Shown piece after piece: positions 1 through 64,000 of a stretch of DNA of 64,000 bases (within the stretch, counting starts at the first letter, position 1; each line of letters begins with the position of its first letter). The notes under the pieces were generated by a model. The model saw nothing but the letters and a program-made list of their open reading frames with translations. It made no database searches and was not told the DNA's origin. Source of the DNA: Alicyclobacillus pomorum DSM 14955 (GTDB lineage Bacteria > Bacillota > Bacilli > Alicyclobacillales > Alicyclobacillaceae); NCBI RefSeq assembly GCF_000472905.1, contig NZ_AXAR01000001.1, positions 62,001-126,000 on the forward strand. The letters run 5' to 3'. Both the position numbers and the translations under genes were made by a program.

Positions 1-106
1 GGCATTATCATTATTGGCATCGTGTTACATAGTTTTTCCTCAGTAAGACCGACGAAACATGAATCCACATCCGTTACCTCTCAGGGGTAGTAGCTAGCAG
101 ATCTCT

Positions 107-156
107 GTGCACGAATCAATGTTTCGCGAATTCCATTGATTTCCGGGTCTATGCAC
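107..156. repeat. Nested inverted repeat upstream of the M3 peptidase
   Basis: AATCAATG (114-121) is answered by CATTGATT (134-141), and an outer pair GTGCA (107-111) / TGCAC (152-156) encloses it. The loop holds the palindrome TTCGCGAA. It lies about 90 bp upstream of the peptidase start. It could be an operator or the terminator of a gene lying before the window, but there is no T-run. The rest of 1-241 shows no gene. Confidence 0.4.
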
Positions 157-241
157 GGTTACGATAGACTCGAAAACGACAGAAAAGCCGTATGATTATG
201 CAAGTGTAGTTTGCTCATGTGAACATTGAAGGAGGCCCAAC

Positions 242-1930
242 ATGTCCACCATCTCAACCTCGTACTACCAACGCGGGATAGACGTCACCGATGCTGCTTC
301 GGTAGAGGCAGAGCTGCAGTCTTTGCTGAAAACCCCGATTCATTCTGTCGGGGACCTGGAACAGTGGCTGAAGGCAGAGCTTGACCTCGGCAATCGGCTC
401 GGTGAAGTCCTCATGGGGCATACCATAGACTTTTATCGGGACACCGAGAATGAAGAGAAGAAAGCGACGTATCTACACGACCAATCGGTTATCCAGCCTC
501 TGTTGATGAAATACCAGGCGGAGATTGACCGGAAGTTTTGCGAAAGCCCGTTCATGAAGGAACTTGATGACCAGAAGTACGGTATGATGAAAAAGGTGCG
601 CGCCACCAGCTTGGCGTTGTTCCGCGATGAAAACGTGCCACTTCAGGTCCGTGAACAGGAATTGGACACGGAATACAACGCCATCATGGGCGGCTTGTTG
701 GTGGACCTGGATGGGGAACGGAAGCCGTTACCCGTCGTCCAAGCACTGTTGGACAGCCCTGACAGAGCGGTGCGTGAAAAGGCGTGGAAGGGCATTGCAG
801 CGGCGTATGCGTCTGTGAAACCCGAATGCGATCGCATCATGAACGAACTGGTGCGTGTGAGACACCAGATGGCACACAATGCCGGATTCGAAAACTACCG
901 CGACTACGTATTTCGGGAGAAGAACCGAGAGTACACACTGGATGATTGCCGCCGCTTCCACGCTGCAGTGGAGAAGTACGTCGTGCCAGTCTGGGACGAG
1001 GTTGCGGAAGATCTTCGCAAAACGTTGGGCGTAGACGTATATCGCCCGTGGGATCAGACCTCGTGCACCATACCCGCTGCTCCTTTCCAGGAAGTTGACG
1101 AGCTCATGGCTGGGGTTGAGACGATTCTGCGCAAGACAGACGAAGAATTTGGAGACATCTTCGCACAGATGCGAGACAACGGATTACTGGACCTTGAGGG
1201 ACGCAAAGGAAAAGCACCTGGCGGATTCAATGCTTCGCTCATGCTATCCCGGACCAGCTTTGTCTTCGCGAACTTCAGTCCGTCGTATTTTGCGGTGATT
1301 GCCTTAATTCACGAGATGGGCCACGCCATCAATGCGTGTTATCAACTCCGCAAAGAACCTCAATGGTTCCATCATCGATCCGAAATTGCTGAATTGTTTT
1401 CGCACAGCATGGAACTGCTGTGTCTCGATAAGTTGAACGAATTCTATCGAGATCCACAGCAGTACCGAGCGGCCGTGGGCGAACGCATACGCCGCAGCCT
1501 CAACATGCTGATGGGTCCGCTCGCAGGTGACTTGTTTCAGCACTGGATGTACGAGAATCCAGAACATACTGCAGAGGAACGAGATGCAGCGTATGCTGCC
1601 ATCATGAAGCGCTATTCTGCGCATCCGACCGACTGGTCTGGCTTTGAGAAGAATCTAGGGGCGCAATGGGTCGGATCGCTACATTACTTTGGCTATCCGT
1701 TCTACAACATCGAATACTCCATGGCGGAACTCGGCGCCCTTCAGTTGCTGCAGCAGTACCAGGGAGATCCGGCCAAGGCCGTGGCGAACTACAAGCGCGG
1801 GGCGGCTGCGGACTACAACCAGTCCATCGCGGACGTGTACGCGGAGACCGGCGTGAAATTCGACTTCTCCGACGAAGCCATCCGAAACACAGCGGAGTTC
1901 ATTCGTCACTTTTGGACATCGCTCGCATGA
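242..1930 (+). CDS. M3 family oligoendopeptidase (zinc metallopeptidase)
   Basis: The 562-residue protein is a cytosolic thimet-type peptidase expected to cleave short peptides. The zinc site HEMGH is present at about residues 357-361 in the context LIHEMGHAINA, with a downstream Glu region (RSEIAELFSHSMELL) supplying the third ligand. The length fits the M3 subgroup that is related to but distinct from classical PepF (about 600 residues). The ATG has a strong GAAGGAGG site 9 nt upstream. It appears monocistronic, with a hairpin following at 1965-2009. No catalytic residue is missing. Substrate preference cannot be read from the sequence. Confidence 0.93.
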   Translation: MSTISTSYYQRGIDVTDAASVEAELQSLLKTPIHSVGDLEQWLKAELDLGNRLGEVLMGHTIDFYRDTENEEKKATYLHDQSVIQPLLMKYQAEIDRKFCESPFMKELDDQKYGMMKKVRATSLALFRDENVPLQVREQELDTEYNAIMGGLLVDLDGERKPLPVVQALLDSPDRAVREKAWKGIAAAYASVKPECDRIMNELVRVRHQMAHNAGFENYRDYVFREKNREYTLDDCRRFHAAVEKYVVPVWDEVAEDLRKTLGVDVYRPWDQTSCTIPAAPFQEVDELMAGVETILRKTDEEFGDIFAQMRDNGLLDLEGRKGKAPGGFNASLMLSRTSFVFANFSPSYFAVIALIHEMGHAINACYQLRKEPQWFHHRSEIAELFSHSMELLCLDKLNEFYRDPQQYRAAVGERIRRSLNMLMGPLAGDLFQHWMYENPEHTAEERDAAYAAIMKRYSAHPTDWSGFEKNLGAQWVGSLHYFGYPFYNIEYSMAELGALQLLQQYQGDPAKAVANYKRGAAADYNQSIADVYAETGVKFDFSDEAIRNTAEFIRHFWTSLA

Positions 1931-1964
1931 GTGATGTGAATTTGGTTTGGTTGACGTAAATGAG

Positions 1965-2009
1965 ACGGGGCTATCCCTCAGTGCGTTAGGCACTTTTGGG
2001 AAGCCCCGT
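1965..2009 (+). terminator. Hairpin downstream of the M3 peptidase
   Basis: ACGGGGCT (1965-1972) pairs with AGCCCCGT (2002-2009), 35 nt after the peptidase stop. The following bases (ATTACATGTT) are only weakly T-rich, so termination may be inefficient. Confidence 0.55.
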
Positions 2010-2151
2010 ATTACATGTTGCTCACCATGCGCAGTATTCGTCTTTTCTGAAGTCATATTATATACTTTCGGAGTGAACACAATGGCAATGGTGCTTTCCT
2101 CCTGATGGAGGGCAATCTAGTGGTGTATCCTCACCAAGGAGACTCCGAGTT

Positions 2152-3081
2152 GTGTTGAATCTGGACGGGTTTATACAACAAAACTACAGCACGTTAATGG
2201 CGGTGTTCAACAACATACCGGATTTGCTGTTTTTGATGTCGGTGGGGGATGATGGCAAGTTTCGCTACGTGTTGTTCAATCCAGCTGCCATGAAAGCAGC
2301 AAAGCTCACAGCGGACGTCTACGGTCGGACGATAGATGATTCCGTCAGCCCGGAACGCGCGCAGCTTTTGAATGCGTACTACCGCGAAGCCGCAAGCACA
2401 AAGAAAGTGGTTACATTTGTGGAGGACCTGGACGGAAGCTACGGAGAAACGGTTCTCTCTCCGATTCTCGACGAACGTGGTAACTGTACCCACGTTCTGG
2501 CCATCACTCGAGACATCACGGTGCATGAGATGTATCAACGGCAGCTGACGCATCTCGCGTATCACGATCCGCTCACAGGCCTTCCCAACCGACGCCATCT
2601 GTTTGAGAGCCTGAAGACGTTGGAAGCGGGGGCAAAGGAACGAGGCCGGATCCTTACTGTGATGTTCATGGACTGTGACACATTTAAGTCGATTAACGAT
2701 GTGTACGGACATGGTCTCGGAGACGAGTTTCTTGTGGCTCTGTCGAAGAGATTGAAAAATGGTCTACGTCAAGCGGACATTCTTTGTCGGCTCGGTGGGG
2801 ATGAGTTTGTGGCCGTCGCGGCAGTGGACCATGTTCGGCATGCCACAAGCATCGGACAACGGGTATTACAGAGTATGAGTAGACCGTGGACCTTTGGGAC
2901 AACGACGTTTCGTGCCTCTATTAGCATTGGTATTGCCTTCTACCCAACAGATGGGCCAGATTTGGAACGGGTCATTCAAAAGGCGGACCAAGCCCTTCAG
3001 GCTGCCAAACAAACCGGTGGAAATCGATACGTCGTCTACCAACAATTGCGCGAGGGACAGGGACAAGTCGTCGAACTGTAA
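2152..3081 (+). CDS. PAS-GGDEF diguanylate cyclase
   Basis: The 309-residue protein has an N-terminal PAS sensor domain (about 10-130) and a C-terminal GGDEF domain (about 140-300). The signature GGDEF is intact (CRLGGDEFVAVA), and the substrate region DPLTGLPNRR is standard, so it should make cyclic di-GMP from two GTP. There is no membrane segment, so the sensor input is cytosolic. Start is GTG, chosen because AAGGAG lies about 10 nt upstream. I see no EAL domain. An RxxD inhibitory site before the signature is not obvious. Neighbours give no hint of the signal. Confidence 0.92.
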   Translation: MLNLDGFIQQNYSTLMAVFNNIPDLLFLMSVGDDGKFRYVLFNPAAMKAAKLTADVYGRTIDDSVSPERAQLLNAYYREAASTKKVVTFVEDLDGSYGETVLSPILDERGNCTHVLAITRDITVHEMYQRQLTHLAYHDPLTGLPNRRHLFESLKTLEAGAKERGRILTVMFMDCDTFKSINDVYGHGLGDEFLVALSKRLKNGLRQADILCRLGGDEFVAVAAVDHVRHATSIGQRVLQSMSRPWTFGTTTFRASISIGIAFYPTDGPDLERVIQKADQALQAAKQTGGNRYVVYQQLREGQGQVVEL

Positions 3082-3096
3082 ATTGTGTTTTTGCGA

Positions 3097-3137
3097 AATG
3101 GCTCCCAGCATTCGTCAAAGCGATACGGGGAGCCATT
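3097..3137. terminator. Hairpin between convergent genes
   Basis: AATGGCTCCC (3097-3106) pairs perfectly with GGGAGCCATT (3128-3137) between the stops of the GGDEF gene and the carbonic anhydrase gene. It could terminate either transcript, though neither side has a clear T-run. Confidence 0.55.
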
Positions 3138-3165
3138 GGCTTCGGTGATGTGCAAAATCGCTCGC

Positions 3166-3723
3166 TTAGTACCCTCGTACGACAACCTCGAGCTGGCCGG
3201 TGTCCGGGTGAATAATCATTCCGTGGACCGGAGTGCTTGGTGGGAGTAGAGGGTGCTTCTGAATCACGTCCACACTTTGTCGCACGCTGTTTGTCACGTC
3301 GTGAAATCCCTGCAACCAGGTATGTATGTCAATACCTCCATTTTGCAGAACGCGGATGGTCTCTTCACTGATTCCTCTTTGCTTCATGGTGCTCAACGTG
3401 GTTGAAGGATTGATGCGGTTCATACCACACCCGTGATGGCCAACCACAAAGACTTCCTCCGCTTGAAGTTCGTACAGTGCAACGAGGATGCTCCGCATGA
3501 CGTCTCCAAATGGGTCGGTGACCATCGCTCCAGCGCTTTTGACCACAATGGCATCGCCGTTTTTCACGTTCATCGCTTTTGGCAGCAATTCTACCAAGCG
3601 CGTGTCCATGCAGGCCACAATGACCATGCGTTTGCTGGGAAGCCCCGACGTGCGGTACGGCTCGTATTGCTTCGTGCGAACAAATTCTCCGCTATACTCC
3701 AAAATCTCGTCAAGTAGAGACAC
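3166..3723 (-). CDS. Beta-class carbonic anhydrase, YtiB type
   Basis: The 185-residue cytosolic enzyme interconverts CO2 and bicarbonate. The zinc ligands are visible as CMDTR (Cys, with the Asp-Arg dyad) and GHHGCG (His and Cys). N-terminal SLLDEILEY and overall length match the YtiB group of Bacillus. I place the start at the GTG two codons after the first ATG: GGAGGG abuts that ATG directly but is 6 nt from the GTG, and YtiB relatives begin at the same SLL point. The gene converges with the GGDEF gene. Confidence 0.9.
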   Translation of the reverse strand: MSLLDEILEYSGEFVRTKQYEPYRTSGLPSKRMVIVACMDTRLVELLPKAMNVKNGDAIVVKSAGAMVTDPFGDVMRSILVALYELQAEEVFVVGHHGCGMNRINPSTTLSTMKQRGISEETIRVLQNGGIDIHTWLQGFHDVTNSVRQSVDVIQKHPLLPPSTPVHGMIIHPDTGQLEVVVRGY

Positions 3724-3753
3724 GGGCATCCCTCCATGAAATATCTGTCGCTA

Positions 3754-3783
3754 TTGTACCGCCTTATGAGCAGTGGGTAAAAC
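3754..3783 (+). promoter_or_regulatory. Possible promoter before repeat copy A
   Basis: TTGTAC (3754-3759) and TAAAAC (3778-3783) are spaced 18 bp. The match is weak. A start near 3790 would place repeat copy A about 45 nt into the transcript. Confidence 0.25.
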
Positions 3784-3834
3784 GCGATGGGACGTAAACT
3801 ACGCTACGTCAGTGGCGTACATCCGGTCACGAAC

Positions 3835-3951
3835 GTGGAAACCGAATGTGCCAGTGGATCCTGCGAAATCTGGCCGTATTCTCACTGTACCTATTCAAGT
3901 CATCCTTTGAGGTTTCGCCATCAACGAGCTACACTTTACGAAACTGAATAT
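3835..3951 (+). repeat. 117-bp dispersed element, copy A (leader of the aspartate-type permease)
   Basis: This stretch aligns without gaps to the reverse complement of 15504-15620: 92 of 117 bases are identical by hand count. It ends 141 nt before the permease ATG, in the same orientation as the gene. Conserved blocks include TGGATCC, GCGAAATCTGGCC and CCTTTGA. Differences by codon position in the shared open frame are about 11/7/7, with no third-position excess, so a conserved peptide is unlikely. A stem GAAAC (3838-3842) / GTTTC in copy A is preserved with a G-U pair in copy B. The remainder of 3724-4092 shows no gene. Confidence 0.75.
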
Positions 3952-4092
3952 CGTTTTGCGCGGAATCCCGAAAGGGAACCACGTCACAAATCTATTGGTT
4001 GAATATACTGTTTATTCTATTGATTCTGTCCGTATCTTTGAATATGGACCTCATCGCTGTCCATCCTGTTTACCGATGAAAGGGGAGTTTGC

Positions 4093-5679
4093 ATGGCCAA
4101 TCAAGGCACGTTCAAGAGAAAACTGAACCTGGTAGATATGACGTTTATTGGAGTGGGGTCCATCGTCGGATCCGGGTGGTTATTCGCTTCGCTGTTGGCC
4201 TCACAAGTGGCAGGGCCCGCAGCTTGGATATCCTGGGTGATTGGTGCGGTGGCCTCGTACATACTGGGTATGGTCTTTGCTGAGCTCGGAGCAGCGCTTC
4301 CGAGGGCCGGTGGTCTGGTTCGTTATCCGGCCTACTCCCATGGACCGCTCACAGGGTATCTAGTCAGTTTTATGGCGTTCGTCGCGTACTCTTGCGTGGC
4401 CGGACTGGAGGCGGAAGGCATGCGCACTTACGCCAGCGCCTGGTGGCCGGCATTAGGTACACAAAATCCCACAGTGCTCGGCTGGTTTGTGCAGGCGGCC
4501 ACGCTTGTCCTATTCTTTTTGCTAAACTACTGGAGCGTCAACATCTTTGGTAAGTCCAATACCGTGATTACCCTCGTGAAATTTGTGGTACCGACACTTG
4601 CCATTGTCGTCTTTCTCACACAGTTCAAACCCGCCAATTTCTCACTGCATGGGTTTGCACCTTTTGGATTGAACGGAATTGAAGCGGCTGTGTCCACAAC
4701 AGGCATCATTTTCGCGTTTCAAGGTTTTCAACAACCCGTGCTGTTTGCCTCCGAAGCAAAGAAGCCGTCACGTACGGTTCCACTGTCCATTTTGTTCTCG
4801 CTCCTGGTAACGATGGTCATCTACGTATTGCTGCAAGTGAGTTTTGTCGGCGCGTTGCCCGCAAGCCTGCTTCATCACGGCTGGGGCGGTGTGAAACTAG
4901 ACTCACCGTTTGCCAATCTCGCCACCTTGCTGGGTCTTGGCTGGTTAGCCAGCGTCATCCTGACGGATGCCGTATTGTCTCCAAGCGGTACAGCGAACAT
5001 CTACCTGTCCGCCACGGCACGGTTGATATTCGGCTGGTCCAAAAACGGAACCTTCTTTCGCGTTTTTACGAAATTGGACTCAAAAACAGGTGTTCCAAGG
5101 GCTGCACTGTGGTTTTCCTTGATACTGGCTATCTTTTGGACCCTGCCCTTCCCGTCTTGGGATAAGCTCGTTGCAGTTGCATCGTCTTCCGGCGTACTGT
5201 GCTTTGTCATGGGGCCGGTGGCTGCCGCCGCATTGCGACGGTCTGCGCCTCATTTGGAGAGACCCTTCCGATTGCGTGGGATGTCTGTCGTCGCTCCGAT
5301 TGCCTTTGTGATTGCCTCCCTCATTGTGTATTGGACAGGGTGGCAGACCGATTCTTGGCTCATCGGTTCTCTGCTTGTGATGTTTATCCTCTACTGCGTG
5401 TTCCACAAGAAAGCGCCGGATGTAGGCGTATCTTTCTCAGAGCAAATCAAAACAACCGGGTGGCTGATTCTCTATTCCATTGCCATGATTGTTCTCTCTT
5501 ATGTTGGAACATTTGGCGGCGGTAAAGCCATTGTGCCTGCTCCGTGGGACCAGGTGATTGTGGCTGTCGTATCCCTTGTCACCTATTATTGGGGAGTCAA
5601 GAGCGCATTGCGGACGCCGATTCTGGACACGGAGCCGTCCGAAGTTCCCGACGCGAGCGTGTCACCTCAAGTCGGGTAG
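4093..5679 (+). CDS. APC-family amino acid permease, YveA-like (probable L-aspartate/H+ symporter)
   Basis: The 528-residue integral membrane protein has about 12-14 hydrophobic segments. The helix-1 motif GVGSIVGSGWLF is the APC substrate-binding unwound region. Segments ALPRAGGLVRYPAYSHG, LNYWSV and FWTLPFPSWD closely resemble, from memory, the Bacillus subtilis aspartate-proton symporter YveA (about 520 residues). Import of aspartate or glutamate is therefore the best guess, and substrate needs a test. The ATG has AGGGGAG about 7 nt upstream. It appears monocistronic and is preceded by copy A of the 117-bp element shared with ectABC. Confidence 0.85.
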   Translation: MANQGTFKRKLNLVDMTFIGVGSIVGSGWLFASLLASQVAGPAAWISWVIGAVASYILGMVFAELGAALPRAGGLVRYPAYSHGPLTGYLVSFMAFVAYSCVAGLEAEGMRTYASAWWPALGTQNPTVLGWFVQAATLVLFFLLNYWSVNIFGKSNTVITLVKFVVPTLAIVVFLTQFKPANFSLHGFAPFGLNGIEAAVSTTGIIFAFQGFQQPVLFASEAKKPSRTVPLSILFSLLVTMVIYVLLQVSFVGALPASLLHHGWGGVKLDSPFANLATLLGLGWLASVILTDAVLSPSGTANIYLSATARLIFGWSKNGTFFRVFTKLDSKTGVPRAALWFSLILAIFWTLPFPSWDKLVAVASSSGVLCFVMGPVAAAALRRSAPHLERPFRLRGMSVVAPIAFVIASLIVYWTGWQTDSWLIGSLLVMFILYCVFHKKAPDVGVSFSEQIKTTGWLILYSIAMIVLSYVGTFGGGKAIVPAPWDQVIVAVVSLVTYYWGVKSALRTPILDTEPSEVPDASVSPQVG

Positions 5680-5729
5680 TCACTGTATCATCATGTCAAA
5701 TGACATTGAAAGATGTCAGTGTTCGCTGC

Positions 5730-5779
5730 CATCCCCTTGACACAGCGTTGGACCAAGTCCAACCCTGTCTGAGGGGATG
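5730..5779. terminator. Long compound hairpin after the permease
   Basis: Outer arms CATCCCCT (5730-5737) / AGGGGATG (5772-5779), middle GACA/TGTC and inner GTTGGAC/GTCCAAC make a 50-nt near-continuous stem followed by ATTTATTGGG. It probably ends the permease transcript. The stem is unusually long for an intrinsic terminator. Confidence 0.55.
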
Positions 5780-5887
5780 ATTTATTGGGAACGGAAACAG
5801 GACGCCTAGGCGTAGCGGTCACTGTATCCGTATTCATATGAAGATGCCCACAATGGATACACCTTACGAAAGGAATTGTCAAACAAT

Positions 5888-6742
5888 ATGAAGCGCGGAC
5901 TTGGACTCCTCATCCTTGCCACGATTCTTTGGGGCGGCAACTATATTTGCGGACGCTTTTTGGGTCCGGCGTTACCGGCTACTCTACTGAATACCGTTCG
6001 GTGGGCAATTTCTGCTGTACTCCTTGTTGGAATTCTTGCTCTGAATCAAAAAAGCTTACCGATTTTTAATAAATGGAAGGAATTTGCGGTCCTTGGGTTC
6101 TTGGGTATATTTTCATTTTCGACGTTAACTTATTTAGGATTAAGAAACATCAGCGCCTCGCAAGCCGGAATGATTTCTGCGGGCATTCCTATCGCCATCC
6201 TGATGGTCACGCCCCTTGTCCTGAAAGAGCACATCAAAGCGAAGGCTTGGATAGGCGCTGTCGTGTCCATCATGGGTGTCATCCTGTTATTTCAGGGCAA
6301 ACATTCGACCGCTGCTCATGGTTCAGTGCTTGGAGATGTCGAAATCGTTTTGTCGTGTTTGGCGTGGGGGCTATATACGGTCCTTGGCAAGCGGTACGGA
6401 AAACAGATGGATCCACTGACGATGACTGCTGGCGCAGCTGTCTACGGTACGGTTTTCAGCGCCATGAGCTGCATTGGAACAGTATCACCAAGAATGATTC
6501 ACATGACCACGATTGCGTGGGCTTGCGTAATCTACGTTAGTACGTTTGCATCCGTCGGTGCTTACTTGGCATGGAACGCTGGTGTCAAGATTGTCGGCGC
6601 TGGTCGTGCAGCACCCTACATCAACTTGCTCCCTGTGTGGACCGTCGTATTTGGTGTTCTCATGCTTCACGAACAAATTTATTGGATGTCACTGGTGGGA
6701 GGGGCTGTTACCATCATCGGCGCCGTTGTGGCAAGCCTGTAA
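5888..6742 (+). CDS. DMT-family (EamA) transporter
   Basis: About 284 residues with ten hydrophobic helices arranged as two EamA repeats (about 5-135 and 150-284). Motifs such as LATILWGGNYICGRF and the second-repeat start LSCLAWGLYTVLGKRY are typical of drug/metabolite exporters, whose substrates include amino acids and other small molecules. I prefer the ATG at 5888. A TTG 12 nt upstream is in frame but sits 1 nt from the AAAGGA ribosome site (5869-5874). It lies alone between two hairpins. Substrate unknown. Confidence 0.85.
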   Translation: MKRGLGLLILATILWGGNYICGRFLGPALPATLLNTVRWAISAVLLVGILALNQKSLPIFNKWKEFAVLGFLGIFSFSTLTYLGLRNISASQAGMISAGIPIAILMVTPLVLKEHIKAKAWIGAVVSIMGVILLFQGKHSTAAHGSVLGDVEIVLSCLAWGLYTVLGKRYGKQMDPLTMTAGAAVYGTVFSAMSCIGTVSPRMIHMTTIAWACVIYVSTFASVGAYLAWNAGVKIVGAGRAAPYINLLPVWTVVFGVLMLHEQIYWMSLVGGAVTIIGAVVASL

Positions 6743-7065
6743 CCGCTTCTCGGGCTCAAGCTTCGTTCTGAAGGTACAATACAATGCTTCGTTCATGAAA
6801 GAACACCAAAAGAGAAGGTCGCTCATGTCGACCTTCTCTTCAGCTCTGGCGTTCGAAGGAGGGTGGGTGTTCGGTTTTGGTCTGCGTTGTGTGGTGTGTT
6901 GTTTTTGCCCCAGAGCTTAGTTCAGTGTATGTTCGAACGAGACAAGTTGTCAGGGCGAAAGGAACGAGTTGCGAATGTACCCGCTCAGATGTCCAATCAC
7001 AGGCGAGAATCCTGGGATGCACAGTGATGAAGCCGTCCCAGGCGTGTAAGCGGGCAATCGTATCA
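6743..7065. other. Intergenic region between convergent transporters
   Basis: It contains the strong hairpin at 6810-6840. Otherwise I see no gene, promoter or known RNA. Open frames here lack ribosome sites. Confidence 0.5.
6810..6840. terminator. Bidirectional hairpin terminator
   Basis: AAGAGAAGGTCG (6810-6821) pairs perfectly with CGACCTTCTCTT (6829-6840) around a 7-nt loop. It lies between the convergent DMT and MFS genes. T-rich sequence follows better on the minus strand. Confidence 0.7.
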
Positions 7066-8469
7066 TCACGTGTTGTGGCATTTCTTGGGCAAACGCCAGC
7101 TCATCCAGATGACACACAGGCCGAGTGCTGCGAGCACGATGCCGAGCAAGCGGACTTCGTGGGTGGACAGGTGGTTTCCAAACAGGACGCCGAGCAGAAC
7201 AGTCGATAGGATGGTACCCATGTAGCGGGCGGTTTGAAACAATCCAGATGCTGCGCTGATGATCTCTTGTGGCGTGACTTGGAACAGCGCCGTCTGCAGT
7301 CCCACGTTGTTAAAGCCGTTGCTAAAACCAAGTACCGACAAGTTGATGGCGAGCCACCATACAGGGGATTGATTGTGCAGGACCAAAAAGAGTGTGGATC
7401 CAATCGTCATGCAAAAGCCTGCCAAAAGCAACGGAGGCCTTGATCCAGACAGTGCCACCCAACGTCCGGCGATGGGCGCCATGATGACGCCGAAACCGGC
7501 GACACACAACATGATGAGACCGGTGTTCTGAGGGCTGAACTGGCGTACCTCTTGCAAATACGTCGGCATGCCGAAGAAGATAGAGTAAAAAATTGTGTTA
7601 ACCGTCACAAACTGAAGGAGTACCCAGGTGAAGGCCATGTTCTGGCGAAACATGCGCAGGTTGATAAATGGCATCTGTGATTGCGTTTCCCATACGTAAA
7701 AAACGAGGATGGAGGCGACTGCCAATAAACCAGACCACCATTTGATGGTCTCCGCTAAGGACAGCAAGAACAAAAGACTCATGATAATCGCCAGTGCGAA
7801 GAGTATAATTCCCCATACGTCCAATTTTTGAATCAGCGCCCGAATGGGTTCCCGGTCCGGTCCGTCCAGATTTTGTCGCCGGTCACTGGGGAGAATCCAT
7901 ACAGCTAACAGAAGGCTGGCCACGATAAACGGGAAGTTTACCCAGAAGATGGATGGCCAGTCACCCCAGTGCATGAGCACTCCACCGATGGATGGACCAA
8001 ACGCTGCAGCACCAGACGAGAACACGGCAAGAAAGGCGAGGGCCTGTGCCTGGCCTTGGGTGATGTATTGCCGAACAATCCCCATGCCTGCAGGATATAT
8101 GGCTCCACTGCCGATGGACTGAATCAAGCGCAATGCGATAAGCCAGCCAAACGAGGGGGCAAACGGGGCCGTGACTGAAGACACGGCGACCAGCACCAAC
8201 CCTGCAAGAAAAACGCGTTTGCGTCCAAGGGTGTCGGCAATCTTCCCCATGACAGGTTGGGCAATCGCGCTCGCCAGATAGTACGTGGAAATCAGCCAGG
8301 AGACGCTAGTAAAATTCAAGTGAAATACGTGCTGCAGTCGAGTGAGAGCGACGGATATCATGGAGGAATTGAGTGGATTCAGCAGTACGCCGAGCGCAAT
8401 GGTAACGAGGAACAGATAACGACGTTGGTTTATTTTGGAATAATATCTGGAATTTTGGTGTTGTGGCAC
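7066..8469 (-). CDS. MFS transporter, DHA2 (14-helix) drug-efflux type
   Basis: About 467 residues with about 14 hydrophobic helices. The MFS motif A-like sequence GKIADTLGRKRVF follows helix 2 and the motif C-type Gly/Pro-rich helix 5 reads AAAFGPSIGGVL, as in H+ antiporters of the DHA2 family. Drug or metabolite export is likely, substrate unknown. The start is set at the GTG at 8469 because GGGAGG lies 9 nt upstream. The longer frame to 8565 has no ribosome site and a non-conserved, Arg-rich N-terminus. There is no adjacent regulator gene. Confidence 0.88.
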   Translation of the reverse strand: MPQHQNSRYYSKINQRRYLFLVTIALGVLLNPLNSSMISVALTRLQHVFHLNFTSVSWLISTYYLASAIAQPVMGKIADTLGRKRVFLAGLVLVAVSSVTAPFAPSFGWLIALRLIQSIGSGAIYPAGMGIVRQYITQGQAQALAFLAVFSSGAAAFGPSIGGVLMHWGDWPSIFWVNFPFIVASLLLAVWILPSDRRQNLDGPDREPIRALIQKLDVWGIILFALAIIMSLLFLLSLAETIKWWSGLLAVASILVFYVWETQSQMPFINLRMFRQNMAFTWVLLQFVTVNTIFYSIFFGMPTYLQEVRQFSPQNTGLIMLCVAGFGVIMAPIAGRWVALSGSRPPLLLAGFCMTIGSTLFLVLHNQSPVWWLAINLSVLGFSNGFNNVGLQTALFQVTPQEIISAASGLFQTARYMGTILSTVLLGVLFGNHLSTHEVRLLGIVLAALGLCVIWMSWRLPKKCHNT

Positions 8470-8707
8470 GAAGCCATGCCTCCCTCGTTCCCTGCGCTGT
8501 GATAAGATGCTCATTAGATTATACCGTTGTCGAGTACACCACGAATGGGGGGCACAAGCCCGCATGTTCCCACGCCATGCGAAATTGTCACCGTGTCGTC
8601 AAAATTTCCCGTAACAAGCCTATCCAATCCGTTGTCTTTATACATGTTGAACGTTTCCAAACCCGTTGATGAAGTTCATACATATTGATGCAGGTAGGGA
8701 TGCAACT

Positions 8708-9874
8708 GTGGAAGGAATTCGCCGTTACCTTCGGGACATTGACTATACAATTGTCGTACTCGTAGCCATTCTCATGGCGTATAGCTGCCTGGCCATCGCC
8801 GGTGTGCACAATTCTCAAATGCCGTCTCACGCGTGGTTAAAGCAACTTGTGGTCGGCCTCATTGGATTTGTGGTGATGTTTGCTGTCGCCGTGTCGGACT
8901 ACCGCTCCTTGCGCCGCATTCGCTGGTGGTTGTACGGCATCACAACTGTGTTGCTGGTGGTGGTCTTTGCGTTCCCTGCCGTCAACTACGCACACTCGTG
9001 GATTAACTTGAAATTCACCACCTTTCAGCCATCAGAGTTTTCCAAGCTGGCGTTGATTATTGCGACGGCTGCGTTTATGGCGAATGTGGATGAAAGCGAA
9101 CTGCCTGATTACCGGATTCGTTCTTCCTGGCCAGTTTGGGCGATGCTGATCCCGCCTTTTGTGTTAACGCTGAAAGAACCTGCCCTCGGTCAAGCGTTGG
9201 TGATGGTCTCCATTAGCCTCATCATGTTCATGGCATTTACAAAGCGGTCCATGTTCGCACTTCTGTGTGGCGCAGTTTTGCTCGGCGGTGTCGTGCTCGT
9301 CACTGTACCTATCTTTTACTCGAAGGAAGCTGCCGCATTTGTTCACCAGGTCCTCATCCCGCACAACATCCTCAAGGGATACCAGGGTGAGCGGATTCTC
9401 GCTTGGCTCGATCCAAACTACGACCTGGGCGGGAGTGGCTTCAACGTGCACCAGGCGCAAATGGCCATCGCGTCCGGGCAAATGTTTGGGGAAGGTGCAC
9501 TCAACGGACTGTTATCTCTTCACGCCGGTGTGCCGAATGAGTGGACGGACTACATTTTCAGTTCCGTTGGTGAACAGTTCGGCTTTGTCGGTTCGGCAGG
9601 GTTGGTGCTGTGCTTCCTGGCGCTGATCTACCGCCTGGTAAGGATTGCTAGACACGCGTCCGACACATTTGGCATGTACATGGTCGTGGGGATATTGGGG
9701 ATGTTCGCCTTTCAGGTGTTTGAAAACGTGGGCATGGACATGTACATGAGTCCGTCCACTGGTATTACCTTGCCTTTTGTGAGTTACGGTGGTAGTTCGT
9801 TGCTTGCCAATTTTATTGCGGTTGGAATTGCCATGAGCGTCGCCATTCGGCATAAGCCACTACGGTTCAAATAA
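8708..9874 (+). CDS. FtsW/RodA/SpoVE-family peptidoglycan glycosyltransferase
   Basis: About 388 residues with around ten transmembrane helices and the SEDS-family signatures QPSEFSKLALI, the glycine-rich extracellular loop, and the C-terminal FENVGMDMYMSPSTGITLPFVSYGGSS. SEDS proteins polymerise lipid II together with a class B penicillin-binding protein, and no PBP gene is next door. The sequence RDIDYTIVVLV near the start is RodA-like, so elongation or a sporulation role is more likely than FtsW. I prefer the GTG start because AGGTAGGGA lies 7 nt upstream. An ATG at 8669 in frame lacks a site. Confidence 0.88.
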   Translation: MEGIRRYLRDIDYTIVVLVAILMAYSCLAIAGVHNSQMPSHAWLKQLVVGLIGFVVMFAVAVSDYRSLRRIRWWLYGITTVLLVVVFAFPAVNYAHSWINLKFTTFQPSEFSKLALIIATAAFMANVDESELPDYRIRSSWPVWAMLIPPFVLTLKEPALGQALVMVSISLIMFMAFTKRSMFALLCGAVLLGGVVLVTVPIFYSKEAAAFVHQVLIPHNILKGYQGERILAWLDPNYDLGGSGFNVHQAQMAIASGQMFGEGALNGLLSLHAGVPNEWTDYIFSSVGEQFGFVGSAGLVLCFLALIYRLVRIARHASDTFGMYMVVGILGMFAFQVFENVGMDMYMSPSTGITLPFVSYGGSSLLANFIAVGIAMSVAIRHKPLRFK

Positions 9875-9945
9875 ACGACGACGGGTTGTGGAATGACGGG
9901 GTGGTGAGGATCCCGATTTCGACGGTTTCGGATTGTGGACAAAGT

Positions 9946-9990
9946 GCCCCTGCATATCTTACCCATGAACATGGGTGAGGTGGCAGGGGC
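9946..9990 (+). terminator. Terminator-like hairpin after the SEDS gene
   Basis: Outer arms GCCCCTGC (9946-9953) / GCAGGGGC (9983-9990) enclose a second perfect stem ACCCAT (9961-9966) / ATGGGT (9971-9976). The following CCTTGTT is only partly T-rich. Confidence 0.55.
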
Positions 9991-10075
9991 CTTGTTCGGT
10001 ATGCAACGGCAATGATTTTACATCTCGTGACAAGGCACGCGCCGGACGTACTCAGTAGAGGAGAGGGCGTGTCAC

Positions 10076-10909
10076 ATGGTACAGGCAAGTCGCTTTCTGC
10101 GCTTGACGGATCCAGCCATGCAAGGGCCGGATGTCCTCGCTGTGCAAAGACGTCTGATTGCACTCGGCGATTTGCAAGGGGTGTTTGATGGCGTCTTCGG
10201 TCCACAAACGCGAGACGCTGTCATCGCCTTTCAGAGAGCTTCCGGTATTCGCGCCGATGGCATCGTGGGTCCCGACACCTGGATGGCGCTTGGCATCAAC
10301 CAGGTCGAATGGGGCGGAGGCCGCTACCGAATCGCGGTAGACACCGTGCGCAACTTGTTGGTTTTATACGATAGCGGTCGCCTTACGGAGACGTTTCCAG
10401 TGTCTACTGGAAAACCGACGACGCCAACGCCGCTTGGAGACTGGGTCATCGTTGAGAAAATGGAGAACCCGGGTGGCCCGTTTGGCGCGCGCTGGATGCG
10501 GCTATCTATTCCAAACGGCGGATATGCCATTCACGGCACCGACGACCCATCGACCATTGGCCAGTCTGTCACCCACGGCTGTGTGCGCATGCGGAATGAA
10601 GATGTCATCCAATTATATGGCATCGTACCCCTCGGAACGCTGGTAAGTATCAACGGGCAAGTGTTCACCACCAGACTGCTACACCGGTATGTTTCGCCTG
10701 GACCGGACATTGAGACGCTCCAGCAAATGCTGCAGAGGCTTGGTTATTACAAAGGAAGCATTACGGGCTCCTTCGACATCATGACGGAGAATGCAGTCCG
10801 CGCCTTTCAATCCACTCGAGGGTTGGCTGTCGATGGTATTGTTGGGCCCCAGACTGCCGTAGCTATACAAGCCCAGTACGACATCGCCCTTGGGGATGTT
10901 GAACCGTAG
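10076..10909 (+). CDS. L,D-transpeptidase with two peptidoglycan-binding domains
   Basis: The 277-residue protein has a PG_binding_1 domain (about 9-75), a YkuD catalytic domain (about 85-200) and a second PG_binding_1 domain (about 210-270). The catalytic motif is intact: IHGTDDPSTIG then THGCVRM, with the Cys as nucleophile. It should form 3-3 peptide crosslinks or attach proteins to the wall. No signal peptide is visible, which is common for spore-associated YkuD proteins, and a sporulation role is an inference. The ATG has GAGGAGAGG upstream. It appears monocistronic. Confidence 0.9.
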   Translation: MVQASRFLRLTDPAMQGPDVLAVQRRLIALGDLQGVFDGVFGPQTRDAVIAFQRASGIRADGIVGPDTWMALGINQVEWGGGRYRIAVDTVRNLLVLYDSGRLTETFPVSTGKPTTPTPLGDWVIVEKMENPGGPFGARWMRLSIPNGGYAIHGTDDPSTIGQSVTHGCVRMRNEDVIQLYGIVPLGTLVSINGQVFTTRLLHRYVSPGPDIETLQQMLQRLGYYKGSITGSFDIMTENAVRAFQSTRGLAVDGIVGPQTAVAIQAQYDIALGDVEP

Positions 10910-10930
10910 GATCAATCCGCGCTTCGTCCA

Positions 10931-11914
10931 TCACGAGACCCGAAGCACAATTTTGCCGATATTGGCGTTGGACTCCATATACGCGTGCGCTTTGCTCGCT
11001 TCCGCCCAGTCAAAGACACTGTCAATGACCGGTGCGATGGTTCCTTTCTCTATGTGTGGCATGGCAAACGCGACAAACTCCTGGGTGAGTCGGATTTTAT
11101 CTTCTACGCTGCGGGATCGTAAAGCGGTACCGATGATTTGCAGCCGATTGCGCAGCAGGTAGCCTAAGTCTAGATTCGCGACCTTCGTGCCAGCCATTGT
11201 TCCGATGACGATGAGTCGCCCATCCGTGCGCAGTACCTCGAGGTTCTGCTCGAAATACGGTGCGCCGACGAAATCTAGGACAATGTCCACACCCTCGTTG
11301 TTTGTCTGCTCTTTCACCCAAGGTGCAAACGGTCCCTCTTTGTAGTACCAGCCGGCTTTCGCGCCGAGTTCCAGACATCGCTCAATTTTTTCGCGAGATC
11401 CTGCTGTGATGTAGCTGGTTGCACCAGCTGCTCGAATGAGTTGGATGGCAGCGGTACCAACGCCGCTTGCCCCCGCATGGACCAGGACGTTCTTTCCTGC
11501 AGTGAGTCCGCCGAGCCAAAACAAGTTGAGGTATGCCGTTAGGAACACCTCCGGAATGGCCGCTCCCTGCTCATAGGACAGGTTGTTCGGCAAGCGTATC
11601 GCCATTCCCGCAGGAACGGCTGCATATTCAGCGTATCCTCCGCCTGGCAACAAGGCGCACACTCGGTCGCCCACGCTCCATCCTTCGCACTGAGCTCCAA
11701 CCTGCACCACTTCTCCAGCCATTTCTAATCCAAGAATGTCTGAGGCGCCCGGCGGCGGGGGATACAGTCCTCTTCTTTGCAGCAAATCTGCGCGGTTCAA
11801 CGCAGTCGCGTGTACGCGAACGAGTAAGTCGGTGTCGCCGACATGTGGATTGGGCGCGGTACCCATTTCGAGTACATCGGGTCCGCCGAACCCGCTCATG
11901 GTGACAGCCTTCAC
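10931..11914 (-). CDS. NAD(P)H:quinone oxidoreductase, zinc-independent MDR family (PIG3-like)
   Basis: 327 residues: an N-terminal GroES-like domain (about 1-120) and a Rossmann domain (about 125-290). The nucleotide motif AGASGVGTAAIQL is present and the zinc-binding Cys cluster of alcohol dehydrogenases is absent. NADPH-dependent reduction of quinones or enones is expected. The GTG start has GGGAGG 7 nt upstream. Sequence similarity to the MDR at 20265-21245 is moderate, so the two are paralogues rather than a recent duplication. Confidence 0.85.
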   Translation of the reverse strand: MKAVTMSGFGGPDVLEMGTAPNPHVGDTDLLVRVHATALNRADLLQRRGLYPPPPGASDILGLEMAGEVVQVGAQCEGWSVGDRVCALLPGGGYAEYAAVPAGMAIRLPNNLSYEQGAAIPEVFLTAYLNLFWLGGLTAGKNVLVHAGASGVGTAAIQLIRAAGATSYITAGSREKIERCLELGAKAGWYYKEGPFAPWVKEQTNNEGVDIVLDFVGAPYFEQNLEVLRTDGRLIVIGTMAGTKVANLDLGYLLRNRLQIIGTALRSRSVEDKIRLTQEFVAFAMPHIEKGTIAPVIDSVFDWAEASKAHAYMESNANIGKIVLRVS

Positions 11915-12056
11915 GGAAAAACCTCCCTTTCGTACTCACTTTGCTCACACATACAGTGTACCGTTTTGGCTTTGGCAAACCTAGCGATTTGCAGCTGGTT
12001 CAGTGTGAGGCATCGTGCGTGAGACCGGAGAACTGCGAAGCATTCGGGAAACCAAC

Positions 12057-12084
12057 AGAGGCAGGGGCGTTTGCCCCTGCCTCT
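12057..12084. terminator. Terminator of the LysM-CAP gene
   Basis: AGAGGCAGGGGC (12057-12068) pairs perfectly with GCCCCTGCCTCT (12073-12084) around a 4-nt loop, 20 bp past the CAP gene stop. Confidence 0.75.
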
Positions 12085-12103
12085 ACAAATTTCTTCACAT
12101 CAT

Positions 12104-12727
12104 TTATTGACCGTGGCCAACGAATTCTTGCACCCATATGCCGTGGTCGTATGCAACGCCGATGGTGTCGTAATGGGCGTTCAAAATATTCGCGCGGTGT
12201 CCTGGGCTATTCATCCAGTCATTCATCACCTGTTGCGGAGTGGTTTGACCTTCCGCAATATTTTCTCCTGCGTATGTGAAGCTGATACCTTCCTTTTGCA
12301 TCATGTCAAACGGTGAACCGTACGTCGGCGATGTATGACTGAAGTAGTGATGTTGATACATATCCGCTGCTTTTTGCATGGCCAGTGAACACAACTTGCC
12401 ATCCACAGACAAGGGCTTGAGTCCAGCGTGTACTCGTTCTTGGTTTACCAGCGCTGCCACTTCAGCGGCATACTGCTGTGAAGTAGACGTGTGTGTAGAT
12501 GAAGTGCTAGGCGTTGGAATTTGAATTTTCTCTCCGACCCAGATGAAGTTTGGGTTATGGATACTCGGGTTTGACCGAAGCAGGGTGCCGAGTGGAACAC
12601 CGTGATGCTGTGCAATTTTCCAGAGTGTGTCGCCGGGCTGAACGGCGTATGTTGATGCATACGCTGTACTTTCCAATGCCAAAAGAGCGACGACTGAAGT
12701 GATTGCGGTGAGCAACGGTTTTTTCAT
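12104..12727 (-). CDS. Secreted LysM-CAP domain protein (YkwD/SafA-like)
   Basis: 207 residues. A signal peptide (about 1-25, ending ESTAYAS) is followed by one LysM wall- or spore-binding domain (about 26-72: YAVQPGDTLWKIAQHHG) and a CAP/SCP domain (about 85-205: LVNQERVHAGLKPL, then HYFSHTSP and SPGHRANILN). In spore formers such proteins often sit in the spore coat or are secreted, with no established catalytic activity for most. The ATG has AAAGGGG about 9 nt upstream. Monocistronic, with a strong terminator. Confidence 0.9.
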   Translation of the reverse strand: MKKPLLTAITSVVALLALESTAYASTYAVQPGDTLWKIAQHHGVPLGTLLRSNPSIHNPNFIWVGEKIQIPTPSTSSTHTSTSQQYAAEVAALVNQERVHAGLKPLSVDGKLCSLAMQKAADMYQHHYFSHTSPTYGSPFDMMQKEGISFTYAGENIAEGQTTPQQVMNDWMNSPGHRANILNAHYDTIGVAYDHGIWVQEFVGHGQ

Positions 12728-12992
12728 TCTGCATACCCCTTTCGGAAGAGTGGATGCGTTGTATCCATGGTAACGGCATTCTAGGTCGATTCCTACCAGT
12801 AATATCAGGAAAGAGAATATGTATGCGATGGGGAAAGAGGAGAAGCGAGCTATTTGCGTCAGCAGATTTTAACTGGGCGAATCGAGCCAGGTTAGCCAGT
12901 TCTCCATTCAATCTCTCCCTGCTGTGTATCTTTCGGATGGCTCAATCGTTCAAAAAATATCAGTATTCGTTTTCCGATATCGCGATTTGAGA
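12728..12992. other. Intergenic region before the ectoine terminator
   Basis: Apart from the probable promoter of the LysM-CAP gene at its left end, I see no supported gene. A plus-strand frame at 12754-12990 lacks a ribosome site and family resemblance. Confidence 0.4.
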
Positions 12993-13041
12993 GGGTGAAC
13001 TCCCCTCTAAATCACGTGTTGTGATTTAGAGGGATTCACCC
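12993..13041 (-). terminator. Terminator of the ectABC operon
   Basis: GGGTGAA (12993-12999) pairs with TTCACCC (13035-13041), and inside it TCCCCTCTAAATCAC pairs almost perfectly with GTGATTTAGAGGGA around GTGTT. It lies 20 bp beyond the ectC stop. Confidence 0.75.
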
Positions 13042-13059
13042 GACTACGCTGTTCTTTAT

Positions 13060-13446
13060 TTAGTTAAGGAAAAGAGGGTAGGCGCCTTCGTCGTCGTGTA
13101 CCTCTTTACCTATACAAGGCGGATTAAAAACACAGATCAAGCGCAAATCCGTTTTCGGACGGACCCGATGTTTTTCGTTTCCATCGAGCACGTAGAGCGT
13201 GCCTGGAGTGATGGTGTGAATTGTTCCGCTTGAGATATCTTCAATTTCTCCTTCTCCGGAAATACAGTACACCGCTTCGATGTGGTGCTTATACCACATC
13301 ACAGTATCCGTACCCGCCCTCATGACGGTATCGTGGAGAGAGAAACCAACGTTGTCTTTATGAAGCAAGAGCCTTCGACTTGACCAAGTTTCACCTGATA
13401 CGTGATGTTCCGTGAACAGAATCTCATCAAGGCGACGAACAATCAT
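13060..13446 (-). CDS. ectC: L-ectoine synthase
   Basis: 128 residues, the usual EctC length. It is a cupin-fold lyase that cyclises N-gamma-acetyl-diaminobutyrate to ectoine with loss of water. Diagnostic stretches include MIVRRLDEI at the N-terminus, WYKHHIEAVYCISGEGEIED and the metal/substrate region LDGNEKHRVR. I start at the ATG preceded by GGAGGG, 10 codons inside the longest frame. It lies 26 bp after ectB and is the last gene of the operon. No ectoine hydroxylase (ectD) follows. Confidence 0.96.
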   Translation of the reverse strand: MIVRRLDEILFTEHHVSGETWSSRRLLLHKDNVGFSLHDTVMRAGTDTVMWYKHHIEAVYCISGEGEIEDISSGTIHTITPGTLYVLDGNEKHRVRPKTDLRLICVFNPPCIGKEVHDDEGAYPLFLN

Positions 13447-13472
13447 GGGATCCCTCCTCGAACATGGTTCCT

Positions 13473-14783
13473 TCAAATACTCACTGTCAGGCAGTGTGAA
13501 TGGGTCACCTCACGAATACTTTCGGCAAGCATCTCGAGACCAGTGAACAATCCTTTTTCGTCGATAATCAGCGGCGGTAGTAGCTTCATCACCTCGTTGT
13601 TTGGACCCGAAGTTTCCAGTAAGAGACCCTGCTCAAACGCTGTTTGACAGATCTTTTCTGCCATCCCGTCAACGCCACATTCAATGCCTTGAATGAAGCC
13701 TCTCCCCCGAACGGTTGCCTGTAATTCCGGATATCTATCTACAAGTTGAGCGAGGAATCGGTGAACCTTGTTCCCCTTGGCGATGATTTCTTTACTGAAA
13801 TCATCATTTTCCCAATAGCTCAACGCCTCGGTCGCAGTGATAAATGCTAAATTGTGGCCGCGAAAAGTACCGTTGTGCTCACCTGGCTCCCACACATCCA
13901 GTTCGCGGCGTATCAATGTCAGCGACATGGGCAACCCATAACCGCTGATTGATTTAGATAAGCAGACCATGTCGGGCTGAATCCCTGCCGGTTCAAAACT
14001 AAAGAAGGGTCCCGTGCGGCCGCAGCCCATCTGAACGTCATCGACAATCAATACAATCCCATTTTTGCGGCAAATCTGTTCGATTTTACGAAGCCATTCG
14101 AAACTGGCGACATTGACTCCACCCTCGCCTTGAACCGTTTCAACTATGACGGCGGCAGGAAGGGAGAGTCCGCTGCCACAATCCTCGAGGTATTGCCTAA
14201 TGTAAGCTGCAGTATCCGTGTTCTCACCAAGGTAGTTATCATATGGCATAGAGGCGCTGTTTCCTAAAGGAACGCCAGCAGAATTTCGTTTGAATCGGTT
14301 GCCGGAAATCGAGAGAGAGCCCAAGGTCATCCCGTGAAAGGCGTTGGTGAAATGGAGCACGGTGTTTCGACCGGTGGCCTTTCGTGCCAGTTTGAGTGCA
14401 CTCTCTACGGCATTTGTACCGGTCGGTCCAGGAAACATAATCTTGTAGTCTAACCCTCGAGGCTTTAGAATGACTTCGTCAAACCGACGCAGGAATTTTT
14501 CCTTTGCCGTTGTAGCCATATCCAAACTGTGAGTAATGCCATCGCTGGAAATATAGTCAATGAGTTTCTTCTTGAACCGTGGATGATTGTGACCGTAATT
14601 TAAAGCGCCAGCTCCAGAAAAAAAGTCAATGAACTGTCGACCGTTTCCATCCCACAGCCTGTAATCTTTGGCTTTATGAAAGATGGTGGGGAAGCTTCGG
14701 ATGTAACTACGAACTTCTGATTCTAAATTCTCAAACACGGCGAGGGACGTGAAAGATTCTTTTTGTACATCCACTAATGACAC
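13473..14783 (-). CDS. ectB: Diaminobutyrate-2-oxoglutarate transaminase
   Basis: 436 residues, class III aminotransferase fold. It converts L-aspartate semialdehyde to L-2,4-diaminobutyrate using glutamate. Visible motifs are [20 protein letters not shown] for the cofactor phosphate region, [11 protein letters not shown] with the PLP-contacting Asp, and [12 protein letters not shown] with the Schiff-base Lys. AAGGAGG lies only 2 nt before the GTG used here. A second in-frame GTG three codons later is 11 nt from it and may be the true start. It follows ectA after 12 bp. Confidence 0.95.
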
Positions 14784-14795
14784 AACCTCCTTGTT

Positions 14796-15344
14796 TTATG
14801 ACAATGGACCAATTCGAACCATGACTTCAGGTTCGTGATCTTCGTTTGGAAACAAGTGTCTGGGGAAGCATTCTGAGGTTTCACAGGATGTGTCGAGTTC
14901 CCTGGCTAGCCCTTGAAACATGAATTTCGATGCTGAATTGGAGGGGGTAACGGTAGCGTAGAGATACCGAATCCCTTGGCAAGCGGGTCGCTGCAGGAGG
15001 GCCTTTAATAGACCTTTTCCCCAACCATGTCCTTGATAGGATGGATGGACTGCGACTTGCCAGACGAACACGGAATCTCTTTGAGCGGGCTGAAAAGCGG
15101 ACAGGAAACCGATGATTTGTTCGTTGTGAACGAGTACGACTGAGGTGTTAGAAAGGAATTTGCTGATCATGAGGTAACTGTAGGCTGAATTCAGTTCGAG
15201 TGTTCCAACGTGTTGAACCAGGGACCAGATGGCAGCTCCGTCGTGCACGGTAGGTTCACGAAATCTAAACTGAACAGCTGTTGTTTTCATTGTCATCGTT
15301 GGCGTTTGAAGCAGGAGACGACTCGCTTCGTAAGGCCAACACAT
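14796..15344 (-). CDS. ectA: L-2,4-diaminobutyrate N-acetyltransferase
   Basis: About 182 residues, GNAT fold. It acetylates diaminobutyrate with acetyl-CoA, the second step of ectoine synthesis. The core reads FREPTVHDGAAIWSLVQ, then VAVHPSYQGHGWGKGLL as the acetyl-CoA-binding loop (Q/R-x-x-G-x-G/A), and TVTPSNSAS. The start is uncertain: the ATG at 15344 follows GAGGTGAG closely, while internal Met codons near 15296 give the more usual 165-residue length but lack a ribosome site. First gene of ectABC. Upstream lies the 117-bp element copy B. Confidence 0.92.
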   Translation of the reverse strand: MCWPYEASRLLLQTPTMTMKTTAVQFRFREPTVHDGAAIWSLVQHVGTLELNSAYSYLMISKFLSNTSVVLVHNEQIIGFLSAFQPAQRDSVFVWQVAVHPSYQGHGWGKGLLKALLQRPACQGIRYLYATVTPSNSASKFMFQGLARELDTSCETSECFPRHLFPNEDHEPEVMVRIGPLS

Positions 15345-15503
15345 CTCACCTCGCTTTGTTGTTGGCGTGAGACAAAGAGACCTTTGTGTTTTCTCCCATC
15401 CATCACTCCTTTCAGGATCCTCGTCTGTCGCATGCACTCGTCGGACTGTTCTTTACGGGAGCGCACTTAGGCTTTACCCAGAGATATCGTTCAACGTGAT
15501 GCA

Positions 15504-15620
15504 ATGTTCAGTTTTGTCGAGTGTAAATTGTCCGGAACGAAACATCAAAGGCTGACTTGTATAGGAAAAGTGAGGATATGGCCAGATTTCGCCGGATCCA
15601 ATGGCACAATGGGTCTCCAC
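15504..15620 (-). repeat. 117-bp dispersed element, copy B (leader of ectABC)
   Basis: The reverse complement aligns base for base, without gaps, with 3835-3951 (92/117 identical by hand). The 5' half is better conserved (44 of the first 51). It is oriented with ectABC and ends 159 nt before the ectA start. Given a plausible promoter at 15658-15685, it would lie within the mRNA leader from about +30. Similarity stops on both sides, so the unit is roughly 105-117 bp. The rest of 15345-15825 has no gene I can support. Confidence 0.75.
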
Positions 15621-15657
15621 GTGAATGATCGCAGCTAACGGGGTTCACCTCTCGGAT

Positions 15658-15685
15658 TTATAAATTCTGGATTTATCTCTTACAA
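15658..15685 (-). promoter_or_regulatory. Probable ectABC promoter
   Basis: On the minus strand TTGTAA (15685-15680) and TTATAA (15663-15658) are spaced 16 bp. Transcription would start near 15650, upstream of repeat copy B, giving a leader of about 300 nt. Confidence 0.4.
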
Positions 15686-15825
15686 AACTTCCAAGAGACT
15701 TTCTTCTCCGTGGCAAGATGATTTCAAACTGTTTGATTGGTTGGGAATTCGTGGTGAGGCCTACCCATCTTTCGCACTTTCTCTGATAATGTGAGTAGTG
15801 ATCCATGGAACAGGAGGTATCACTG

Positions 15826-16101
15826 GTGTTTTTCATGTTTTCCATCATAGAGTTGATTTTGTTGGGGGCTGGCACGTCTTTGCTGATACACCACAAAATA
15901 GCCCCCGGACTGGTGTTGATGGGACTCGCAGTTTTGATGTTTTTGTCCACGTCCGCAAGGTACGCGAGTCGGGGGCCGCGGGGCGCCGCGTGTTGCGGAG
16001 GACTGGATTGTTTGGCGTTTGAGTGTGGGTTTCTCGAGGGCCTAGAGTGTGCAGAATGCGCGGACTGCGGGGCACCAGGATGTGACTGTTTTGGTGCTTA
16101 A
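15826..16101 (+). CDS. Small membrane protein with Cys-rich tail, unrecognised
   Basis: About 91 residues. Two hydrophobic helices (roughly 2-20 and 28-45 in this numbering) are followed by an Arg-containing linker and a C-terminal tail with ten Cys in about 35 residues, in pairs such as ACCGG, ECAECADC and GCDCF. The spacing suggests metal or Fe-S binding or disulphides, but no known domain fits. I choose the GTG because AGGAGG lies 8 nt upstream. An in-frame ATG at 15805 precedes that site. The next gene overlaps its 3' end. Confidence 0.65.
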   Translation: MFFMFSIIELILLGAGTSLLIHHKIAPGLVLMGLAVLMFLSTSARYASRGPRGAACCGGLDCLAFECGFLEGLECAECADCGAPGCDCFGA

Positions 16102-16441
16102 AGACGTCATTGGACTCCGCTTTATTCCTTGTCATCGTATGCCTTCCCGGTCTCCGCATTGGTTTGGCAGACAGTTTCCGCTGTGCTACCGCTGTCTCTC
16201 CATTCTCATCGGATACTTGGCGACTCCTGTATTTCTGGCGGCGAACCTCCGTTTTCCCATTTGGCTGGGTGTGCTGCTCAATCTGCCGATGCTCATCGAC
16301 GGATTCACTCAGTACCGCAAATGGCGCACCAGCAATAACGCGCTGCGAGTGGTGACGGGTTTGCTCAGCGGCGTTGGTCAATCGATGGTGATTGCCACCT
16401 GCAGTCTGTGGTTGTCCGCATGGCTGCTCAGGTGGGTTTAA
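16049..16441 (+). CDS. DUF2085-like membrane protein
   Basis: About 130 residues with three hydrophobic helices in the C-terminal two thirds. The segment CHRMPSRSPHWFGRQFPLCY plus RC matches the Cys-His and CxRC pattern of DUF2085 membrane proteins, function unknown. The start is uncertain: GTG 16049 overlaps the preceding gene by 53 bp and has GAGGG upstream, while GTG 16094 would give an 8-bp overlap. Both this protein and its neighbour are Cys-containing membrane proteins, so they may act together. Confidence 0.7.
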   Translation: MQNARTAGHQDVTVLVLKDVIGLRFIPCHRMPSRSPHWFGRQFPLCYRCLSILIGYLATPVFLAANLRFPIWLGVLLNLPMLIDGFTQYRKWRTSNNALRVVTGLLSGVGQSMVIATCSLWLSAWLLRWV

Positions 16442-16563
16442 TACGGATGAGAAATCATGACTTCCATGCGGCTTCTCTGACGAGGGTCGGAGACAGCCGC
16501 TCTGTTGTCTTTGTGCAGTTATCGGAGTGCTGCAGAAACACTCTCAGTAGAGGTCGTATGATA

Positions 16564-16586
16564 AAGTACTTTATAATAGAATACTT
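16564..16586. repeat. AT-rich imperfect palindrome
   Basis: AAGTA (16564-16568) and TACTT (16582-16586) flank a TATAAT-containing centre. It could be a promoter or operator for the acyl operon. Support is weak. Confidence 0.25.
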
Positions 16587-16621
16587 CAGGTGTTAAAATA
16601 CTGATTGTTGAGATAACGAGG

Positions 16622-16651
16622 TTGTGATGCACATGAGTGCAAACATATAAT
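16622..16651 (+). promoter_or_regulatory. Promoter of the acyl-chain operon with operator in the spacer
   Basis: TTGTGA (16622-16627) and TATAAT (16646-16651) are 18 bp apart. The spacer holds a perfect inverted repeat TGCAC-ATGA-GTGCA (16628-16641), the typical position for a repressor site. Confidence 0.5.
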
Positions 16652-16663
16652 CAAATTACGTGG

Positions 16664-16683
16664 AAATGATTCTAATATCATTT
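16664..16683. promoter_or_regulatory. Second inverted repeat just downstream of the promoter
   Basis: AAATGAT-TCTAAT-ATCATTT has perfect 7-bp arms and covers the expected early transcribed region, so a TetR- or Fur-like repressor could bind here. No regulator gene is adjacent. Confidence 0.45.
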
Positions 16684-16782
16684 TATGAAGAGAGGGATGG
16701 CGGATGTTGTGAAAGCGCAATCATGAGGCGCGTCGCATCGGAGATAGACCATGGGATGATTCTTGAGGTCAATGGGGAGTGA

Positions 16783-18414
16783 ATGGGGACGATGATGGAC
16801 TATCCGTTATTGCTCAAATCGGCGCTGTACCGAGCTGTTACTATCTTTCCCGAAAAAGAGATTGTCTCGAGAGATTATTCCGGACTCTTTCGTTACACGT
16901 ATCGCGACCTGCATACCCGTGTGTGCAGACTGGCGAACGCACTGAACTCGTTAGGTGTTCAACCTGGGGAACGAGTGGCATCGTTTGCGTGGAATCACCA
17001 CCGCCACTTGGAGCTCTACTACGCAGTCCCGTGTTCACAGCGCGTTCTCCACACGGTCAATATTCGGTTGTTTAAGGACCAACTGATATATACCATCAAC
17101 CACGCGGAAGACAAGGTATTGTTCGTGGATGAAGATTTGGTGCCCTTGATTGCACCCATTGCCAGTGAACTAAAAACCGTACAACACTATGTCATCATGA
17201 CGGACAAGACAGCGCTGCAGGACATACCTCTACCAGGTGCCATTCTGTACGAAGACCTCATCGCAGACGCCAGTTCCGACTATACGTTCCCGGAATTTGA
17301 TGAACGCACACCAGCCATCATCAGCTATACCTCAGCTACCACTGGGGATCCAAAAGGTGTGGTATACAGTCACCGAGGCTTATACTTACACTGTCTAACC
17401 TGCCTCACAGGCGAGCTTGGCGTCCACGAGTCTGATGTGACCATGCCGATTGTTCCGATGTTTCACGTCAATGCCTGGGGGCGTCCATACACCGATACGT
17501 GGGCAGGTGCGAAGCAGGTATACCCTGGGCCGCGGCCGACCTCTGCCGACTTGTGTGAGCTGATTCACAACGAAAAGGTAACCTTTAGTGTTGGGGTTCC
17601 TACCATTTGGATGGGAATCCTTCAACATGTGTTGGCGAACCCAGGCAAGTATGACTTCAGCCACGTGCGTTACTTCATGTCCGGCGGCTCTGCGTTGCCA
17701 GCAGCGTTGACTCAGGCATACCAGGAGCAACTCGGCGTCAAGCTCTATCAAGGATACGGCCAAACGGAGACGACTCCAGTGACGTTCATCAATGTACCGA
17801 AATCTAAATTCAAGGATTTGCAGGGGACAGAGCTGTACCAGTTGCGGGCCAAGACCGGGCTCATCCTACCGGGGCTGGAAATGCGTATTGTCAATACAAA
17901 CGGCGAGGAAGTCGCGCACGACGGCAAGGAGATGGGTGAACTTCTGTTACGCGGTCCATGGGTCATCAATGAGTACTACAAAAATCCGGAGAAGTCAAAA
18001 GAATCGTTTGTAGACGGATGGTTCCGTACGGGAGATATTGTTACGCTCGACCAGAACGGTTATCTGCAAGTTGTCGACAGAACGCGAGATTTAATTAAGA
18101 GCGGCGGAGAGTGGATTTCGTCGGTGGATCTCGAAAACGCCATCATGGCACATCCAGCGGTAGCCGAAGCTGCGGTGATTGCCATCGCGCATCCGAAGTG
18201 GCAGGAGCGACCCCTCGCCTGTGTCTCTTTAAAGCCAGAATACCGGGGAAGAGTGAGCAAGGAGGAGCTGTCGGCCTTTCTCGCGGACAGGGTGCCCAAG
18301 TGGTGGATACCTGACGACTTTGTGTTTATCGATGAGGTGCCGAAAACCAGCGTTGGGAAGTTCTCCAAGAAGACGTTGCGCGAGCAATACGAGGAAGGGC
18401 GCCTGACGTCGTAG
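16783..18414 (+). CDS. Acyl-CoA synthetase (AMP-forming), medium/long-chain type
   Basis: 543 residues, ANL superfamily. It activates a carboxylic acid with ATP to an acyl-adenylate and then an acyl-CoA. Motifs: P-loop SYTSATTGDPKG (about 181-192), YGQTETTPV (A5), GWFRTGDIV and DRTRDLIKSGGEWIS (A7-A8), and the C-terminal PKTSVGKFSKK with the catalytic Lys. The QTETTP and ISYTSATTGDPKG variants resemble AlkK-type medium-chain ligases. First gene of a five-gene operon. ATG codons at 16783, 16792 and 16795 are all possible starts. Confidence 0.9.
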   Translation: MGTMMDYPLLLKSALYRAVTIFPEKEIVSRDYSGLFRYTYRDLHTRVCRLANALNSLGVQPGERVASFAWNHHRHLELYYAVPCSQRVLHTVNIRLFKDQLIYTINHAEDKVLFVDEDLVPLIAPIASELKTVQHYVIMTDKTALQDIPLPGAILYEDLIADASSDYTFPEFDERTPAIISYTSATTGDPKGVVYSHRGLYLHCLTCLTGELGVHESDVTMPIVPMFHVNAWGRPYTDTWAGAKQVYPGPRPTSADLCELIHNEKVTFSVGVPTIWMGILQHVLANPGKYDFSHVRYFMSGGSALPAALTQAYQEQLGVKLYQGYGQTETTPVTFINVPKSKFKDLQGTELYQLRAKTGLILPGLEMRIVNTNGEEVAHDGKEMGELLLRGPWVINEYYKNPEKSKESFVDGWFRTGDIVTLDQNGYLQVVDRTRDLIKSGGEWISSVDLENAIMAHPAVAEAAVIAIAHPKWQERPLACVSLKPEYRGRVSKEELSAFLADRVPKWWIPDDFVFIDEVPKTSVGKFSKKTLREQYEEGRLTS

Positions 18415-18533
18415 TATCGTACAGCCTCCAGGAGATGGTGTGTGCCGTTCACAGGTCACTCAGAGACAACATCGGTATTCGGATTGCAAACGCCGTCTAC
18501 CAATCAGTCGGTCGAAAGAGTAGGAGGGGTATT

Positions 18534-18974
18534 GTGTCATTGGAAACTTTTGAGCCGTTTGTGGGGCGTTCATCGTCCCCAGTCCGAAACGAGGTTGAAA
18601 AGGGCGCCATTCGCAAGTTTGCAGATGCTATCGGCGATCCCAATCCGCTCTATCGCGATGGAACCGGCGCCGATGGGCGTGTTGTGGCGCCTCCGACATT
18701 CAGTCGAACATTTGACTACGGGAAGATTCCGGATCTGCCCTTGCCCAAAGCAGGGCTGATTCACGGGGAACAACAGTTTGAGTACTTCCGCCCAATCTAC
18801 GCCGGCGACGTGCTGTACTGCAGTTCAAAACTGATTGAAGTCCATGAAAAGAGCGGACGGCTTGGATCCATGATCTTTCTCGTCTTTGAAAACACAGCGG
18901 TGGATGACTCCGGGGACTTGGTTGTACGTGAGCGACTGACTGCCATTTATCGCGAACAGGGGGGAGTGGCGTGA
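18534..18974 (+). CDS. FAS1-like/MaoC-N dehydratase subunit
   Basis: About 146 residues, hot-dog fold. The pattern FADAIGDPNPLYRD, then VVAPPTFSRTF and LIHGEQQFEYFRPIYAGD matches the N-terminal MaoC half (HadA-like), which lacks the catalytic His-Asp pair and contributes the binding tunnel. I place the start at GTG 18534, 33 codons inside the longest frame, because AGGAGGGG precedes it. It overlaps the next gene, which carries the catalytic half, by 4 bp (GTGA), so the two proteins very likely form a heterodimer. Confidence 0.88.
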   Translation: MSLETFEPFVGRSSSPVRNEVEKGAIRKFADAIGDPNPLYRDGTGADGRVVAPPTFSRTFDYGKIPDLPLPKAGLIHGEQQFEYFRPIYAGDVLYCSSKLIEVHEKSGRLGSMIFLVFENTAVDDSGDLVVRERLTAIYREQGGVA

Positions 18975-19384
18975 ATCAGAAGCGATTTGCCGTCGGTGAT
19001 AAGCTAGGCCCCTTGATCAAGCCCCCAGTGACAAAAACTCAACTGGTGATGTACTCTGGCGCATCTGGGGATTTCAACCCCATTCACACGGTGGATGAGT
19101 TTGCCAAGGAGGTTGGACTTGGTGGCGTGATTGCGCACGGCATGCTCACCATGGCTTTTGTGGGACAGATGTTGACCGATGCAACAGGAACGCCTGGGGC
19201 GTTGAAACAGTTTCGTGTTCGCTTTCGCGAAATGGTTCGGCCCGGAGACGTCATTGTCTGCGAAGGTGTGGTCACAGATGTTCGCGATGAAGATGGTGTG
19301 CAGTGGGTGTCGTGTGACGTCTCCGCAACCGTCCAACAAGACGGGCGAGTTGCTGTCACAGGGCATGCCGTGTTTACGGCATAG
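18971..19384 (+). CDS. MaoC-like (R)-specific hydratase/dehydratase, catalytic subunit
   Basis: 137 residues, hot-dog fold. The hydratase-2 motif YSGASGDFNPIHTVDEFA holds the catalytic Asp and His, followed by VIAHGMLTMAF. It should hydrate or dehydrate (R)-3-hydroxyacyl thioesters together with the preceding HadA-like subunit. Start GTG overlaps the upstream stop. The gene is followed by a FabG-like reductase, which acts on the same type of (R)-3-hydroxyacyl compound. Confidence 0.88.
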   Translation: MNQKRFAVGDKLGPLIKPPVTKTQLVMYSGASGDFNPIHTVDEFAKEVGLGGVIAHGMLTMAFVGQMLTDATGTPGALKQFRVRFREMVRPGDVIVCEGVVTDVRDEDGVQWVSCDVSATVQQDGRVAVTGHAVFTA

Positions 19385-19445
19385 GCGAATGTCATATGCA
19401 TGAAGTGTGAATCACACCTAAAGAACGAGAGAAGGAGAATGGAAC

Positions 19446-20207
19446 ATGGGGAACTTGACAGGAAAGACAGCCATGGTGACAGGAGCAGCGCGCGGTATTG
19501 GGGCGGCGACTGCCGAACGACTCGCAGCGGACGGTGCGAACATCGCGGTGGTGGATTTAGATGAAAAGGCCTGCGAAGCAGTCGTCGCGCGTATACGTGA
19601 AGCGGGCGGTGAAGCCATTGCTGTAGGGTGCAACGTCACCGATGCTACGCAGGTGGAAGCAGCCGTTGAACGAATTGCCTCCACATTTGGAACGGTGGAC
19701 GTGCTTGTCAACAATGCAGGTGTCATTCGGGATAATCTCCTGCACAAGATGACCGAAGAGGATTGGGACACCGTGATGAACGTGCACTTGCGTGGACACT
19801 TTCTGTGCAGCCGCGCTGCCCAGAGGTACATGGTGCAACAGAAGTACGGCAAGATTGTCAATGTCAGCAGCACCTCTGCCCTCGGCAACCGTGGACAGGC
19901 GAACTATTCCGCAGCAAAAGCCGGCATTCAGGGATTTACCAAGACGTTGGCGATTGAACTGGGGCCGTTCAACATCAACGTGAACGCGGTGGCGCCTGGT
20001 TTCATTGATACGGACATGACGCGGCAGACCGCAGAACGAATGGGTGTCGACCCAGAGGACTTTAAGGCATACGCAGCCAAAGAAATACCGCTCCGCCGGG
20101 TAGGTCGTCCACAGGACGTGGCTAACGTGATTGCGTTCCTCTGCAGTGAAGATGCAAGTTTTGTGTCCGGCCAGGTCATCTACGTCGCAGGTGGTCCACG
20201 CGCCTAA
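19446..20207 (+). CDS. FabG-like short-chain dehydrogenase/reductase
   Basis: 253 residues, classical SDR. Cofactor motif TGAARGIG, NNAG, and the catalytic Ser, Tyr and Lys in VSSTSALGNRGQANYSAAKAG are present. Asp in VVDLDE after beta-2 suggests NAD preference rather than NADP. Likely reaction is 3-oxoacyl/(R)-3-hydroxyacyl thioester interconversion. In this operon it probably works on CoA esters with the MaoC pair rather than in bulk fatty acid synthesis, which is an inference from context. AAGGAG lies 9 nt before the ATG. Confidence 0.88.
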   Translation: MGNLTGKTAMVTGAARGIGAATAERLAADGANIAVVDLDEKACEAVVARIREAGGEAIAVGCNVTDATQVEAAVERIASTFGTVDVLVNNAGVIRDNLLHKMTEEDWDTVMNVHLRGHFLCSRAAQRYMVQQKYGKIVNVSSTSALGNRGQANYSAAKAGIQGFTKTLAIELGPFNINVNAVAPGFIDTDMTRQTAERMGVDPEDFKAYAAKEIPLRRVGRPQDVANVIAFLCSEDASFVSGQVIYVAGGPRA

Positions 20208-20264
20208 TGTAGGCGTGGTGGACTCTTCGACTCTCGTAGGTTCGGCGAAGGGGGGAATCAGGAG

Positions 20265-21245
20265 ATGCGTCAATGGCAGGTTCAGACGCTTGGGGAACCG
20301 CGCGATGTGTTGAAACTGGTGGATGTGCCTAAACCAGACGTCAAGGTGGGTCAGATTCGGATTCGGGTCGAGGCAGCGGCTGTCAATTTCCTGGACATTC
20401 TCGTGTGTCAGGGCAAATATCAAGAAAAGCCCCCTCTGCCATTTACACCGGGGGCGGAAATTGCGGGCGTAGTCGAAGAAGTTGGGGAAGGTGCCTCGCT
20501 TCACAAAGGACAGCGAGTGGTGGCGATGTGTGCACTGCCAAACGGTGGATTTTCGGAGTACGTCTCGGTTTCTGAGCGGGACGTATACGCAATGCCGGAA
20601 TCCATCACTGCGCCAGAGGCGGCTGCACATTTCATTACCTATCAGACGGCCTACTACGCCCTGCACACCTGTGCAAATCTGCAACCTGGAGAAACGTTGC
20701 TCGTGCACGCGGGCGCTGGCGGAGTAGGATCGGCTGCCATTCAAATCGGGAAGGCAGCTGGAGCGGTGGTCATTGCCACTGCGGGGGGAGCCGAAAAGGT
20801 CGACATTTGCCGTAGGCTTGGCGCGGATGAAGTCGTTGACTACCGGGCGGGTAGCTTTATCGGCGTGGTAAAGGAACGGACACAGGGGCGTGGCGCCGAC
20901 GTGGTGTTTGATCCCGTAGGGGGAGACGTCTTCGATGCTTCCCGCAAGTGTATTTCGTTTATGGGACGACTACTGGTCATTGGGTTTGCAGGTGGGCGAA
21001 TTGCGGACGCGCCGACAAACCATGCGCTCGTGAAGAATTACTCGATTGTGGGTGTCCACTGGGGACTGTTTCGTCGGCTCATGCCGGAGAAAGTCCGGGA
21101 CATCGAGGATCGATTGGTGGATATGATGCTGGAAGCATCCATCCAGCCGCTGATTTACAAAGAGTACCCGTTCGATACTCTACCTGACGCGCTGGAGGAA
21201 CTTGCAACCCGCAAGACCTGGGGAAAACTGATTCTGAAACCGTAG
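20265..21245 (+). CDS. NADPH:quinone/enoyl reductase, MDR family
   Basis: 326 residues with GroES-like and Rossmann domains. Nucleotide motif HAGAGGVGSAAIQIGKAAG is intact and structural zinc Cys are absent. The family includes quinone reductases and 2-enoyl thioester reductases. Placement as the last gene of an operon with acyl-CoA ligase, dehydratase and FabG makes an enoyl-CoA reductase role attractive but unproven. ATG with AGGAG upstream, 57 bp after the SDR gene. Confidence 0.83.
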   Translation: MRQWQVQTLGEPRDVLKLVDVPKPDVKVGQIRIRVEAAAVNFLDILVCQGKYQEKPPLPFTPGAEIAGVVEEVGEGASLHKGQRVVAMCALPNGGFSEYVSVSERDVYAMPESITAPEAAAHFITYQTAYYALHTCANLQPGETLLVHAGAGGVGSAAIQIGKAAGAVVIATAGGAEKVDICRRLGADEVVDYRAGSFIGVVKERTQGRGADVVFDPVGGDVFDASRKCISFMGRLLVIGFAGGRIADAPTNHALVKNYSIVGVHWGLFRRLMPEKVRDIEDRLVDMMLEASIQPLIYKEYPFDTLPDALEELATRKTWGKLILKP

Positions 21246-21351
21246 GCCAAAGGGCGTTCACCTGGACTGTGTTTCATGCCTTTTGAAATTGTTGTAAAAT
21301 GGAAGCGGAACATCTCTACATATCGCCTTCTCAACAAGGAGGATGGAACAC

Positions 21352-21792
21352 ATGATCCCAGAAGTGCAAGATCAGTATCAACTGCTCGTGTCCGTACATC
21401 GTAGCGTTGACAAGATGGTGGCGGACCTCAGCGACGAGCAATGGTTAAAAAATCCAGCTGAAAACTTCAACAACATCGCGAGTATTGTGGAGCATGTGGT
21501 CCTGGTGGAACGCAAGTTTCTCGCAGCCTTGGCGGGCACTTCGGCGGACATGGACGTCCAAGCCCCGTTCCGAGCCAGCCACTGGGATGTTGCCTCCATC
21601 AAACGCCAGTGGCAGGAGAACTTGCAGATTGCGGAAGAAACCCTGTCAAAGCTGACGGAGCAAGATCTGACCGCTCCGGGTTTGAAACTTGGCATCGGGG
21701 AATTGAACAAACGCCAACTACTGTCGTACATGATTGCGCACACGGTGCACCATCGAGGTCAGATCCCTCTGATCAAGAAACTGCTCGGTTGA
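21352..21792 (+). CDS. DinB-like four-helix metal-binding protein
   Basis: About 146 residues. Helical bundle with the three-His pattern of the DinB/YfiT superfamily: SIVEHVVLVERKFL near residue 45 and the C-terminal MIAHTVHHRGQIPLI. Some relatives are bacillithiol-dependent transferases, but specific function is unknown. I choose the second ATG because AGGAGG directly abuts the first one at 21343 and is 9 nt from this one. Confidence 0.82.
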   Translation: MIPEVQDQYQLLVSVHRSVDKMVADLSDEQWLKNPAENFNNIASIVEHVVLVERKFLAALAGTSADMDVQAPFRASHWDVASIKRQWQENLQIAEETLSKLTEQDLTAPGLKLGIGELNKRQLLSYMIAHTVHHRGQIPLIKKLLG

Positions 21793-21825
21793 GCTTGATG
21801 TGCCCGGTGCTTCCAAACCGTGCGA

Positions 21826-21851
21826 GGCGGTCCGCACAGATGCGGGCCGCC
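21826..21851. terminator. Hairpin between convergent dinB-like gene and helD
   Basis: GGCGGTCCGC (21826-21835) pairs with GCGGGCCGCC (21842-21851) with one T-G position. No T-run follows. Confidence 0.5.
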
Positions 21852-21906
21852 AGTTCACATGGAGCGATGTGCAAATTCCACCTGTGGACGTGTTCCATGG
21901 CGAAAA

Positions 21907-24135
21907 CTATCTCTCCGCTTCACGTAGAAGTTCTGCGCCACCGCAGTCGATGACGGTCAAGTGGTGTAATGCCCGCGTGCAGACCGTGTAAAACAGCCTC
22001 TTCTCATTCACCTTGTAGTCCGCGGCGTCGGGGACGATGACTGCGTCAAACTCCAATCCTTTCGTCAGATACGACGGCACGACAACCACGCCTGTTCGAA
22101 ACGCGCGGTCATCCTTTGTGAACAGGACGGCCTGGACGTCCGGTGGAAGTGCATTCCACATGGATTGTGCGCGCGCCGCTGTTCGGCAAATGATGGCGAT
22201 GGACACGTCGCCCGCCGCCTGGTAACGACGTATGTGTTCGAGTACCGCCTCGCGCACGGTGTCTGCATCCGCACGAACCACGGCTGGCGCTTCTCCTGAG
22301 GTGCGAATCGGTTCACTGACGTCAGGTTCTCCAAGTACGGACTGAGCGAACTGCATGATCTCGCGCGTCGACCGATAACTCTTGGTGAGTCTGAAAAACG
22401 CAACCTCTCCCTCGCCAAACACTTCGCCAAGGCCGTGAAATTCATCCCGATTCATGTACGGGTGAATGGATTGGTGCATGTCGCCGAGAATGGTAAACCC
22501 AGATCTCGGGAATATCCTTCGCATGGTTTCGTACTGCAACCACGTGTAATCCTGAGCTTCGTCAACGAGCACGTGTCGAATATCCTTTTTCACGGCCGGT
22601 CCAACCACGGTGGAGTACAGGTACGCAAGGGGCACAGTGTCTTCGTAGGGAATGGTCTTCCCACTGCGCAGGGTTTCCACGGTGATGTTGCGAATCTGAT
22701 GGACGTCATTTGGACACGTCAAGCCCTGCGTCACGGCACTCCAAGTGTAGGCGTTCTCGAACAACTGAACATATAAGCGCATGGGCAGGGAGCGGATCTG
22801 CCGACGAAAGGCAGACTTGAGTTCTCGCACGACTTTCGCTGCCTTGCTGCAACTCATCTGATGAATTTCTTCATCGGTGCCGATGTAGTTGTTCTTTGCG
22901 AGCAGCTTCTGTTCAAACCGCTGTTGCAGTTTCTCCTCCACCTTGTGCAACACTCTGTCCACGTAGGAAGTGAGGTGCTGAAAGCGTGCAGGCAGGTTAT
23001 AGCGCTTCAGTGGCCCGTAGAACAGCTCAGTCATCCTCTGTGCTCTGACAATGGGCCTACCACGGTACGCCAGATCTTCAAAGGGCATCCCTTGCTCACC
23101 AAGGTACGCAACGTAACGGCGCATGCACTCGTAAAACGAGTGCGAGAATTTAAACGCGATGGCGGCAGCCTTGTCGTTTGAGGAACCTTCGTCAGCGGTG
23201 AGGATGCCTTCCATGTGTGTGTAAAAATCTTCGAATGGCGCGTCGATATCGAACACACCCCGAACGTAGTCCTGGAATGTGTCCTGTAGCACGTTTGACT
23301 CGCCGAGCTCCGGAAGAACGTTGGACACGTAATCTTGAAAGATATTGTTGGGCGCAAACAGAAGAATGTTGTCCGCGGTTACGTGGTGTCGGTGGATGTA
23401 CAACAAGTACGCGACACGCTGCAATGCGATGGATGTTTTGCCACTGCCTGCCGGCCCTTGCACGATGAACACGCGATGATTCAGATTGCGAATCGCTCGA
23501 TTTTGCTCCTTCTGAATGCTGGTCACGATGGATGACATCTTGTCGTCCGCGTGCTTGGCCAACATGGTTTGAAGAATCTCGTCGCCAATGCGGACATCCG
23601 TATCGAACATCGCTTCGAGGGTACGGCCCGAAATCATGTACTGGCGCTTTAACGTCATTGTCCCTGACACGGGTCCTTCTGGCGTGTTGTATTCTACCGC
23701 GCCGGGTGAAAAATCGTAGTACAGGCTGCAAATCGGTGCTCTCCAATCGTAGACCAGTAGGGAGAGGTCCTCGGGCTCGCGGACGGTTGCAATCCCGATA
23801 TAGATCTTTTCCGCAGTTTGTTGCCCTTGTTCGTGAAAGTCCATTCTTCCGAAGTACGGGTTTCGTTGAATTCGCTCGTATTGACGGACGACGTTTTGTA
23901 ACACTTCGTGTTCACGTTCCTGACTCGCCAAGTCGGACACATGCTGCGCTTGCAAGATCCGGGTTTCCTCGTTCGCGGCATCATGGGCGACGTTTTCCCA
24001 CATGTATCTTCGATGTTCGAGGAGTTCACGCATGCGTCTATCGGTTGCTTGTTCGGCGGTGTGTCGTAGTTTATCAAGCACGTCTTGTACGTGATGTAAG
24101 TAGTTTTGTTCCTCTGTCCATTGTCTTTCGTCCAT
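21907..24135 (-). CDS. helD: HelD-type RNA polymerase-associated helicase
   Basis: 742 residues. A long N-terminal coiled-coil (about 1-110), which in HelD inserts into the RNA polymerase channel, is followed by an UvrD-like ATPase split by insertions. Walker A GPAGSGKTS lies at about 226-234, motif II is VLVDEAQDYTW, and motif III/IV is ILGDMHQSIHPY. HelD removes stalled RNA polymerase from DNA and aids recycling. Start is the ATG with GGAGGTG 9 nt upstream. The longest frame adds 40 non-conserved residues. Monocistronic. Confidence 0.9.
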   Translation of the reverse strand: MDERQWTEEQNYLHHVQDVLDKLRHTAEQATDRRMRELLEHRRYMWENVAHDAANEETRILQAQHVSDLASQEREHEVLQNVVRQYERIQRNPYFGRMDFHEQGQQTAEKIYIGIATVREPEDLSLLVYDWRAPICSLYYDFSPGAVEYNTPEGPVSGTMTLKRQYMISGRTLEAMFDTDVRIGDEILQTMLAKHADDKMSSIVTSIQKEQNRAIRNLNHRVFIVQGPAGSGKTSIALQRVAYLLYIHRHHVTADNILLFAPNNIFQDYVSNVLPELGESNVLQDTFQDYVRGVFDIDAPFEDFYTHMEGILTADEGSSNDKAAAIAFKFSHSFYECMRRYVAYLGEQGMPFEDLAYRGRPIVRAQRMTELFYGPLKRYNLPARFQHLTSYVDRVLHKVEEKLQQRFEQKLLAKNNYIGTDEEIHQMSCSKAAKVVRELKSAFRRQIRSLPMRLYVQLFENAYTWSAVTQGLTCPNDVHQIRNITVETLRSGKTIPYEDTVPLAYLYSTVVGPAVKKDIRHVLVDEAQDYTWLQYETMRRIFPRSGFTILGDMHQSIHPYMNRDEFHGLGEVFGEGEVAFFRLTKSYRSTREIMQFAQSVLGEPDVSEPIRTSGEAPAVVRADADTVREAVLEHIRRYQAAGDVSIAIICRTAARAQSMWNALPPDVQAVLFTKDDRAFRTGVVVVPSYLTKGLEFDAVIVPDAADYKVNEKRLFYTVCTRALHHLTVIDCGGAELLREAER

Positions 24136-24189
24136 CTCGGCAGCACCTCCAGAGGAATGTGTGTCGAACTGTGAATGACTGCACGGTAT

Positions 24190-24217
24190 ATCATAACCGA
24201 TAATCCATATTTTACAA
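24190..24217 (-). promoter_or_regulatory. Probable helD promoter
   Basis: On the minus strand TTGTAA (24217-24212) and TATGAT (24195-24190) are separated by 16 bp, about 50 bp before the helD start. Confidence 0.45.
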
Positions 24218-24535
24218 TTCGTGAAATAGACCGGCTTGTATGGGATGATAGTCATGTAAAATTTTGCTTTTCCGTGTCAGCACCCCATACGTCGCGATGT
24301 CCGTTTTGGAGGTCTCAATCTCTATGCATTCGACGCCTCATCATCATGATAAAAATATTTTCGCCGATGCGGTAGATAAATGGTCCCGTTGTGCAATGAA
24401 AATTGACATAAGGGGCCCAAGAACCCATCAAATCACATTGTCACAATTTTTTCATAAATTCTACTTGTTCATATGCCATGAGAAAGTAATCGCTTACATG
24501 GATGGCGCCATAACGGAATCGTTACAAACATTGTA
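24218..24535. other. Intergenic region between helD and the ilv promoter
   Basis: AT-rich, with no gene or RNA I can support. The plus-strand frame 24264-24539 lacks a ribosome site and its protein is His-rich without known resemblance. A loose CodY-like AT palindrome around 24447-24463 has too many mismatches. Confidence 0.4.
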
Positions 24536-24564
24536 TTGACCAGGAGGAACGCCGTCAGTACAAT
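24536..24564 (+). promoter_or_regulatory. Promoter of the ilv-leu operon
   Basis: TTGACC (24536-24541) and TACAAT (24559-24564) with an exact 17-bp spacer. A start near 24571 gives a leader of about 237 nt carrying the riboswitch-like structure. Confidence 0.75.
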
Positions 24565-24598
24565 CACAACAACAAGGAATTGAGGTTGGATTCAGGAG

Positions 24599-24700
24599 GG
24601 TATCTAGGGTTCCGCTGTGGTCGGCCACAGGTTTTTCTGGTCCGAGCGATACCGACACCCAAAGGTGTACACCGTGAGGATAAAAACCTCTGCGGAAGGT
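24599..24700 (+). promoter_or_regulatory. ykkC-class riboswitch, probable ppGpp subtype (2a)
   Basis: The leader has the ykkC core in order: CTAGGGTTCCG (24604-24614), CTGGTCCGAGCG (24637-24648), ACACCGTG and then GAGGATAAAAACCTC (24677-24691), a small stem-loop as in the family. Known ykkC variants sense guanidine, ppGpp, PRPP or nucleotides. The ppGpp subtype is established upstream of branched-chain amino acid genes in Firmicutes, so the downstream ilv-leu operon makes ppGpp the best guess. The CCTC arm is also needed by the terminator, so ligand binding should switch the operon on. Ligand is inferred from context, not read from the sequence. Confidence 0.78.
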
Positions 24701-24756
24701 TCTGAACCAGGGTGCTGTGACGTGTGCTTTGGTTTGAGCCAAGGCAGAGGTCTATT
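24686..24756 (+). terminator. Regulated terminator of the ilv-leu leader
   Basis: ACCTCTGC (24686-24693), which begins in the aptamer 3' stem, pairs perfectly with GCAGAGGT (24744-24751), followed by CTATTTATT. The inner stem CTTTGG/CCAAGG strengthens it. Aptamer and terminator cannot form together. Confidence 0.65.
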
Positions 24757-24807
24757 TATTACCTTATATAGTTCAAATATTTTGACAATCGTCAGGGAGG
24801 ATGCATC

Positions 24808-25719
24808 ATGGAACAGTGGATATTCATGAATGGTGATTACGTACGGCGTGAAGACGCGAAAGTCTCTGTCTTTGACCATGGGTTTCTATATGGAGATGGA
24901 ATTTTCGAAGGAATCCGATCTTACGACTGCAACGTTTTTCGTTTGGAAGAACACGTCGAACGGTTGTTTGAATCCGCCAAGGCGATTCTCCTCGAACTCC
25001 CATATTCTCCGACAGAAGTTGAAGACATGGTTGTGAAAACACTCCAAAAGAACGAGCTGTCCAGTGCGTACATCCGTCTCGTTGTCTCACGGGGTGAAGG
25101 AAATCTCGGGCTGGATCCATTCGCCTGTCGCAACCCTCAGGTCATCGTGATTGCCGAGCAGCTGGCGATGTTCCCACAGGAAATGTACGATGCCGGCACG
25201 TCTTTGGTCACTGTGGCGACTCGGCGAAATCGCCCGGACGCACTGAACCCCAAAATCAAGTCTCTCAATTACCTCAACAACATTCTCATTCGTATTGAAG
25301 CACATCAAGCCGGCGTGTCCGAAGCGTTGACACTCAATACGGAAGGCTATGTCACTGAGGGCTCTGGAGATAACGTGTTTGTCGTCAAACGGGGTGTTTT
25401 GTACACGCCTCCCTGTTACTTGGGCGCGCTAGACGGCATCACTCGCCGCGCAGTCATGGAGGTGGCGGAAAACATGGGCTACGTCGTGAAAGAGGAACCA
25501 TTTACGCTGCACGACGTGTACACAGCAGACGAAGTCTTCCTCTCTGGGACGGCGGTGGAGATTATGCCAGTGGTTCGCGTCGACAGCCGACAAATTGGCG
25601 ACGGACGACCGGGTCCCCACACCCATCGATTGCTCGAAGGGTTCCGCAAGTTGACTCGACAGGATGGTGTCAAATATACGCTGACGCCAGTTTCCAGTGT
25701 TCATGCAGAACTTGCGTAA
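24808..25719 (+). CDS. ilvE: Branched-chain amino acid aminotransferase
   Basis: 303 residues, fold-type IV PLP enzyme. It performs the last step of leucine, isoleucine and valine synthesis by transfer from glutamate. Visible are FDHGFLYGDGIFEGIR near residue 22, the PLP Lys in NPKIKSLNYLNNI, and EGSGDNVFVV. The start ATG has GGGAGGA 7 nt upstream. It is the first gene after the riboswitch-like leader and 12 bp before ilvD. D-amino acid transaminases share this fold, but operon context settles the role. Confidence 0.94.
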   Translation: MEQWIFMNGDYVRREDAKVSVFDHGFLYGDGIFEGIRSYDCNVFRLEEHVERLFESAKAILLELPYSPTEVEDMVVKTLQKNELSSAYIRLVVSRGEGNLGLDPFACRNPQVIVIAEQLAMFPQEMYDAGTSLVTVATRRNRPDALNPKIKSLNYLNNILIRIEAHQAGVSEALTLNTEGYVTEGSGDNVFVVKRGVLYTPPCYLGALDGITRRAVMEVAENMGYVVKEEPFTLHDVYTADEVFLSGTAVEIMPVVRVDSRQIGDGRPGPHTHRLLEGFRKLTRQDGVKYTLTPVSSVHAELA

Positions 25720-25731
25720 GGGTGCGATGTG

Positions 25732-27399
25732 ATGAGAAGTGACATGATCAAGAAGGGTGTGGACAGGGCGCCACATCGAAGTCTCCTGTACGCAACGGGC
25801 GTTAAACCCACCGACTTACCCAAGCCGTTTATCGGCATTTGTAACTCATACGTCGATATTGTCCCTGGACACGTGCACCTTAAGGAACTTGGAGAAGTGG
25901 TCAAGGAGGCCATCCGTCGGGCCGGAGGTGTGCCGTTCGAGTTTAACACCATTGGCGTGGACGACGGCATCGCGATGGGGCATATCGGCATGAGGTATTC
26001 ATTGCCCAGTCGCGAGATTATTGCGGATTCGGCAGAGACCATGATTCAGGCGCACTGGTTTGACGGCGTGTTCTTCATGCCGAACTGTGACAAGATTACG
26101 CCGGGCATGCTCATGGCTGCCGTCCGCACCAACGTTCCTGCCGTCTTCGTTTCCGGCGGGCCGATGGCGGCCGGCAGGGCGAAATCCGGTAAACAGCTGT
26201 CTCTGTCATCGGTATTTGAGGGCGTTGGCAGTTACAAGTCGGGGCGCATCACGGACGAGGAGTTGCTTGAGCTCGAAACCCAGGCTTGTCCAACGTGTGG
26301 ATCTTGCAGCGGGATGTTCACAGCCAACTCCATGAACTGCATCATGGAAATGCTCGGTATCGCTCCGCCCGGCAACGGAACCATTCTCGCTGTCTCGGAA
26401 CAACGCAGGGAACTGATTTTTCAGGCTGCAGAACACCTGATGGCCATGATTGAAAAGGATATCCGGCCGCGGGACATCATCACCGCTGAGGCGATTGACG
26501 ATGCGTTTGCACTGGACATGGCCATGGGAGGCTCCACAAACACGGTTCTGCACTTGCTGGCGATTGCCAATGAGGCAGGCATCGAATACGACCTCAGGCG
26601 CATTAACGAAATTGCGCAACGGGTACCGTACCTAGCAAAAATCAGTCCAGCGTCAGACTATTCCATTCACGACGCCCATCTCGCCGGCGGCATTCAAGCC
26701 ATCATCCATGAACTGGCGAAGATTGACGGTGCGATTCACGGGGATCGCATCACGGTGACAGGACGCACTGTTGCGGAAAATGCAGCGTCTGCGGAAATCC
26801 TCAATCCAGAAGTGATCCGGCCGCGGGACAACCCGTACAGCCCTGTCGGCGGACTCTCCATCCTCTATGGCAACCTCGCTCCTGACGGAGCTGTCATCAA
26901 GGTGGGCGCGGTAGATCCGAGCATCACCCGCTTTGAGGGTACGGCCATCGTGTTTGACTCCCAGGAGGATGCGCAGAAGGGTATAGACGACGGTCTGGTG
27001 CAACCGGGCCACGTGGTGGTCATCCGCTACGAAGGGCCAAAAGGCGGGCCGGGGATGCCGGAAATGCTCGCACCCACGTCGGCGATTGTCGGCAGAGGCC
27101 TGGATACGCAAGTGGCCTTAATCACGGACGGTCGATTTTCCGGTGCAACCAGAGGCATCTGTGTGGGTCACATCTCGCCGGAGGCGGCAGAAGGAGGCCC
27201 GATTGGCTGGATTGAGCCGGGCGACCGAATTGTCATTGACCTCGCGGCACGCTCCATCGATGTGCTCGTGTCAGACGCAGAGCTGGCCGCACGGAAAGAG
27301 CGGTTTGCTCCGCCTGAGCCGAAAGTCAAGAGTGGTTATTTGGCGCGCTACGCCAAGCTGGTGACCTCGGCGAACACCGGCGGCGTGCTGAAGATATAA
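25732..27399 (+). CDS. ilvD: Dihydroxy-acid dehydratase
   Basis: About 555 residues. It dehydrates 2,3-dihydroxy-3-methyl acids to 2-oxo acids in isoleucine and valine synthesis, using an Fe-S cluster. Cluster Cys are seen in [10 protein letters not shown] and [16 protein letters not shown], and the C-terminal [19 protein letters not shown] is typical. ATG 25732 follows a GTG codon that could also serve. The ribosome site is weak, suggesting coupling to ilvE. Confidence 0.96.
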
Positions 27400-27427
27400 C
27401 TGATCCGATTTGCGAGGGGGGATTGAA

Positions 27428-29152
27428 TTGACAACCAATTCTGTGGAGGCGAACGCAGCAGAAACTCAGGTGGCTCAAGAGATGAGTGGCGCGGCCATGC
27501 TCGTGCAGGCCTTGAAGGAAGAGGGTGTGGACGTACTGTTTGGCTATCCTGGGGGGGCAGTGCTGCCGATTTACGACGCACTCTACCGCTGTGGGATCCG
27601 CCACATCCTCACTCGACACGAGCAAGGCGGAATTCACGCTGCGGAGGGATACGCTCGCGTGACCGGGAGAGCCGGCGTGGTGATTGCCACCTCAGGGCCG
27701 GGCGCGACCAACCTCATCACGGGCTTGACCGACGCCATGATGGATTCTCTGCCGTTGGTGGTCATCACGGGTCAGGTGAGCACTACCGTCATCGGAACGG
27801 ACGCGTTTCAGGAAGCAGCCATCCTGAGCATTACCATGCCGATTACGAAACACAACTACCAGGTACGCAACGTTCAAGATTTGCCCCGCATCATCAAGGA
27901 AGCGTTTCACATCGCCCAAACGGGGCGGCCGGGTCCTGTCTTGATTGACATCCCGAAGGACGTGTCGAATGCCGTGGGGCTGTTTGCCTACGACCAACCC
28001 GTACACCTGCCGGGCTACCAGCCGACCGTAGTTCCAAATCGCCTCCAAATTCGAAAGGTTGCGGAAGCGGTGGCTGCCGCCAAGAAACCGGTCATCCTGG
28101 CTGGGGCGGGCGTGCTTCACGCGCGGGCACACCAAGCGCTGCGGAGATTTGCAGAGGAAGCGCGCATACCGGTGGTACACACACTGCTCGGCTTGGGTGC
28201 ATTCCCAGCAGAACACGAGCTGTTTCTCGGTATGGGCGGTATGCACGGAACGTACGCGGCGAATATGGCGATGTACGAATCGGACCTCCTGATTAACATT
28301 GGTGCGCGGTTTGACGATAGGCTGACTGGGAACCTCCAACACTTTGCTCAGTTTGCAAAGGTTGTGCACATTGATATTGATCCTGCGGAAATTGGGAAGA
28401 ACGTTGTCACCGACATCCCGGTCGTGGGTGACGCAAAAATAGCCTTGGAGATGTTGCTAGAAGAGATGTCTTCTCCCAGTGCTTCGCAGGATTGGCTCCA
28501 CTATCTGGATGAGCTGAAGCGGGATTATCCACTGTGGTACGACCGTACGAGCGCCGTATTGAAGCCGCAGCGCGTGATTGAGTGCCTTCACGACATCACG
28601 GGTGGCAGTGCCATCGTGGTCACAGATGTCGGGCAACACCAAATGTGGGCCGCACAATTCTACGCATTGTCAGAACCGAACCGATGGGTGACTTCTGGTG
28701 GCCTCGGCACGATGGGATTTGGGCTGCCTGCTGCCATTGGCGCACAGATTGCAGAGCCGTCTGCGACGGTTTGTGCGGTGCTTGGCGACGGTGGATTCCA
28801 AATGACGCTTCAGGAGTTGTCCGTACTTACGGAATATCAATTGCCAGTCAAGGTTGTCATTCTCAACAACCAATCCCTCGGCATGGTGAGACAATGGCAG
28901 CAATTGTTTCACGGAGAACGGTACTCCGAGTCGTTGCTCTCACACCACCCGGATTTTATCAAACTGGCCGAAGCTTACGGCATGGCTGGCTTCGTGGTCC
29001 AGTCACCAGACGAGGTGGAGGACGTGCTGCGCCAGGCACTGGCAACGCCTGGCCCGGTGATTGTGGAATGTAAGGTCGCACCGGACGAGAATGTGTATCC
29101 GATGGTGGCACCGGGCAAAGGCATCCATCAAATGGAGGGGGTGAAGCCGTGA
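27428..29152 (+). CDS. ilvB: Acetolactate synthase, large subunit
   Basis: About 574 residues, ThDP enzyme with N-terminal PYR, central and C-terminal PP domains. It condenses pyruvate to acetolactate, or pyruvate and 2-oxobutyrate to acetohydroxybutyrate. Catalytic Glu lies in [16 protein letters not shown], and the ThDP/Mg motif [12 protein letters not shown] is present. Anabolic form, since the regulatory subunit gene overlaps its 3' end by 4 bp. TTG start, chosen for GAGGGGGG about 7 nt upstream. Confidence 0.96.
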
Positions 29153-29679
29153 ACCGAATCTTGTCTGTCATTGTCAACAATCGAACCGGCGTCTTGAACC
29201 GAGTCACCGGCCTGTTTTTAAGGCGAGGGTTCAACATTCAGAGTATCACCGTCGGAACCACTGAAACCGTTGAATTGTCTCGCATGACAATTCTTTTGGA
29301 CGTGGACAGTGAGCGCGACGCCGAACAGGTCATCAAGCAGTTGCACAAGCAGATTGACGTCATCAAAGTGTTCGACATCACGGAACAAGCTATCATTGCC
29401 CGGGAGTTGGTCCTGATTCGGGTGAACAGCCCCCTTTCCACCCGTGCAGAGGTCTTCACGTTGATTGAACCGTTCCGCGCGACCGTAGTGGATGTGACGA
29501 GAGAGAGCATTACCATTCAAGCGACTGGTCACCCGGACAAGATTGAGGCGTTGATTGGATTACTACGGCCGTACGGCATCAAAGATATCGCGCGGACGGG
29601 TGTCACGGCGTTCGCGCGCGAAGCGGATCGACAGACAGAGGGGAATAAGGCAAACCGCATGCAATTGTTACCACTGTAA
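29149..29679 (+). CDS. ilvN: Acetolactate synthase, regulatory small subunit
   Basis: 176 residues. N-terminal ACT domain (about 1-75: [32 protein letters not shown]) binds valine for feedback inhibition, and a C-terminal domain follows. GTG start overlaps the ilvB stop (GTGA), implying translational coupling and equal production. Also named ilvH in other species. Confidence 0.96.
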
Positions 29680-32278
<2,599 letters not shown>

Positions 32279-32313
32279 GTGATTGCATATCGGCAAAGTC
32301 AGGAGAGAGAAGC

Positions 32314-33417
32314 GTGGAGAAGCGAATCTGTGTGTTGCCTGGAGATGGGATTGGACCGGAAGTGACGGCGGAAGCCGTAAAACTATTGGAAGATGTGGGA
32401 CGGCGCTTTGGTCATCGCTTTGACGTCGTCTACGGAGACGTGGGTGGCAGCGCGGTAGATGAGCACGGCACGCCATTGCCGGCGGAGACGTTGGCAGCGT
32501 GTGACACGAGCGATGCTGTGTTGCTAGGGGCCGTGGGCGGGCCAAAGTGGGATAGGGAACCCGTGGAGCGCCGACCGGAGACTGGACTGCTCGGATTGCG
32601 CAAACATCTGGGCGTGTATGCAAACCTGCGTCCGGTAAAGGTGTTTGCGGAGTTGGCCAATGCCTCGACGTTAAAACCCGAGGTGCTGGCGGGGATAGAC
32701 CTGGTCATTGTCCGCGAACTGACGGGTGGACTGTATTTTGGTCAGCCGCGCGGCAGACAGGTTGGTCCAGACGGGGTGGAAGTGGTAGACACCTTGAAGT
32801 ACACCGAGCACGAAATCGAACGAATTCTCGTCACAGCGTTTGAGATTGCTCGCCTGCGGCGGAAGGCGGTGACCTCCGTCGACAAAGCGAATGTGCTCGA
32901 AAGCAGCCGGCTGTGGCGCGAGATTGCGGAACGAGTGGCGGATAGGTATCCAGATGTCAAACTCCATCACGTGCTGGTAGACAACGCTGCGATGCAATTG
33001 GTGAAAAAACCCGCGCAGTTTGACGTGATTGTCACAGAGAACCTGTTTGGCGACATTCTGAGCGACGAAGCGGCCATGTTGACAGGGTCCATCGGAATGT
33101 TGCCCTCGGCCAGCCTCGGTGCAGGTCCGGGATTGTATGAACCGGTTCACGGGTCAGCACCAGACATTGCCGGTAAGGGCTTGGCCAATCCGTTGGCCAC
33201 ATTTTTGTCTGTGGCATTGATGCTTCGGCATTCGTTTGGACTTCAGCAGGAGGCTGACGCAGTCGAAAAAGCCGTCGAGTGGGTTTTGCGACAAGGCTGG
33301 AGGACAGCCGACCTGACCGGGGGACAGCCTCCATACCTGACAACAACTGAGATGGGAGACCGCGTACGGGATGCCATCCTCACGGGGGAATACGAAGATG
33401 CCAAAGACGCTGTTTGA
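32314..33417 (+). CDS. leuB: 3-isopropylmalate dehydrogenase
   Basis: 367 residues. NAD-dependent oxidative decarboxylation of 3-isopropylmalate. Visible are [15 protein letters not shown], the substrate-binding [14 protein letters not shown], and [14 protein letters not shown] for NAD binding. GTG start with CAGGAGAGAG upstream. The 3' end overlaps leuC by 20 bp. Confidence 0.96.
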
Positions 33418-34813
33418 AAAAATTTGGGATGCGCATGTGGTGACTCAACCCGATGGGGGACCTGCCCTCTTATACATTGACTTGCACCTGGTGCACGAGG
33501 TGACTTCTCCGCAAGCATTTGAAGGTTTGCGATTGACGGGAAGATCCGTTCGTCGCCCGGACCGGACGTTTGCCACGATGGATCACAATGTACCGACGGA
33601 CAATCCGTTTGACGTCAAAGACCCCATTGCGGCCAAACAGATTACCACCCTGGCAGAGAACTGCCGCGAGTTCGGTATCCCGTTGGCAGGGCTGGACAGT
33701 CCAGATCAGGGAATTGTTCACGTGATTGGGCCGGAACTTGGCTTGACACTGCCTGGAAAAACGGTGGTCTGTGGTGACAGCCACACGTCCACACACGGCG
33801 CGTTCGGAGCGCTCGCGTTTGGCATCGGGACCAGCGAAGTGGAACACGTGTTGGCGACGCAATGCCTTTGGCAGAAACGCCCGCAGACACTGCAACTGGA
33901 TTTGCAAGGCACGCGTGCGCCGGGGGTCACCGCGAAGGATGTGATCCTCGGAGTCATTGCACAACACGGTGTGTCGTTCGGCACCGGATATGTCATTGAA
34001 TTCACTGGACCTGTCGTGCGTGCCATGTCCATGGAGGAGCGCATGACGCTGTGCAACATGGTGATTGAAGGCGGTGCGCGAGCAGGGCTGGTTGGACCAG
34101 ATGAAACGACGTTTGCGTATGTGCGAGGTCGCCGCTATGCACCTGCGGACTCCGAGTTTGACCGGTACGTGGAGGCATGGAAAGCGTTGAACACGGACGA
34201 GGGAGCTACATACGACCGTGTCATCCAGTTTGACGTCTCGGATCTGGAGCCGCAGGTGACCTGGGGAACCAATCCTGCGATGTGCGTTGGTGTGAACGGT
34301 ACGGTGCCGGACCCCAGTCAATACGACAACGAGGTAGAGCGCAAAGCTGTGGAACAAGCCCTACAGTACATGGGACTGAAGCCCGGTACACCAATCCAAG
34401 ACATCGAGATTCACCATGTTTTCATTGGTTCGTGCACAAATTCGCGCATTGAAGATCTTCGTGTCGCCGCAGAAGTGGTGCGGGATCGAAAAGTGGCACC
34501 GGGGGTCCGCGCTCTGGTCGTGCCGGGTTCCAAGCGCGTGAAAGAACAGGCCGAAGCAGAAGGTTTGCACGAGGTATTCAAAAGTGCAGGTTTCGAATGG
34601 AGGGAGTCCGGGTGCAGTATGTGCCTGGCGATGAATCCCGACACCGTGCCCGCAGGTGAGCGTTGCGCATCCACGTCGAATCGGAACTTCGAGGGCCGAC
34701 AGGGTCGAGGCGCGCGGACGCACTTGGTCAGTCCTGCCATGGCAGCCGCTGCTGCGATAGCTGGACGGTTTGTCGATGTACGAAAACTGATGACGTCTTA
34801 CCAGACGAGTTGA
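33398..34813 (+). CDS. leuC: 3-isopropylmalate dehydratase, large subunit
   Basis: About 471 residues, aconitase family. With LeuD it isomerises 2- to 3-isopropylmalate. The 4Fe-4S Cys are seen in FIGSCTNSR and SGCSMC, and [20 protein letters not shown] is typical. I start at the ATG of [13 protein letters not shown], nine codons inside the longest frame, where relatives begin, preceded by GGGGGAA. Confidence 0.95.
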
Positions 34814-34897
34814 TAGGCTTCGGGACACCACAGTCTCTGTAAAGCCCCGAAAACTCGCATCACATATGGGGCAGTTCGTGAAGGAGGGAGTACGGTT

Positions 34898-35500
34898 TTG
34901 GAACCTTTGGTACGACATCGCGGAAAGGTCGCGCGGCTGAACCGTGTAAACGTGGATACGGACCAGATTATTCCCAAGCAGTTCTTAAAGCGCGTTGAAC
35001 GATCCGGTTTTGGTCAATTCCTGTTCTACGACTGGCGGTTTCGACCGGATGGATCCATCAATCCCGAGTTCGAGTTAAACCAGCCGCAGTACAGTGGTGC
35101 TTCGATTCTGGTGGCTGGAGCAAACTTTGGCTGCGGTTCTTCCCGGGAACACGCACCATGGGCGCTACTCGACTACGGATTCCGCATCATCATTGCGCCG
35201 TCGTTCGCCGACATTTTCTACAATAATTGCTTTAAGAACGGCATTTTGCCGATTGTGCTGTCCCAAGCGGAAGTGGACGATTTGATGGAAAAGGCTCTGG
35301 CTCCCGGATATGAGCTGGAAGTCGATGTGGAACGCCAGACGGTGACGGACGGTCACGGCTGGGTGTCCACATTCTCGGTGGATGAGTTTCGGCGTAACAT
35401 GTTGCTGAAGGGACTCGATGAAATTGGCCTCACCTTGCAATACGAGGCTGCGATTGCGGAGTACGAAAGGAAACGGGAGTCTCTACAACCTGTATTGTAA
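34898..35500 (+). CDS. leuD: 3-isopropylmalate dehydratase, small subunit
   Basis: 200 residues, swivel domain of the aconitase family and partner of Leu[15 protein letters not shown] and [17 protein letters not shown] are diagnostic. TTG start with GGAGGGAG about 8 nt upstream. An 84-bp gap separates it from leuC without an obvious promoter. Last gene of the operon, followed by a strong terminator. Confidence 0.95.
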
Positions 35501-35523
35501 TTGGATTGTGTGTAGCTTCTTGA

Positions 35524-35560
35524 AAAGCACCCGCGCCTGTGGCGTGCGGGTGCTTTCTCT
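35524..35560 (+). terminator. Terminator of the ilv-leu operon
   Basis: AAAGCACCCGC (35524-35534) pairs with GCGGGTGCTTT (35546-35556), followed by CTCT. It lies 24 bp after leuD. Confidence 0.85.
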
Positions 35561-35615
35561 ATGGATTGGTGCGAGGTGAGTGTGCAGGTAGTGCTGACAT
35601 CACAATGGAATACGA

Positions 35616-36572
35616 TTAAATCGGTAACGCCAGTTGAACGGATTTCCCCTCCAAGTATTCACATTTCTCCACTGCCGGCGTTTGCTTCAACTCCGCCCGA
35701 CCGTCATTGTGAAACCCATGACGCTCCATGATGATACGGGCTTTTTGCAAAAGCGGCCTGGTATAGGTCTCAGGTGCGTAGGGACCTTGATACAATGACC
35801 GAATGCGAGCGTACGCAGTTGGAAATTGTTCGCGAATGACACTGAAAAACCACGTTTTGACGTCTGGGCTCAAGCGAAGGACGGAAGGTGACACAAATTG
35901 CCCACGATGTTCCTTGACCGCTCCGATGACTTGTTCGAGCGCCGCGTCAGAATCGGTGAGGTATGGAATGACTGGAGCGAGCAAGGCACCGGTGTTCACG
36001 TGGTTTTGAACCAACGTACGGATGGTTTCAAGTCGTTTGAGCGGAGAGGGCGTGGCCGGTTCGAGACTTCGCCAGATTTGTTTGTCGAGGGTGTGGATGC
36101 TGATATTGACGGACCGCAGGTCGAGTTTTTCGAATAGATCCAGGTCGCGCAAGATCAGGGGGGACCTCGTGGTGATGGTTACAGGTACCCGGAATTGTGC
36201 CAGCACCTCAAGACATCTGCGTGTAATTTTGGCTTTCGCTTCCACAGGCTGGTATGGGTCTGTCGCGGTGCCAATCGCCAGCAAACCGATTTCCTCAGCC
36301 AGTGCGGTGAGGTTGTACTGATGTCTTTTGGCCATTCGCTCGAGTTGTCTCTCCAGGGCTTCCGCTGCGTTTCCCTTGACAAAGATTTGTGTGCGAAACG
36401 AATCGTCGGCACGCATCCCCATGAATGTGTGCGTATTGCGCGCGTAACAAAAGCTGCACCCATGGGTGCATCCACGATACGGGTTGAGTGACCACTGGAA
36501 CGGCATGGCCGGTGTGTCTACTTTATTCATCACGGTCTTCGCAGATGTTTTGTGGAAGGTGGGCGGTTTCAT
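35616..36572 (-). CDS. Radical SAM protein, spore photoproduct lyase-like (Rv2578c type)
   Basis: About 318 residues. N-terminal radical SAM barrel with the cluster motif RGCTHGCSFCYAR (CX3CX2C) and TRSPLILRDLDLF. The family is annotated SplB-like, but true spore photoproduct lyase activity is not shown for this branch. I start at the ATG with GGAGGG 7 nt upstream. An apparent LexA box lies 27 bp upstream, consistent with a DNA damage role. Confidence 0.85.
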   Translation of the reverse strand: MKPPTFHKTSAKTVMNKVDTPAMPFQWSLNPYRGCTHGCSFCYARNTHTFMGMRADDSFRTQIFVKGNAAEALERQLERMAKRHQYNLTALAEEIGLLAIGTATDPYQPVEAKAKITRRCLEVLAQFRVPVTITTRSPLILRDLDLFEKLDLRSVNISIHTLDKQIWRSLEPATPSPLKRLETIRTLVQNHVNTGALLAPVIPYLTDSDAALEQVIGAVKEHRGQFVSPSVLRLSPDVKTWFFSVIREQFPTAYARIRSLYQGPYAPETYTRPLLQKARIIMERHGFHNDGRAELKQTPAVEKCEYLEGKSVQLALPI

Positions 36573-36598
36573 CGGTGCGTCCCTCCAGCGCTCGAATA

Positions 36599-36612
36599 CG
36601 AACATATGTTCT
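36599..36612. promoter_or_regulatory. LexA (SOS) box
   Basis: CGAACATATGTTCT matches the Bacillus LexA consensus CGAAC-N4-GTTYC at all but the last base. On the minus strand it directly follows a possible promoter TTGTCC-N16-TAATAA, so LexA would block transcription of the radical SAM gene. Confidence 0.65.
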
Positions 36613-36841
36613 TATTACATCAGTGTACCAGGAGGACAACTGTAGATCAAGGCGGAAAAGTTTCGGTTGAGTCCGCGGCTATCAGATGGTTGTGGGGGAC
36701 CGCTTTCATGAAACGAGTGTGATGTGGACACTCGGTCTGTGGTAGGATGACATTGTACTTGGTGCGTGGTTCAATATTACAGATGAACGATTGTTTTGTA
36801 GATATAGCGAACTCAGCACATCTGTGCAAAGGGTGAGGAGA

Positions 36842-37498
36842 ATGAATCTGATTGTTCACGACGTCGAAGCCATCGTCCGCAAGGGACTGATGTATGACTC
36901 GGAAATCATTGAAATCGCCGCCATCCGTGTGGAACTGCAGAACGGGGCATTAGTCATAAAAGATAAGTTTCATTCCTACGTGGAGCCGCAAGGCGTGGCA
37001 TCCATCCCTGTTACGACCACGAAACTGACGGGCATTACCCAGGAACAGGTCCAGAAAGCTGGACAATTCCCGGAGGTCATTACGAAGTTTCGGGAATGGT
37101 TGGGACGAGACGAATACTACCTGTGTTCGTGGTCGCTGTCCGACAGAGATTACTTCATCGCGGATTGTCGAAGACACGAGATATCCACAGACTGGATTCG
37201 GAATTACAACGACATTCAGCGATGGTTCGGGAAGAAGTTTCACCTGGAGCGGCGAGCAGGGTTGAAAACCGCGATGGAGATGCTCGAGTTAACCGCAGAA
37301 GGCCACGCACACAGCGCGATGTCGGACGCTTACAACACACTGCAGGTGTTAACTCGTATCTATGATCCTGAAGATCCCATTTTTACCTTAGAACACAACG
37401 ACTGCTCTGGGACATATCAGTTGGAAGTCGTATATGAAGAAGATTTTCGCAACAATCCGTTTGCGGCGTTGAAAGACGTCCTTCGACTAGACTCATAG
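36842..37498 (+). CDS. DEDDh 3'-5' exonuclease (KapD/EXOIII-like)
   Basis: About 218 residues, RNase H-like fold. The acidic residues are intact: D and E in VHDVEAI at the N-terminus, D in SDRDYFIAD, and the terminal H-x4-D in HSAMSDAYNT. It should remove nucleotides from DNA or RNA 3' ends. Start ATG at 36842 is preceded by GGGTGAGGAG. The longer frame adds 17 residues without resemblance. It is followed after 18 bp by a Lin0512 gene. Confidence 0.82.
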   Translation: MNLIVHDVEAIVRKGLMYDSEIIEIAAIRVELQNGALVIKDKFHSYVEPQGVASIPVTTTKLTGITQEQVQKAGQFPEVITKFREWLGRDEYYLCSWSLSDRDYFIADCRRHEISTDWIRNYNDIQRWFGKKFHLERRAGLKTAMEMLELTAEGHAHSAMSDAYNTLQVLTRIYDPEDPIFTLEHNDCSGTYQLEVVYEEDFRNNPFAALKDVLRLDS

Positions 37499-37516
37499 AG
37501 AGGTAGGTAGAATTCA

Positions 37517-37876
37517 GTGGAAAAGGTTGTTTTCATTGAAATTGGAATGGGCATTGACCTGCACGGGCAAGACGTGACGGTCGCCGCCGTCCGGGCGTGC
37601 AGAGATGCGATTGGACACAACTCCATGCCAGGCATCCGGGACGTGTTACCCGGAGGGGAGCTAAACAACATGCGCGTTCGCGTGACGCTTGGGGTTCCCT
37701 TTCGGCACGACGAACTCGATGTCGAAGCTGTGCGCCACGTGTTCCCGTATGGCCAGGTAGATGTTCAGGTGGTACAAGGTGGCCTCGTAGCGAGTAGTGG
37801 TATCGTGTTGCCGGACAAGGGAGACGTCACCGACGAGATGGTCATTGTCAACGCGGTGGTGGAAGTCGGGTATTGA
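37517..37876 (+). CDS. Lin0512-family protein
   Basis: 119 residues. The N-terminal FIEIGMGIDLHGQD, central GIRDVLPGG and RVTLGVPF match the Lin0512 family of small, ring-forming proteins of unknown function common in Firmicutes. GTG start with GAGAGGTAGG upstream. Probably co-transcribed with the exonuclease, though a functional link is not known. Confidence 0.8.
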   Translation: MEKVVFIEIGMGIDLHGQDVTVAAVRACRDAIGHNSMPGIRDVLPGGELNNMRVRVTLGVPFRHDELDVEAVRHVFPYGQVDVQVVQGGLVASSGIVLPDKGDVTDEMVIVNAVVEVGY

Positions 37877-37927
37877 AATCACTTCGACGCCCGTTACACA
37901 TGCTGAAAGGTGAGCTTCCTCTGCCAC

Positions 37928-37947
37928 GCGTCACCAAACGGTGACGC
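37928..37947. terminator. Hairpin between convergent genes
   Basis: GCGTCACC-AAAC-GGTGACGC is a perfect 8-bp stem, 52 bp after the Lin0512 gene and 53 bp after the SWIM gene stop. Confidence 0.6.
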
Positions 37948-37999
37948 CTGCTCCCATATCCCGTGTACTAAAGATAGACCCTGCCTCCATGAGATTCGG

Positions 38000-38995
38000 T
38001 TAATCCCTGCCACTCTTGGCTTCTTCCTCCATCACGACGTTCAGCTCTGCGGCTGCGGCTTCGCTGACCATGTTGTACAATACTTCGAGATCATCCAGTA
38101 CCGCTTGTGGGCGTCTCACAAACGGCGGCGGGCCGAACGTGCGGGGGACATCTTGCGCCTGTGCCATGTCGTCGGGGGACACGGAAATTCCCAACTCATG
38201 GATGGCGCTTCCAGCCTTCCAAAATCGACCCGCCTGAACCTCATGCCACAGTCTTTGCGGCGGTGACAACTTTTCTACATCCACGACGGCCTCCGAAGAA
38301 TCTGTTCCAGGCTTTTCACCTTCACTCGAACTCCGCGGCAGTGTCTTGTCCACATCGCGGATTCCGTGATTCATCTTGACATCTGACGAAACGTCAGGTG
38401 GCATCGTCATTGTGTCAACAGAATGTAGTAGCGCATCGTAGGCTTTCAATCGGTTCTGACCATCCGAATTTATCAGGTGGCGTACGAGCGTATCCTCATC
38501 GAGGCCACGAAGCGCTAGAAGGTACAGGGGACGCTCCACGAGTCGTGCGCCAAACGCGTAATACACGGCGGCGATGTGTTTGCATGGGTCTCCCCAGTCG
38601 GGGCATGAACAGTCACCGTAGATGTCTCTGGGAGACGCAGGAAACAGAGTGACGTTGGATGCTTGGAACACGTGTGTGAGCTCAGACGGAAATTGGTCGT
38701 TGAGCAGCGCGCGTGACAGAGTGGGATGCCGTTGCAACTCTTGTAAAAAGCGATGGCGTTGACTTGGAGGCCATGGCCTCAACTGGAATGACACGCGGTA
38801 CGGGGTCTTTCGGCTCCCTTGGACCTCCGCGTACACTGTGTTGTCAGAAATACGCAAATTTCGCACTGCGCCCTGTCGCATGTAGGATTTACCACGGCTC
38901 ATGCGAACGTTTTGACCAAAGCAGTGCTTCAGTGCCTGATCCCACCGATTCTGCACCCATGTGTCGGCCTCGTGAATTCTTCGGTCCCGAGTCAT
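38000..38995 (-). CDS. SWIM zinc finger protein, YwqB-like
   Basis: 331 residues. The SWIM motif (CxC-xn-CxH) reads CSCPDWGDPCKH at about 127-138, followed by IAAVYYAFG. The N-terminal 125 residues resemble those of other helicase-associated SWIM proteins. The C-terminus is acidic and of low conservation. Its ATG overlaps the helicase stop (ATGA). The same pair occurs in Bacillus as ywqA-ywqB. Role in the complex is unknown, with DNA or protein binding inferred. Confidence 0.85.
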   Translation of the reverse strand: MTRDRRIHEADTWVQNRWDQALKHCFGQNVRMSRGKSYMRQGAVRNLRISDNTVYAEVQGSRKTPYRVSFQLRPWPPSQRHRFLQELQRHPTLSRALLNDQFPSELTHVFQASNVTLFPASPRDIYGDCSCPDWGDPCKHIAAVYYAFGARLVERPLYLLALRGLDEDTLVRHLINSDGQNRLKAYDALLHSVDTMTMPPDVSSDVKMNHGIRDVDKTLPRSSSEGEKPGTDSSEAVVDVEKLSPPQRLWHEVQAGRFWKAGSAIHELGISVSPDDMAQAQDVPRTFGPPPFVRRPQAVLDDLEVLYNMVSEAAAAELNVVMEEEAKSGRD

Positions 38996-41900
38996 GCGTC
39001 ATCCCTTCCTTCGAGTACATCTGCACGTAGCGCAAACAATTGTTTTAGTTCATCTGTGGTCATTTCCGTAATCCATGATTCACCCTCTGCCATGATTTGA
39101 TCTGAGAGTGCCTGCTTCAGTTCCATCAACTCATCAATCCGCTCTTCCAACGTTCCACGGCAAATCAACTTGTGCACTTGAACATTCTTCTGTTGGCCAA
39201 TTCGAAAGGCACGGTCCGTCGCCTGATTTTCCACCGCAGGATTCCACCACCTGTCATAGTGAATGACGTGGTTCGCGCGGGTTAAATTTAACCCAACACC
39301 ACCTGCACGAAGCGACAAGACAAACACTTGTGGGCCGCCCGCCTGCTGGAATCGCTCCACCATCTCGTCACGTGTACGCTTCGGTGTTCCGCCGTGGAGG
39401 AAGAGAGGGGGATGCTTCGTGGCCTTCTCAATGAACTGGCATAGCAGTTCACCCATCTCCCTGTACTGGGTAAACACGAGGACAGATTCACCAGCGTCGA
39501 GGATTTCGGGCAGCAATTCTGCAAGGCGAAGGAGCTTGCCTGACCTTCTCGGTGTAAAGGGGCTTCCGTCATGCAAAAATAGCGCGGGGTGGTTGCAGAT
39601 TTGTTTCAATTTCGTCAGCATGGCGAGAATGAGCCCGCGCCGTGCTATACCCTCGACTTGTTCGATTTGTTGCGTGAAATCTTCTACACTCGCACGGTAC
39701 AGAGCGACTTGTTCCTTGCTCAGAGTACAGTAGGCTTTCATCTCAATTTTCTCCGGCAAGTCTGCAACAATCGACTTATCGGTTTTCACACGCCGGAGCA
39801 AAAAGGGCTGCACAAGGCGCTTCAACGTCTGTGCTCTGTCCTCATCTTGCCAGCGCTCAATGGGGATGGCAAACTGACTGCGAAATTCTTCTGCTGATCC
39901 GAGAAATCCCGGGTTCAGGAAGCGAAAGATGGCCCACAGTTCTGCGAGCCGATTCTCCACCGGAGTTCCGGTCATCGCAATTTTCCGATCCGCTGCCAAT
40001 CGGCACACGCTTCTTGCCTGCTTACTTTCGTGATTCTTAATGTTCTGTGCCTCGTCCAGCGTAATCAGTGACCACCAGATCCGGGTGAAGTCCGCTTCGT
40101 CCCGTGGAACGAGCGGATAGGATGTGAGCACGACATCGACGTCCTCGCACTTGGCGACGAATGCTTCCTCGTGTAGGCGCCGCGGACCGTGGTGGACGTA
40201 GACTTTCAAGGGTGGCGCAAATTTCTCCAATTCCCTTTGCCAGTTGCCAAGTACCGATGTTGGACAGATGACCAGTGACGGGGCACCCACCGAACGGCTT
40301 GCGCGATGGGTGGTAGTGCTACGGCCCATTTGCATGGTTCGGGGTTCGCGGTTTACGTCTTGGCCCTCTTTCAACAAGCAAAGGAGAGCGATGAGTTGTA
40401 TGGTCTTGCCAAGGCCCATGTCGTCCGCGAGACAAACACCGAACCCCATGTCGGTCATGGCTGCCAGCCACGAGAAACCTCGCTCTTGGTAGGGGCGAAG
40501 CGTACCACGCAACGTGGACGGAACCGTGGCTTTGGGCGGAGCCCAGTTTCCATGTAAGAACGCTGCAAAGTCGTCCGGGAGATCAAACGTCAACGGTCCT
40601 CCGAGTTCGTCCTTACCGGACCGTTCCAATGCTGCGTGTTCCTTCAGCAGTTCCGCCAAAGTCAAGGGCGAGTGAGAAAACCGCTGAATATACTGCACGG
40701 TTTGCTGCAGTTCTTGTGGGTTGACTTCCATCCATTGGCCGCGGATTTGAACCAAAGGAAGATTGAGCCGTACCAGGGATTCCAGCTCTTCCATGGAGAT
40801 GGATTCGTCTCCAAGCGACACTTGCGGTTCGAACTCTAGGAGCGACGACATGCCAAGACGTCCGCCGAGTAAGTTTTGGTGACTCGAATGGGCAGGTGTC
40901 CGCAGGCGAAGCTTGGCGCGTAAACGTTGCCGCCCCGCTGGAGTCCACCACGCTGGAAGTACAACCGAAAATCCAGCCTTTTGTAGCGCGGGTGCACCGT
41001 CTTTCAGAAAGTGATAGGCGTCCTTCGCGGTCAGGTCCATCTCTGTGGGTTCGGGGAACAGACCTTGTTCCAGTGGCGAGTAGATTTTGCACGCCCGGCT
41101 GAGCTCTGCATGTACCAGGTCTCGAAGGGGCTGTGCAGAAATCTTCAGGACTTCTAATGTTTCAGGTGACAGTGTGCCGCGCCAAATGTCTTGGACAGGG
41201 ATCGAAAAGCTTGGTATGTCAACGGCTTGTACAACGAACATCAGGTGCCAATCGGCTGCGGCTGAATGTTGTGTTAGGGGCGCGGACACAGGTGCGGCCG
41301 TTTCGCAAAGCACGCCATCTTGGCCACTTTGAGCCTGACTGTCCGTAGCCGCTGCAACCTCAGGTGTCGGGTCTACGAGGCGAAATTGCAGGCGCAAGTT
41401 CGCTTTGCGAAGTTTGGCCTCAGCAAGCCAAGATTCCACGTCACGGCGGAGTTCATCCAATGTAGTGCGCCATCCCCAGATGGGAAGGGACTTGGGTTGG
41501 AGTAAGTCTTGAACCCACGCTTCTGCAACCACATTTGGGTGACGTCGCTGTTGTGTTGGCATGGGCATGCGTTTCGCATACGATTCACGAACAAAGCAGT
41601 CTACGGCCTGCGATGCAATCTCCTCCAGCAAACGGAAGGCTGGAAGTCTGTACCACTGCTGGCACGAGGACGGCGCAAAACACCAGCACGCTGGCGGCAT
41701 GTTGTCAGCAAAGGTTTGCAGCTGCTGTCTATCTTCGGCTTGACTCAAATCCGCGACAAAGTATGAATTTGCAGAGTGGTACGTATGGTAGTCTGTGCTG
41801 ACTTTGAGAGTCGGTAAAAACCGGCGCATTGCGAGAAGTCTCAACACGTAACGCGCAAACTTGTGCCAAAATAGCATGTCTTCACCGAATACGTAAGGTT

Positions 41901-42270
41901 TTCTTAGGAACCTCGAACGACCTGATAGGTCAATGCGAGCCAACACGCGCATGGCTTCCGCGGGGGGAATACGAACACCATACACTTCCGTATTCGGCAA
42001 GCGACGCGTCGAATTTCCTTTGAGTGTACCTACTTGCGTATATTGAGGGATGTACAGTTTTTCCGAATGAATATTGTTAAACGACAATAAATGTTCTGGT
42101 AACTCAATCGGCGGTTCGCGCAAAGTAAACAGGAAATTGTGCGCGTATACAACTTGCGTCCCTTCCATCCCATACAGGAAAAAGTACTCAGGGAACCATA
42201 GTCCGTGTAGGGTTAACATCTGCTCTTCTGTGCCTCCAGGACGAGCCGGTCTCCTGTCTAATGGTAGCAT
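38992..42270 (-). CDS. SNF2-family DNA-dependent ATPase, YwqA-like
   Basis: 1092 residues. The first 560 form a bacterial SNF2-associated region, followed by the two RecA-like lobes: motif I DDMGLGKTIQL (about 625), motif II DEAQ in LITLDEAQN, motif III TGTPVENRLAELW, and motif VI ATDRAFRIGQQK near the end. It likely remodels DNA-protein complexes such as stalled RNA polymerase, or acts in repair. Start uncertain: ATG 42270, or ATG 42219 with GGAGG 13 nt upstream. Coupled to the SWIM gene. Confidence 0.88.
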   Translation of the reverse strand: MLPLDRRPARPGGTEEQMLTLHGLWFPEYFFLYGMEGTQVVYAHNFLFTLREPPIELPEHLLSFNNIHSEKLYIPQYTQVGTLKGNSTRRLPNTEVYGVRIPPAEAMRVLARIDLSGRSRFLRKPYVFGEDMLFWHKFARYVLRLLAMRRFLPTLKVSTDYHTYHSANSYFVADLSQAEDRQQLQTFADNMPPACWCFAPSSCQQWYRLPAFRLLEEIASQAVDCFVRESYAKRMPMPTQQRRHPNVVAEAWVQDLLQPKSLPIWGWRTTLDELRRDVESWLAEAKLRKANLRLQFRLVDPTPEVAAATDSQAQSGQDGVLCETAAPVSAPLTQHSAAADWHLMFVVQAVDIPSFSIPVQDIWRGTLSPETLEVLKISAQPLRDLVHAELSRACKIYSPLEQGLFPEPTEMDLTAKDAYHFLKDGAPALQKAGFSVVLPAWWTPAGRQRLRAKLRLRTPAHSSHQNLLGGRLGMSSLLEFEPQVSLGDESISMEELESLVRLNLPLVQIRGQWMEVNPQELQQTVQYIQRFSHSPLTLAELLKEHAALERSGKDELGGPLTFDLPDDFAAFLHGNWAPPKATVPSTLRGTLRPYQERGFSWLAAMTDMGFGVCLADDMGLGKTIQLIALLCLLKEGQDVNREPRTMQMGRSTTTHRASRSVGAPSLVICPTSVLGNWQRELEKFAPPLKVYVHHGPRRLHEEAFVAKCEDVDVVLTSYPLVPRDEADFTRIWWSLITLDEAQNIKNHESKQARSVCRLAADRKIAMTGTPVENRLAELWAIFRFLNPGFLGSAEEFRSQFAIPIERWQDEDRAQTLKRLVQPFLLRRVKTDKSIVADLPEKIEMKAYCTLSKEQVALYRASVEDFTQQIEQVEGIARRGLILAMLTKLKQICNHPALFLHDGSPFTPRRSGKLLRLAELLPEILDAGESVLVFTQYREMGELLCQFIEKATKHPPLFLHGGTPKRTRDEMVERFQQAGGPQVFVLSLRAGGVGLNLTRANHVIHYDRWWNPAVENQATDRAFRIGQQKNVQVHKLICRGTLEERIDELMELKQALSDQIMAEGESWITEMTTDELKQLFALRADVLEGRDDA

Positions 42271-42330
42271 ACTCTGCGCGTCCTATTCATGGTAAGCCCG
42301 GCATAAGCATGGTCTATGGAGGGGCGAGGC

Positions 42331-42882
42331 ATGGGAAGAATGTATTTCTGGATTGTACTTGGGGTGGGGGCGCCGATTTGGCTCTACGTTCGGTGGAACA
42401 GGTCCAAGAAACAGTCCAGGGCGTTTCGACATGGGCAAGAGGTTCTTGTCAATGGATTTTTTGTGTATGTATTGTCAGTCATCTACCTGACGTTGTTTTC
42501 GCACAGTGTGGACATGGGCATTCACCCACATACGTTTAACTGGATTCCACTGGTGGAAATGAAGTGGCTGCTATATCGTCCTGAAGTCGCCTGGATGAAC
42601 ATTGCCGGCAACATCCTGATGTTTATTCCACTCGGAGTCTTTCTTCCAATGATGTTTCGAGGAAGACTCAAAATGGGTTGGATGGTATGCATCGGCTTGA
42701 TCTGTTCGTTTGCGATTGAATGCGTGCAATGTTGGATGGGTACCAGAAATGCCGACATCGATGACGTCCTGTTGAACACCATGGGGGCAGTCGTGGGATT
42801 TGTTGTTTACCGAACGGGGCGAATCATCAAAGAAGTTCAGTACTGGAGTTTGTCAGATGAGAGACGGCCTCCACGCGGGTAG
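42331..42882 (+). CDS. VanZ-like membrane protein
   Basis: About 183 residues with five hydrophobic helices. FNWIPLVEMKW, NIAGNILMFIPLGVFLP and the C-terminal RNADIDDVLLNTMGAVVG match the VanZ family, where VanZ gives low teicoplanin resistance but most members are uncharacterised. Starts at the ATG with GGAGGGG 6 nt upstream. Divergent from the SNF2 gene. Confidence 0.87.
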   Translation: MGRMYFWIVLGVGAPIWLYVRWNRSKKQSRAFRHGQEVLVNGFFVYVLSVIYLTLFSHSVDMGIHPHTFNWIPLVEMKWLLYRPEVAWMNIAGNILMFIPLGVFLPMMFRGRLKMGWMVCIGLICSFAIECVQCWMGTRNADIDDVLLNTMGAVVGFVVYRTGRIIKEVQYWSLSDERRPPRG

Positions 42883-43090
42883 ATGTCGCCTTATTGATGT
42901 GGCTTGCGTTGTTTCAAGGGCTATGAATGTTTTACACTAAGATGTAGACTGGGGTGTCCCTTCGTAAACGACGTCCTGATATAGTAGACTGGTGGAGAGA
43001 CGAGGGTGTCGGACCGGCGTGGTGGACAACCTCATGTGACAGAACTTGAACACCCGGTGTTGATACATATGGTGTGGAAGGAGCAAACAC

Positions 43091-44269
43091 ATGGTCATTC
43101 AACCAAAAGTCCGTGGATTCATCTGCACGACCGCTCATCCAGTGGGCTGTGCGAAACACGTGCAGGAGCAGATTGACTACGTAAAAGCACAGGGAAAGGT
43201 CGACGGGCCGAAGAAAGTACTGGTTATCGGTGCGTCCACGGGGTACGGCTTGGCTTCGCGAATCGCTGCGGCGTTTGCCTCGGGCGCGGCGACGCTCGGC
43301 GTGTTTTTCGAGAAGCAGGCCTCCGACAACCGCACGGCAACGGCGGGCTGGTATAACACCGCCGCATTTCATCGGGCTGCGGAGGAAGCGGGCCTGTATG
43401 CCAAGAGTATCAATGGAGACGCATTCTCCGACGAGATCAAGGCAGAGACCATCCGCACCATCAAGGAAGATCTCGGCCAGGTGGATTTGGTCGTCTACAG
43501 CCTGGCGTCTCCACGGAGAACGCACCCGAAGACCGGCGAGTCGTTTTCGTCCGTGTTAAAGCCCATTGGCAAACCGTTCACCAACAAAACGGTGAACTTC
43601 CACACGGGAGAGGTGACGCAGGTTTCTCTAGAACCGGCCACAGAAGAAGAGATTCGCCAGACGGTGGCAGTGATGGGCGGCGAGGACTGGGAAATGTGGA
43701 TCCACGCTCTGAACGAAGCTGGCGTGTTGGCGGATGGCGCCATCACGGTCGCGTATTCCTACATTGGACCGGAGTTGACCAAAGCGGTATACCGCGATGG
43801 CACCATCGGCCGGGCGAAAGATGATTTGGAAGCGACCGCCCACAAGCTGGACGAGTATCTTCAGAGTAAGGGTGGGCATGCGTACATTTCGGTCAACAAG
43901 GCTGTGGTCACTCAATCGAGTTCCGCCATCCCGGTGGTTCCGCTGTACATCTCCTTGCTCTTTCAAGTCATGAAAGACAAGGGACTGCACGAGGGGTGTG
44001 CAGAGCAGATGTATCGGCTATTCGCAGATAGGCTGTACAATGGAGGTGAGACGCCAGTGGACGAGCGCGGACGCATTCGACTGGATGACTGGGAGATGCG
44101 GGACGATGTACAGGAACAGGTGGCTTCTTTGTGGGGCCAGGTGAATAGCGAAAACGTGGAGCAACTCACGGACATTAAAGGATATCGCAGTGAGTTCATG
44201 AAACTGTTTGGCTTCGGGCTCCAGGGCGTCGACTATGACGCGGATGTGAATCCGGTCGTGTCATTGTAA
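43091..44269 (+). CDS. fabV: Trans-2-enoyl-CoA/ACP reductase FabV
   Basis: 392 residues. NADH-dependent reduction of the enoyl thioester in fatty acid elongation. Diagnostic are the N-terminal [29 protein letters not shown] for NAD binding, and the Y-X8-K catalytic motif [10 protein letters not shown]. FabV enzymes are known to be poorly inhibited by triclosan. They are less usual in Bacillales than FabI. ATG with GGAAGGAG upstream. Monocistronic with a strong terminator. Confidence 0.94.
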
Positions 44270-44282
44270 TCTTCAGTCAACG

Positions 44283-44312
44283 ACGACTGTCACCTCGGTG
44301 GCAGTCGTTTTT
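44283..44312 (+). terminator. Terminator of fabV
   Basis: ACGACTGTCACC pairs with GGTGGCAGTCGT with a 2-nt TC loop, followed by TTTTTC, an excellent intrinsic terminator. Confidence 0.9.
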
Positions 44313-44338
44313 CATGAATGTAGGTGGAGGGAATCAAC

Positions 44339-44806
44339 GTGATACGCGTACTGTTTTTATGCCTCGGGAACATTTGCAGGTCTCCTATGGCAGAGGCGGT
44401 TTTTCGCAAAATGGTCAAGGACGAAGGCCTGGATGACAAAATTGAAATTGACTCTGCAGGGCTCGGCGGCTGGCATGTAGGGGAGCGGCCACACAGAGGC
44501 ACTTTAGAGGTTCTGAATAAGCACGGTGTGGACCACGCAGGTATCCGTGCCCGTCAATTCACGAAACAAGACATTCAGGCGTTCGATTACATTGTTGCGA
44601 TGGACGAAGACAATATGTCCGGCCTCGCAAGATTGGGTGTGAAGAAGGGGCCACGTGTGTTTAAACTGTTGGACCTCGTCCCCGATGAGCGAGACTCGGA
44701 CGTCCCAGATCCTTATTACACGGGCAACTTCGATTTGGTGTATGAGTTGGTTCACAAAGGGTGCGCGGTATTGCTCAAGAAAATTAAGGAAGAATACAAT
44801 CTCTAA
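44339..44806 (+). CDS. Low-molecular-weight protein tyrosine phosphatase
   Basis: About 155 residues. The P-loop CLGNICRSPMAE (CX5RS) at residues 8-19 and the catalytic Asp in VPDPYYTG are intact. Ile in GNICRS, rather than Thr, points to tyrosine phosphatase (YfkJ type) over the arginine phosphatase YwlE type. Start GTG has GGAGGG 8 nt upstream. The next gene follows after 65 bp. Confidence 0.9.
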   Translation: MIRVLFLCLGNICRSPMAEAVFRKMVKDEGLDDKIEIDSAGLGGWHVGERPHRGTLEVLNKHGVDHAGIRARQFTKQDIQAFDYIVAMDEDNMSGLARLGVKKGPRVFKLLDLVPDERDSDVPDPYYTGNFDLVYELVHKGCAVLLKKIKEEYNL

Positions 44807-44871
44807 GGGGACGGAAACCCGCTCTATCATCACCAATATGAGAGCCTTCGACAACGGCGTGGGGGAGTACG

Positions 44872-46011
44872 ATGCTGGCGATTCAAAACGGAACCGTTGC
44901 AACCGGAACGGGAGAAGTATTCGAACGTGGAATGGTGCTCATCCAGGATGGAAAGATTGTGGCTGTCGGCCATGGGTTTGAAGCGCCGAGTGATGCACAC
45001 GTGATGGATGCCACGGGTCAATACGTCACTCCGGGCATGATTGATGTGCATACACATCTTGGCGTACATGAACTGGAAGTTGGGAAAGAGGGCCAAGATT
45101 TGAATGAGACCACTTCTCCCATTACGCCCCACGTGCGTGCGTTGGATGGCATTCATCCCATGGATCCGGGATTCAAGGACGCCATGAAGACGGGCATTAC
45201 CACGGTGCAAGTGATGCCAGGCAGTGCCAATGTGATTGGCGGGGAAATGGTTGTCCTGAAAACATACGGAAACATTGTGGACCAGATGGTCATCAAAAGC
45301 CCTTCTGGTATGAAAGCGGCGTTTGGAGAAAATCCAAAGGCGGTGTACGGAAGCAAAGACAAGGTCGCGACGCGCATGGGGATTGCTGCGCTATTTCGGC
45401 AACAGTTTATGAAAGCGCAAGACTATCTTCGTGATTTGGAGAGAGGACATCCTGTATCGCGCGACCTGGGCCTGGAAAACCTGGCGAAGGTACTGCGAGG
45501 AGAGATTCCGCTTCGCGCCCATGCACATCGTGCAGATGACATTGCGACTGTTTTACGCATGCGGGACGAGTTCAATATCCGCGTAACGATTGAACACTGC
45601 ACAGAGGGGCACCTGATTGCGGATTACATTGCTGAAAAGGGCGTGCGTGTATCCGTAGGGCCAACCATGTCCACCCGGCACAAAGTCGAGTTGGCTCACA
45701 AGGGGTTCCATACGGTCGTCACGCTGGCGAAGGCAGGAGTCCCTGTGTCCATTACCACGGATCATCCCGTGGTGAGCATTGAGTACCTGATCACGGCGAC
45801 GGCAAACGCAGTCAAACACGGACTGGACGAAACGACGGCACTTCAGGCTATTACGATGAATGCCGCGAAGCACTTGGAAGTCGAAGACCGGGTGGGCTCA
45901 CTGGAGCCCGGCAAAGACGCGGATGTCGTCATTTGGACGGGCAATCCGCTAGACTTGCGCAACACCGTCGTCGCTACGCTGATTGAAGGAAACGTTGTGT
46001 ACCGCGCCTGA
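44872..46011 (+). CDS. Amidohydrolase (imidazolonepropionase-like)
   Basis: 379 residues, metal-dependent TIM-barrel hydrolase. Metal ligands appear as IDVHTHLG, then AHAHRADDI, EHCTEGH and TDHPVV, ending in the composite-domain segment VGSLEPGKDADVVIWTGNPLD. Substrate is unknown. Related enzymes open cyclic amides or act on dipeptides. ATG with GGGGGAG upstream. The neighbouring phosphatase gives no clue. Confidence 0.85.
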   Translation: MLAIQNGTVATGTGEVFERGMVLIQDGKIVAVGHGFEAPSDAHVMDATGQYVTPGMIDVHTHLGVHELEVGKEGQDLNETTSPITPHVRALDGIHPMDPGFKDAMKTGITTVQVMPGSANVIGGEMVVLKTYGNIVDQMVIKSPSGMKAAFGENPKAVYGSKDKVATRMGIAALFRQQFMKAQDYLRDLERGHPVSRDLGLENLAKVLRGEIPLRAHAHRADDIATVLRMRDEFNIRVTIEHCTEGHLIADYIAEKGVRVSVGPTMSTRHKVELAHKGFHTVVTLAKAGVPVSITTDHPVVSIEYLITATANAVKHGLDETTALQAITMNAAKHLEVEDRVGSLEPGKDADVVIWTGNPLDLRNTVVATLIEGNVVYRA

Positions 46012-46086
46012 CGAGGCTTCATGAGCACTTTTGCTGCGAAGCATGACGTATTTCAGGCAATTGCTGATCTCAACCGGCTTTTCAAT

Positions 46087-46638
46087 TTATTTTTTGACAA
46101 TGGGAATCCATACCTCGCACCGATAATCATCCGCTGTCGTATCTCCCGGTGGATATACCTCAAGTACGGGCGCTTCGGCGTGTTTGTATCCCGTAGCGGG
46201 GAACCACTCTTGAAATATTCGGCCGAACACATGTTGGATGGCACCGGGAAGCGGCCCAACAGAAGTGAAGATGGCCCAAGTGGAAGCAGGAATCGTGCGA
46301 AGGGAGAATCCTTCCGGAGGGGTTGTGACATCGGTCCGACTCGCAATCATGTAAGTGAAACCTTCCTGATCCGGCTTCGTATCCAAGCAGATGCCAAGCA
46401 AATTCCCGTCTGTGTTGATGGAGCCTAGCTCAGCCGTCGTGCCATCCTGATGACATTCCTCCCAAAACCTCGGGATTTGGCGCATATGCTCTCCATTCCG
46501 GCACGTGACCCCCGTAGACTTACCGATGACCGTAAACGCCTCTTTTTCCACGATTCGATAATCCATATCCTTGTCTCCCTTCAGTAACATATCCAAGCGT
46601 TCAGCCTTTTTCTCCGTGAGGTCAAGCGCCTCTTTCAT
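46087..46638 (-). CDS. GyrI-like/AraC effector-binding domain protein
   Basis: 183 residues in the longest frame. The domain (about 25-183) begins MDYRIVEKEAFTVIGKS and resembles C-terminal effector domains of AraC-type regulators, which bind small ligands. No helix-turn-helix is encoded. Residues 1-24 look like the linker of such regulators, yet the best ribosome site (GAAGGGAG) serves the internal ATG at 46566, which gives 159 residues. It may be a stand-alone ligand-binding protein or the remainder of a truncated regulator. Confidence 0.78.
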   Translation of the reverse strand: MKEALDLTEKKAERLDMLLKGDKDMDYRIVEKEAFTVIGKSTGVTCRNGEHMRQIPRFWEECHQDGTTAELGSINTDGNLLGICLDTKPDQEGFTYMIASRTDVTTPPEGFSLRTIPASTWAIFTSVGPLPGAIQHVFGRIFQEWFPATGYKHAEAPVLEVYPPGDTTADDYRCEVWIPIVKK

Positions 46639-46801
46639 TCGGAGTCACCATTCCAACCCCTTTACCATCCTATCACGGATGGAAGAGATCATCCTGTCAT
46701 TTCGTGTTTCCGTGAACAGGTTTCAATTTCATTTCCTCAATTATACAATCAACTTGTTCACGCTACGATAACCATCGTTGTGTTTTTTATGGAAACACTG
46801 T

Positions 46802-46815
46802 TGAAAACGATGACA
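46802..46815. promoter_or_regulatory. cre-like site
   Basis: TGAAAACGATGACA fits the catabolite-response consensus TGWAANCGNTNWCA at every fixed position. It lies 31 bp before the response regulator start, a position expected to repress. Could be chance. Confidence 0.35.
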
Positions 46816-46846
46816 ACGCGTTGGAACGTTGAAAGTGGGATGATGG

Positions 46847-47530
46847 ATGGTGCCTAAGCTCTTAGTTGCAGACGATGAACGTGACATTGTGTCTTTCATC
46901 AAAGAAGGGTTCCTCGACGAAGGGTATAGCGTTTTGACGGCATACGACGGGCATCAGGCCATTGAAATGGCGAAGCAACAACCAGATTTGATTTTGTTGG
47001 ATGTCATGATGCCCGGACCCGACGGATACGAAGTGTGTCAAGCCATTCGCGATATCGTTTCCTGCCCCATCGTGTTTCTGAGTGCAAGACACGCTGAAAC
47101 GGATCGTATTCACGGACTCGCCGTTGGTGGCGACGACTATTTGGTGAAACCGTTTAGCTTGAGAGAACTGAAGGCGAGGGTACATGCACATTTGCGAAGG
47201 GAGGCACGCGTCCGTTCGCTACCGGATAAGTCTTTGCTTCAATTCGGCAGCCTTTCGATTTCGATACAGGACAGAGAAGTCACGATAAAGAATCAACCTG
47301 TTTCCATGACGCCAAAGGAATTCGATATTGTGCGATTGTTAGCGATGCATCCTGGACAAGTCTTCTCCAAAGAGCAAATATATGACAAAATCTGGGGGAT
47401 AGAGGCGCATGGGGACATTTCAACGGTTGCCGAACACATTAAAAACATCCGCGCTAAACTTTCCTCACACGACCCTGAAGCACAGTGGATATCCACCGTT
47501 TGGGGGGTAGGCTACAAGTGGGAAAGGTGA
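46847..47530 (+). CDS. OmpR/PhoB-family response regulator
   Basis: 227 residues: receiver domain (about 1-120), with the acidic pair DDE near residue 10, the phosphorylation Asp in LILLDVMMPG and Lys in YLVKPFS, followed by a winged-helix DNA-binding domain (about 130-227, ending WISTVWGVGYKW). Likely regulates the downstream histidine kinase and RND pump genes. It overlaps the kinase by 4 bp. Confidence 0.93.
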   Translation: MVPKLLVADDERDIVSFIKEGFLDEGYSVLTAYDGHQAIEMAKQQPDLILLDVMMPGPDGYEVCQAIRDIVSCPIVFLSARHAETDRIHGLAVGGDDYLVKPFSLRELKARVHAHLRREARVRSLPDKSLLQFGSLSISIQDREVTIKNQPVSMTPKEFDIVRLLAMHPGQVFSKEQIYDKIWGIEAHGDISTVAEHIKNIRAKLSSHDPEAQWISTVWGVGYKWER

Positions 47531-48984
47531 AACGAGTGGAGCGTCTGTCACTGAAGGGACAGGTCATTGTCACACTGCTTTTGATTTTGTTCTCGAGTTG
47601 GCTGGCAACTGTGTTGACCTTTGGTGGAATGATGTTATGGGGGAGACTCACGGGCTCTTCGCGCTTTGACCTCGAACGGCAAATCTCTAAGTTTACCGCC
47701 CAACAAGGCGTGCAACTCTTAAGCGTATCCGACAAGGGAAAGGTAGAACAGGTGTTACACGGTTTGCCTTACCAAGTGGTCAATGACCAAGGACATATCC
47801 TCTACGGTTCGATTCAGACGCCGATATTACACAGTCCCACAGATTTGGTTCAACGAATGAATACAACGGATATTCACGGACGATGGGTCTATATTCCGCA
47901 GTTCACCATCACTCGGTATTTTCCTGTATTTGACCGTAATGGCGGATTGCATGGAGCGCTCGTGGTTCGGTATACGGCCAATGGATTTCCGACTCGTCCC
48001 TCAGCGCAAGGCTGGATGAGCTTTCTTTCGTTCTTGATTCCGCTCCTTCCATTTTTATATTTTTGTCTGTTTAGTTATTTATTTGCAAAGCGGTTTGGGA
48101 AAAGAATCAATCAGTCACTACAGGTTTTGATGAAGGGTGCGCAACGGATTCAACAGCAGGATCTTGATTTCGAAATTGAACCGACCGGACCCAACGAAAT
48201 TGGACAGGTCTTGGTCGCCTTCGAAAACATGCGTGCAGCGTTAAAGGATTCCTTGGTGCGGCAGTGGCAGATGGAAGAAGAGCGGAGACACATGATTGCT
48301 TCCATCTCACACGATCTTCGTACGCCTTTAACCATTATTCAAGGGCACGTGGAAAGTTTGCTGGACGGAGCGATGAAGCGCCCAGAACGACTCGAACGAT
48401 ATTTGCAGACTGTCATGCACAACACCAAGCGGGTCATACAGCTCATCGAAGATATGCAAAAAGTAACCGAGGTCGAACAACCGGATTTTTCTCTTGTTCC
48501 CATTCCAGTCAATGTACGTGACTATTTCTTGGATTGGACAAGGGATGTTGAACTTCTCACATCCAGGGCGGGCATACAGCTCAACGTTCACTTCGTGGAT
48601 GAACGCCGCGAGGCAACGAATATGTTCATCGATCCGGAACGGACATCCCAGATTCTCGACAATATAGTCTCGAACAGTATTCGGTTCACGCCTCCGGGTG
48701 GGGTGATTACAGTTTGCGCAGAAATTGCCGAGCATACGGTGACTGTTGAGATTTCTGATACAGGGAAGGGATTTTCGAAAGCAGACCTTGAGCACATGTT
48801 TGACCGGTTTTACCAAGGGGATACTTCTCGTTCTGAGATTGGACATAGTGGACTCGGACTATATACGGCCAAAACCCTTGTTGAAAAGCACGGGGGAACC
48901 ATTACTGCCGGAAATAACCCGGACGGTGGGGCGTACGTTCGATTCACGATTCGGGAGCACGACATATCCAAAGCCAAAATGTAA
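47527..48984 (+). CDS. Sensor histidine kinase (HAMP, class I)
   Basis: About 485 residues. Two membrane helices (about 11-35 and 160-185) enclose an extracellular sensor of about 125 residues, then HAMP, HisKA with the phospho-acceptor H262 in ISHDLRTPLT, and HATPase with N box DNIVSNSIRF and G boxes SDTGKGF and SGLGLYTAK. GTG start overlaps the regulator stop (GTGA). GTG 47536 is a second option. Signal unknown; envelope or toxic-compound stress is inferred from the pump. Confidence 0.9.
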   Translation: MKRVERLSLKGQVIVTLLLILFSSWLATVLTFGGMMLWGRLTGSSRFDLERQISKFTAQQGVQLLSVSDKGKVEQVLHGLPYQVVNDQGHILYGSIQTPILHSPTDLVQRMNTTDIHGRWVYIPQFTITRYFPVFDRNGGLHGALVVRYTANGFPTRPSAQGWMSFLSFLIPLLPFLYFCLFSYLFAKRFGKRINQSLQVLMKGAQRIQQQDLDFEIEPTGPNEIGQVLVAFENMRAALKDSLVRQWQMEEERRHMIASISHDLRTPLTIIQGHVESLLDGAMKRPERLERYLQTVMHNTKRVIQLIEDMQKVTEVEQPDFSLVPIPVNVRDYFLDWTRDVELLTSRAGIQLNVHFVDERREATNMFIDPERTSQILDNIVSNSIRFTPPGGVITVCAEIAEHTVTVEISDTGKGFSKADLEHMFDRFYQGDTSRSEIGHSGLGLYTAKTLVEKHGGTITAGNNPDGGAYVRFTIREHDISKAKM

Positions 48985-49100
48985 CGCCATCGCGTTGTCT
49001 TTATAAATTCTTGATAATCATCCGTTAGGATTTCATGCGAGCAGATTCAGCTGACCTCATACAAAATGGAATGTGAAAGGGAAGGGGTGGCTCGCAAACC

Positions 49101-52100
49101 ATGCGCTTTTTAACCCGATTTTCTTTACGGAATCCGGTTGCGATTGTCATTCTCGTGCTACTCGTTGCAATCGGCGGTATTTTGTCTTCCTTTGGATTGA
49201 AGGAAGAGCTGATGCCAGACATGTCTATTCCTATCATATCTATCATGACGACCTATCCTGGTGCGTCACCAAGCCAGGTTGCAACGGATGTCACGACACC
49301 GATTGAAAAGGCGCTCAACGGTGCACAGCATGTACAGACGATTACGTCGACGTCTGTCGCGAACGTATCACAAATCGAGCTTCAACTCGACATGAATGCA
49401 GATTTGAACGCCGTTGAACAAAACGTAGAACAATTGTTGAATCAGGTCCAGTTGCCAACGACGGCAGGGAAACCAACCGTGCGGTCCTTCTCGTTTAGCA
49501 ACACGCCTGTACTGGCATTCACCGTCGCGTCAAGCAAACTGTCCAGCGAACAACTGAAAAACGTGGTGAATAACACCGTCATCCCTTCGCTGCAGGGGGT
49601 TTCCGGTGTAGCGACCGTGAGTGCAGCAGGCGCGGATCCGGATAACGTCGTCATTCAGTTCGATCCTGCCAAACTGTCGCAACACAATTTGACGTTGCAA
49701 CAGGTGTTGCAGGACTTGCAAAGCGACAACGCGTCCACGCCGTTGGGAACGGTGACAGCGCAAGGTAAGGTACAGCCGGTGCAGTTGAATGCGAACATCA
49801 AGTCGCTGGATGACATTCGAAATCTGCAAATTGGGATAGCGTCCAATCCGGCAGCGAGCATGCAAAAGGCGCTCGGAAATAGTCTAAGCCAAATGGGGCA
49901 ATCCATTGGGCAAGTGGCGCAGGGGGTTGGTCAGCTTGGTCAAAGCTTGGGTGTTGTTCAGGCAGAGAATAAGCTTCTGACGTCTTTGCAGCAGATCCAA
50001 GGGCAGATTTTCGGCGCAGAGCTGTCTTTAAATCAACAGATGGCGATGACTCAGCAGAAGCAAAATCCACAAGCGATTGCAAAATTAGAAAATGAAATAC
50101 GTGCGCTGGAAGGCGAGCAAAAACAGCTTCAACAGCAATTAATCCAATTGGAGTCGAAGACGCCTGCACTGTCGGATTCGATGTCGTCAGCCCGGAAACC
50201 CGCAGTGCAACCGTCGACGACAAGTACCACAAGTACGCAGTCGTCCACGCTTCAGACCATTCCGCTTTCTGATATTGCGACAGTGTCTATGCAACCGCCG
50301 GTTGACAGTTCTATCAACCGCACGAACGGACAGCCTAGTATTTTGGTCACCGTGACCAAAACGGAGGATGCAAACACTGTGGCGGTGGTACAAGCTGTGA
50401 ACAAGGAACTCGCTTCTCTCAAGAACGAGTTGCCCAGTGGCGTGCACATCGTTCCGCTGTTTGATTCCTCGCAAATGATCAAGGCGTCAGTGAACGGCGT
50501 GCTACGCGAGGCCATTTTGGGTGCCATTTTCGCTGTGCTTGTCATCCTGCTGTTCCTGCGGAATGCGTTGACAACGCTGGTTGCCATTGTGTCCATCCCA
50601 ATTTCCATCCTGACATCCATCATTTTATTGAGTCGGTATGGCATCACGCTCAACATCATGACGCTCGGTGGGCTTGCCGTGGCGACTGGACGTGTGGTGG
50701 ATGATAGTATCGTCGTCATTGAAAACATTTATCGGGCTTGGAAAAACGGCTTAGGGTACGGCAAGAAGTTAGTACTATACGGGACATCCGAAGTTGGAAA
50801 AGCGATTTTGTCTTCCACTCTGGCGACGATTGCCGTGTTCCTTCCGCTGGGCATGGTGAGTGGCATCGTAGGGAAGATCTTTTTCCCATTCGCGCTGACT
50901 GTGGTTTGCTCGTTGGCGTCTTCACTCATCGTCGCGTTGACGGTCGTGCCAATGCTCGCATGGTTGTTCGTCGTTCGTAAGTCACCGAAAGGCGTCGTAT
51001 ACGATTGGTTGGATACGGAAGATGATACCGATGGGGCACTTCATCCGAGTCTTGTAGAGGGTTCCACAGGCTCATCGGACATGTCCGGTAACCATTTCGT
51101 CGCCGCAACCGTGGCAAAACGTCCATGGCAGAAACGGTACCAGTCCATTTTGAATTGGTGCTTGAACCACAAAGGATGGGTGATTCTCGGTACAACCATC
51201 GCATTGGTGGCTTCCCTTGCAGTGCTGCCGTTCGTCGGGAGTACATTCATCCAGAACTCCATGCAACAAACGGCAACTGTCTCCATCACGATGCCGGTCG
51301 GAACGCCGCTGAACGTCACGGATTCGAAGGCAAAACAAGTGGAGCAAGTACTGAAGCAGGATGCCTCCGAGATTCAACAGGTGAATACGTCTGTGGGTGG
51401 AGACTCCAACGGATTTCGGTCGGGTCCATCCGGAACCAACGTGGCGCAACTCAACATTGCGCTGAAGCCAACCACAGATATCAATGAATTTCTGGCACAA
51501 GTACGCCATCAAACAGCGAGCCTAGCATCCGGTGACACGACCATTCAGGTGAAAGGACAGGCGACGGGAGGCGGTGGCACGACGTTTGACATCGTCGTCA
51601 CCGGCGCAAGCGATGCTGCAATTCAGCAAGCCGCTACACAAATCACGAATCGATTGAAGAACTTCCCGGGTTTTGCGAATGTACAGAGCAATCTGTCCCA
51701 GACGCAACCCGAGATTCGCGTCGTTCCAAATTCAACGGACGCTGCAAAGTACGGCTTGACCGCACAACAAATTGCCGGTGAAGTGCGCGACTATATGTCG
51801 CAGCAAAACATTGGCACCGTGAACTTGGATGGGCAAACGTACAACCTGAACGTGACACTGAAGAGTGCGAGTGACCTAAACGATTTGTCCGCCATCCGCC
51901 AGCTTCCGATTAGCACATCGACGTGGCAAACCATTTCGCTCAGCGATGTCGCCAGCGTGAACAGTGTGCAGACACCGACGTCCATTTTGCACGAAAATGG
52001 CCAGTCGTACGCTGAGATTACGGCGGATTACACGACGCAGAACACCAACAAGACCTTGATGAGCGCGATGAAGACCATCAAGTCGCTGAATCTGCCGTCT

Positions 52101-52679
52101 GGTGTCCAAGTCGGACAATCGTCTTCCGCGATGCAGCAAAGTCAGAGTTTCACGCAACTGATTGAGGCGATTCTTGTGGCGGTCGGCATCGTCTACATTG
52201 TGATGCTCGTGTTGTTCGGAGAATGGTCGGCGCCTTTTGCCATTCTGTTCTCCATGCCAGTCGCTTTGATTGGGGCTTTCTTTGGCTCCTTCATCGCTCA
52301 TGTTCCGCTCAGCGTGTCTTCGCTCATTGGCATTTTGATGTTGATGGGTATCGTGGTTACCAACGCCATCGTTTTGATTCACCGGGTTGAGCAACAACGC
52401 CAACTTGGAATGAGCGTACGCGAGGCACTGTTAGAAGCAGGCACGACGCGACTTCGCCCGATTTTGATGACGGCCATCGCCACCATCTGCGCATTGATTC
52501 CTTTGGCGGCAGGTGCATCAGAATCGGTTCTGATTTCGCAAGGACTTGCTGTCGTCGTCATCGGCGGTTTGGTCACGTCGACCATCTTGACCTTGTGCAT
52601 TGTGCCGCTGGTTTACGAGTTACTCCACTTGCGTACACATCGCAGGGAGATGAAGCAAAGCGCGGTGATGCAAGGGTAA
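49101..52679 (+). CDS. RND-family efflux pump (AcrB/SwrC-like) with inserted coiled coil
   Basis: 1192 residues, 12 membrane helices with two large extracellular loops. TM segments such as ILVILLFLRNALTTLVAIVSIP and TM4 residues GGLAVATGRVVDDSIVVIENI (the proton-relay Asp pair in VVDDS) are standard. About 130 residues, roughly 250-382, are inserted in the first porter loop. They are Gln/Leu rich (for example LENEIRALEGEQKQLQQQL) and Ser/Thr rich, and predict a coiled coil. Ordinary SwrC-type pumps are about 1,050 residues. No membrane-fusion protein gene is adjacent. Confidence 0.92.
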   Translation: MRFLTRFSLRNPVAIVILVLLVAIGGILSSFGLKEELMPDMSIPIISIMTTYPGASPSQVATDVTTPIEKALNGAQHVQTITSTSVANVSQIELQLDMNADLNAVEQNVEQLLNQVQLPTTAGKPTVRSFSFSNTPVLAFTVASSKLSSEQLKNVVNNTVIPSLQGVSGVATVSAAGADPDNVVIQFDPAKLSQHNLTLQQVLQDLQSDNASTPLGTVTAQGKVQPVQLNANIKSLDDIRNLQIGIASNPAASMQKALGNSLSQMGQSIGQVAQGVGQLGQSLGVVQAENKLLTSLQQIQGQIFGAELSLNQQMAMTQQKQNPQAIAKLENEIRALEGEQKQLQQQLIQLESKTPALSDSMSSARKPAVQPSTTSTTSTQSSTLQTIPLSDIATVSMQPPVDSSINRTNGQPSILVTVTKTEDANTVAVVQAVNKELASLKNELPSGVHIVPLFDSSQMIKASVNGVLREAILGAIFAVLVILLFLRNALTTLVAIVSIPISILTSIILLSRYGITLNIMTLGGLAVATGRVVDDSIVVIENIYRAWKNGLGYGKKLVLYGTSEVGKAILSSTLATIAVFLPLGMVSGIVGKIFFPFALTVVCSLASSLIVALTVVPMLAWLFVVRKSPKGVVYDWLDTEDDTDGALHPSLVEGSTGSSDMSGNHFVAATVAKRPWQKRYQSILNWCLNHKGWVILGTTIALVASLAVLPFVGSTFIQNSMQQTATVSITMPVGTPLNVTDSKAKQVEQVLKQDASEIQQVNTSVGGDSNGFRSGPSGTNVAQLNIALKPTTDINEFLAQVRHQTASLASGDTTIQVKGQATGGGGTTFDIVVTGASDAAIQQAATQITNRLKNFPGFANVQSNLSQTQPEIRVVPNSTDAAKYGLTAQQIAGEVRDYMSQQNIGTVNLDGQTYNLNVTLKSASDLNDLSAIRQLPISTSTWQTISLSDVASVNSVQTPTSILHENGQSYAEITADYTTQNTNKTLMSAMKTIKSLNLPSGVQVGQSSSAMQQSQSFTQLIEAILVAVGIVYIVMLVLFGEWSAPFAILFSMPVALIGAFFGSFIAHVPLSVSSLIGILMLMGIVVTNAIVLIHRVEQQRQLGMSVREALLEAGTTRLRPILMTAIATICALIPLAAGASESVLISQGLAVVVIGGLVTSTILTLCIVPLVYELLHLRTHRREMKQSAVMQG

Positions 52680-52696
52680 ACGATTGAGCGCGAAAG

Positions 52697-52731
52697 CAAA
52701 CAAGGGCTGCCAAATTGGCAGCCCTTGTTTG
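52697..52731 (+). terminator. Terminator of the RND gene
   Basis: CAAACAAGGGCTGCC (52697-52711) pairs perfectly with GGCAGCCCTTGTTTG (52717-52731) around AAATT. It lies between convergent genes and works in both directions. Confidence 0.85.
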
Positions 52732-52765
52732 TGTGATGGCACCTCGTGCTCATAGGGAGGAATGG

Positions 52766-53221
52766 TTACACAACGATTGCTGGCAAGGTACGTCCCGTCT
52801 CAAGAAAACTCTTTAGGTTACTTAGAACCGCGGGCCATCCGTTATTAAATCCCTCAAAGGTACCATTGTCATCCACGAAATCCGTTTCCAATAAACCTTC
52901 ATGCTTTAACGTGAGCTTTACGGTTGAATCCATCGGCTGTAGTTCAAAAGTCACTCGTGTGGGATGCTCGCGAGGTGTTTTGTCGCCTACGTAGTTCCAT
53001 GTAAACGAAAGCACGCGCGGCGGCTCATATTTTAGCACTTTACCGTAATCGGTGACCTTCCCATTACGTGAATAGGTAACGGTTGAGCCTTCTTGCCAAT
53101 CGGATTCGACTTTGCTCCCAAAGAAGTATTTTTCGGTAAAATCGCCGCTGGTCAAGGCTTGCCAGAGTTTTTCCGGTGTGGTTGCAATGTAGGTAACGTA
53201 CACGAATGTTGAATGATTCAT
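52766..53221 (-). CDS. SRPBCC/AHSA1-domain protein
   Basis: 151 residues. Helix-grip fold of the AHSA1 type: FVYVTYIATTPEKLWQALTS, then KVLKYEPPRVLSFTWNY, and the C-terminal NNGWPAVLSNLKSFLETG. These bind hydrophobic ligands, though the ligand is unknown here. It starts within the arsR-like gene (ATGA overlap), the usual ArsR/AHSA1 arrangement. Confidence 0.88.
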   Translation of the reverse strand: MNHSTFVYVTYIATTPEKLWQALTSGDFTEKYFFGSKVESDWQEGSTVTYSRNGKVTDYGKVLKYEPPRVLSFTWNYVGDKTPREHPTRVTFELQPMDSTVKLTLKHEGLLETDFVDDNGTFEGFNNGWPAVLSNLKSFLETGRTLPAIVV

Positions 53222-53535
53222 GGATGCTCATCCCCCTCAAGATGGGTTTTTAGGTCATTCATTGCTTCTGCGAGATGACGTTCGTATTTCCCAATCCAAC
53301 GATGATAAATCTCGCTGATGGGTGCGGCATTGAGATAATGTAGCTTCTCACGCCCTTTCCATTCCACAACAACGAGATTTGCATCTTCTAGTATTGCGAG
53401 GTGCTTCGTCACAGCCTGTCGAGACATATCCATGTGTTTGCACAGTTCGCTCAATGTCTGTCCATTATTCATGTACAGTTGGTCGAGCAATTGTCTGCGG
53501 CTGGAATCAGCAAGAGCTTTAAATATTTTATCCAT
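53218..53535 (-). CDS. ArsR-family transcriptional regulator
   Basis: About 105 residues, winged helix. MDKIFKALADSSRRQLLDQL at the N-terminus and the recognition region LSELCKHMDMSRQAVTKHLAIL are typical. There are no ArsR metal-site Cys, so it probably senses a ligand linked to the AHSA1 partner or acts as a plain repressor. Start at 53535: no ribosome site precedes it and the promoter -10 box is 7 nt away, so the mRNA is likely leaderless. Confidence 0.9.
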   Translation of the reverse strand: MDKIFKALADSSRRQLLDQLYMNNGQTLSELCKHMDMSRQAVTKHLAILEDANLVVVEWKGREKLHYLNAAPISEIYHRWIGKYERHLAEAMNDLKTHLEGDEHP

Positions 53536-53542
53536 GGAACAC

Positions 53543-53572
53543 ATTATATGCAACCGAATAGTTGCATTTCAA
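53543..53572 (-). promoter_or_regulatory. Promoter and operator of the arsR-AHSA1 operon
   Basis: On the minus strand TTGAAA (53572-53567) and TATAAT (53548-53543) are 18 bp apart. ATGCAAC-CGAATA-GTTGCAT (53548-53567, perfect 7-bp arms) occupies the spacer, exactly where a self-repressor would bind. Transcription would start at or next to the ATG. Confidence 0.7.
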
Positions 53573-53626
53573 CCATCTGCCCACTACCCAAATGACAGCG
53601 CTTTCTAAAAATTTTCCTGAGAGATG

Positions 53627-53643
53627 TGTAAGGATATCTTACA
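53627..53643. promoter_or_regulatory. GlnR/TnrA box upstream of amt
   Basis: TGTAAGGATATCTTACA fits the consensus TGTNA-N7-TNACA at all fixed positions. Its centre is about 50 bp upstream of the predicted transcript start, the position used for TnrA activation of the Bacillus ammonium transporter gene. Confidence 0.8.
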
Positions 53644-53649
53644 TAATTG

Positions 53650-53679
53650 TTGACCCTGCCGCCCTTTCTCACGTATTTT
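53650..53679 (+). promoter_or_regulatory. Probable amt promoter
   Basis: TTGACC (53650-53655) and TATTTT (53674-53679) are spaced 18 bp, following the GlnR/TnrA box. Confidence 0.5.
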
Positions 53680-53716
53680 GTGAATAAAGATTCTGAAAAT
53701 CGTGGGAGGGAACAGA

Positions 53717-55138
53717 ATGAACGGGTTGAAACGTGGAGTTAGGGCGGCCTTTGTGGTAGCTTTCTTGCTTTCATGTGTTCCGAATGTCATCTTTGCTGAC
53801 ACATCGACTCCGACTGTGAGTGGAGCTGACACGGCTTGGGTGCTCGTCAGTTCTGCACTTGTCCTCATCATGACACCTGGTGTCGCGTTCTTTTACGGGG
53901 GACTGGTACGCAAGAAAAACGTCATCACGACCATGTTCCAAGCATTTGCCGTCATCTTAATCGTGTCGTTGCAGTGGGTGTTGTTCGGCTACAGTCTCGC
54001 TTTTGGACCTGATGTCGGCCATGTCATTGGTGGATTGCAGAATGTTTTGTTTCACGGAGTGGGTGTCATCCCGAACCCCACGTACAGTAGCACCATTCCA
54101 AGCATGGCGTTTGGCATATTCCAGTTGATGTTTGCCATCATTACGCCCGCTCTGATCATTGGCGGACTGGCGGAGCGCGTGAAGTTTTCGGCGTTTCTCC
54201 TGTTCACCGTGTTGTGGGCGACGTTCATTTACGATCCCCTCGCACATTGGGTGTGGGGCGCCGGTGGATGGCTGCATAACCTGGGTGTCCTGGACTTCGC
54301 GGGTGGAACCGTGGTTCACATCAGCTCCGGTGTTGCGGGGCTCGTCGCAGCACTGTACATGGGAAAACGCGCGGAGCACGGAACCGGGGCCATTCGAGCA
54401 CACAACGTACCGCTTGTGTTGTTGGGAACCACGCTCTTGTGGTTTGGTTGGTTTGGGTTTAACGCAGGGAGTTCCTTGGGGGCAAATGGCCTGGCTGCGG
54501 TTGCCTTTCTCACCACCAATACAGCTACGGCTGCTGCTGCGCTGGGATGGATGCTAGTGGAACGCATTCGCACAGGTCACGTGACGCTTGTGGGAGCCTG
54601 TGCGGGCGCGGTCGCTGGACTTGTAGCCATTACACCAGCCGCTGGCTTTGTGACACCTGGCGCGTCCATCGTCATCGGTTTTCTGGGAGGGATTTTCTGT
54701 TACCTCGCATCGACGTTCATGAAGGCAAAACTGGGCTATGACGACGCACTGGACGCATTTGGAGGACACGGTATTGGTGGCACATGGGGTGCGCTAGCCA
54801 CGGGGATGTTTGCAACGACCGCTGTGAATTCAGCAGGGGCAGACGGCCTGCTTGCCGGCCATCCCCAGCAGGTGTTGCTGCAGCTCGCAGGGATTGCCGC
54901 CACGTGGGTATTCTCCGGTGTGGGCACGTTCATTCTCATTAAAGTGGTGGATGTCCTGATGGGCTTTCGCGTGACTCGGGAGGAAGAACTGCTGGGACTG
55001 GACCTCATCTTGCACAATGAGGCAGCTTACCCGGAGACGTTATCGGCGGGCGAGTTGACGGGCATTCTAGCCGAGGAGAAAGTGGTGGATCTAAGAAAGC
55101 CATCCACCGTTACAGATGCCGCTCACCAATCGCTCTAG
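53717..55138 (+). CDS. amt: Ammonium transporter
   Basis: About 473 residues, 11 membrane helices after a cleavable signal (about 1-28, ending NVIFA). Signature elements FFYGGLVRKKNV, AHWVWGAGGWL (first pore His) and DAFGGHGIGGTWGAL (second pore His) are present. C-terminal tail of about 60 residues is cytosolic. Start is the ATG with GGGAGGGAA upstream. No glnK/PII gene is adjacent. A perfect GlnR/TnrA box indicates nitrogen control. Confidence 0.95.
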   Translation: MNGLKRGVRAAFVVAFLLSCVPNVIFADTSTPTVSGADTAWVLVSSALVLIMTPGVAFFYGGLVRKKNVITTMFQAFAVILIVSLQWVLFGYSLAFGPDVGHVIGGLQNVLFHGVGVIPNPTYSSTIPSMAFGIFQLMFAIITPALIIGGLAERVKFSAFLLFTVLWATFIYDPLAHWVWGAGGWLHNLGVLDFAGGTVVHISSGVAGLVAALYMGKRAEHGTGAIRAHNVPLVLLGTTLLWFGWFGFNAGSSLGANGLAAVAFLTTNTATAAAALGWMLVERIRTGHVTLVGACAGAVAGLVAITPAAGFVTPGASIVIGFLGGIFCYLASTFMKAKLGYDDALDAFGGHGIGGTWGALATGMFATTAVNSAGADGLLAGHPQQVLLQLAGIAATWVFSGVGTFILIKVVDVLMGFRVTREEELLGLDLILHNEAAYPETLSAGELTGILAEEKVVDLRKPSTVTDAAHQSL

Positions 55139-55193
55139 TGAGATAAGGTCATTGGTGGCACTGACATGGCGTACGCCATTGCAGACCGACTTT

Positions 55194-55239
55194 GAAACAC
55201 TCTGTGTCCATTTGATGCGGCACAGAGTGTTTCGTTTGT
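55194..55239 (+). terminator. Terminator of amt
   Basis: GAAACACTCTGTG (55194-55206) pairs perfectly with CACAGAGTGTTTC (55221-55233), then GTTTGTC. Confidence 0.8.
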
Positions 55240-55292
55240 CATGTGAGGATGGTCATGCGACGCGACGCGTCACTCAACCATGGCTCCATGCA

Positions 55293-55448
55293 CTATCGCC
55301 TTGCGAGACCAAACTGCCGTATGTATTCCCGCAGTGCATCCACCTGCGCCTTACTGGGCGGAGCAGGACAGTCGCGAGATTGGCGGCGTTTCTGCTCGGC
55401 CAAGACTCGCTCTGCAAATGCATCGGGCGCTCGCGTGAAGTGAAGCAT
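55293..55448 (-). CDS. Small protein, 51 residues, unrecognised
   Basis: The ATG is preceded by GGAGGTGG with 5-nt spacing. The protein starts MLHFTRAPDAFAERVLAEQ, is rich in Arg and Ala, and appears soluble and helical, with one Cys (RDCPAP). No known domain. It follows a 47-residue small gene and a membrane-protein gene on the same strand, suggesting a three-gene unit. Annotation pipelines may skip it for length. Confidence 0.5.
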   Translation of the reverse strand: MLHFTRAPDAFAERVLAEQKRRQSRDCPAPPSKAQVDALREYIRQFGLARR

Positions 55449-55513
55449 AACGCCACCTCCAAATCCCATGTGTATGATGAAGGCGACCGGTTATGCTTGT
55501 CTGTGGGCAAACA

Positions 55514-55657
55514 TCACGCGCGGGCCGCGTTGAGCATGGTTTTGACGTAGTCTTTGTAACTTTGAGAAGGGGACGTGTTGACTTCGCGTACCTTGCCTTC
55601 GACCGCCTTGACAATGGCCACGGCGGCTTTGGAATCTTTGTCCTTTACGATTAGCAA
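55514..55657 (-). CDS. Small protein, 47 residues, TTG start, unrecognised
   Basis: A TTG codon follows AAGGAGG with 9-nt spacing. An ATG between them is in another frame and stops at once. The product (MLIVKDKDSKAAVAIVKAVE, then a segment ending YVKTMLNAARA) is charged, soluble and helical. It begins 23 nt after the stop of the membrane-protein gene, so co-transcription is likely. No known family. Confidence 0.5.
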   Translation of the reverse strand: MLIVKDKDSKAAVAIVKAVEGKVREVNTSPSQSYKDYVKTMLNAARA

Positions 55658-55680
55658 CCCATCGTGCCTCCTTCCTCGGT

Positions 55681-56667
55681 CTATGATAGCACACCTTGTA
55701 AGTACGCGTGATAGGCAATGGCCAATTCTCGTTGCACAATCGTTTGATCTTCAAACATGGCAAGGCAGACCTGCCAGAAGTGCTCGTATTCGGACGGGCT
55801 GATAATCCTATCCCGGAAGAAGCTGGTCACGACATAGGCGTGGCCGAGCGCTTCCAACCGGTAGGCGATGGCGCATGCGCCTTGCTCCAGGTCTGCCCAG
55901 TAGAGACCGTCTTCGCCGTCCGCGGCCTTCAGCGTGAGGGCGTAGGCGCGGGGTTCCAGTTGGTCGTAGACCGGATCGAACACGTCTTCGACAGAAGTGA
56001 AATACATATCGGAATGGTCTTCAAATTTATAGTATAGCGCTCCCACCATGGACATCAGCGCGTGGTACACAAAATCTTCGTCATTGGGGTACTGGATGCG
56101 GAACTGCCGCAACACGTGACGCGATTCTTCGCGGTGTACTTCAATCAACGCCTGCGCGAAGCGGGCCTCGCTGCGCCACGCATCGTGGAGCAGTTGCTCT
56201 TGCTTTTGCAGGCCCACGTCGTACGTTTTCAGGGAATCTGGCAACAATCCCTGAATGAGCGGGAGCGATACGATGGACACCAGAATTTTGCCCATGGCCA
56301 AGCAGAGAATGATATAGAACGGAACGGCCAGTAAGACAGGGATTTCAACTTCGCCAAAGTGTGTAGTTTTTGGGTTTCGCGCGATGAACGCGCCGAACCA
56401 AACACAACCGGCGTTGAACAGCCACCACCCTATTCTATGCGTGAGACGTTCGTGAAGTCTGCGAAATGCGCCATAAGCAGACGCGACAAGCAGGAAAGCG
56501 ACGACCCAGACCGTTGGTGCCAGCCAACTGGACGTTCGCGCAGCAGGATGGGAGATATCCAACACAAGGGCGCCAATGCCCAGCAGGATGACGACCACTG
56601 CGCCAAGAACCCCTGCGGAGGCAGCGCGGTGTTGGTAAAACGCGCGCATGAACTTCGTGCGGATCAT
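55681..56667 (-). CDS. Membrane protein with cytosolic C-terminal domain, unrecognised
   Basis: About 328 residues. Four hydrophobic helices lie in the first 150 residues (one near 15-35, then 50-65, 85-105, 110-145), followed by a 180-residue soluble region with conserved-looking FEDHSDMYFTSVEDVFDPVY and an acidic character. Start is the ATG with AAGGAG 8 nt upstream. I know no family. The C-terminal part could be a sensor or binding domain, which is conjecture. Confidence 0.75.
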   Translation of the reverse strand: MIRTKFMRAFYQHRAASAGVLGAVVVILLGIGALVLDISHPAARTSSWLAPTVWVVAFLLVASAYGAFRRLHERLTHRIGWWLFNAGCVWFGAFIARNPKTTHFGEVEIPVLLAVPFYIILCLAMGKILVSIVSLPLIQGLLPDSLKTYDVGLQKQEQLLHDAWRSEARFAQALIEVHREESRHVLRQFRIQYPNDEDFVYHALMSMVGALYYKFEDHSDMYFTSVEDVFDPVYDQLEPRAYALTLKAADGEDGLYWADLEQGACAIAYRLEALGHAYVVTSFFRDRIISPSEYEHFWQVCLAMFEDQTIVQRELAIAYHAYLQGVLS

Positions 56668-56827
56668 CCAACCATCTCCTTGTACTTTCATCTTAGTCGC
56701 CCACGTCGGGCCTGTATACCGCAATCTACAATTCTGTCTACGATTCGCGCGCATGTTAGCCTTGGAAAAGGCACACACTCGGGGTAATGGCGCACGGTTG
56801 AGTGGGTAGGTTGAATGGGGTTGTCAC

Positions 56828-57457
56828 ATGCAGTGCAGGTGGATTCAGATAGTGAGTTTCGTAGGCATGTTGATGGTGATTGTGTCTCTTTCTTGGCATA
56901 GTGAGATTCTGCGACACGAGAGCCTGAGGCTCATGGAGGCGACGGCCTCCGAACTCGCACACGGTCACTTAACGGGTGTTTTTCCAGGGAGTCGATTTAG
57001 GGCCGATTTTAGCATTCTTGAACCTGGGGATATTTTGCTGTGTCACAATCCCCACGGCGGTTATGGGTATTGGACGCACGCCGTGTTATATGTCGGGGGC
57101 GGGCAAGCGGTGGATGCCTACGATTTTGAGCGAGGCACAGAACTGCGGCGTGTGGAGGCGTATCAAAAATACGCCGAGGTGGCGGTGCTGCGGGCAAAGA
57201 TACCTAGAGAGAGGCGTGAGCACGTGGCACATTGGGCTCTGGCTGAAGTCGGGAAGCCGTACGATCCGCTTTCTGGCCTCACCGACACTCGCAGCCAATA
57301 CTGCAGCAAACTCATTTGGCAGTTGTACGGCAAGGCTGGCGTGGAACTGAGCCCGGCACAGACATGGATTTTACCCGACCAACTCGCGCGGAGCGCGGCG
57401 TTGGCGTGGGTGGCCAAATGGTCCGTTTCACCAAGCGTAGGGAGGGATGTGTGGTGA
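56828..57457 (+). CDS. YiiX/NlpC-P60-superfamily cysteine hydrolase, membrane-anchored
   Basis: 209 residues. A single N-terminal helix (about 5-22) anchors or exports it. The domain (about 60-190) starts LEPGDILLCHNPHG, has the candidate catalytic His84 in YWTHAVLYVG and Cys159 in SQYCSKLIWQLY, the permuted papain-like order of YiiX/YebB proteins. A cell-wall or peptide hydrolase role is likely, substrate unknown. It is translationally coupled to the next gene. Confidence 0.8.
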   Translation: MQCRWIQIVSFVGMLMVIVSLSWHSEILRHESLRLMEATASELAHGHLTGVFPGSRFRADFSILEPGDILLCHNPHGGYGYWTHAVLYVGGGQAVDAYDFERGTELRRVEAYQKYAEVAVLRAKIPRERREHVAHWALAEVGKPYDPLSGLTDTRSQYCSKLIWQLYGKAGVELSPAQTWILPDQLARSAALAWVAKWSVSPSVGRDVW

Positions 57458-57924
57458 CCGCCCGACTGTGTTGGACTTATCTCATGCTTCTTATCTCGTC
57501 ATTCCTGGCGATGGACCGAGTGGTCTGGCAACGATTGCTCGTCTCCATGTGGCTTGCGTACGTGCTACTGCTCTTCGTCCAGTCAGCTCGCCGCGGACTG
57601 TCGATGCGGCGAGCCGTGGCGGCGTCGGCTGCGTTGAATTTTCCGGGCATGGTTATGGCGGGGGCGAGCGTATGCTCACTTTGGGTGCCGAGCGCCGGCG
57701 GTTGGGCACCTGGTGCACTCGAGTTTTGGCTGCACCCTTTCATCCCCCTGCTGGAGCTGCTGCCGCCTGGAACAATGGCTGGTACTTCTGATCTGTACGA
57801 TGTAGTGTGCTTGCTGCCGTTCCTGCTCCTGGGCGTGACTGTGGGCGTTTGGTTTCTCACGTTCCAACTGTCGCACAACGACGCAGGCCGGTCGAGCAGG
57901 GCGTCCGGAGACGACGGCTACTGA
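57454..57924 (+). CDS. Small integral membrane protein, unrecognised
   Basis: About 156 residues with four hydrophobic helices and a short charged C-terminus. Starts at the GTG overlapping the upstream stop, 7 nt after GGAGGG. GTG 57451 is also possible. Coupling suggests it partners the YiiX-like hydrolase. It converges with, and overlaps by 7 bp, the CPBP gene. Confidence 0.7.
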   Translation: MTARLCWTYLMLLISSFLAMDRVVWQRLLVSMWLAYVLLLFVQSARRGLSMRRAVAASAALNFPGMVMAGASVCSLWVPSAGGWAPGALEFWLHPFIPLLELLPPGTMAGTSDLYDVVCLLPFLLLGVTVGVWFLTFQLSHNDAGRSSRASGDDGY

Positions 57925-58826
57925 TGTTCATGCGTGTTGGGTATCGCCATTTGCCACCCGCGCAGTGCGGGTCGTACGCTCCGCAACAGCAAACCAAACG
58001 TAGGAAACACCACAATCGCTAGGATGGCTGCAATGACCAACAAGTAGATTTGCAGGAAGTCAAACCCGTTGCTAATCGCCAGCAGGTCGTATACGTAGTG
58101 CAGGGCCACAGCGACCAGAAATCTCCGGGTGATGATGGCCGCCAGTGCCAACAACAGCCCCATTGTGCCAAGGACGATGTAAGACAATGACTTGTAGTGC
58201 GAGAATTCCTGGTAATGAGCCATCCCGAATACGAGTGAACTGATGAGGATGGCGAGGACGAATCCAGCGTTTCTCAACTTTCTGCTTCGTTCCCACTGCC
58301 TCCGAAATATCCACTTGACCAGCAGCAACACAGTGATAATCATCGACCACCGCCAGTACTCCTCGAGACATCCGAGAAATGCAATACCAGCGGCTCCCCA
58401 AATATTGACGTCGGAGAAGCCTATGTTCTGGTCGGATGAAAAGGATGGCAGAAGTTGATCAATCAGCGCTGAAAACCCGCCGGAGAGCGCCAGCCAAACG
58501 ATGAAAAACGCGATGTATCGCGTGAAGGGCAGACACACGCGGTATAGCGCAACCTTCCACCTGGCCACGGATGAAGGGAGCGGTGACACGGGTTGGAGCT
58601 GGTTGTGTCCACTGCTTATCCGCCGCATGAAATCACAGGTTAAGAGGAATAGAGACGCGACAAACACGGCAAACAACATGACGGCCGGAGCTGGGTTTGA
58701 AGACTGCACGGAGTCTGGCAGGATGCTTGAAATGGCGATGTCGAACGCCAGAAATACAATGAAGACAATCCTCCAAATGGGAAGGTTTTCAACGAGTCGT
58801 TGCGGCATGTCGCGCCATAGTTTCAT
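57918..58826 (-). CDS. CPBP-family intramembrane protease
   Basis: About 302 residues, eight hydrophobic helices. The family motifs are EEYWRW (EExxxR-like, here EEYWR), FGMAHYQEF (FxxxH) and the last-helix HYVYDL. Such proteins are Rce1-like glutamate proteases, or scaffolds in immunity and bacteriocin loci. No bacteriocin gene is evident. Start ATG is preceded by AAAGGAAG. Confidence 0.85.
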   Translation of the reverse strand: MKLWRDMPQRLVENLPIWRIVFIVFLAFDIAISSILPDSVQSSNPAPAVMLFAVFVASLFLLTCDFMRRISSGHNQLQPVSPLPSSVARWKVALYRVCLPFTRYIAFFIVWLALSGGFSALIDQLLPSFSSDQNIGFSDVNIWGAAGIAFLGCLEEYWRWSMIITVLLLVKWIFRRQWERSRKLRNAGFVLAILISSLVFGMAHYQEFSHYKSLSYIVLGTMGLLLALAAIITRRFLVAVALHYVYDLLAISNGFDFLQIYLLVIAAILAIVVFPTFGLLLRSVRPALRGWQMAIPNTHEHQ

Positions 58827-58879
58827 CTGGATCTTCCTTTGGTGTCCCTGCTTAGGGTGAAGTGCATGGTGAAACACAT

Positions 58880-59097
58880 AGGTCAGCGATTTGCAAAATA
58901 ACGACGAACACCTGGTTCAGCACAATATGGGGTGTTTCTGGCATTAGGGTACGAATCTGACAAGTTCGACACGGTGCTGGGATCTCCTGCCCCAGGGGCT
59001 CGAGGTCGGAGTAGAGACCATCCCGACGGGCATGGGTCAGATGCGTGCAAATTGAAATTTTCATCCTCCTCAAACGTGGTTTTCGGAGGATTTTTTT
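58880..59097 (+). ncRNA. Possible structured RNA ending in an orphan terminator
   Basis: No protein gene is supported here, but several small stems are visible (CTGGG/CCCAG near 58977, GGTC/GACC near 59004, CCCGACGGG near 59022, GCAT/ATGC near 59030), ending in the terminator at 59063-59097. I checked it by eye against common riboswitches, 6S, SRP and T-box without a match. It could be a small RNA or a leader for the ABC operon starting at 59278. Confidence 0.3.
59063..59097 (+). terminator. Intrinsic terminator without an assigned gene
   Basis: ATCCTCC (59063-59069) pairs with GGAGGAT (59085-59091), and the 3' arm runs into seven T. Plus-strand only. The nearest plus-strand gene upstream ended at 57924. 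Confidence 0.75.
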
Positions 59098-59277
59098 GCT
59101 CGATATAGAATTTTAAATTATCAGATAAATAGAATAGCAACAACTCCATTCACGATGACTACGGCACAGCCTGAACAAAACCACAGGGAATGCACATCAC
59201 TTTCACCAATTGCTTGTTATCACTTCACAGGGTGTAACGAGACGTGGATGTCCAAGAGCAAAGAGGGGGAATCTCTA

Positions 59278-61065
59278 GTGAAGCGTCGTAGGGGGGCGTT
59301 TTCAGCAGGTCTATTGGCGACCGTAACACTCTTTGGGCTGGTTACTGGATGCTCGAGCGGCGGCGGTACATCCAATACGCCGACCGGGTCCGGCAACCAG
59401 ACGGGTCAGTCGCCGAGCACGAGTTCCAAACCAGGCGAGTTCACCATGTTCTTCATTGATGATGGCCATGGATTCGATCCCGCGCTGTGGTCTCAAGAAG
59501 TCTATCAGGAGACTGCAGGAATTTACGAGGGTCTTGTGCACTTCGACCAGAACTACCAACCAACTGCAGGAGTGGCCCAATCGTGGGATGTGAACTCAGA
59601 CAAAACAGTCTATACCTTCCATCTCCGCACGAATGCGAAATTTTCAAATGGTGACCCTGTGACGGCTCAGGACTTTGTTTTCAACCTTGGGCGAGCTGTG
59701 GACCCGAGTACATCGGTGAAAGAAAAAGCTGGACCGGTACCTATCAACAATCTCCCTATCGTCAATATCTTGGACGTACGGGCAGGCACGAAACCGACCA
59801 GTGCCCTTGGCGTGAAAGCGCTTGATGATCACACCTTGCAGATTACGCTCAGCCGTAGCGATCCGAACTTCCTGCGCGACCTCTGTCTACCGCAAGCCGG
59901 ATGGGTGGTTCCGCTGGATCAAAAGGTTGTCGAAAACATGCAGCCGTCCGACTGGACAGATCCGTCAAAGATTGTGTCCAACGGACCGTATATGCTGAAG
60001 ACCTACACTGCGAAGACGTCCGCTACCTTGGTGCCAAACCCTTACTATTGGGGCAAGGTCAGCCTGAAGAAGCTCACCTTCAGCTACTCAACGACGAACC
60101 AGCTCTTAGCGTTCAAAAACGGGGCTCTGGACGAAGCGTTGCTGCAGCCAGAAGATGTTCCTGCCGTGAATGCAGATCCGAACTTGAAACAGCAACTACA
60201 CATGTGGGATACCTCCGTCCAGTACACCCTGATTCCGATGCCTTCGCAAAACAAGGCGCTGCAAAATCCAGATGTACGCAAGGCGTTTGAGATGGCCATC
60301 GACAAGGACACCATCTGCAACGGCGTGTTGAACGGAACTGGGACGCCGGCCTATGGGCCTTACACGCCTGCTTGGATTGACCCGTGGATCAAGGATGTCG
60401 CGGTTCCCTACAACGTCAAAGAGGCGCAGCAACTGATGGCGAAAGCAGGCTACCCGGGCGGTAAAGGGTTCCCGACAGTGGTGATTGAGGTCGGCACGAC
60501 GACGGACCACGTCGCCGAGGCGATTCAACAGATGTGGGAGCAAAACTTAGGTGTCAACGTAAAGTTTGTCGGTGAGGAATACGGACAGTTCATCACCGAC
60601 ATGAAGAAACAGCTGCCAGCCAATGAAGTGGGTTGGGCCAACGACTCCCAAGGCGGGACGTACCCTCAACTCGGGTTGCCGCAAGGGATTGGCGATTGGC
60701 TCTTCCAACATGATGTCATGGAGGTAGGGTTCTTGCCTCCGAATCTGTATACCCAATGGTATCAACTGAATCAGAACCAGAGCATGGATCCTGCGGCGAA
60801 GCAACACCAGGAGGACGCCCTGTTTCAAAACAACCTCCCGTCCGACTATCTGAAGTGGGTACAGGAAGGCTATAACGCCTACAAGACCAACAACGCGCAA
60901 GAAATGCAGAAGTTTTACGAGGACGAGGTGAAAAACGTCTACACCATCCCGGTTTATACCCCGAAATACCCGGTTCTCATTCGCTCCAATGTGACCGGTT
61001 ATGTACCTGACCACTTTGTCCTGTCGCTTGCGCCGATGTGGTTCAACTACATTCAAGCAAACTGA
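59278..61065 (+). CDS. Peptide ABC transporter substrate-binding lipoprotein
   Basis: About 595 residues, SBP_bac_5 (DppA/OppA) family. A basic signal peptide ends in a lipobox (LFGLVTGC), then a Gly/Ser/Thr-rich linker and the binding domain with FIDDGHGFDPALWSQEVYQ and YEGLVHFDQNYQPTAGVAQSW. It should capture oligopeptides or similar solutes outside the membrane. I start at the GTG with GAGGGGGA 8 nt upstream. Upstream in-frame codons to 59155 are not supported. Confidence 0.9.
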   Translation: MKRRRGAFSAGLLATVTLFGLVTGCSSGGGTSNTPTGSGNQTGQSPSTSSKPGEFTMFFIDDGHGFDPALWSQEVYQETAGIYEGLVHFDQNYQPTAGVAQSWDVNSDKTVYTFHLRTNAKFSNGDPVTAQDFVFNLGRAVDPSTSVKEKAGPVPINNLPIVNILDVRAGTKPTSALGVKALDDHTLQITLSRSDPNFLRDLCLPQAGWVVPLDQKVVENMQPSDWTDPSKIVSNGPYMLKTYTAKTSATLVPNPYYWGKVSLKKLTFSYSTTNQLLAFKNGALDEALLQPEDVPAVNADPNLKQQLHMWDTSVQYTLIPMPSQNKALQNPDVRKAFEMAIDKDTICNGVLNGTGTPAYGPYTPAWIDPWIKDVAVPYNVKEAQQLMAKAGYPGGKGFPTVVIEVGTTTDHVAEAIQQMWEQNLGVNVKFVGEEYGQFITDMKKQLPANEVGWANDSQGGTYPQLGLPQGIGDWLFQHDVMEVGFLPPNLYTQWYQLNQNQSMDPAAKQHQEDALFQNNLPSDYLKWVQEGYNAYKTNNAQEMQKFYEDEVKNVYTIPVYTPKYPVLIRSNVTGYVPDHFVLSLAPMWFNYIQAN

Positions 61066-61109
61066 GGAGGCTCTCTCATCCCTAGTACAACAACGTCATC
61101 ATACCTGGC

Positions 61110-61147
61110 AATCCCAGGGCCATCCCAGACGGGGTGGACCTGGGATT
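61110..61147 (+). other. Stable hairpin between binding-protein and permease genes
   Basis: AATCCCAGG (61110-61118) pairs with CCTGGGATT (61139-61147), and inner CCATCCC pairs with GGGGTGG allowing one G-U. No T-run follows. Likely protects the upstream mRNA or partially terminates so that the binding protein is made in excess. Confidence 0.6.
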
Positions 61148-61166
61148 GGTCACGGGGGTGTCCTGA

Positions 61167-62132
61167 ATGCTGAAATACGTGGTTCGACGCGTTTTGTACA
61201 TGGTGATTGCGTTTCTGGCCGTCAGTCTCGTGACCTACTTTCTCATGAAGGCGGCTCCGGGAAGCTTTTTGGCTTTCAATCAGTTCCTCGGGGGAATCAC
61301 GGCCGCTTCGATTAATCTCGGTGTTACGCAACAGCTGATGCAGGAGTTGGTCAAGGAGTATCACTTGAATAGCCCGTGGTATGTGCAGTGGTGGAGCTAT
61401 GTCTGGAATTTTCTTAGTTTGCACATGGGGGCGTCGTTCGAGTACCCGAATACTCCGACGCTCTCTCTGATTCGGCAAACCTTTCCGATATCTGTCGGGC
61501 TGGCCCTGATGTCTATCACGGTAGCAACCGTGTTGTCCATCATAGCGGGGGTTGTGGCGGCGGTCAGGGAGAACACCTGGGTGGACCGTGGAACGATGCT
61601 GGTAGCCATCCTCGGGACTGCAATTCCTGCCTACGTCATTGCGGTGTTTCTGATGCTCGTTTTTGGCGTCTGGTTGCACTGGCTACCGGTGCTCGGGTTC
61701 AAGGGGATACAGTATTACGTCCTACCCGTTTTGTCCCTGGCGTTGCCGATGATTGGTTCCATGGGCCGCTATATGCGGAACAGCCTGATGGAGACGTTGC
61801 ACTCGGAGTATATTGTGACCGTCTACGCAAAGGGAGGAAGTCTGAAGAACGTGGTTTTCGGACATGGTCTGCGCAATTCGCTCCTGCCCCTGATTACGGT
61901 GGTCGGCCCGCAGTTGGCCTCACTGATGATGGGGACTGTCTTTATTGAAAATATGTTTGGTATTCCAGGCATGGCACACCTGTTCACGACTGCCGCGTCC
62001 ATGCGTGACTATCCCTTGATTATGGACTCCACATTACTCTACGCCCTCGTCATTATGGGTATGAACTTGATTGTTGACCTCGTCTACGGGTTCCTTGACC
62101 CGCGGATTCGGAAGACTGGGTATGCGGGATAG
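61167..62132 (+). CDS. Dipeptide/oligopeptide ABC transporter permease (DppB/OppB family)
   Basis: 321 residues with six membrane helices. The N-terminal VVRRVLYMVIAFLAVSLVTYF and the EAA-like cytoplasmic loop (YIVTVYAKGGSLKNVVFGHGLRN) are typical of the DppB group. Pairs with the DppC-like permease 12 bp downstream. ATG with GGGGGTG upstream. Confidence 0.92.
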   Translation: MLKYVVRRVLYMVIAFLAVSLVTYFLMKAAPGSFLAFNQFLGGITAASINLGVTQQLMQELVKEYHLNSPWYVQWWSYVWNFLSLHMGASFEYPNTPTLSLIRQTFPISVGLALMSITVATVLSIIAGVVAAVRENTWVDRGTMLVAILGTAIPAYVIAVFLMLVFGVWLHWLPVLGFKGIQYYVLPVLSLALPMIGSMGRYMRNSLMETLHSEYIVTVYAKGGSLKNVVFGHGLRNSLLPLITVVGPQLASLMMGTVFIENMFGIPGMAHLFTTAASMRDYPLIMDSTLLYALVIMGMNLIVDLVYGFLDPRIRKTGYAG

Positions 62133-62144
62133 GGGGATAGCGCA

Positions 62145-63050
62145 ATGGCATTGAAAATGGAAGAACTTGAAGACCGTCAGACGCGGACGTACCAGATACT
62201 CAGCCAGCGGCGTTCCACATTTGCGCTGCGGTGGTTTCGCTTTCGCAAAAACCGCTTGGCTGTGGTTGGACTGGTCCTGGTGGTGCTACTTGTCGTTGCA
62301 GCCGTGTTTGCACCGATTGTAGCGCCGTACTCGTATACAAAGCCTAATTTTCTCGAGACGTTCAAAGGACCGAGTGCGCGGCACTGGTTTGGGACAGACT
62401 CGCTCGGACGCGATGTTTTCAGCCGCGTGATCTGGGCTCTGCGCAGCGCCTGTATTGTCGGTTTCGGCGCGGAAGCCGTCGAACTGACGGTCGGTCTCAT
62501 GATTGGCGCGCTTGCAGGCTATTTGGGCGGTCTCGTCGACAACATCCTCATGCGGATTGTAGACATCGTATATGCCTTTCCGAGCTTCTTGTTCAGCATT
62601 ATCCTGGTGATGCTTCTCGGACATAACATCTGGGCCATCCTGATTGCAGTCTCCGCAACCAGCTGGGTCGGTATGGCCCGGGTGGTGCGCGGTCAGGTCA
62701 TGCGGTTGAAACAGTCCGGGTTCATTGAAAGTGCCCGCAGCATGGGGGCTGGCAACTGGCGCATCATCCGGCGCTACTTGTTGCCGAACTCAATGGGCCC
62801 CGTTTTGGTCGCTGTCACCTTCGGGATTCCGGCCAACATGATGACCGAAGCCGGTCTGAGCGTCGTCGGCCTGGGGATTGAGCCACCGACGCCGGACCTG
62901 GGACAGATGATTATCGACGGGCAACAGGCGATGTTTTCATACCCGTATTTGATGTGGACCCCTGCACTGTTGTTCGCCATCACCCTCATCAGCTTTACTT
63001 TCGTCGGAGACGGGATGCGGGACGCTTTTGACATGAAGGGAAAGCGCTGA
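62145..63050 (+). CDS. Dipeptide/oligopeptide ABC transporter permease (DppC/OppC family)
   Basis: 301 residues, six membrane helices after a cytosolic OppC_N segment. HWFGTDSLGRDVFSRVIWALR and the EAA loop SGFIESARSMGAGNWRIIRRY are diagnostic. ATG with AGGGGGATAG upstream. The ATPase gene begins 28 bp later. Confidence 0.93.
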   Translation: MALKMEELEDRQTRTYQILSQRRSTFALRWFRFRKNRLAVVGLVLVVLLVVAAVFAPIVAPYSYTKPNFLETFKGPSARHWFGTDSLGRDVFSRVIWALRSACIVGFGAEAVELTVGLMIGALAGYLGGLVDNILMRIVDIVYAFPSFLFSIILVMLLGHNIWAILIAVSATSWVGMARVVRGQVMRLKQSGFIESARSMGAGNWRIIRRYLLPNSMGPVLVAVTFGIPANMMTEAGLSVVGLGIEPPTPDLGQMIIDGQQAMFSYPYLMWTPALLFAITLISFTFVGDGMRDAFDMKGKR

Positions 63051-63078
63051 TTTGACGCATTGGGAGGAGGGAGACTTG

Positions 63079-64000
63079 ATGGACCACCCGGTCTTGCACG
63101 TCCGCGACCTGCACGTCCAGTTTGTGACGGACACCGGAACGGTGAATGCGGTGAACGGAGTGAACTTGCAGGTAAAACGAGGATCGACAGTGGGCATCGT
63201 CGGGGAAAGCGGCAGCGGCAAGAGCACTACTATGATGGCCGTGATGCGCTTGCTGTCTACGGGAGCCCGCATTGGTGGACAAGTAGACTTTCTGGGAGAG
63301 AACCTGCTTTCGCTGTCCAAAAAACAGATGCGGAAAATCCGCGGACACAGGATATCGATGATTTTCCAAAATCCTTCGACGTACCTAAACCCAACCAAAA
63401 CGATTGGCAAGCAAATGATTGAACCACTGTTGTATCACCACCTCGCCTCACCGGCTGAAGCGCGTAGGCGTGCAGTTCAATTGTTGGGGGACATCGGGAT
63501 TTCAAACCCCGAGAAGAGATTTGACAACTACCCGTTTGAGTTCAGCGGCGGGATGCTCCAGCGTATGATGATTGGGATGGCCTTGCTGTCTCGCCCTCAC
63601 CTTCTGATTGCGGACGAACCGACAACGGCACTCGACGTGACGGTTCAGGCAGAGATTTTGTGGCTGCTGAAAAAACTGCAGCAGGAGACTGGTATGGCGA
63701 TGGTTCTGGTGACGCACGACCTGGCAGTGGCCGCTCAGGTGTGTGACGAGATCTACGTCATGTACGGAGGAGAGATGGTAGAACATCTGCCTTCCGAGAT
63801 GTTGCTGAAAAGTCAAGCTCATCCGTACCTACAGGGTCTGATTCAATCGATTCCAAAGCTCTCTGGAGAAAAGGGGCGTCTGCCGTACATTCCGGGCCAA
63901 CCCTTAGGGGCGTCTGCCAATCGGCCGACAGGGTGTATTTTTGCGGATCGCTGTGCGTATCGGTTCGAGCGCTGTGCAGAGCGCCCACCGTTGTTGCAAC
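63079..64000 (+). CDS. Dipeptide/oligopeptide ABC transporter ATPase (DppD/OppD), 3' end cut by window
   Basis: At least 307 residues, incomplete. Walker A GESGSGKST, Q loop FQNPSTYLNP, signature FSGGMLQR (usually SGGMRQR), Walker B LLIADEPTTALD and the switch THDLAVAAQ are present, plus the C-terminal oligopeptide domain start (GCIFADRCAYRFERC). It powers uptake with the two permeases. ATG follows GGAGGAGGGAG. An OppF-type second ATPase may follow beyond the window. Confidence 0.93.
   Translation, partial: MDHPVLHVRDLHVQFVTDTGTVNAVNGVNLQVKRGSTVGIVGESGSGKSTTMMAVMRLLSTGARIGGQVDFLGENLLSLSKKQMRKIRGHRISMIFQNPSTYLNPTKTIGKQMIEPLLYHHLASPAEARRRAVQLLGDIGISNPEKRFDNYPFEFSGGMLQRMMIGMALLSRPHLLIADEPTTALDVTVQAEILWLLKKLQQETGMAMVLVTHDLAVAAQVCDEIYVMYGGEMVEHLPSEMLLKSQAHPYLQGLIQSIPKLSGEKGRLPYIPGQPLGASANRPTGCIFADRCAYRFERCAERPPLLQ

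Follow-up and report, generated by a model that had tools for sequence, protein, structure and literature searches.

Genes and repeated sequence in the window

The window, that is, the whole stretch of DNA analysed here, comprises 64,000 nucleotides of the Alicyclobacillus pomorum DSM 14955 genome. It encodes an amino-acid permease and, on the opposite strand, an ectABC operon, and a copy of the same element of approximately 117 bp is found upstream of each. The genes and the two copies are as follows:

3833-3951, plus strand: copy A, conserved block and predicted promoter before the APC-family permease (92/117 with copy B; model R2 80.0 bits at 3846-3939)
4093-5679, plus strand: APC-family amino-acid permease (PF13520, 137.7 bits; family-level placement)
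13060-13476, minus strand: ectC, ectoine synthase (NF009806, 188.8 bits, cut-off 128; PF06339, 190.8 bits)
13473-14783, minus strand: ectB, diaminobutyrate transaminase (TIGR02407, 675.7 bits, cut-off 552.2)
14796-15344, minus strand: ectA, diaminobutyrate acetyltransferase (TIGR02406, 169.1 bits, cut-off 120.6; start ATG 15344 or 15296)
15504-15622, minus strand: copy B, before ectABC (92/117 with copy A; model R2 81.8 bits at 15516-15609)

Positions 3835-3951 aligned without gaps to the reverse complement of 15504-15620, 92 of 117 positions being identical. BLASTN of the 517-base surroundings against the window returned, besides the self match, a single 119-base match (25 mismatches, 0 gaps, E 5.2e-24) and nothing else with E <1. 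The two copies reached a local alignment score of 115, whereas random pairs of 420-bp window segments (up to 200 pairs) scored 31 at most, so the repeat described in the initial annotation is real. Copy A ends 141 nt before the permease start at 4093 and copy B 159 nt before the ectA ATG at 15344; these distances, and the gene orientation of both copies, agreed with that annotation, and its proposal of a common cis-regulatory element is supported.

The permease had been described as aspartate-type and similar to YveA. None of 22 NCBIfam families reached its cut-off with this protein, which places it at the level of the APC family alone and leaves the assignment to aspartate unsupported. The genome contains four paralogues of it (E ≤1e-60), of which the closest is 59% identical. 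The gene at 3166-3729 (minus strand), divergent from the permease, had no NCBIfam match; by motif it resembles a beta-carbonic anhydrase.

Six copies of the element in the genome

Copies A, F and E were each used to search the genome (3.4 Mb in 36 contigs) at the DNA level, and every search gave the same six places; all remaining matches had E-values of 0.1 or worse. A sequence-only model built from the six copies (R1) recovered the same six at 108-120 bits. The four copies outside the window are as follows:

G000:C2:106754-106866: copy C, joined to a c-di-AMP riboswitch
C34:4452-4558: copy D, joined to a c-di-AMP riboswitch
C20:9733-9830: copy E, 146 nt before a PHB-depolymerase-type esterase
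C31:11730-11820: copy F, joined to a c-di-AMP riboswitch

None of the six copies is overlapped by a long gene, and the reading frames of 70-113 aa that overlap copies C-F are mechanical ones. The predicted promoter described below reads outward in every copy, and three copies sit 141-159 nt before a gene. Upstream of copy C, a same-strand gene (L053:5019-5852) encodes a mechanosensitive-channel protein (PF00924). With a DNA query, strong copies were present in one of 201 genomes, namely the source genome; the 200 relatives gave just two short weak matches, of 22 and 28 bases, at E 0.01. The element was also absent from the sole other species of the genus that was searched.

The claim that permease and ectoine operon have an element in common therefore holds as far as both copies are real, but these are two of six. 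Nor do A and B form a special pair, since B and C are about equally alike: identity for B-C compared to A-B was 0.76 and 0.78 in the outer block, 0.88 and 0.81 in the inner block, and 0.74 and 0.70 in the promoter. A specific logic leading from aspartate uptake to ectoine is likewise not supported by the other four copies: one precedes the esterase, and three precede riboswitches whose targets are different or not clear.

Junction with c-di-AMP riboswitches

Matches to RF00379, the c-di-AMP (ydaO) riboswitch, started no more than 3 nt from the ends of copies C, D and F and scored 117.1, 111.6 and 116.3 bits respectively, against a gathering score of 38 bits. At gathering thresholds, Rfam had no match anywhere in the window, and no RF00379 match was found at copies A, B and E (L001, L002, L005) at E 10. 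The initial statement that no known riboswitch matches is thus correct for the window but not for the element family, which is joined to RF00379 elsewhere in the genome. Similarity was also said to stop at both ends. On the 3′ side this does not agree with copies C, D and F, which run on into the riboswitch, or with copy A, which continues as a remnant of it:

3952-4004, plus strand: c-di-AMP aptamer remnant (5′ part) in the permease leader, from local alignment with copies C, D and F; 3′ part not recognisable

These 53 nt of the A leader aligned to the C, D and F aptamers with scores of 58-60, whereas shuffled sequences reached maxima of 34-40 (0 of 500 shuffles per reference scored as high). 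As the alignment exceeds all shuffles, the A leader is a fossil riboswitch leader in which the aptamer has decayed. The leaders of B and E scored at shuffle level and contain no detectable remnant, so that aptamer "loss" at these two places could be "never had". In the 3′ part of the aptamer region, identity was 0.83-0.89 for pairs of C, D and F, whereas all 12 remaining pairs gave 0.42-0.55.

The genome has 18 RF00379 matches, a number exceeded among 61 genomes solely by G009, with 20. One of the 18 precedes a ProP-like transporter (NF007927, 482 bits, under the cut-off of 544) and two precede ProV-type osmolyte ATPases (TIGR01186, 409 and 453 bits, cut-off 326.6). Several others precede LysM or NlpC-type wall proteins, as judged by eye. 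Downstream of the aptamer, copies C and F have similar short ORFs of 58 aa (L053, MPIYTV...) and 57 aa (L056, MPMYTV...), both of which are preceded by a GAGAGGAG-like ribosome site. It is possible that these encode small proteins or leader peptides under the control of the c-di-AMP riboswitch. The first ORF of at least 100 aa after copy F starts at +366, and no same-strand ORF of at least 60 aa starts before +826 after copy C.

In relatives, 20 of 30 loci upstream of the permease (all but L057, L077 and L079-L086) were analysed with Rfam, which found no c-di-AMP riboswitch at any of the 20 and thus gave no evidence of an ancestral c-di-AMP control of this gene. An EctA match was present in 21 of 151 genomes, the source genome included. 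Analysis of 19 of these 21 ectA loci, leaving out the genome's own copy and one fragment, revealed one RF00379 match (L117:1098-1240, genome G110), which has a poor 3′ half and scored 39.9 bits, just over the gathering score. The EctA of G110 is the one most similar to that of the window (58%). The match may point to an earlier connection between ectABC and the c-di-AMP switch, one that is perhaps eroding in G110 too. When the species-genome collection was scanned with EctA only, an approach limited to close relatives, none of 24 candidate stretches was confirmed.

Predicted promoter and conserved upstream block

All six copies contain, near the 3′-end of the element, a TTGA-type hexamer followed after 17 nt by TACACT. 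The -35 hexamer is TTGATG in copies B-E, TTGAGG in A and TTGAAG in F. The match to the sigma-A consensus is weak, at 8 of 12 positions (counted by hand for all six copies; the computed value was 8 for C and D), and a promoter scan at a threshold of 9 of 12 omitted the promoters of copies A and B. Within the window, the parts of the element are as follows:

3845-3906, plus strand: conserved block upstream of the copy A -35, aligned with ProP-like promoters of three genomes
3907-3935, plus strand: sigma-A-like promoter of copy A (TTGAGG 3907-3912, 17 nt, TACACT 3930-3935; predicted start ~3942)
15520-15548, minus strand: sigma-A-like promoter of copy B (TTGATG 15548-15543, 17 nt, TACACT 15525-15520; predicted start ~15513)
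15549-15610, minus strand: conserved block upstream of the copy B -35 (units GATCC, AATCT, TATCC and TTTCC, 10-bp spacing)

Pairwise identity over the 15 pairs of copies was 0.70-0.91 in the promoter, 0.59-0.88 in the inner block, 0.58-0.78 in the outer block and 0.43-0.56 farther upstream; random 50-mers had a mean of 0.47 and a highest value of 0.68 among 300. From these segment identities, block and promoter are similar in all six copies, with or without an aptamer. The element is most likely a weak sigma-A-type promoter together with approximately 70-90 bp of conserved upstream DNA.

Relatives of the block at ProP-like promoters

With R1, a search of 101 genomes at E 0.1 yielded 14 weak matches in addition to the six copies; E-values of models of this type are rough. 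Rfam analysis of all 14 loci showed that four of the weak matches have an RF00379 aptamer directly downstream on the same strand. These are in G025 and G004, which belong to one genus, in G008, which belongs to another, and at a diverged seventh place in the source genome. In three of the four places (G025, G004 and the source genome) the next long gene is a ProP-like transporter, the family match having been computed for the source-genome gene alone. The ORFs after the G008 match do not look ProP-like. The other ten weak matches are not beside riboswitches, and the best of these ten, second best among the 14 (G017, E 7e-4), appears by eye to lie in the coding sequence of a seryl-tRNA synthetase. 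When R1 was given 92 loci, including 44 riboswitch loci from the relatives and the source genome without C, D and F, three of the 44 matched at E-values up to 1, namely the three ProP-like loci just described. At this threshold R1 gave no match at L094, the riboswitch locus before the ProP-like gene of G008.

In the R1 alignments, block and promoter hexamers stayed in register. Nine 96-nt pieces cut at the -35 gave a gapless alignment (A3). At the three loci with ProP-like promoters, the 70 bp before the -35 were 76-89% identical, whereas the preceding 60 bp were at background (43-52%). The block is thus conserved at ProP-like genes between two genera, the only two in which it was seen there. 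This sharp edge of conservation, found in a comparison of the genus studied here with another, gives the strongest evidence for the block being a functional DNA site. We know of no regulator for a conserved DNA site before ProP-like genes.

R2, a second model, built with the ProP-like sequences included, was run on 61 genomes and found no further strong site: its nine in-model sites scored 70-90 bits, and nine other sites had E-values of 0.005-0.05; R2 matches at ProP-like loci are not independent, as those sequences are in the model. A pattern scan of the species-genome collection returned one record, L157 (MAG YS1.bin19), in which a promoter resembling the inner element (5163-5208) lies upstream of an apparent S53-type peptidase gene. 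L157 is probably the same genome as G027 (L142), and the pattern had been loosened with the G027 match in view, so this record is not independent support. No riboswitch was found at the G027 locus (G027:C153).

The initial annotation had proposed osmotic control. This link is well founded, as three of the six copies adjoin c-di-AMP riboswitches and the nearest relatives found for the element are promoters of riboswitch-controlled ProP-like transporters.

Phasing of short units within the block

The block holds (A/T)(A/T)TCC-like units approximately 10 bp apart, which are clearest in copy C and the G025 promoter and weakly kept in copy A. The best period was 10 in all ten related sequences, which are kin and so not independent; the same held for 33 of 400 random stretches and, among upstream regions of other riboswitches in the source genome, for 1 of 14. 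Phasing beat all 60 shuffles just in copy C and the G025 sequence, and 5 of 400 random stretches scored equally high; in five of the ten related sequences it was within the shuffle range. A test of invariant columns was negative, with 5922 of 20000 random placements doing as well. In the source genome the unit pattern matched exactly at B, C and E alone, with 14 more sites at one mismatch; the control, the pattern read backwards, gave 1 match. The units are suggestive, and only suggestive, of a protein binding site.

Origin and role of the element

We favour the interpretation, at a probability of about two in three, that the element is a DNA-level promoter cassette derived from the c-di-AMP osmotic regulon and kept before ectABC and the permease without the riboswitch. 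The 117-bp element would be double-stranded regulatory DNA, consisting of the weak sigma-A-type promoter and the upstream block. Its original form would have been the upstream half of a cassette with a c-di-AMP riboswitch as the downstream half, as is found before the ProP-like transporter in two genera of the family. We infer that this cassette was copied within the source genome and that block and promoter alone were retained before ectABC, the permease and the esterase, where the aptamer decayed, was lost or had not been copied in the first place. An activator bound to the block would presumably assist sigma-A RNA polymerase at the weak promoter in response to an osmotic signal. In the complete cassette, high c-di-AMP would then cause the riboswitch to stop the transcript; ectABC and the permease, having no aptamer, would depend on the promoter alone. 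With block and promoter kept and the aptamer absent, ectABC, permease and esterase would share control of initiation with the riboswitch genes without being gated by c-di-AMP.

The same arrangement could have arisen by plain duplication of leaders without an activator, such that the sigma-A promoter alone matters and the upstream block is inert and not yet eroded. Strong copies are confined to one species, identity in the block (58-88%) is below that in the promoter (70-91%) and the repeat statistics are not decisive, all of which this explanation accommodates. It has difficulty with copies B and E, in which the aptamer region is at background and yet the block is 58-88% identical to that of other copies, and with the conservation edge at the ProP-like loci between two genera, which makes an inert block less likely; we regard it as unlikely overall. 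The copies might also belong to a mobile repeat or cassette of promoter, riboswitch and short ORF that spreads by itself and lies before ectABC and the permease by chance. The element is indeed multi-copy, its strong copies are limited to the source genome, and C and F extend into a similar short ORF without a near target. Against this, a search of six regions around the copies found 0 inverted-repeat pairs of at least 13 bp, no copy is overlapped by a long gene, the promoters all read outward with three at a similar distance from a gene, and block and promoter also occur in another genus, in front of the ProP-like genes of two species. We consider such independent spread quite improbable.

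Two further explanations would give the conserved sequence a role other than that of a DNA site. A structured RNA element in the 5′ leader had been suggested by a GAAAC/GTTTC pairing, and this short inverted repeat does flank the -10 region in copies A and D. The covariation check on the six sequences came out negative: the RNAalifold covariation term was +3.42 and 1 of 26 pairs was changed on both sides, which leaves the pairing, and a covarying structure in general, without support. Folding was no better than in shuffles (z 0.97, 0.50), a comparison of low power given that the genuine copy C aptamer had a z of -0.23; the fold energies of the A and B leaders (z 0.27, 0.97) were within shuffles as well. 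Furthermore, the predicted transcription start lies near the end of the element, most of which would then presumably be untranscribed. An RNA structure is hence very improbable and was rejected, mainly on the lack of covariation. The other explanation is a protein-coding remnant on the opposite strand, where a reading frame is open in five of the six copies (B-F) and variable columns fall into the codon phases as 16/41, 25/40 and 20/39. This periodicity is weak, copy A has a stop in the frame, and the same DNA keeps the promoter spacing and TACACT in all copies. The antisense reading was rejected on the weak periodicity and the stop, and is hardly credible.

Returning to the promoter cassette, a more far-reaching version can be proposed. 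The block would be the site of a new osmotic activator that recognises (A/T)(A/T)TCC units one helical turn apart, defining a DNA-level regulon that normally acts in series with the c-di-AMP riboswitch. Copies of this two-layer cassette would have reached new genes in the lineage and been stripped of the RNA layer where shut-off by c-di-AMP was unwanted, so that ectoine synthesis and the uptake of amino acids became part of the ProP regulon. Taken jointly, these propositions are tentative and the odds are against all of them holding together. If the cassette interpretation is true, ectoine synthesis in a Gram-positive lineage would be tied to the c-di-AMP osmotic network via common promoters and not via the riboswitch itself. 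It would also show how a riboswitch regulon may grow, and then lose its RNA layer, by the copying of whole promoter-leader cassettes, and would point to a conserved DNA site before ProP-like genes.

Comparison with known systems

The closest known system is the c-di-AMP (ydaO/yuaA) riboswitch RF00379. Three of the six copies lead into bona fide members of this family, and other members in the source genome precede ProP-like and ProV-type osmolyte transporters. The element differs in being the DNA upstream and not the aptamer, and copies A, B and E are without a recognisable aptamer. The parts of the open-licence literature consulted, on c-di-AMP riboswitches, ectoine, Alicyclobacillus and riboswitch loss or duplication, did not report such a cassette.

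In Streptomyces, the response regulator MtrA directly activates ectABCD under osmotic stress, and the MtrA site described is a 7-bp half-site with two fully conserved bases (PMC13189361). The likeness to the present case is that ectoine synthesis is controlled at transcription initiation, as proposed here. The leader of kdpFABC in B. thuringiensis contains a c-di-AMP riboswitch that terminates transcription on binding (PMC6488665). The present case differs in that the promoter half is multi-copy, carries a long conserved block and is also found without a riboswitch.
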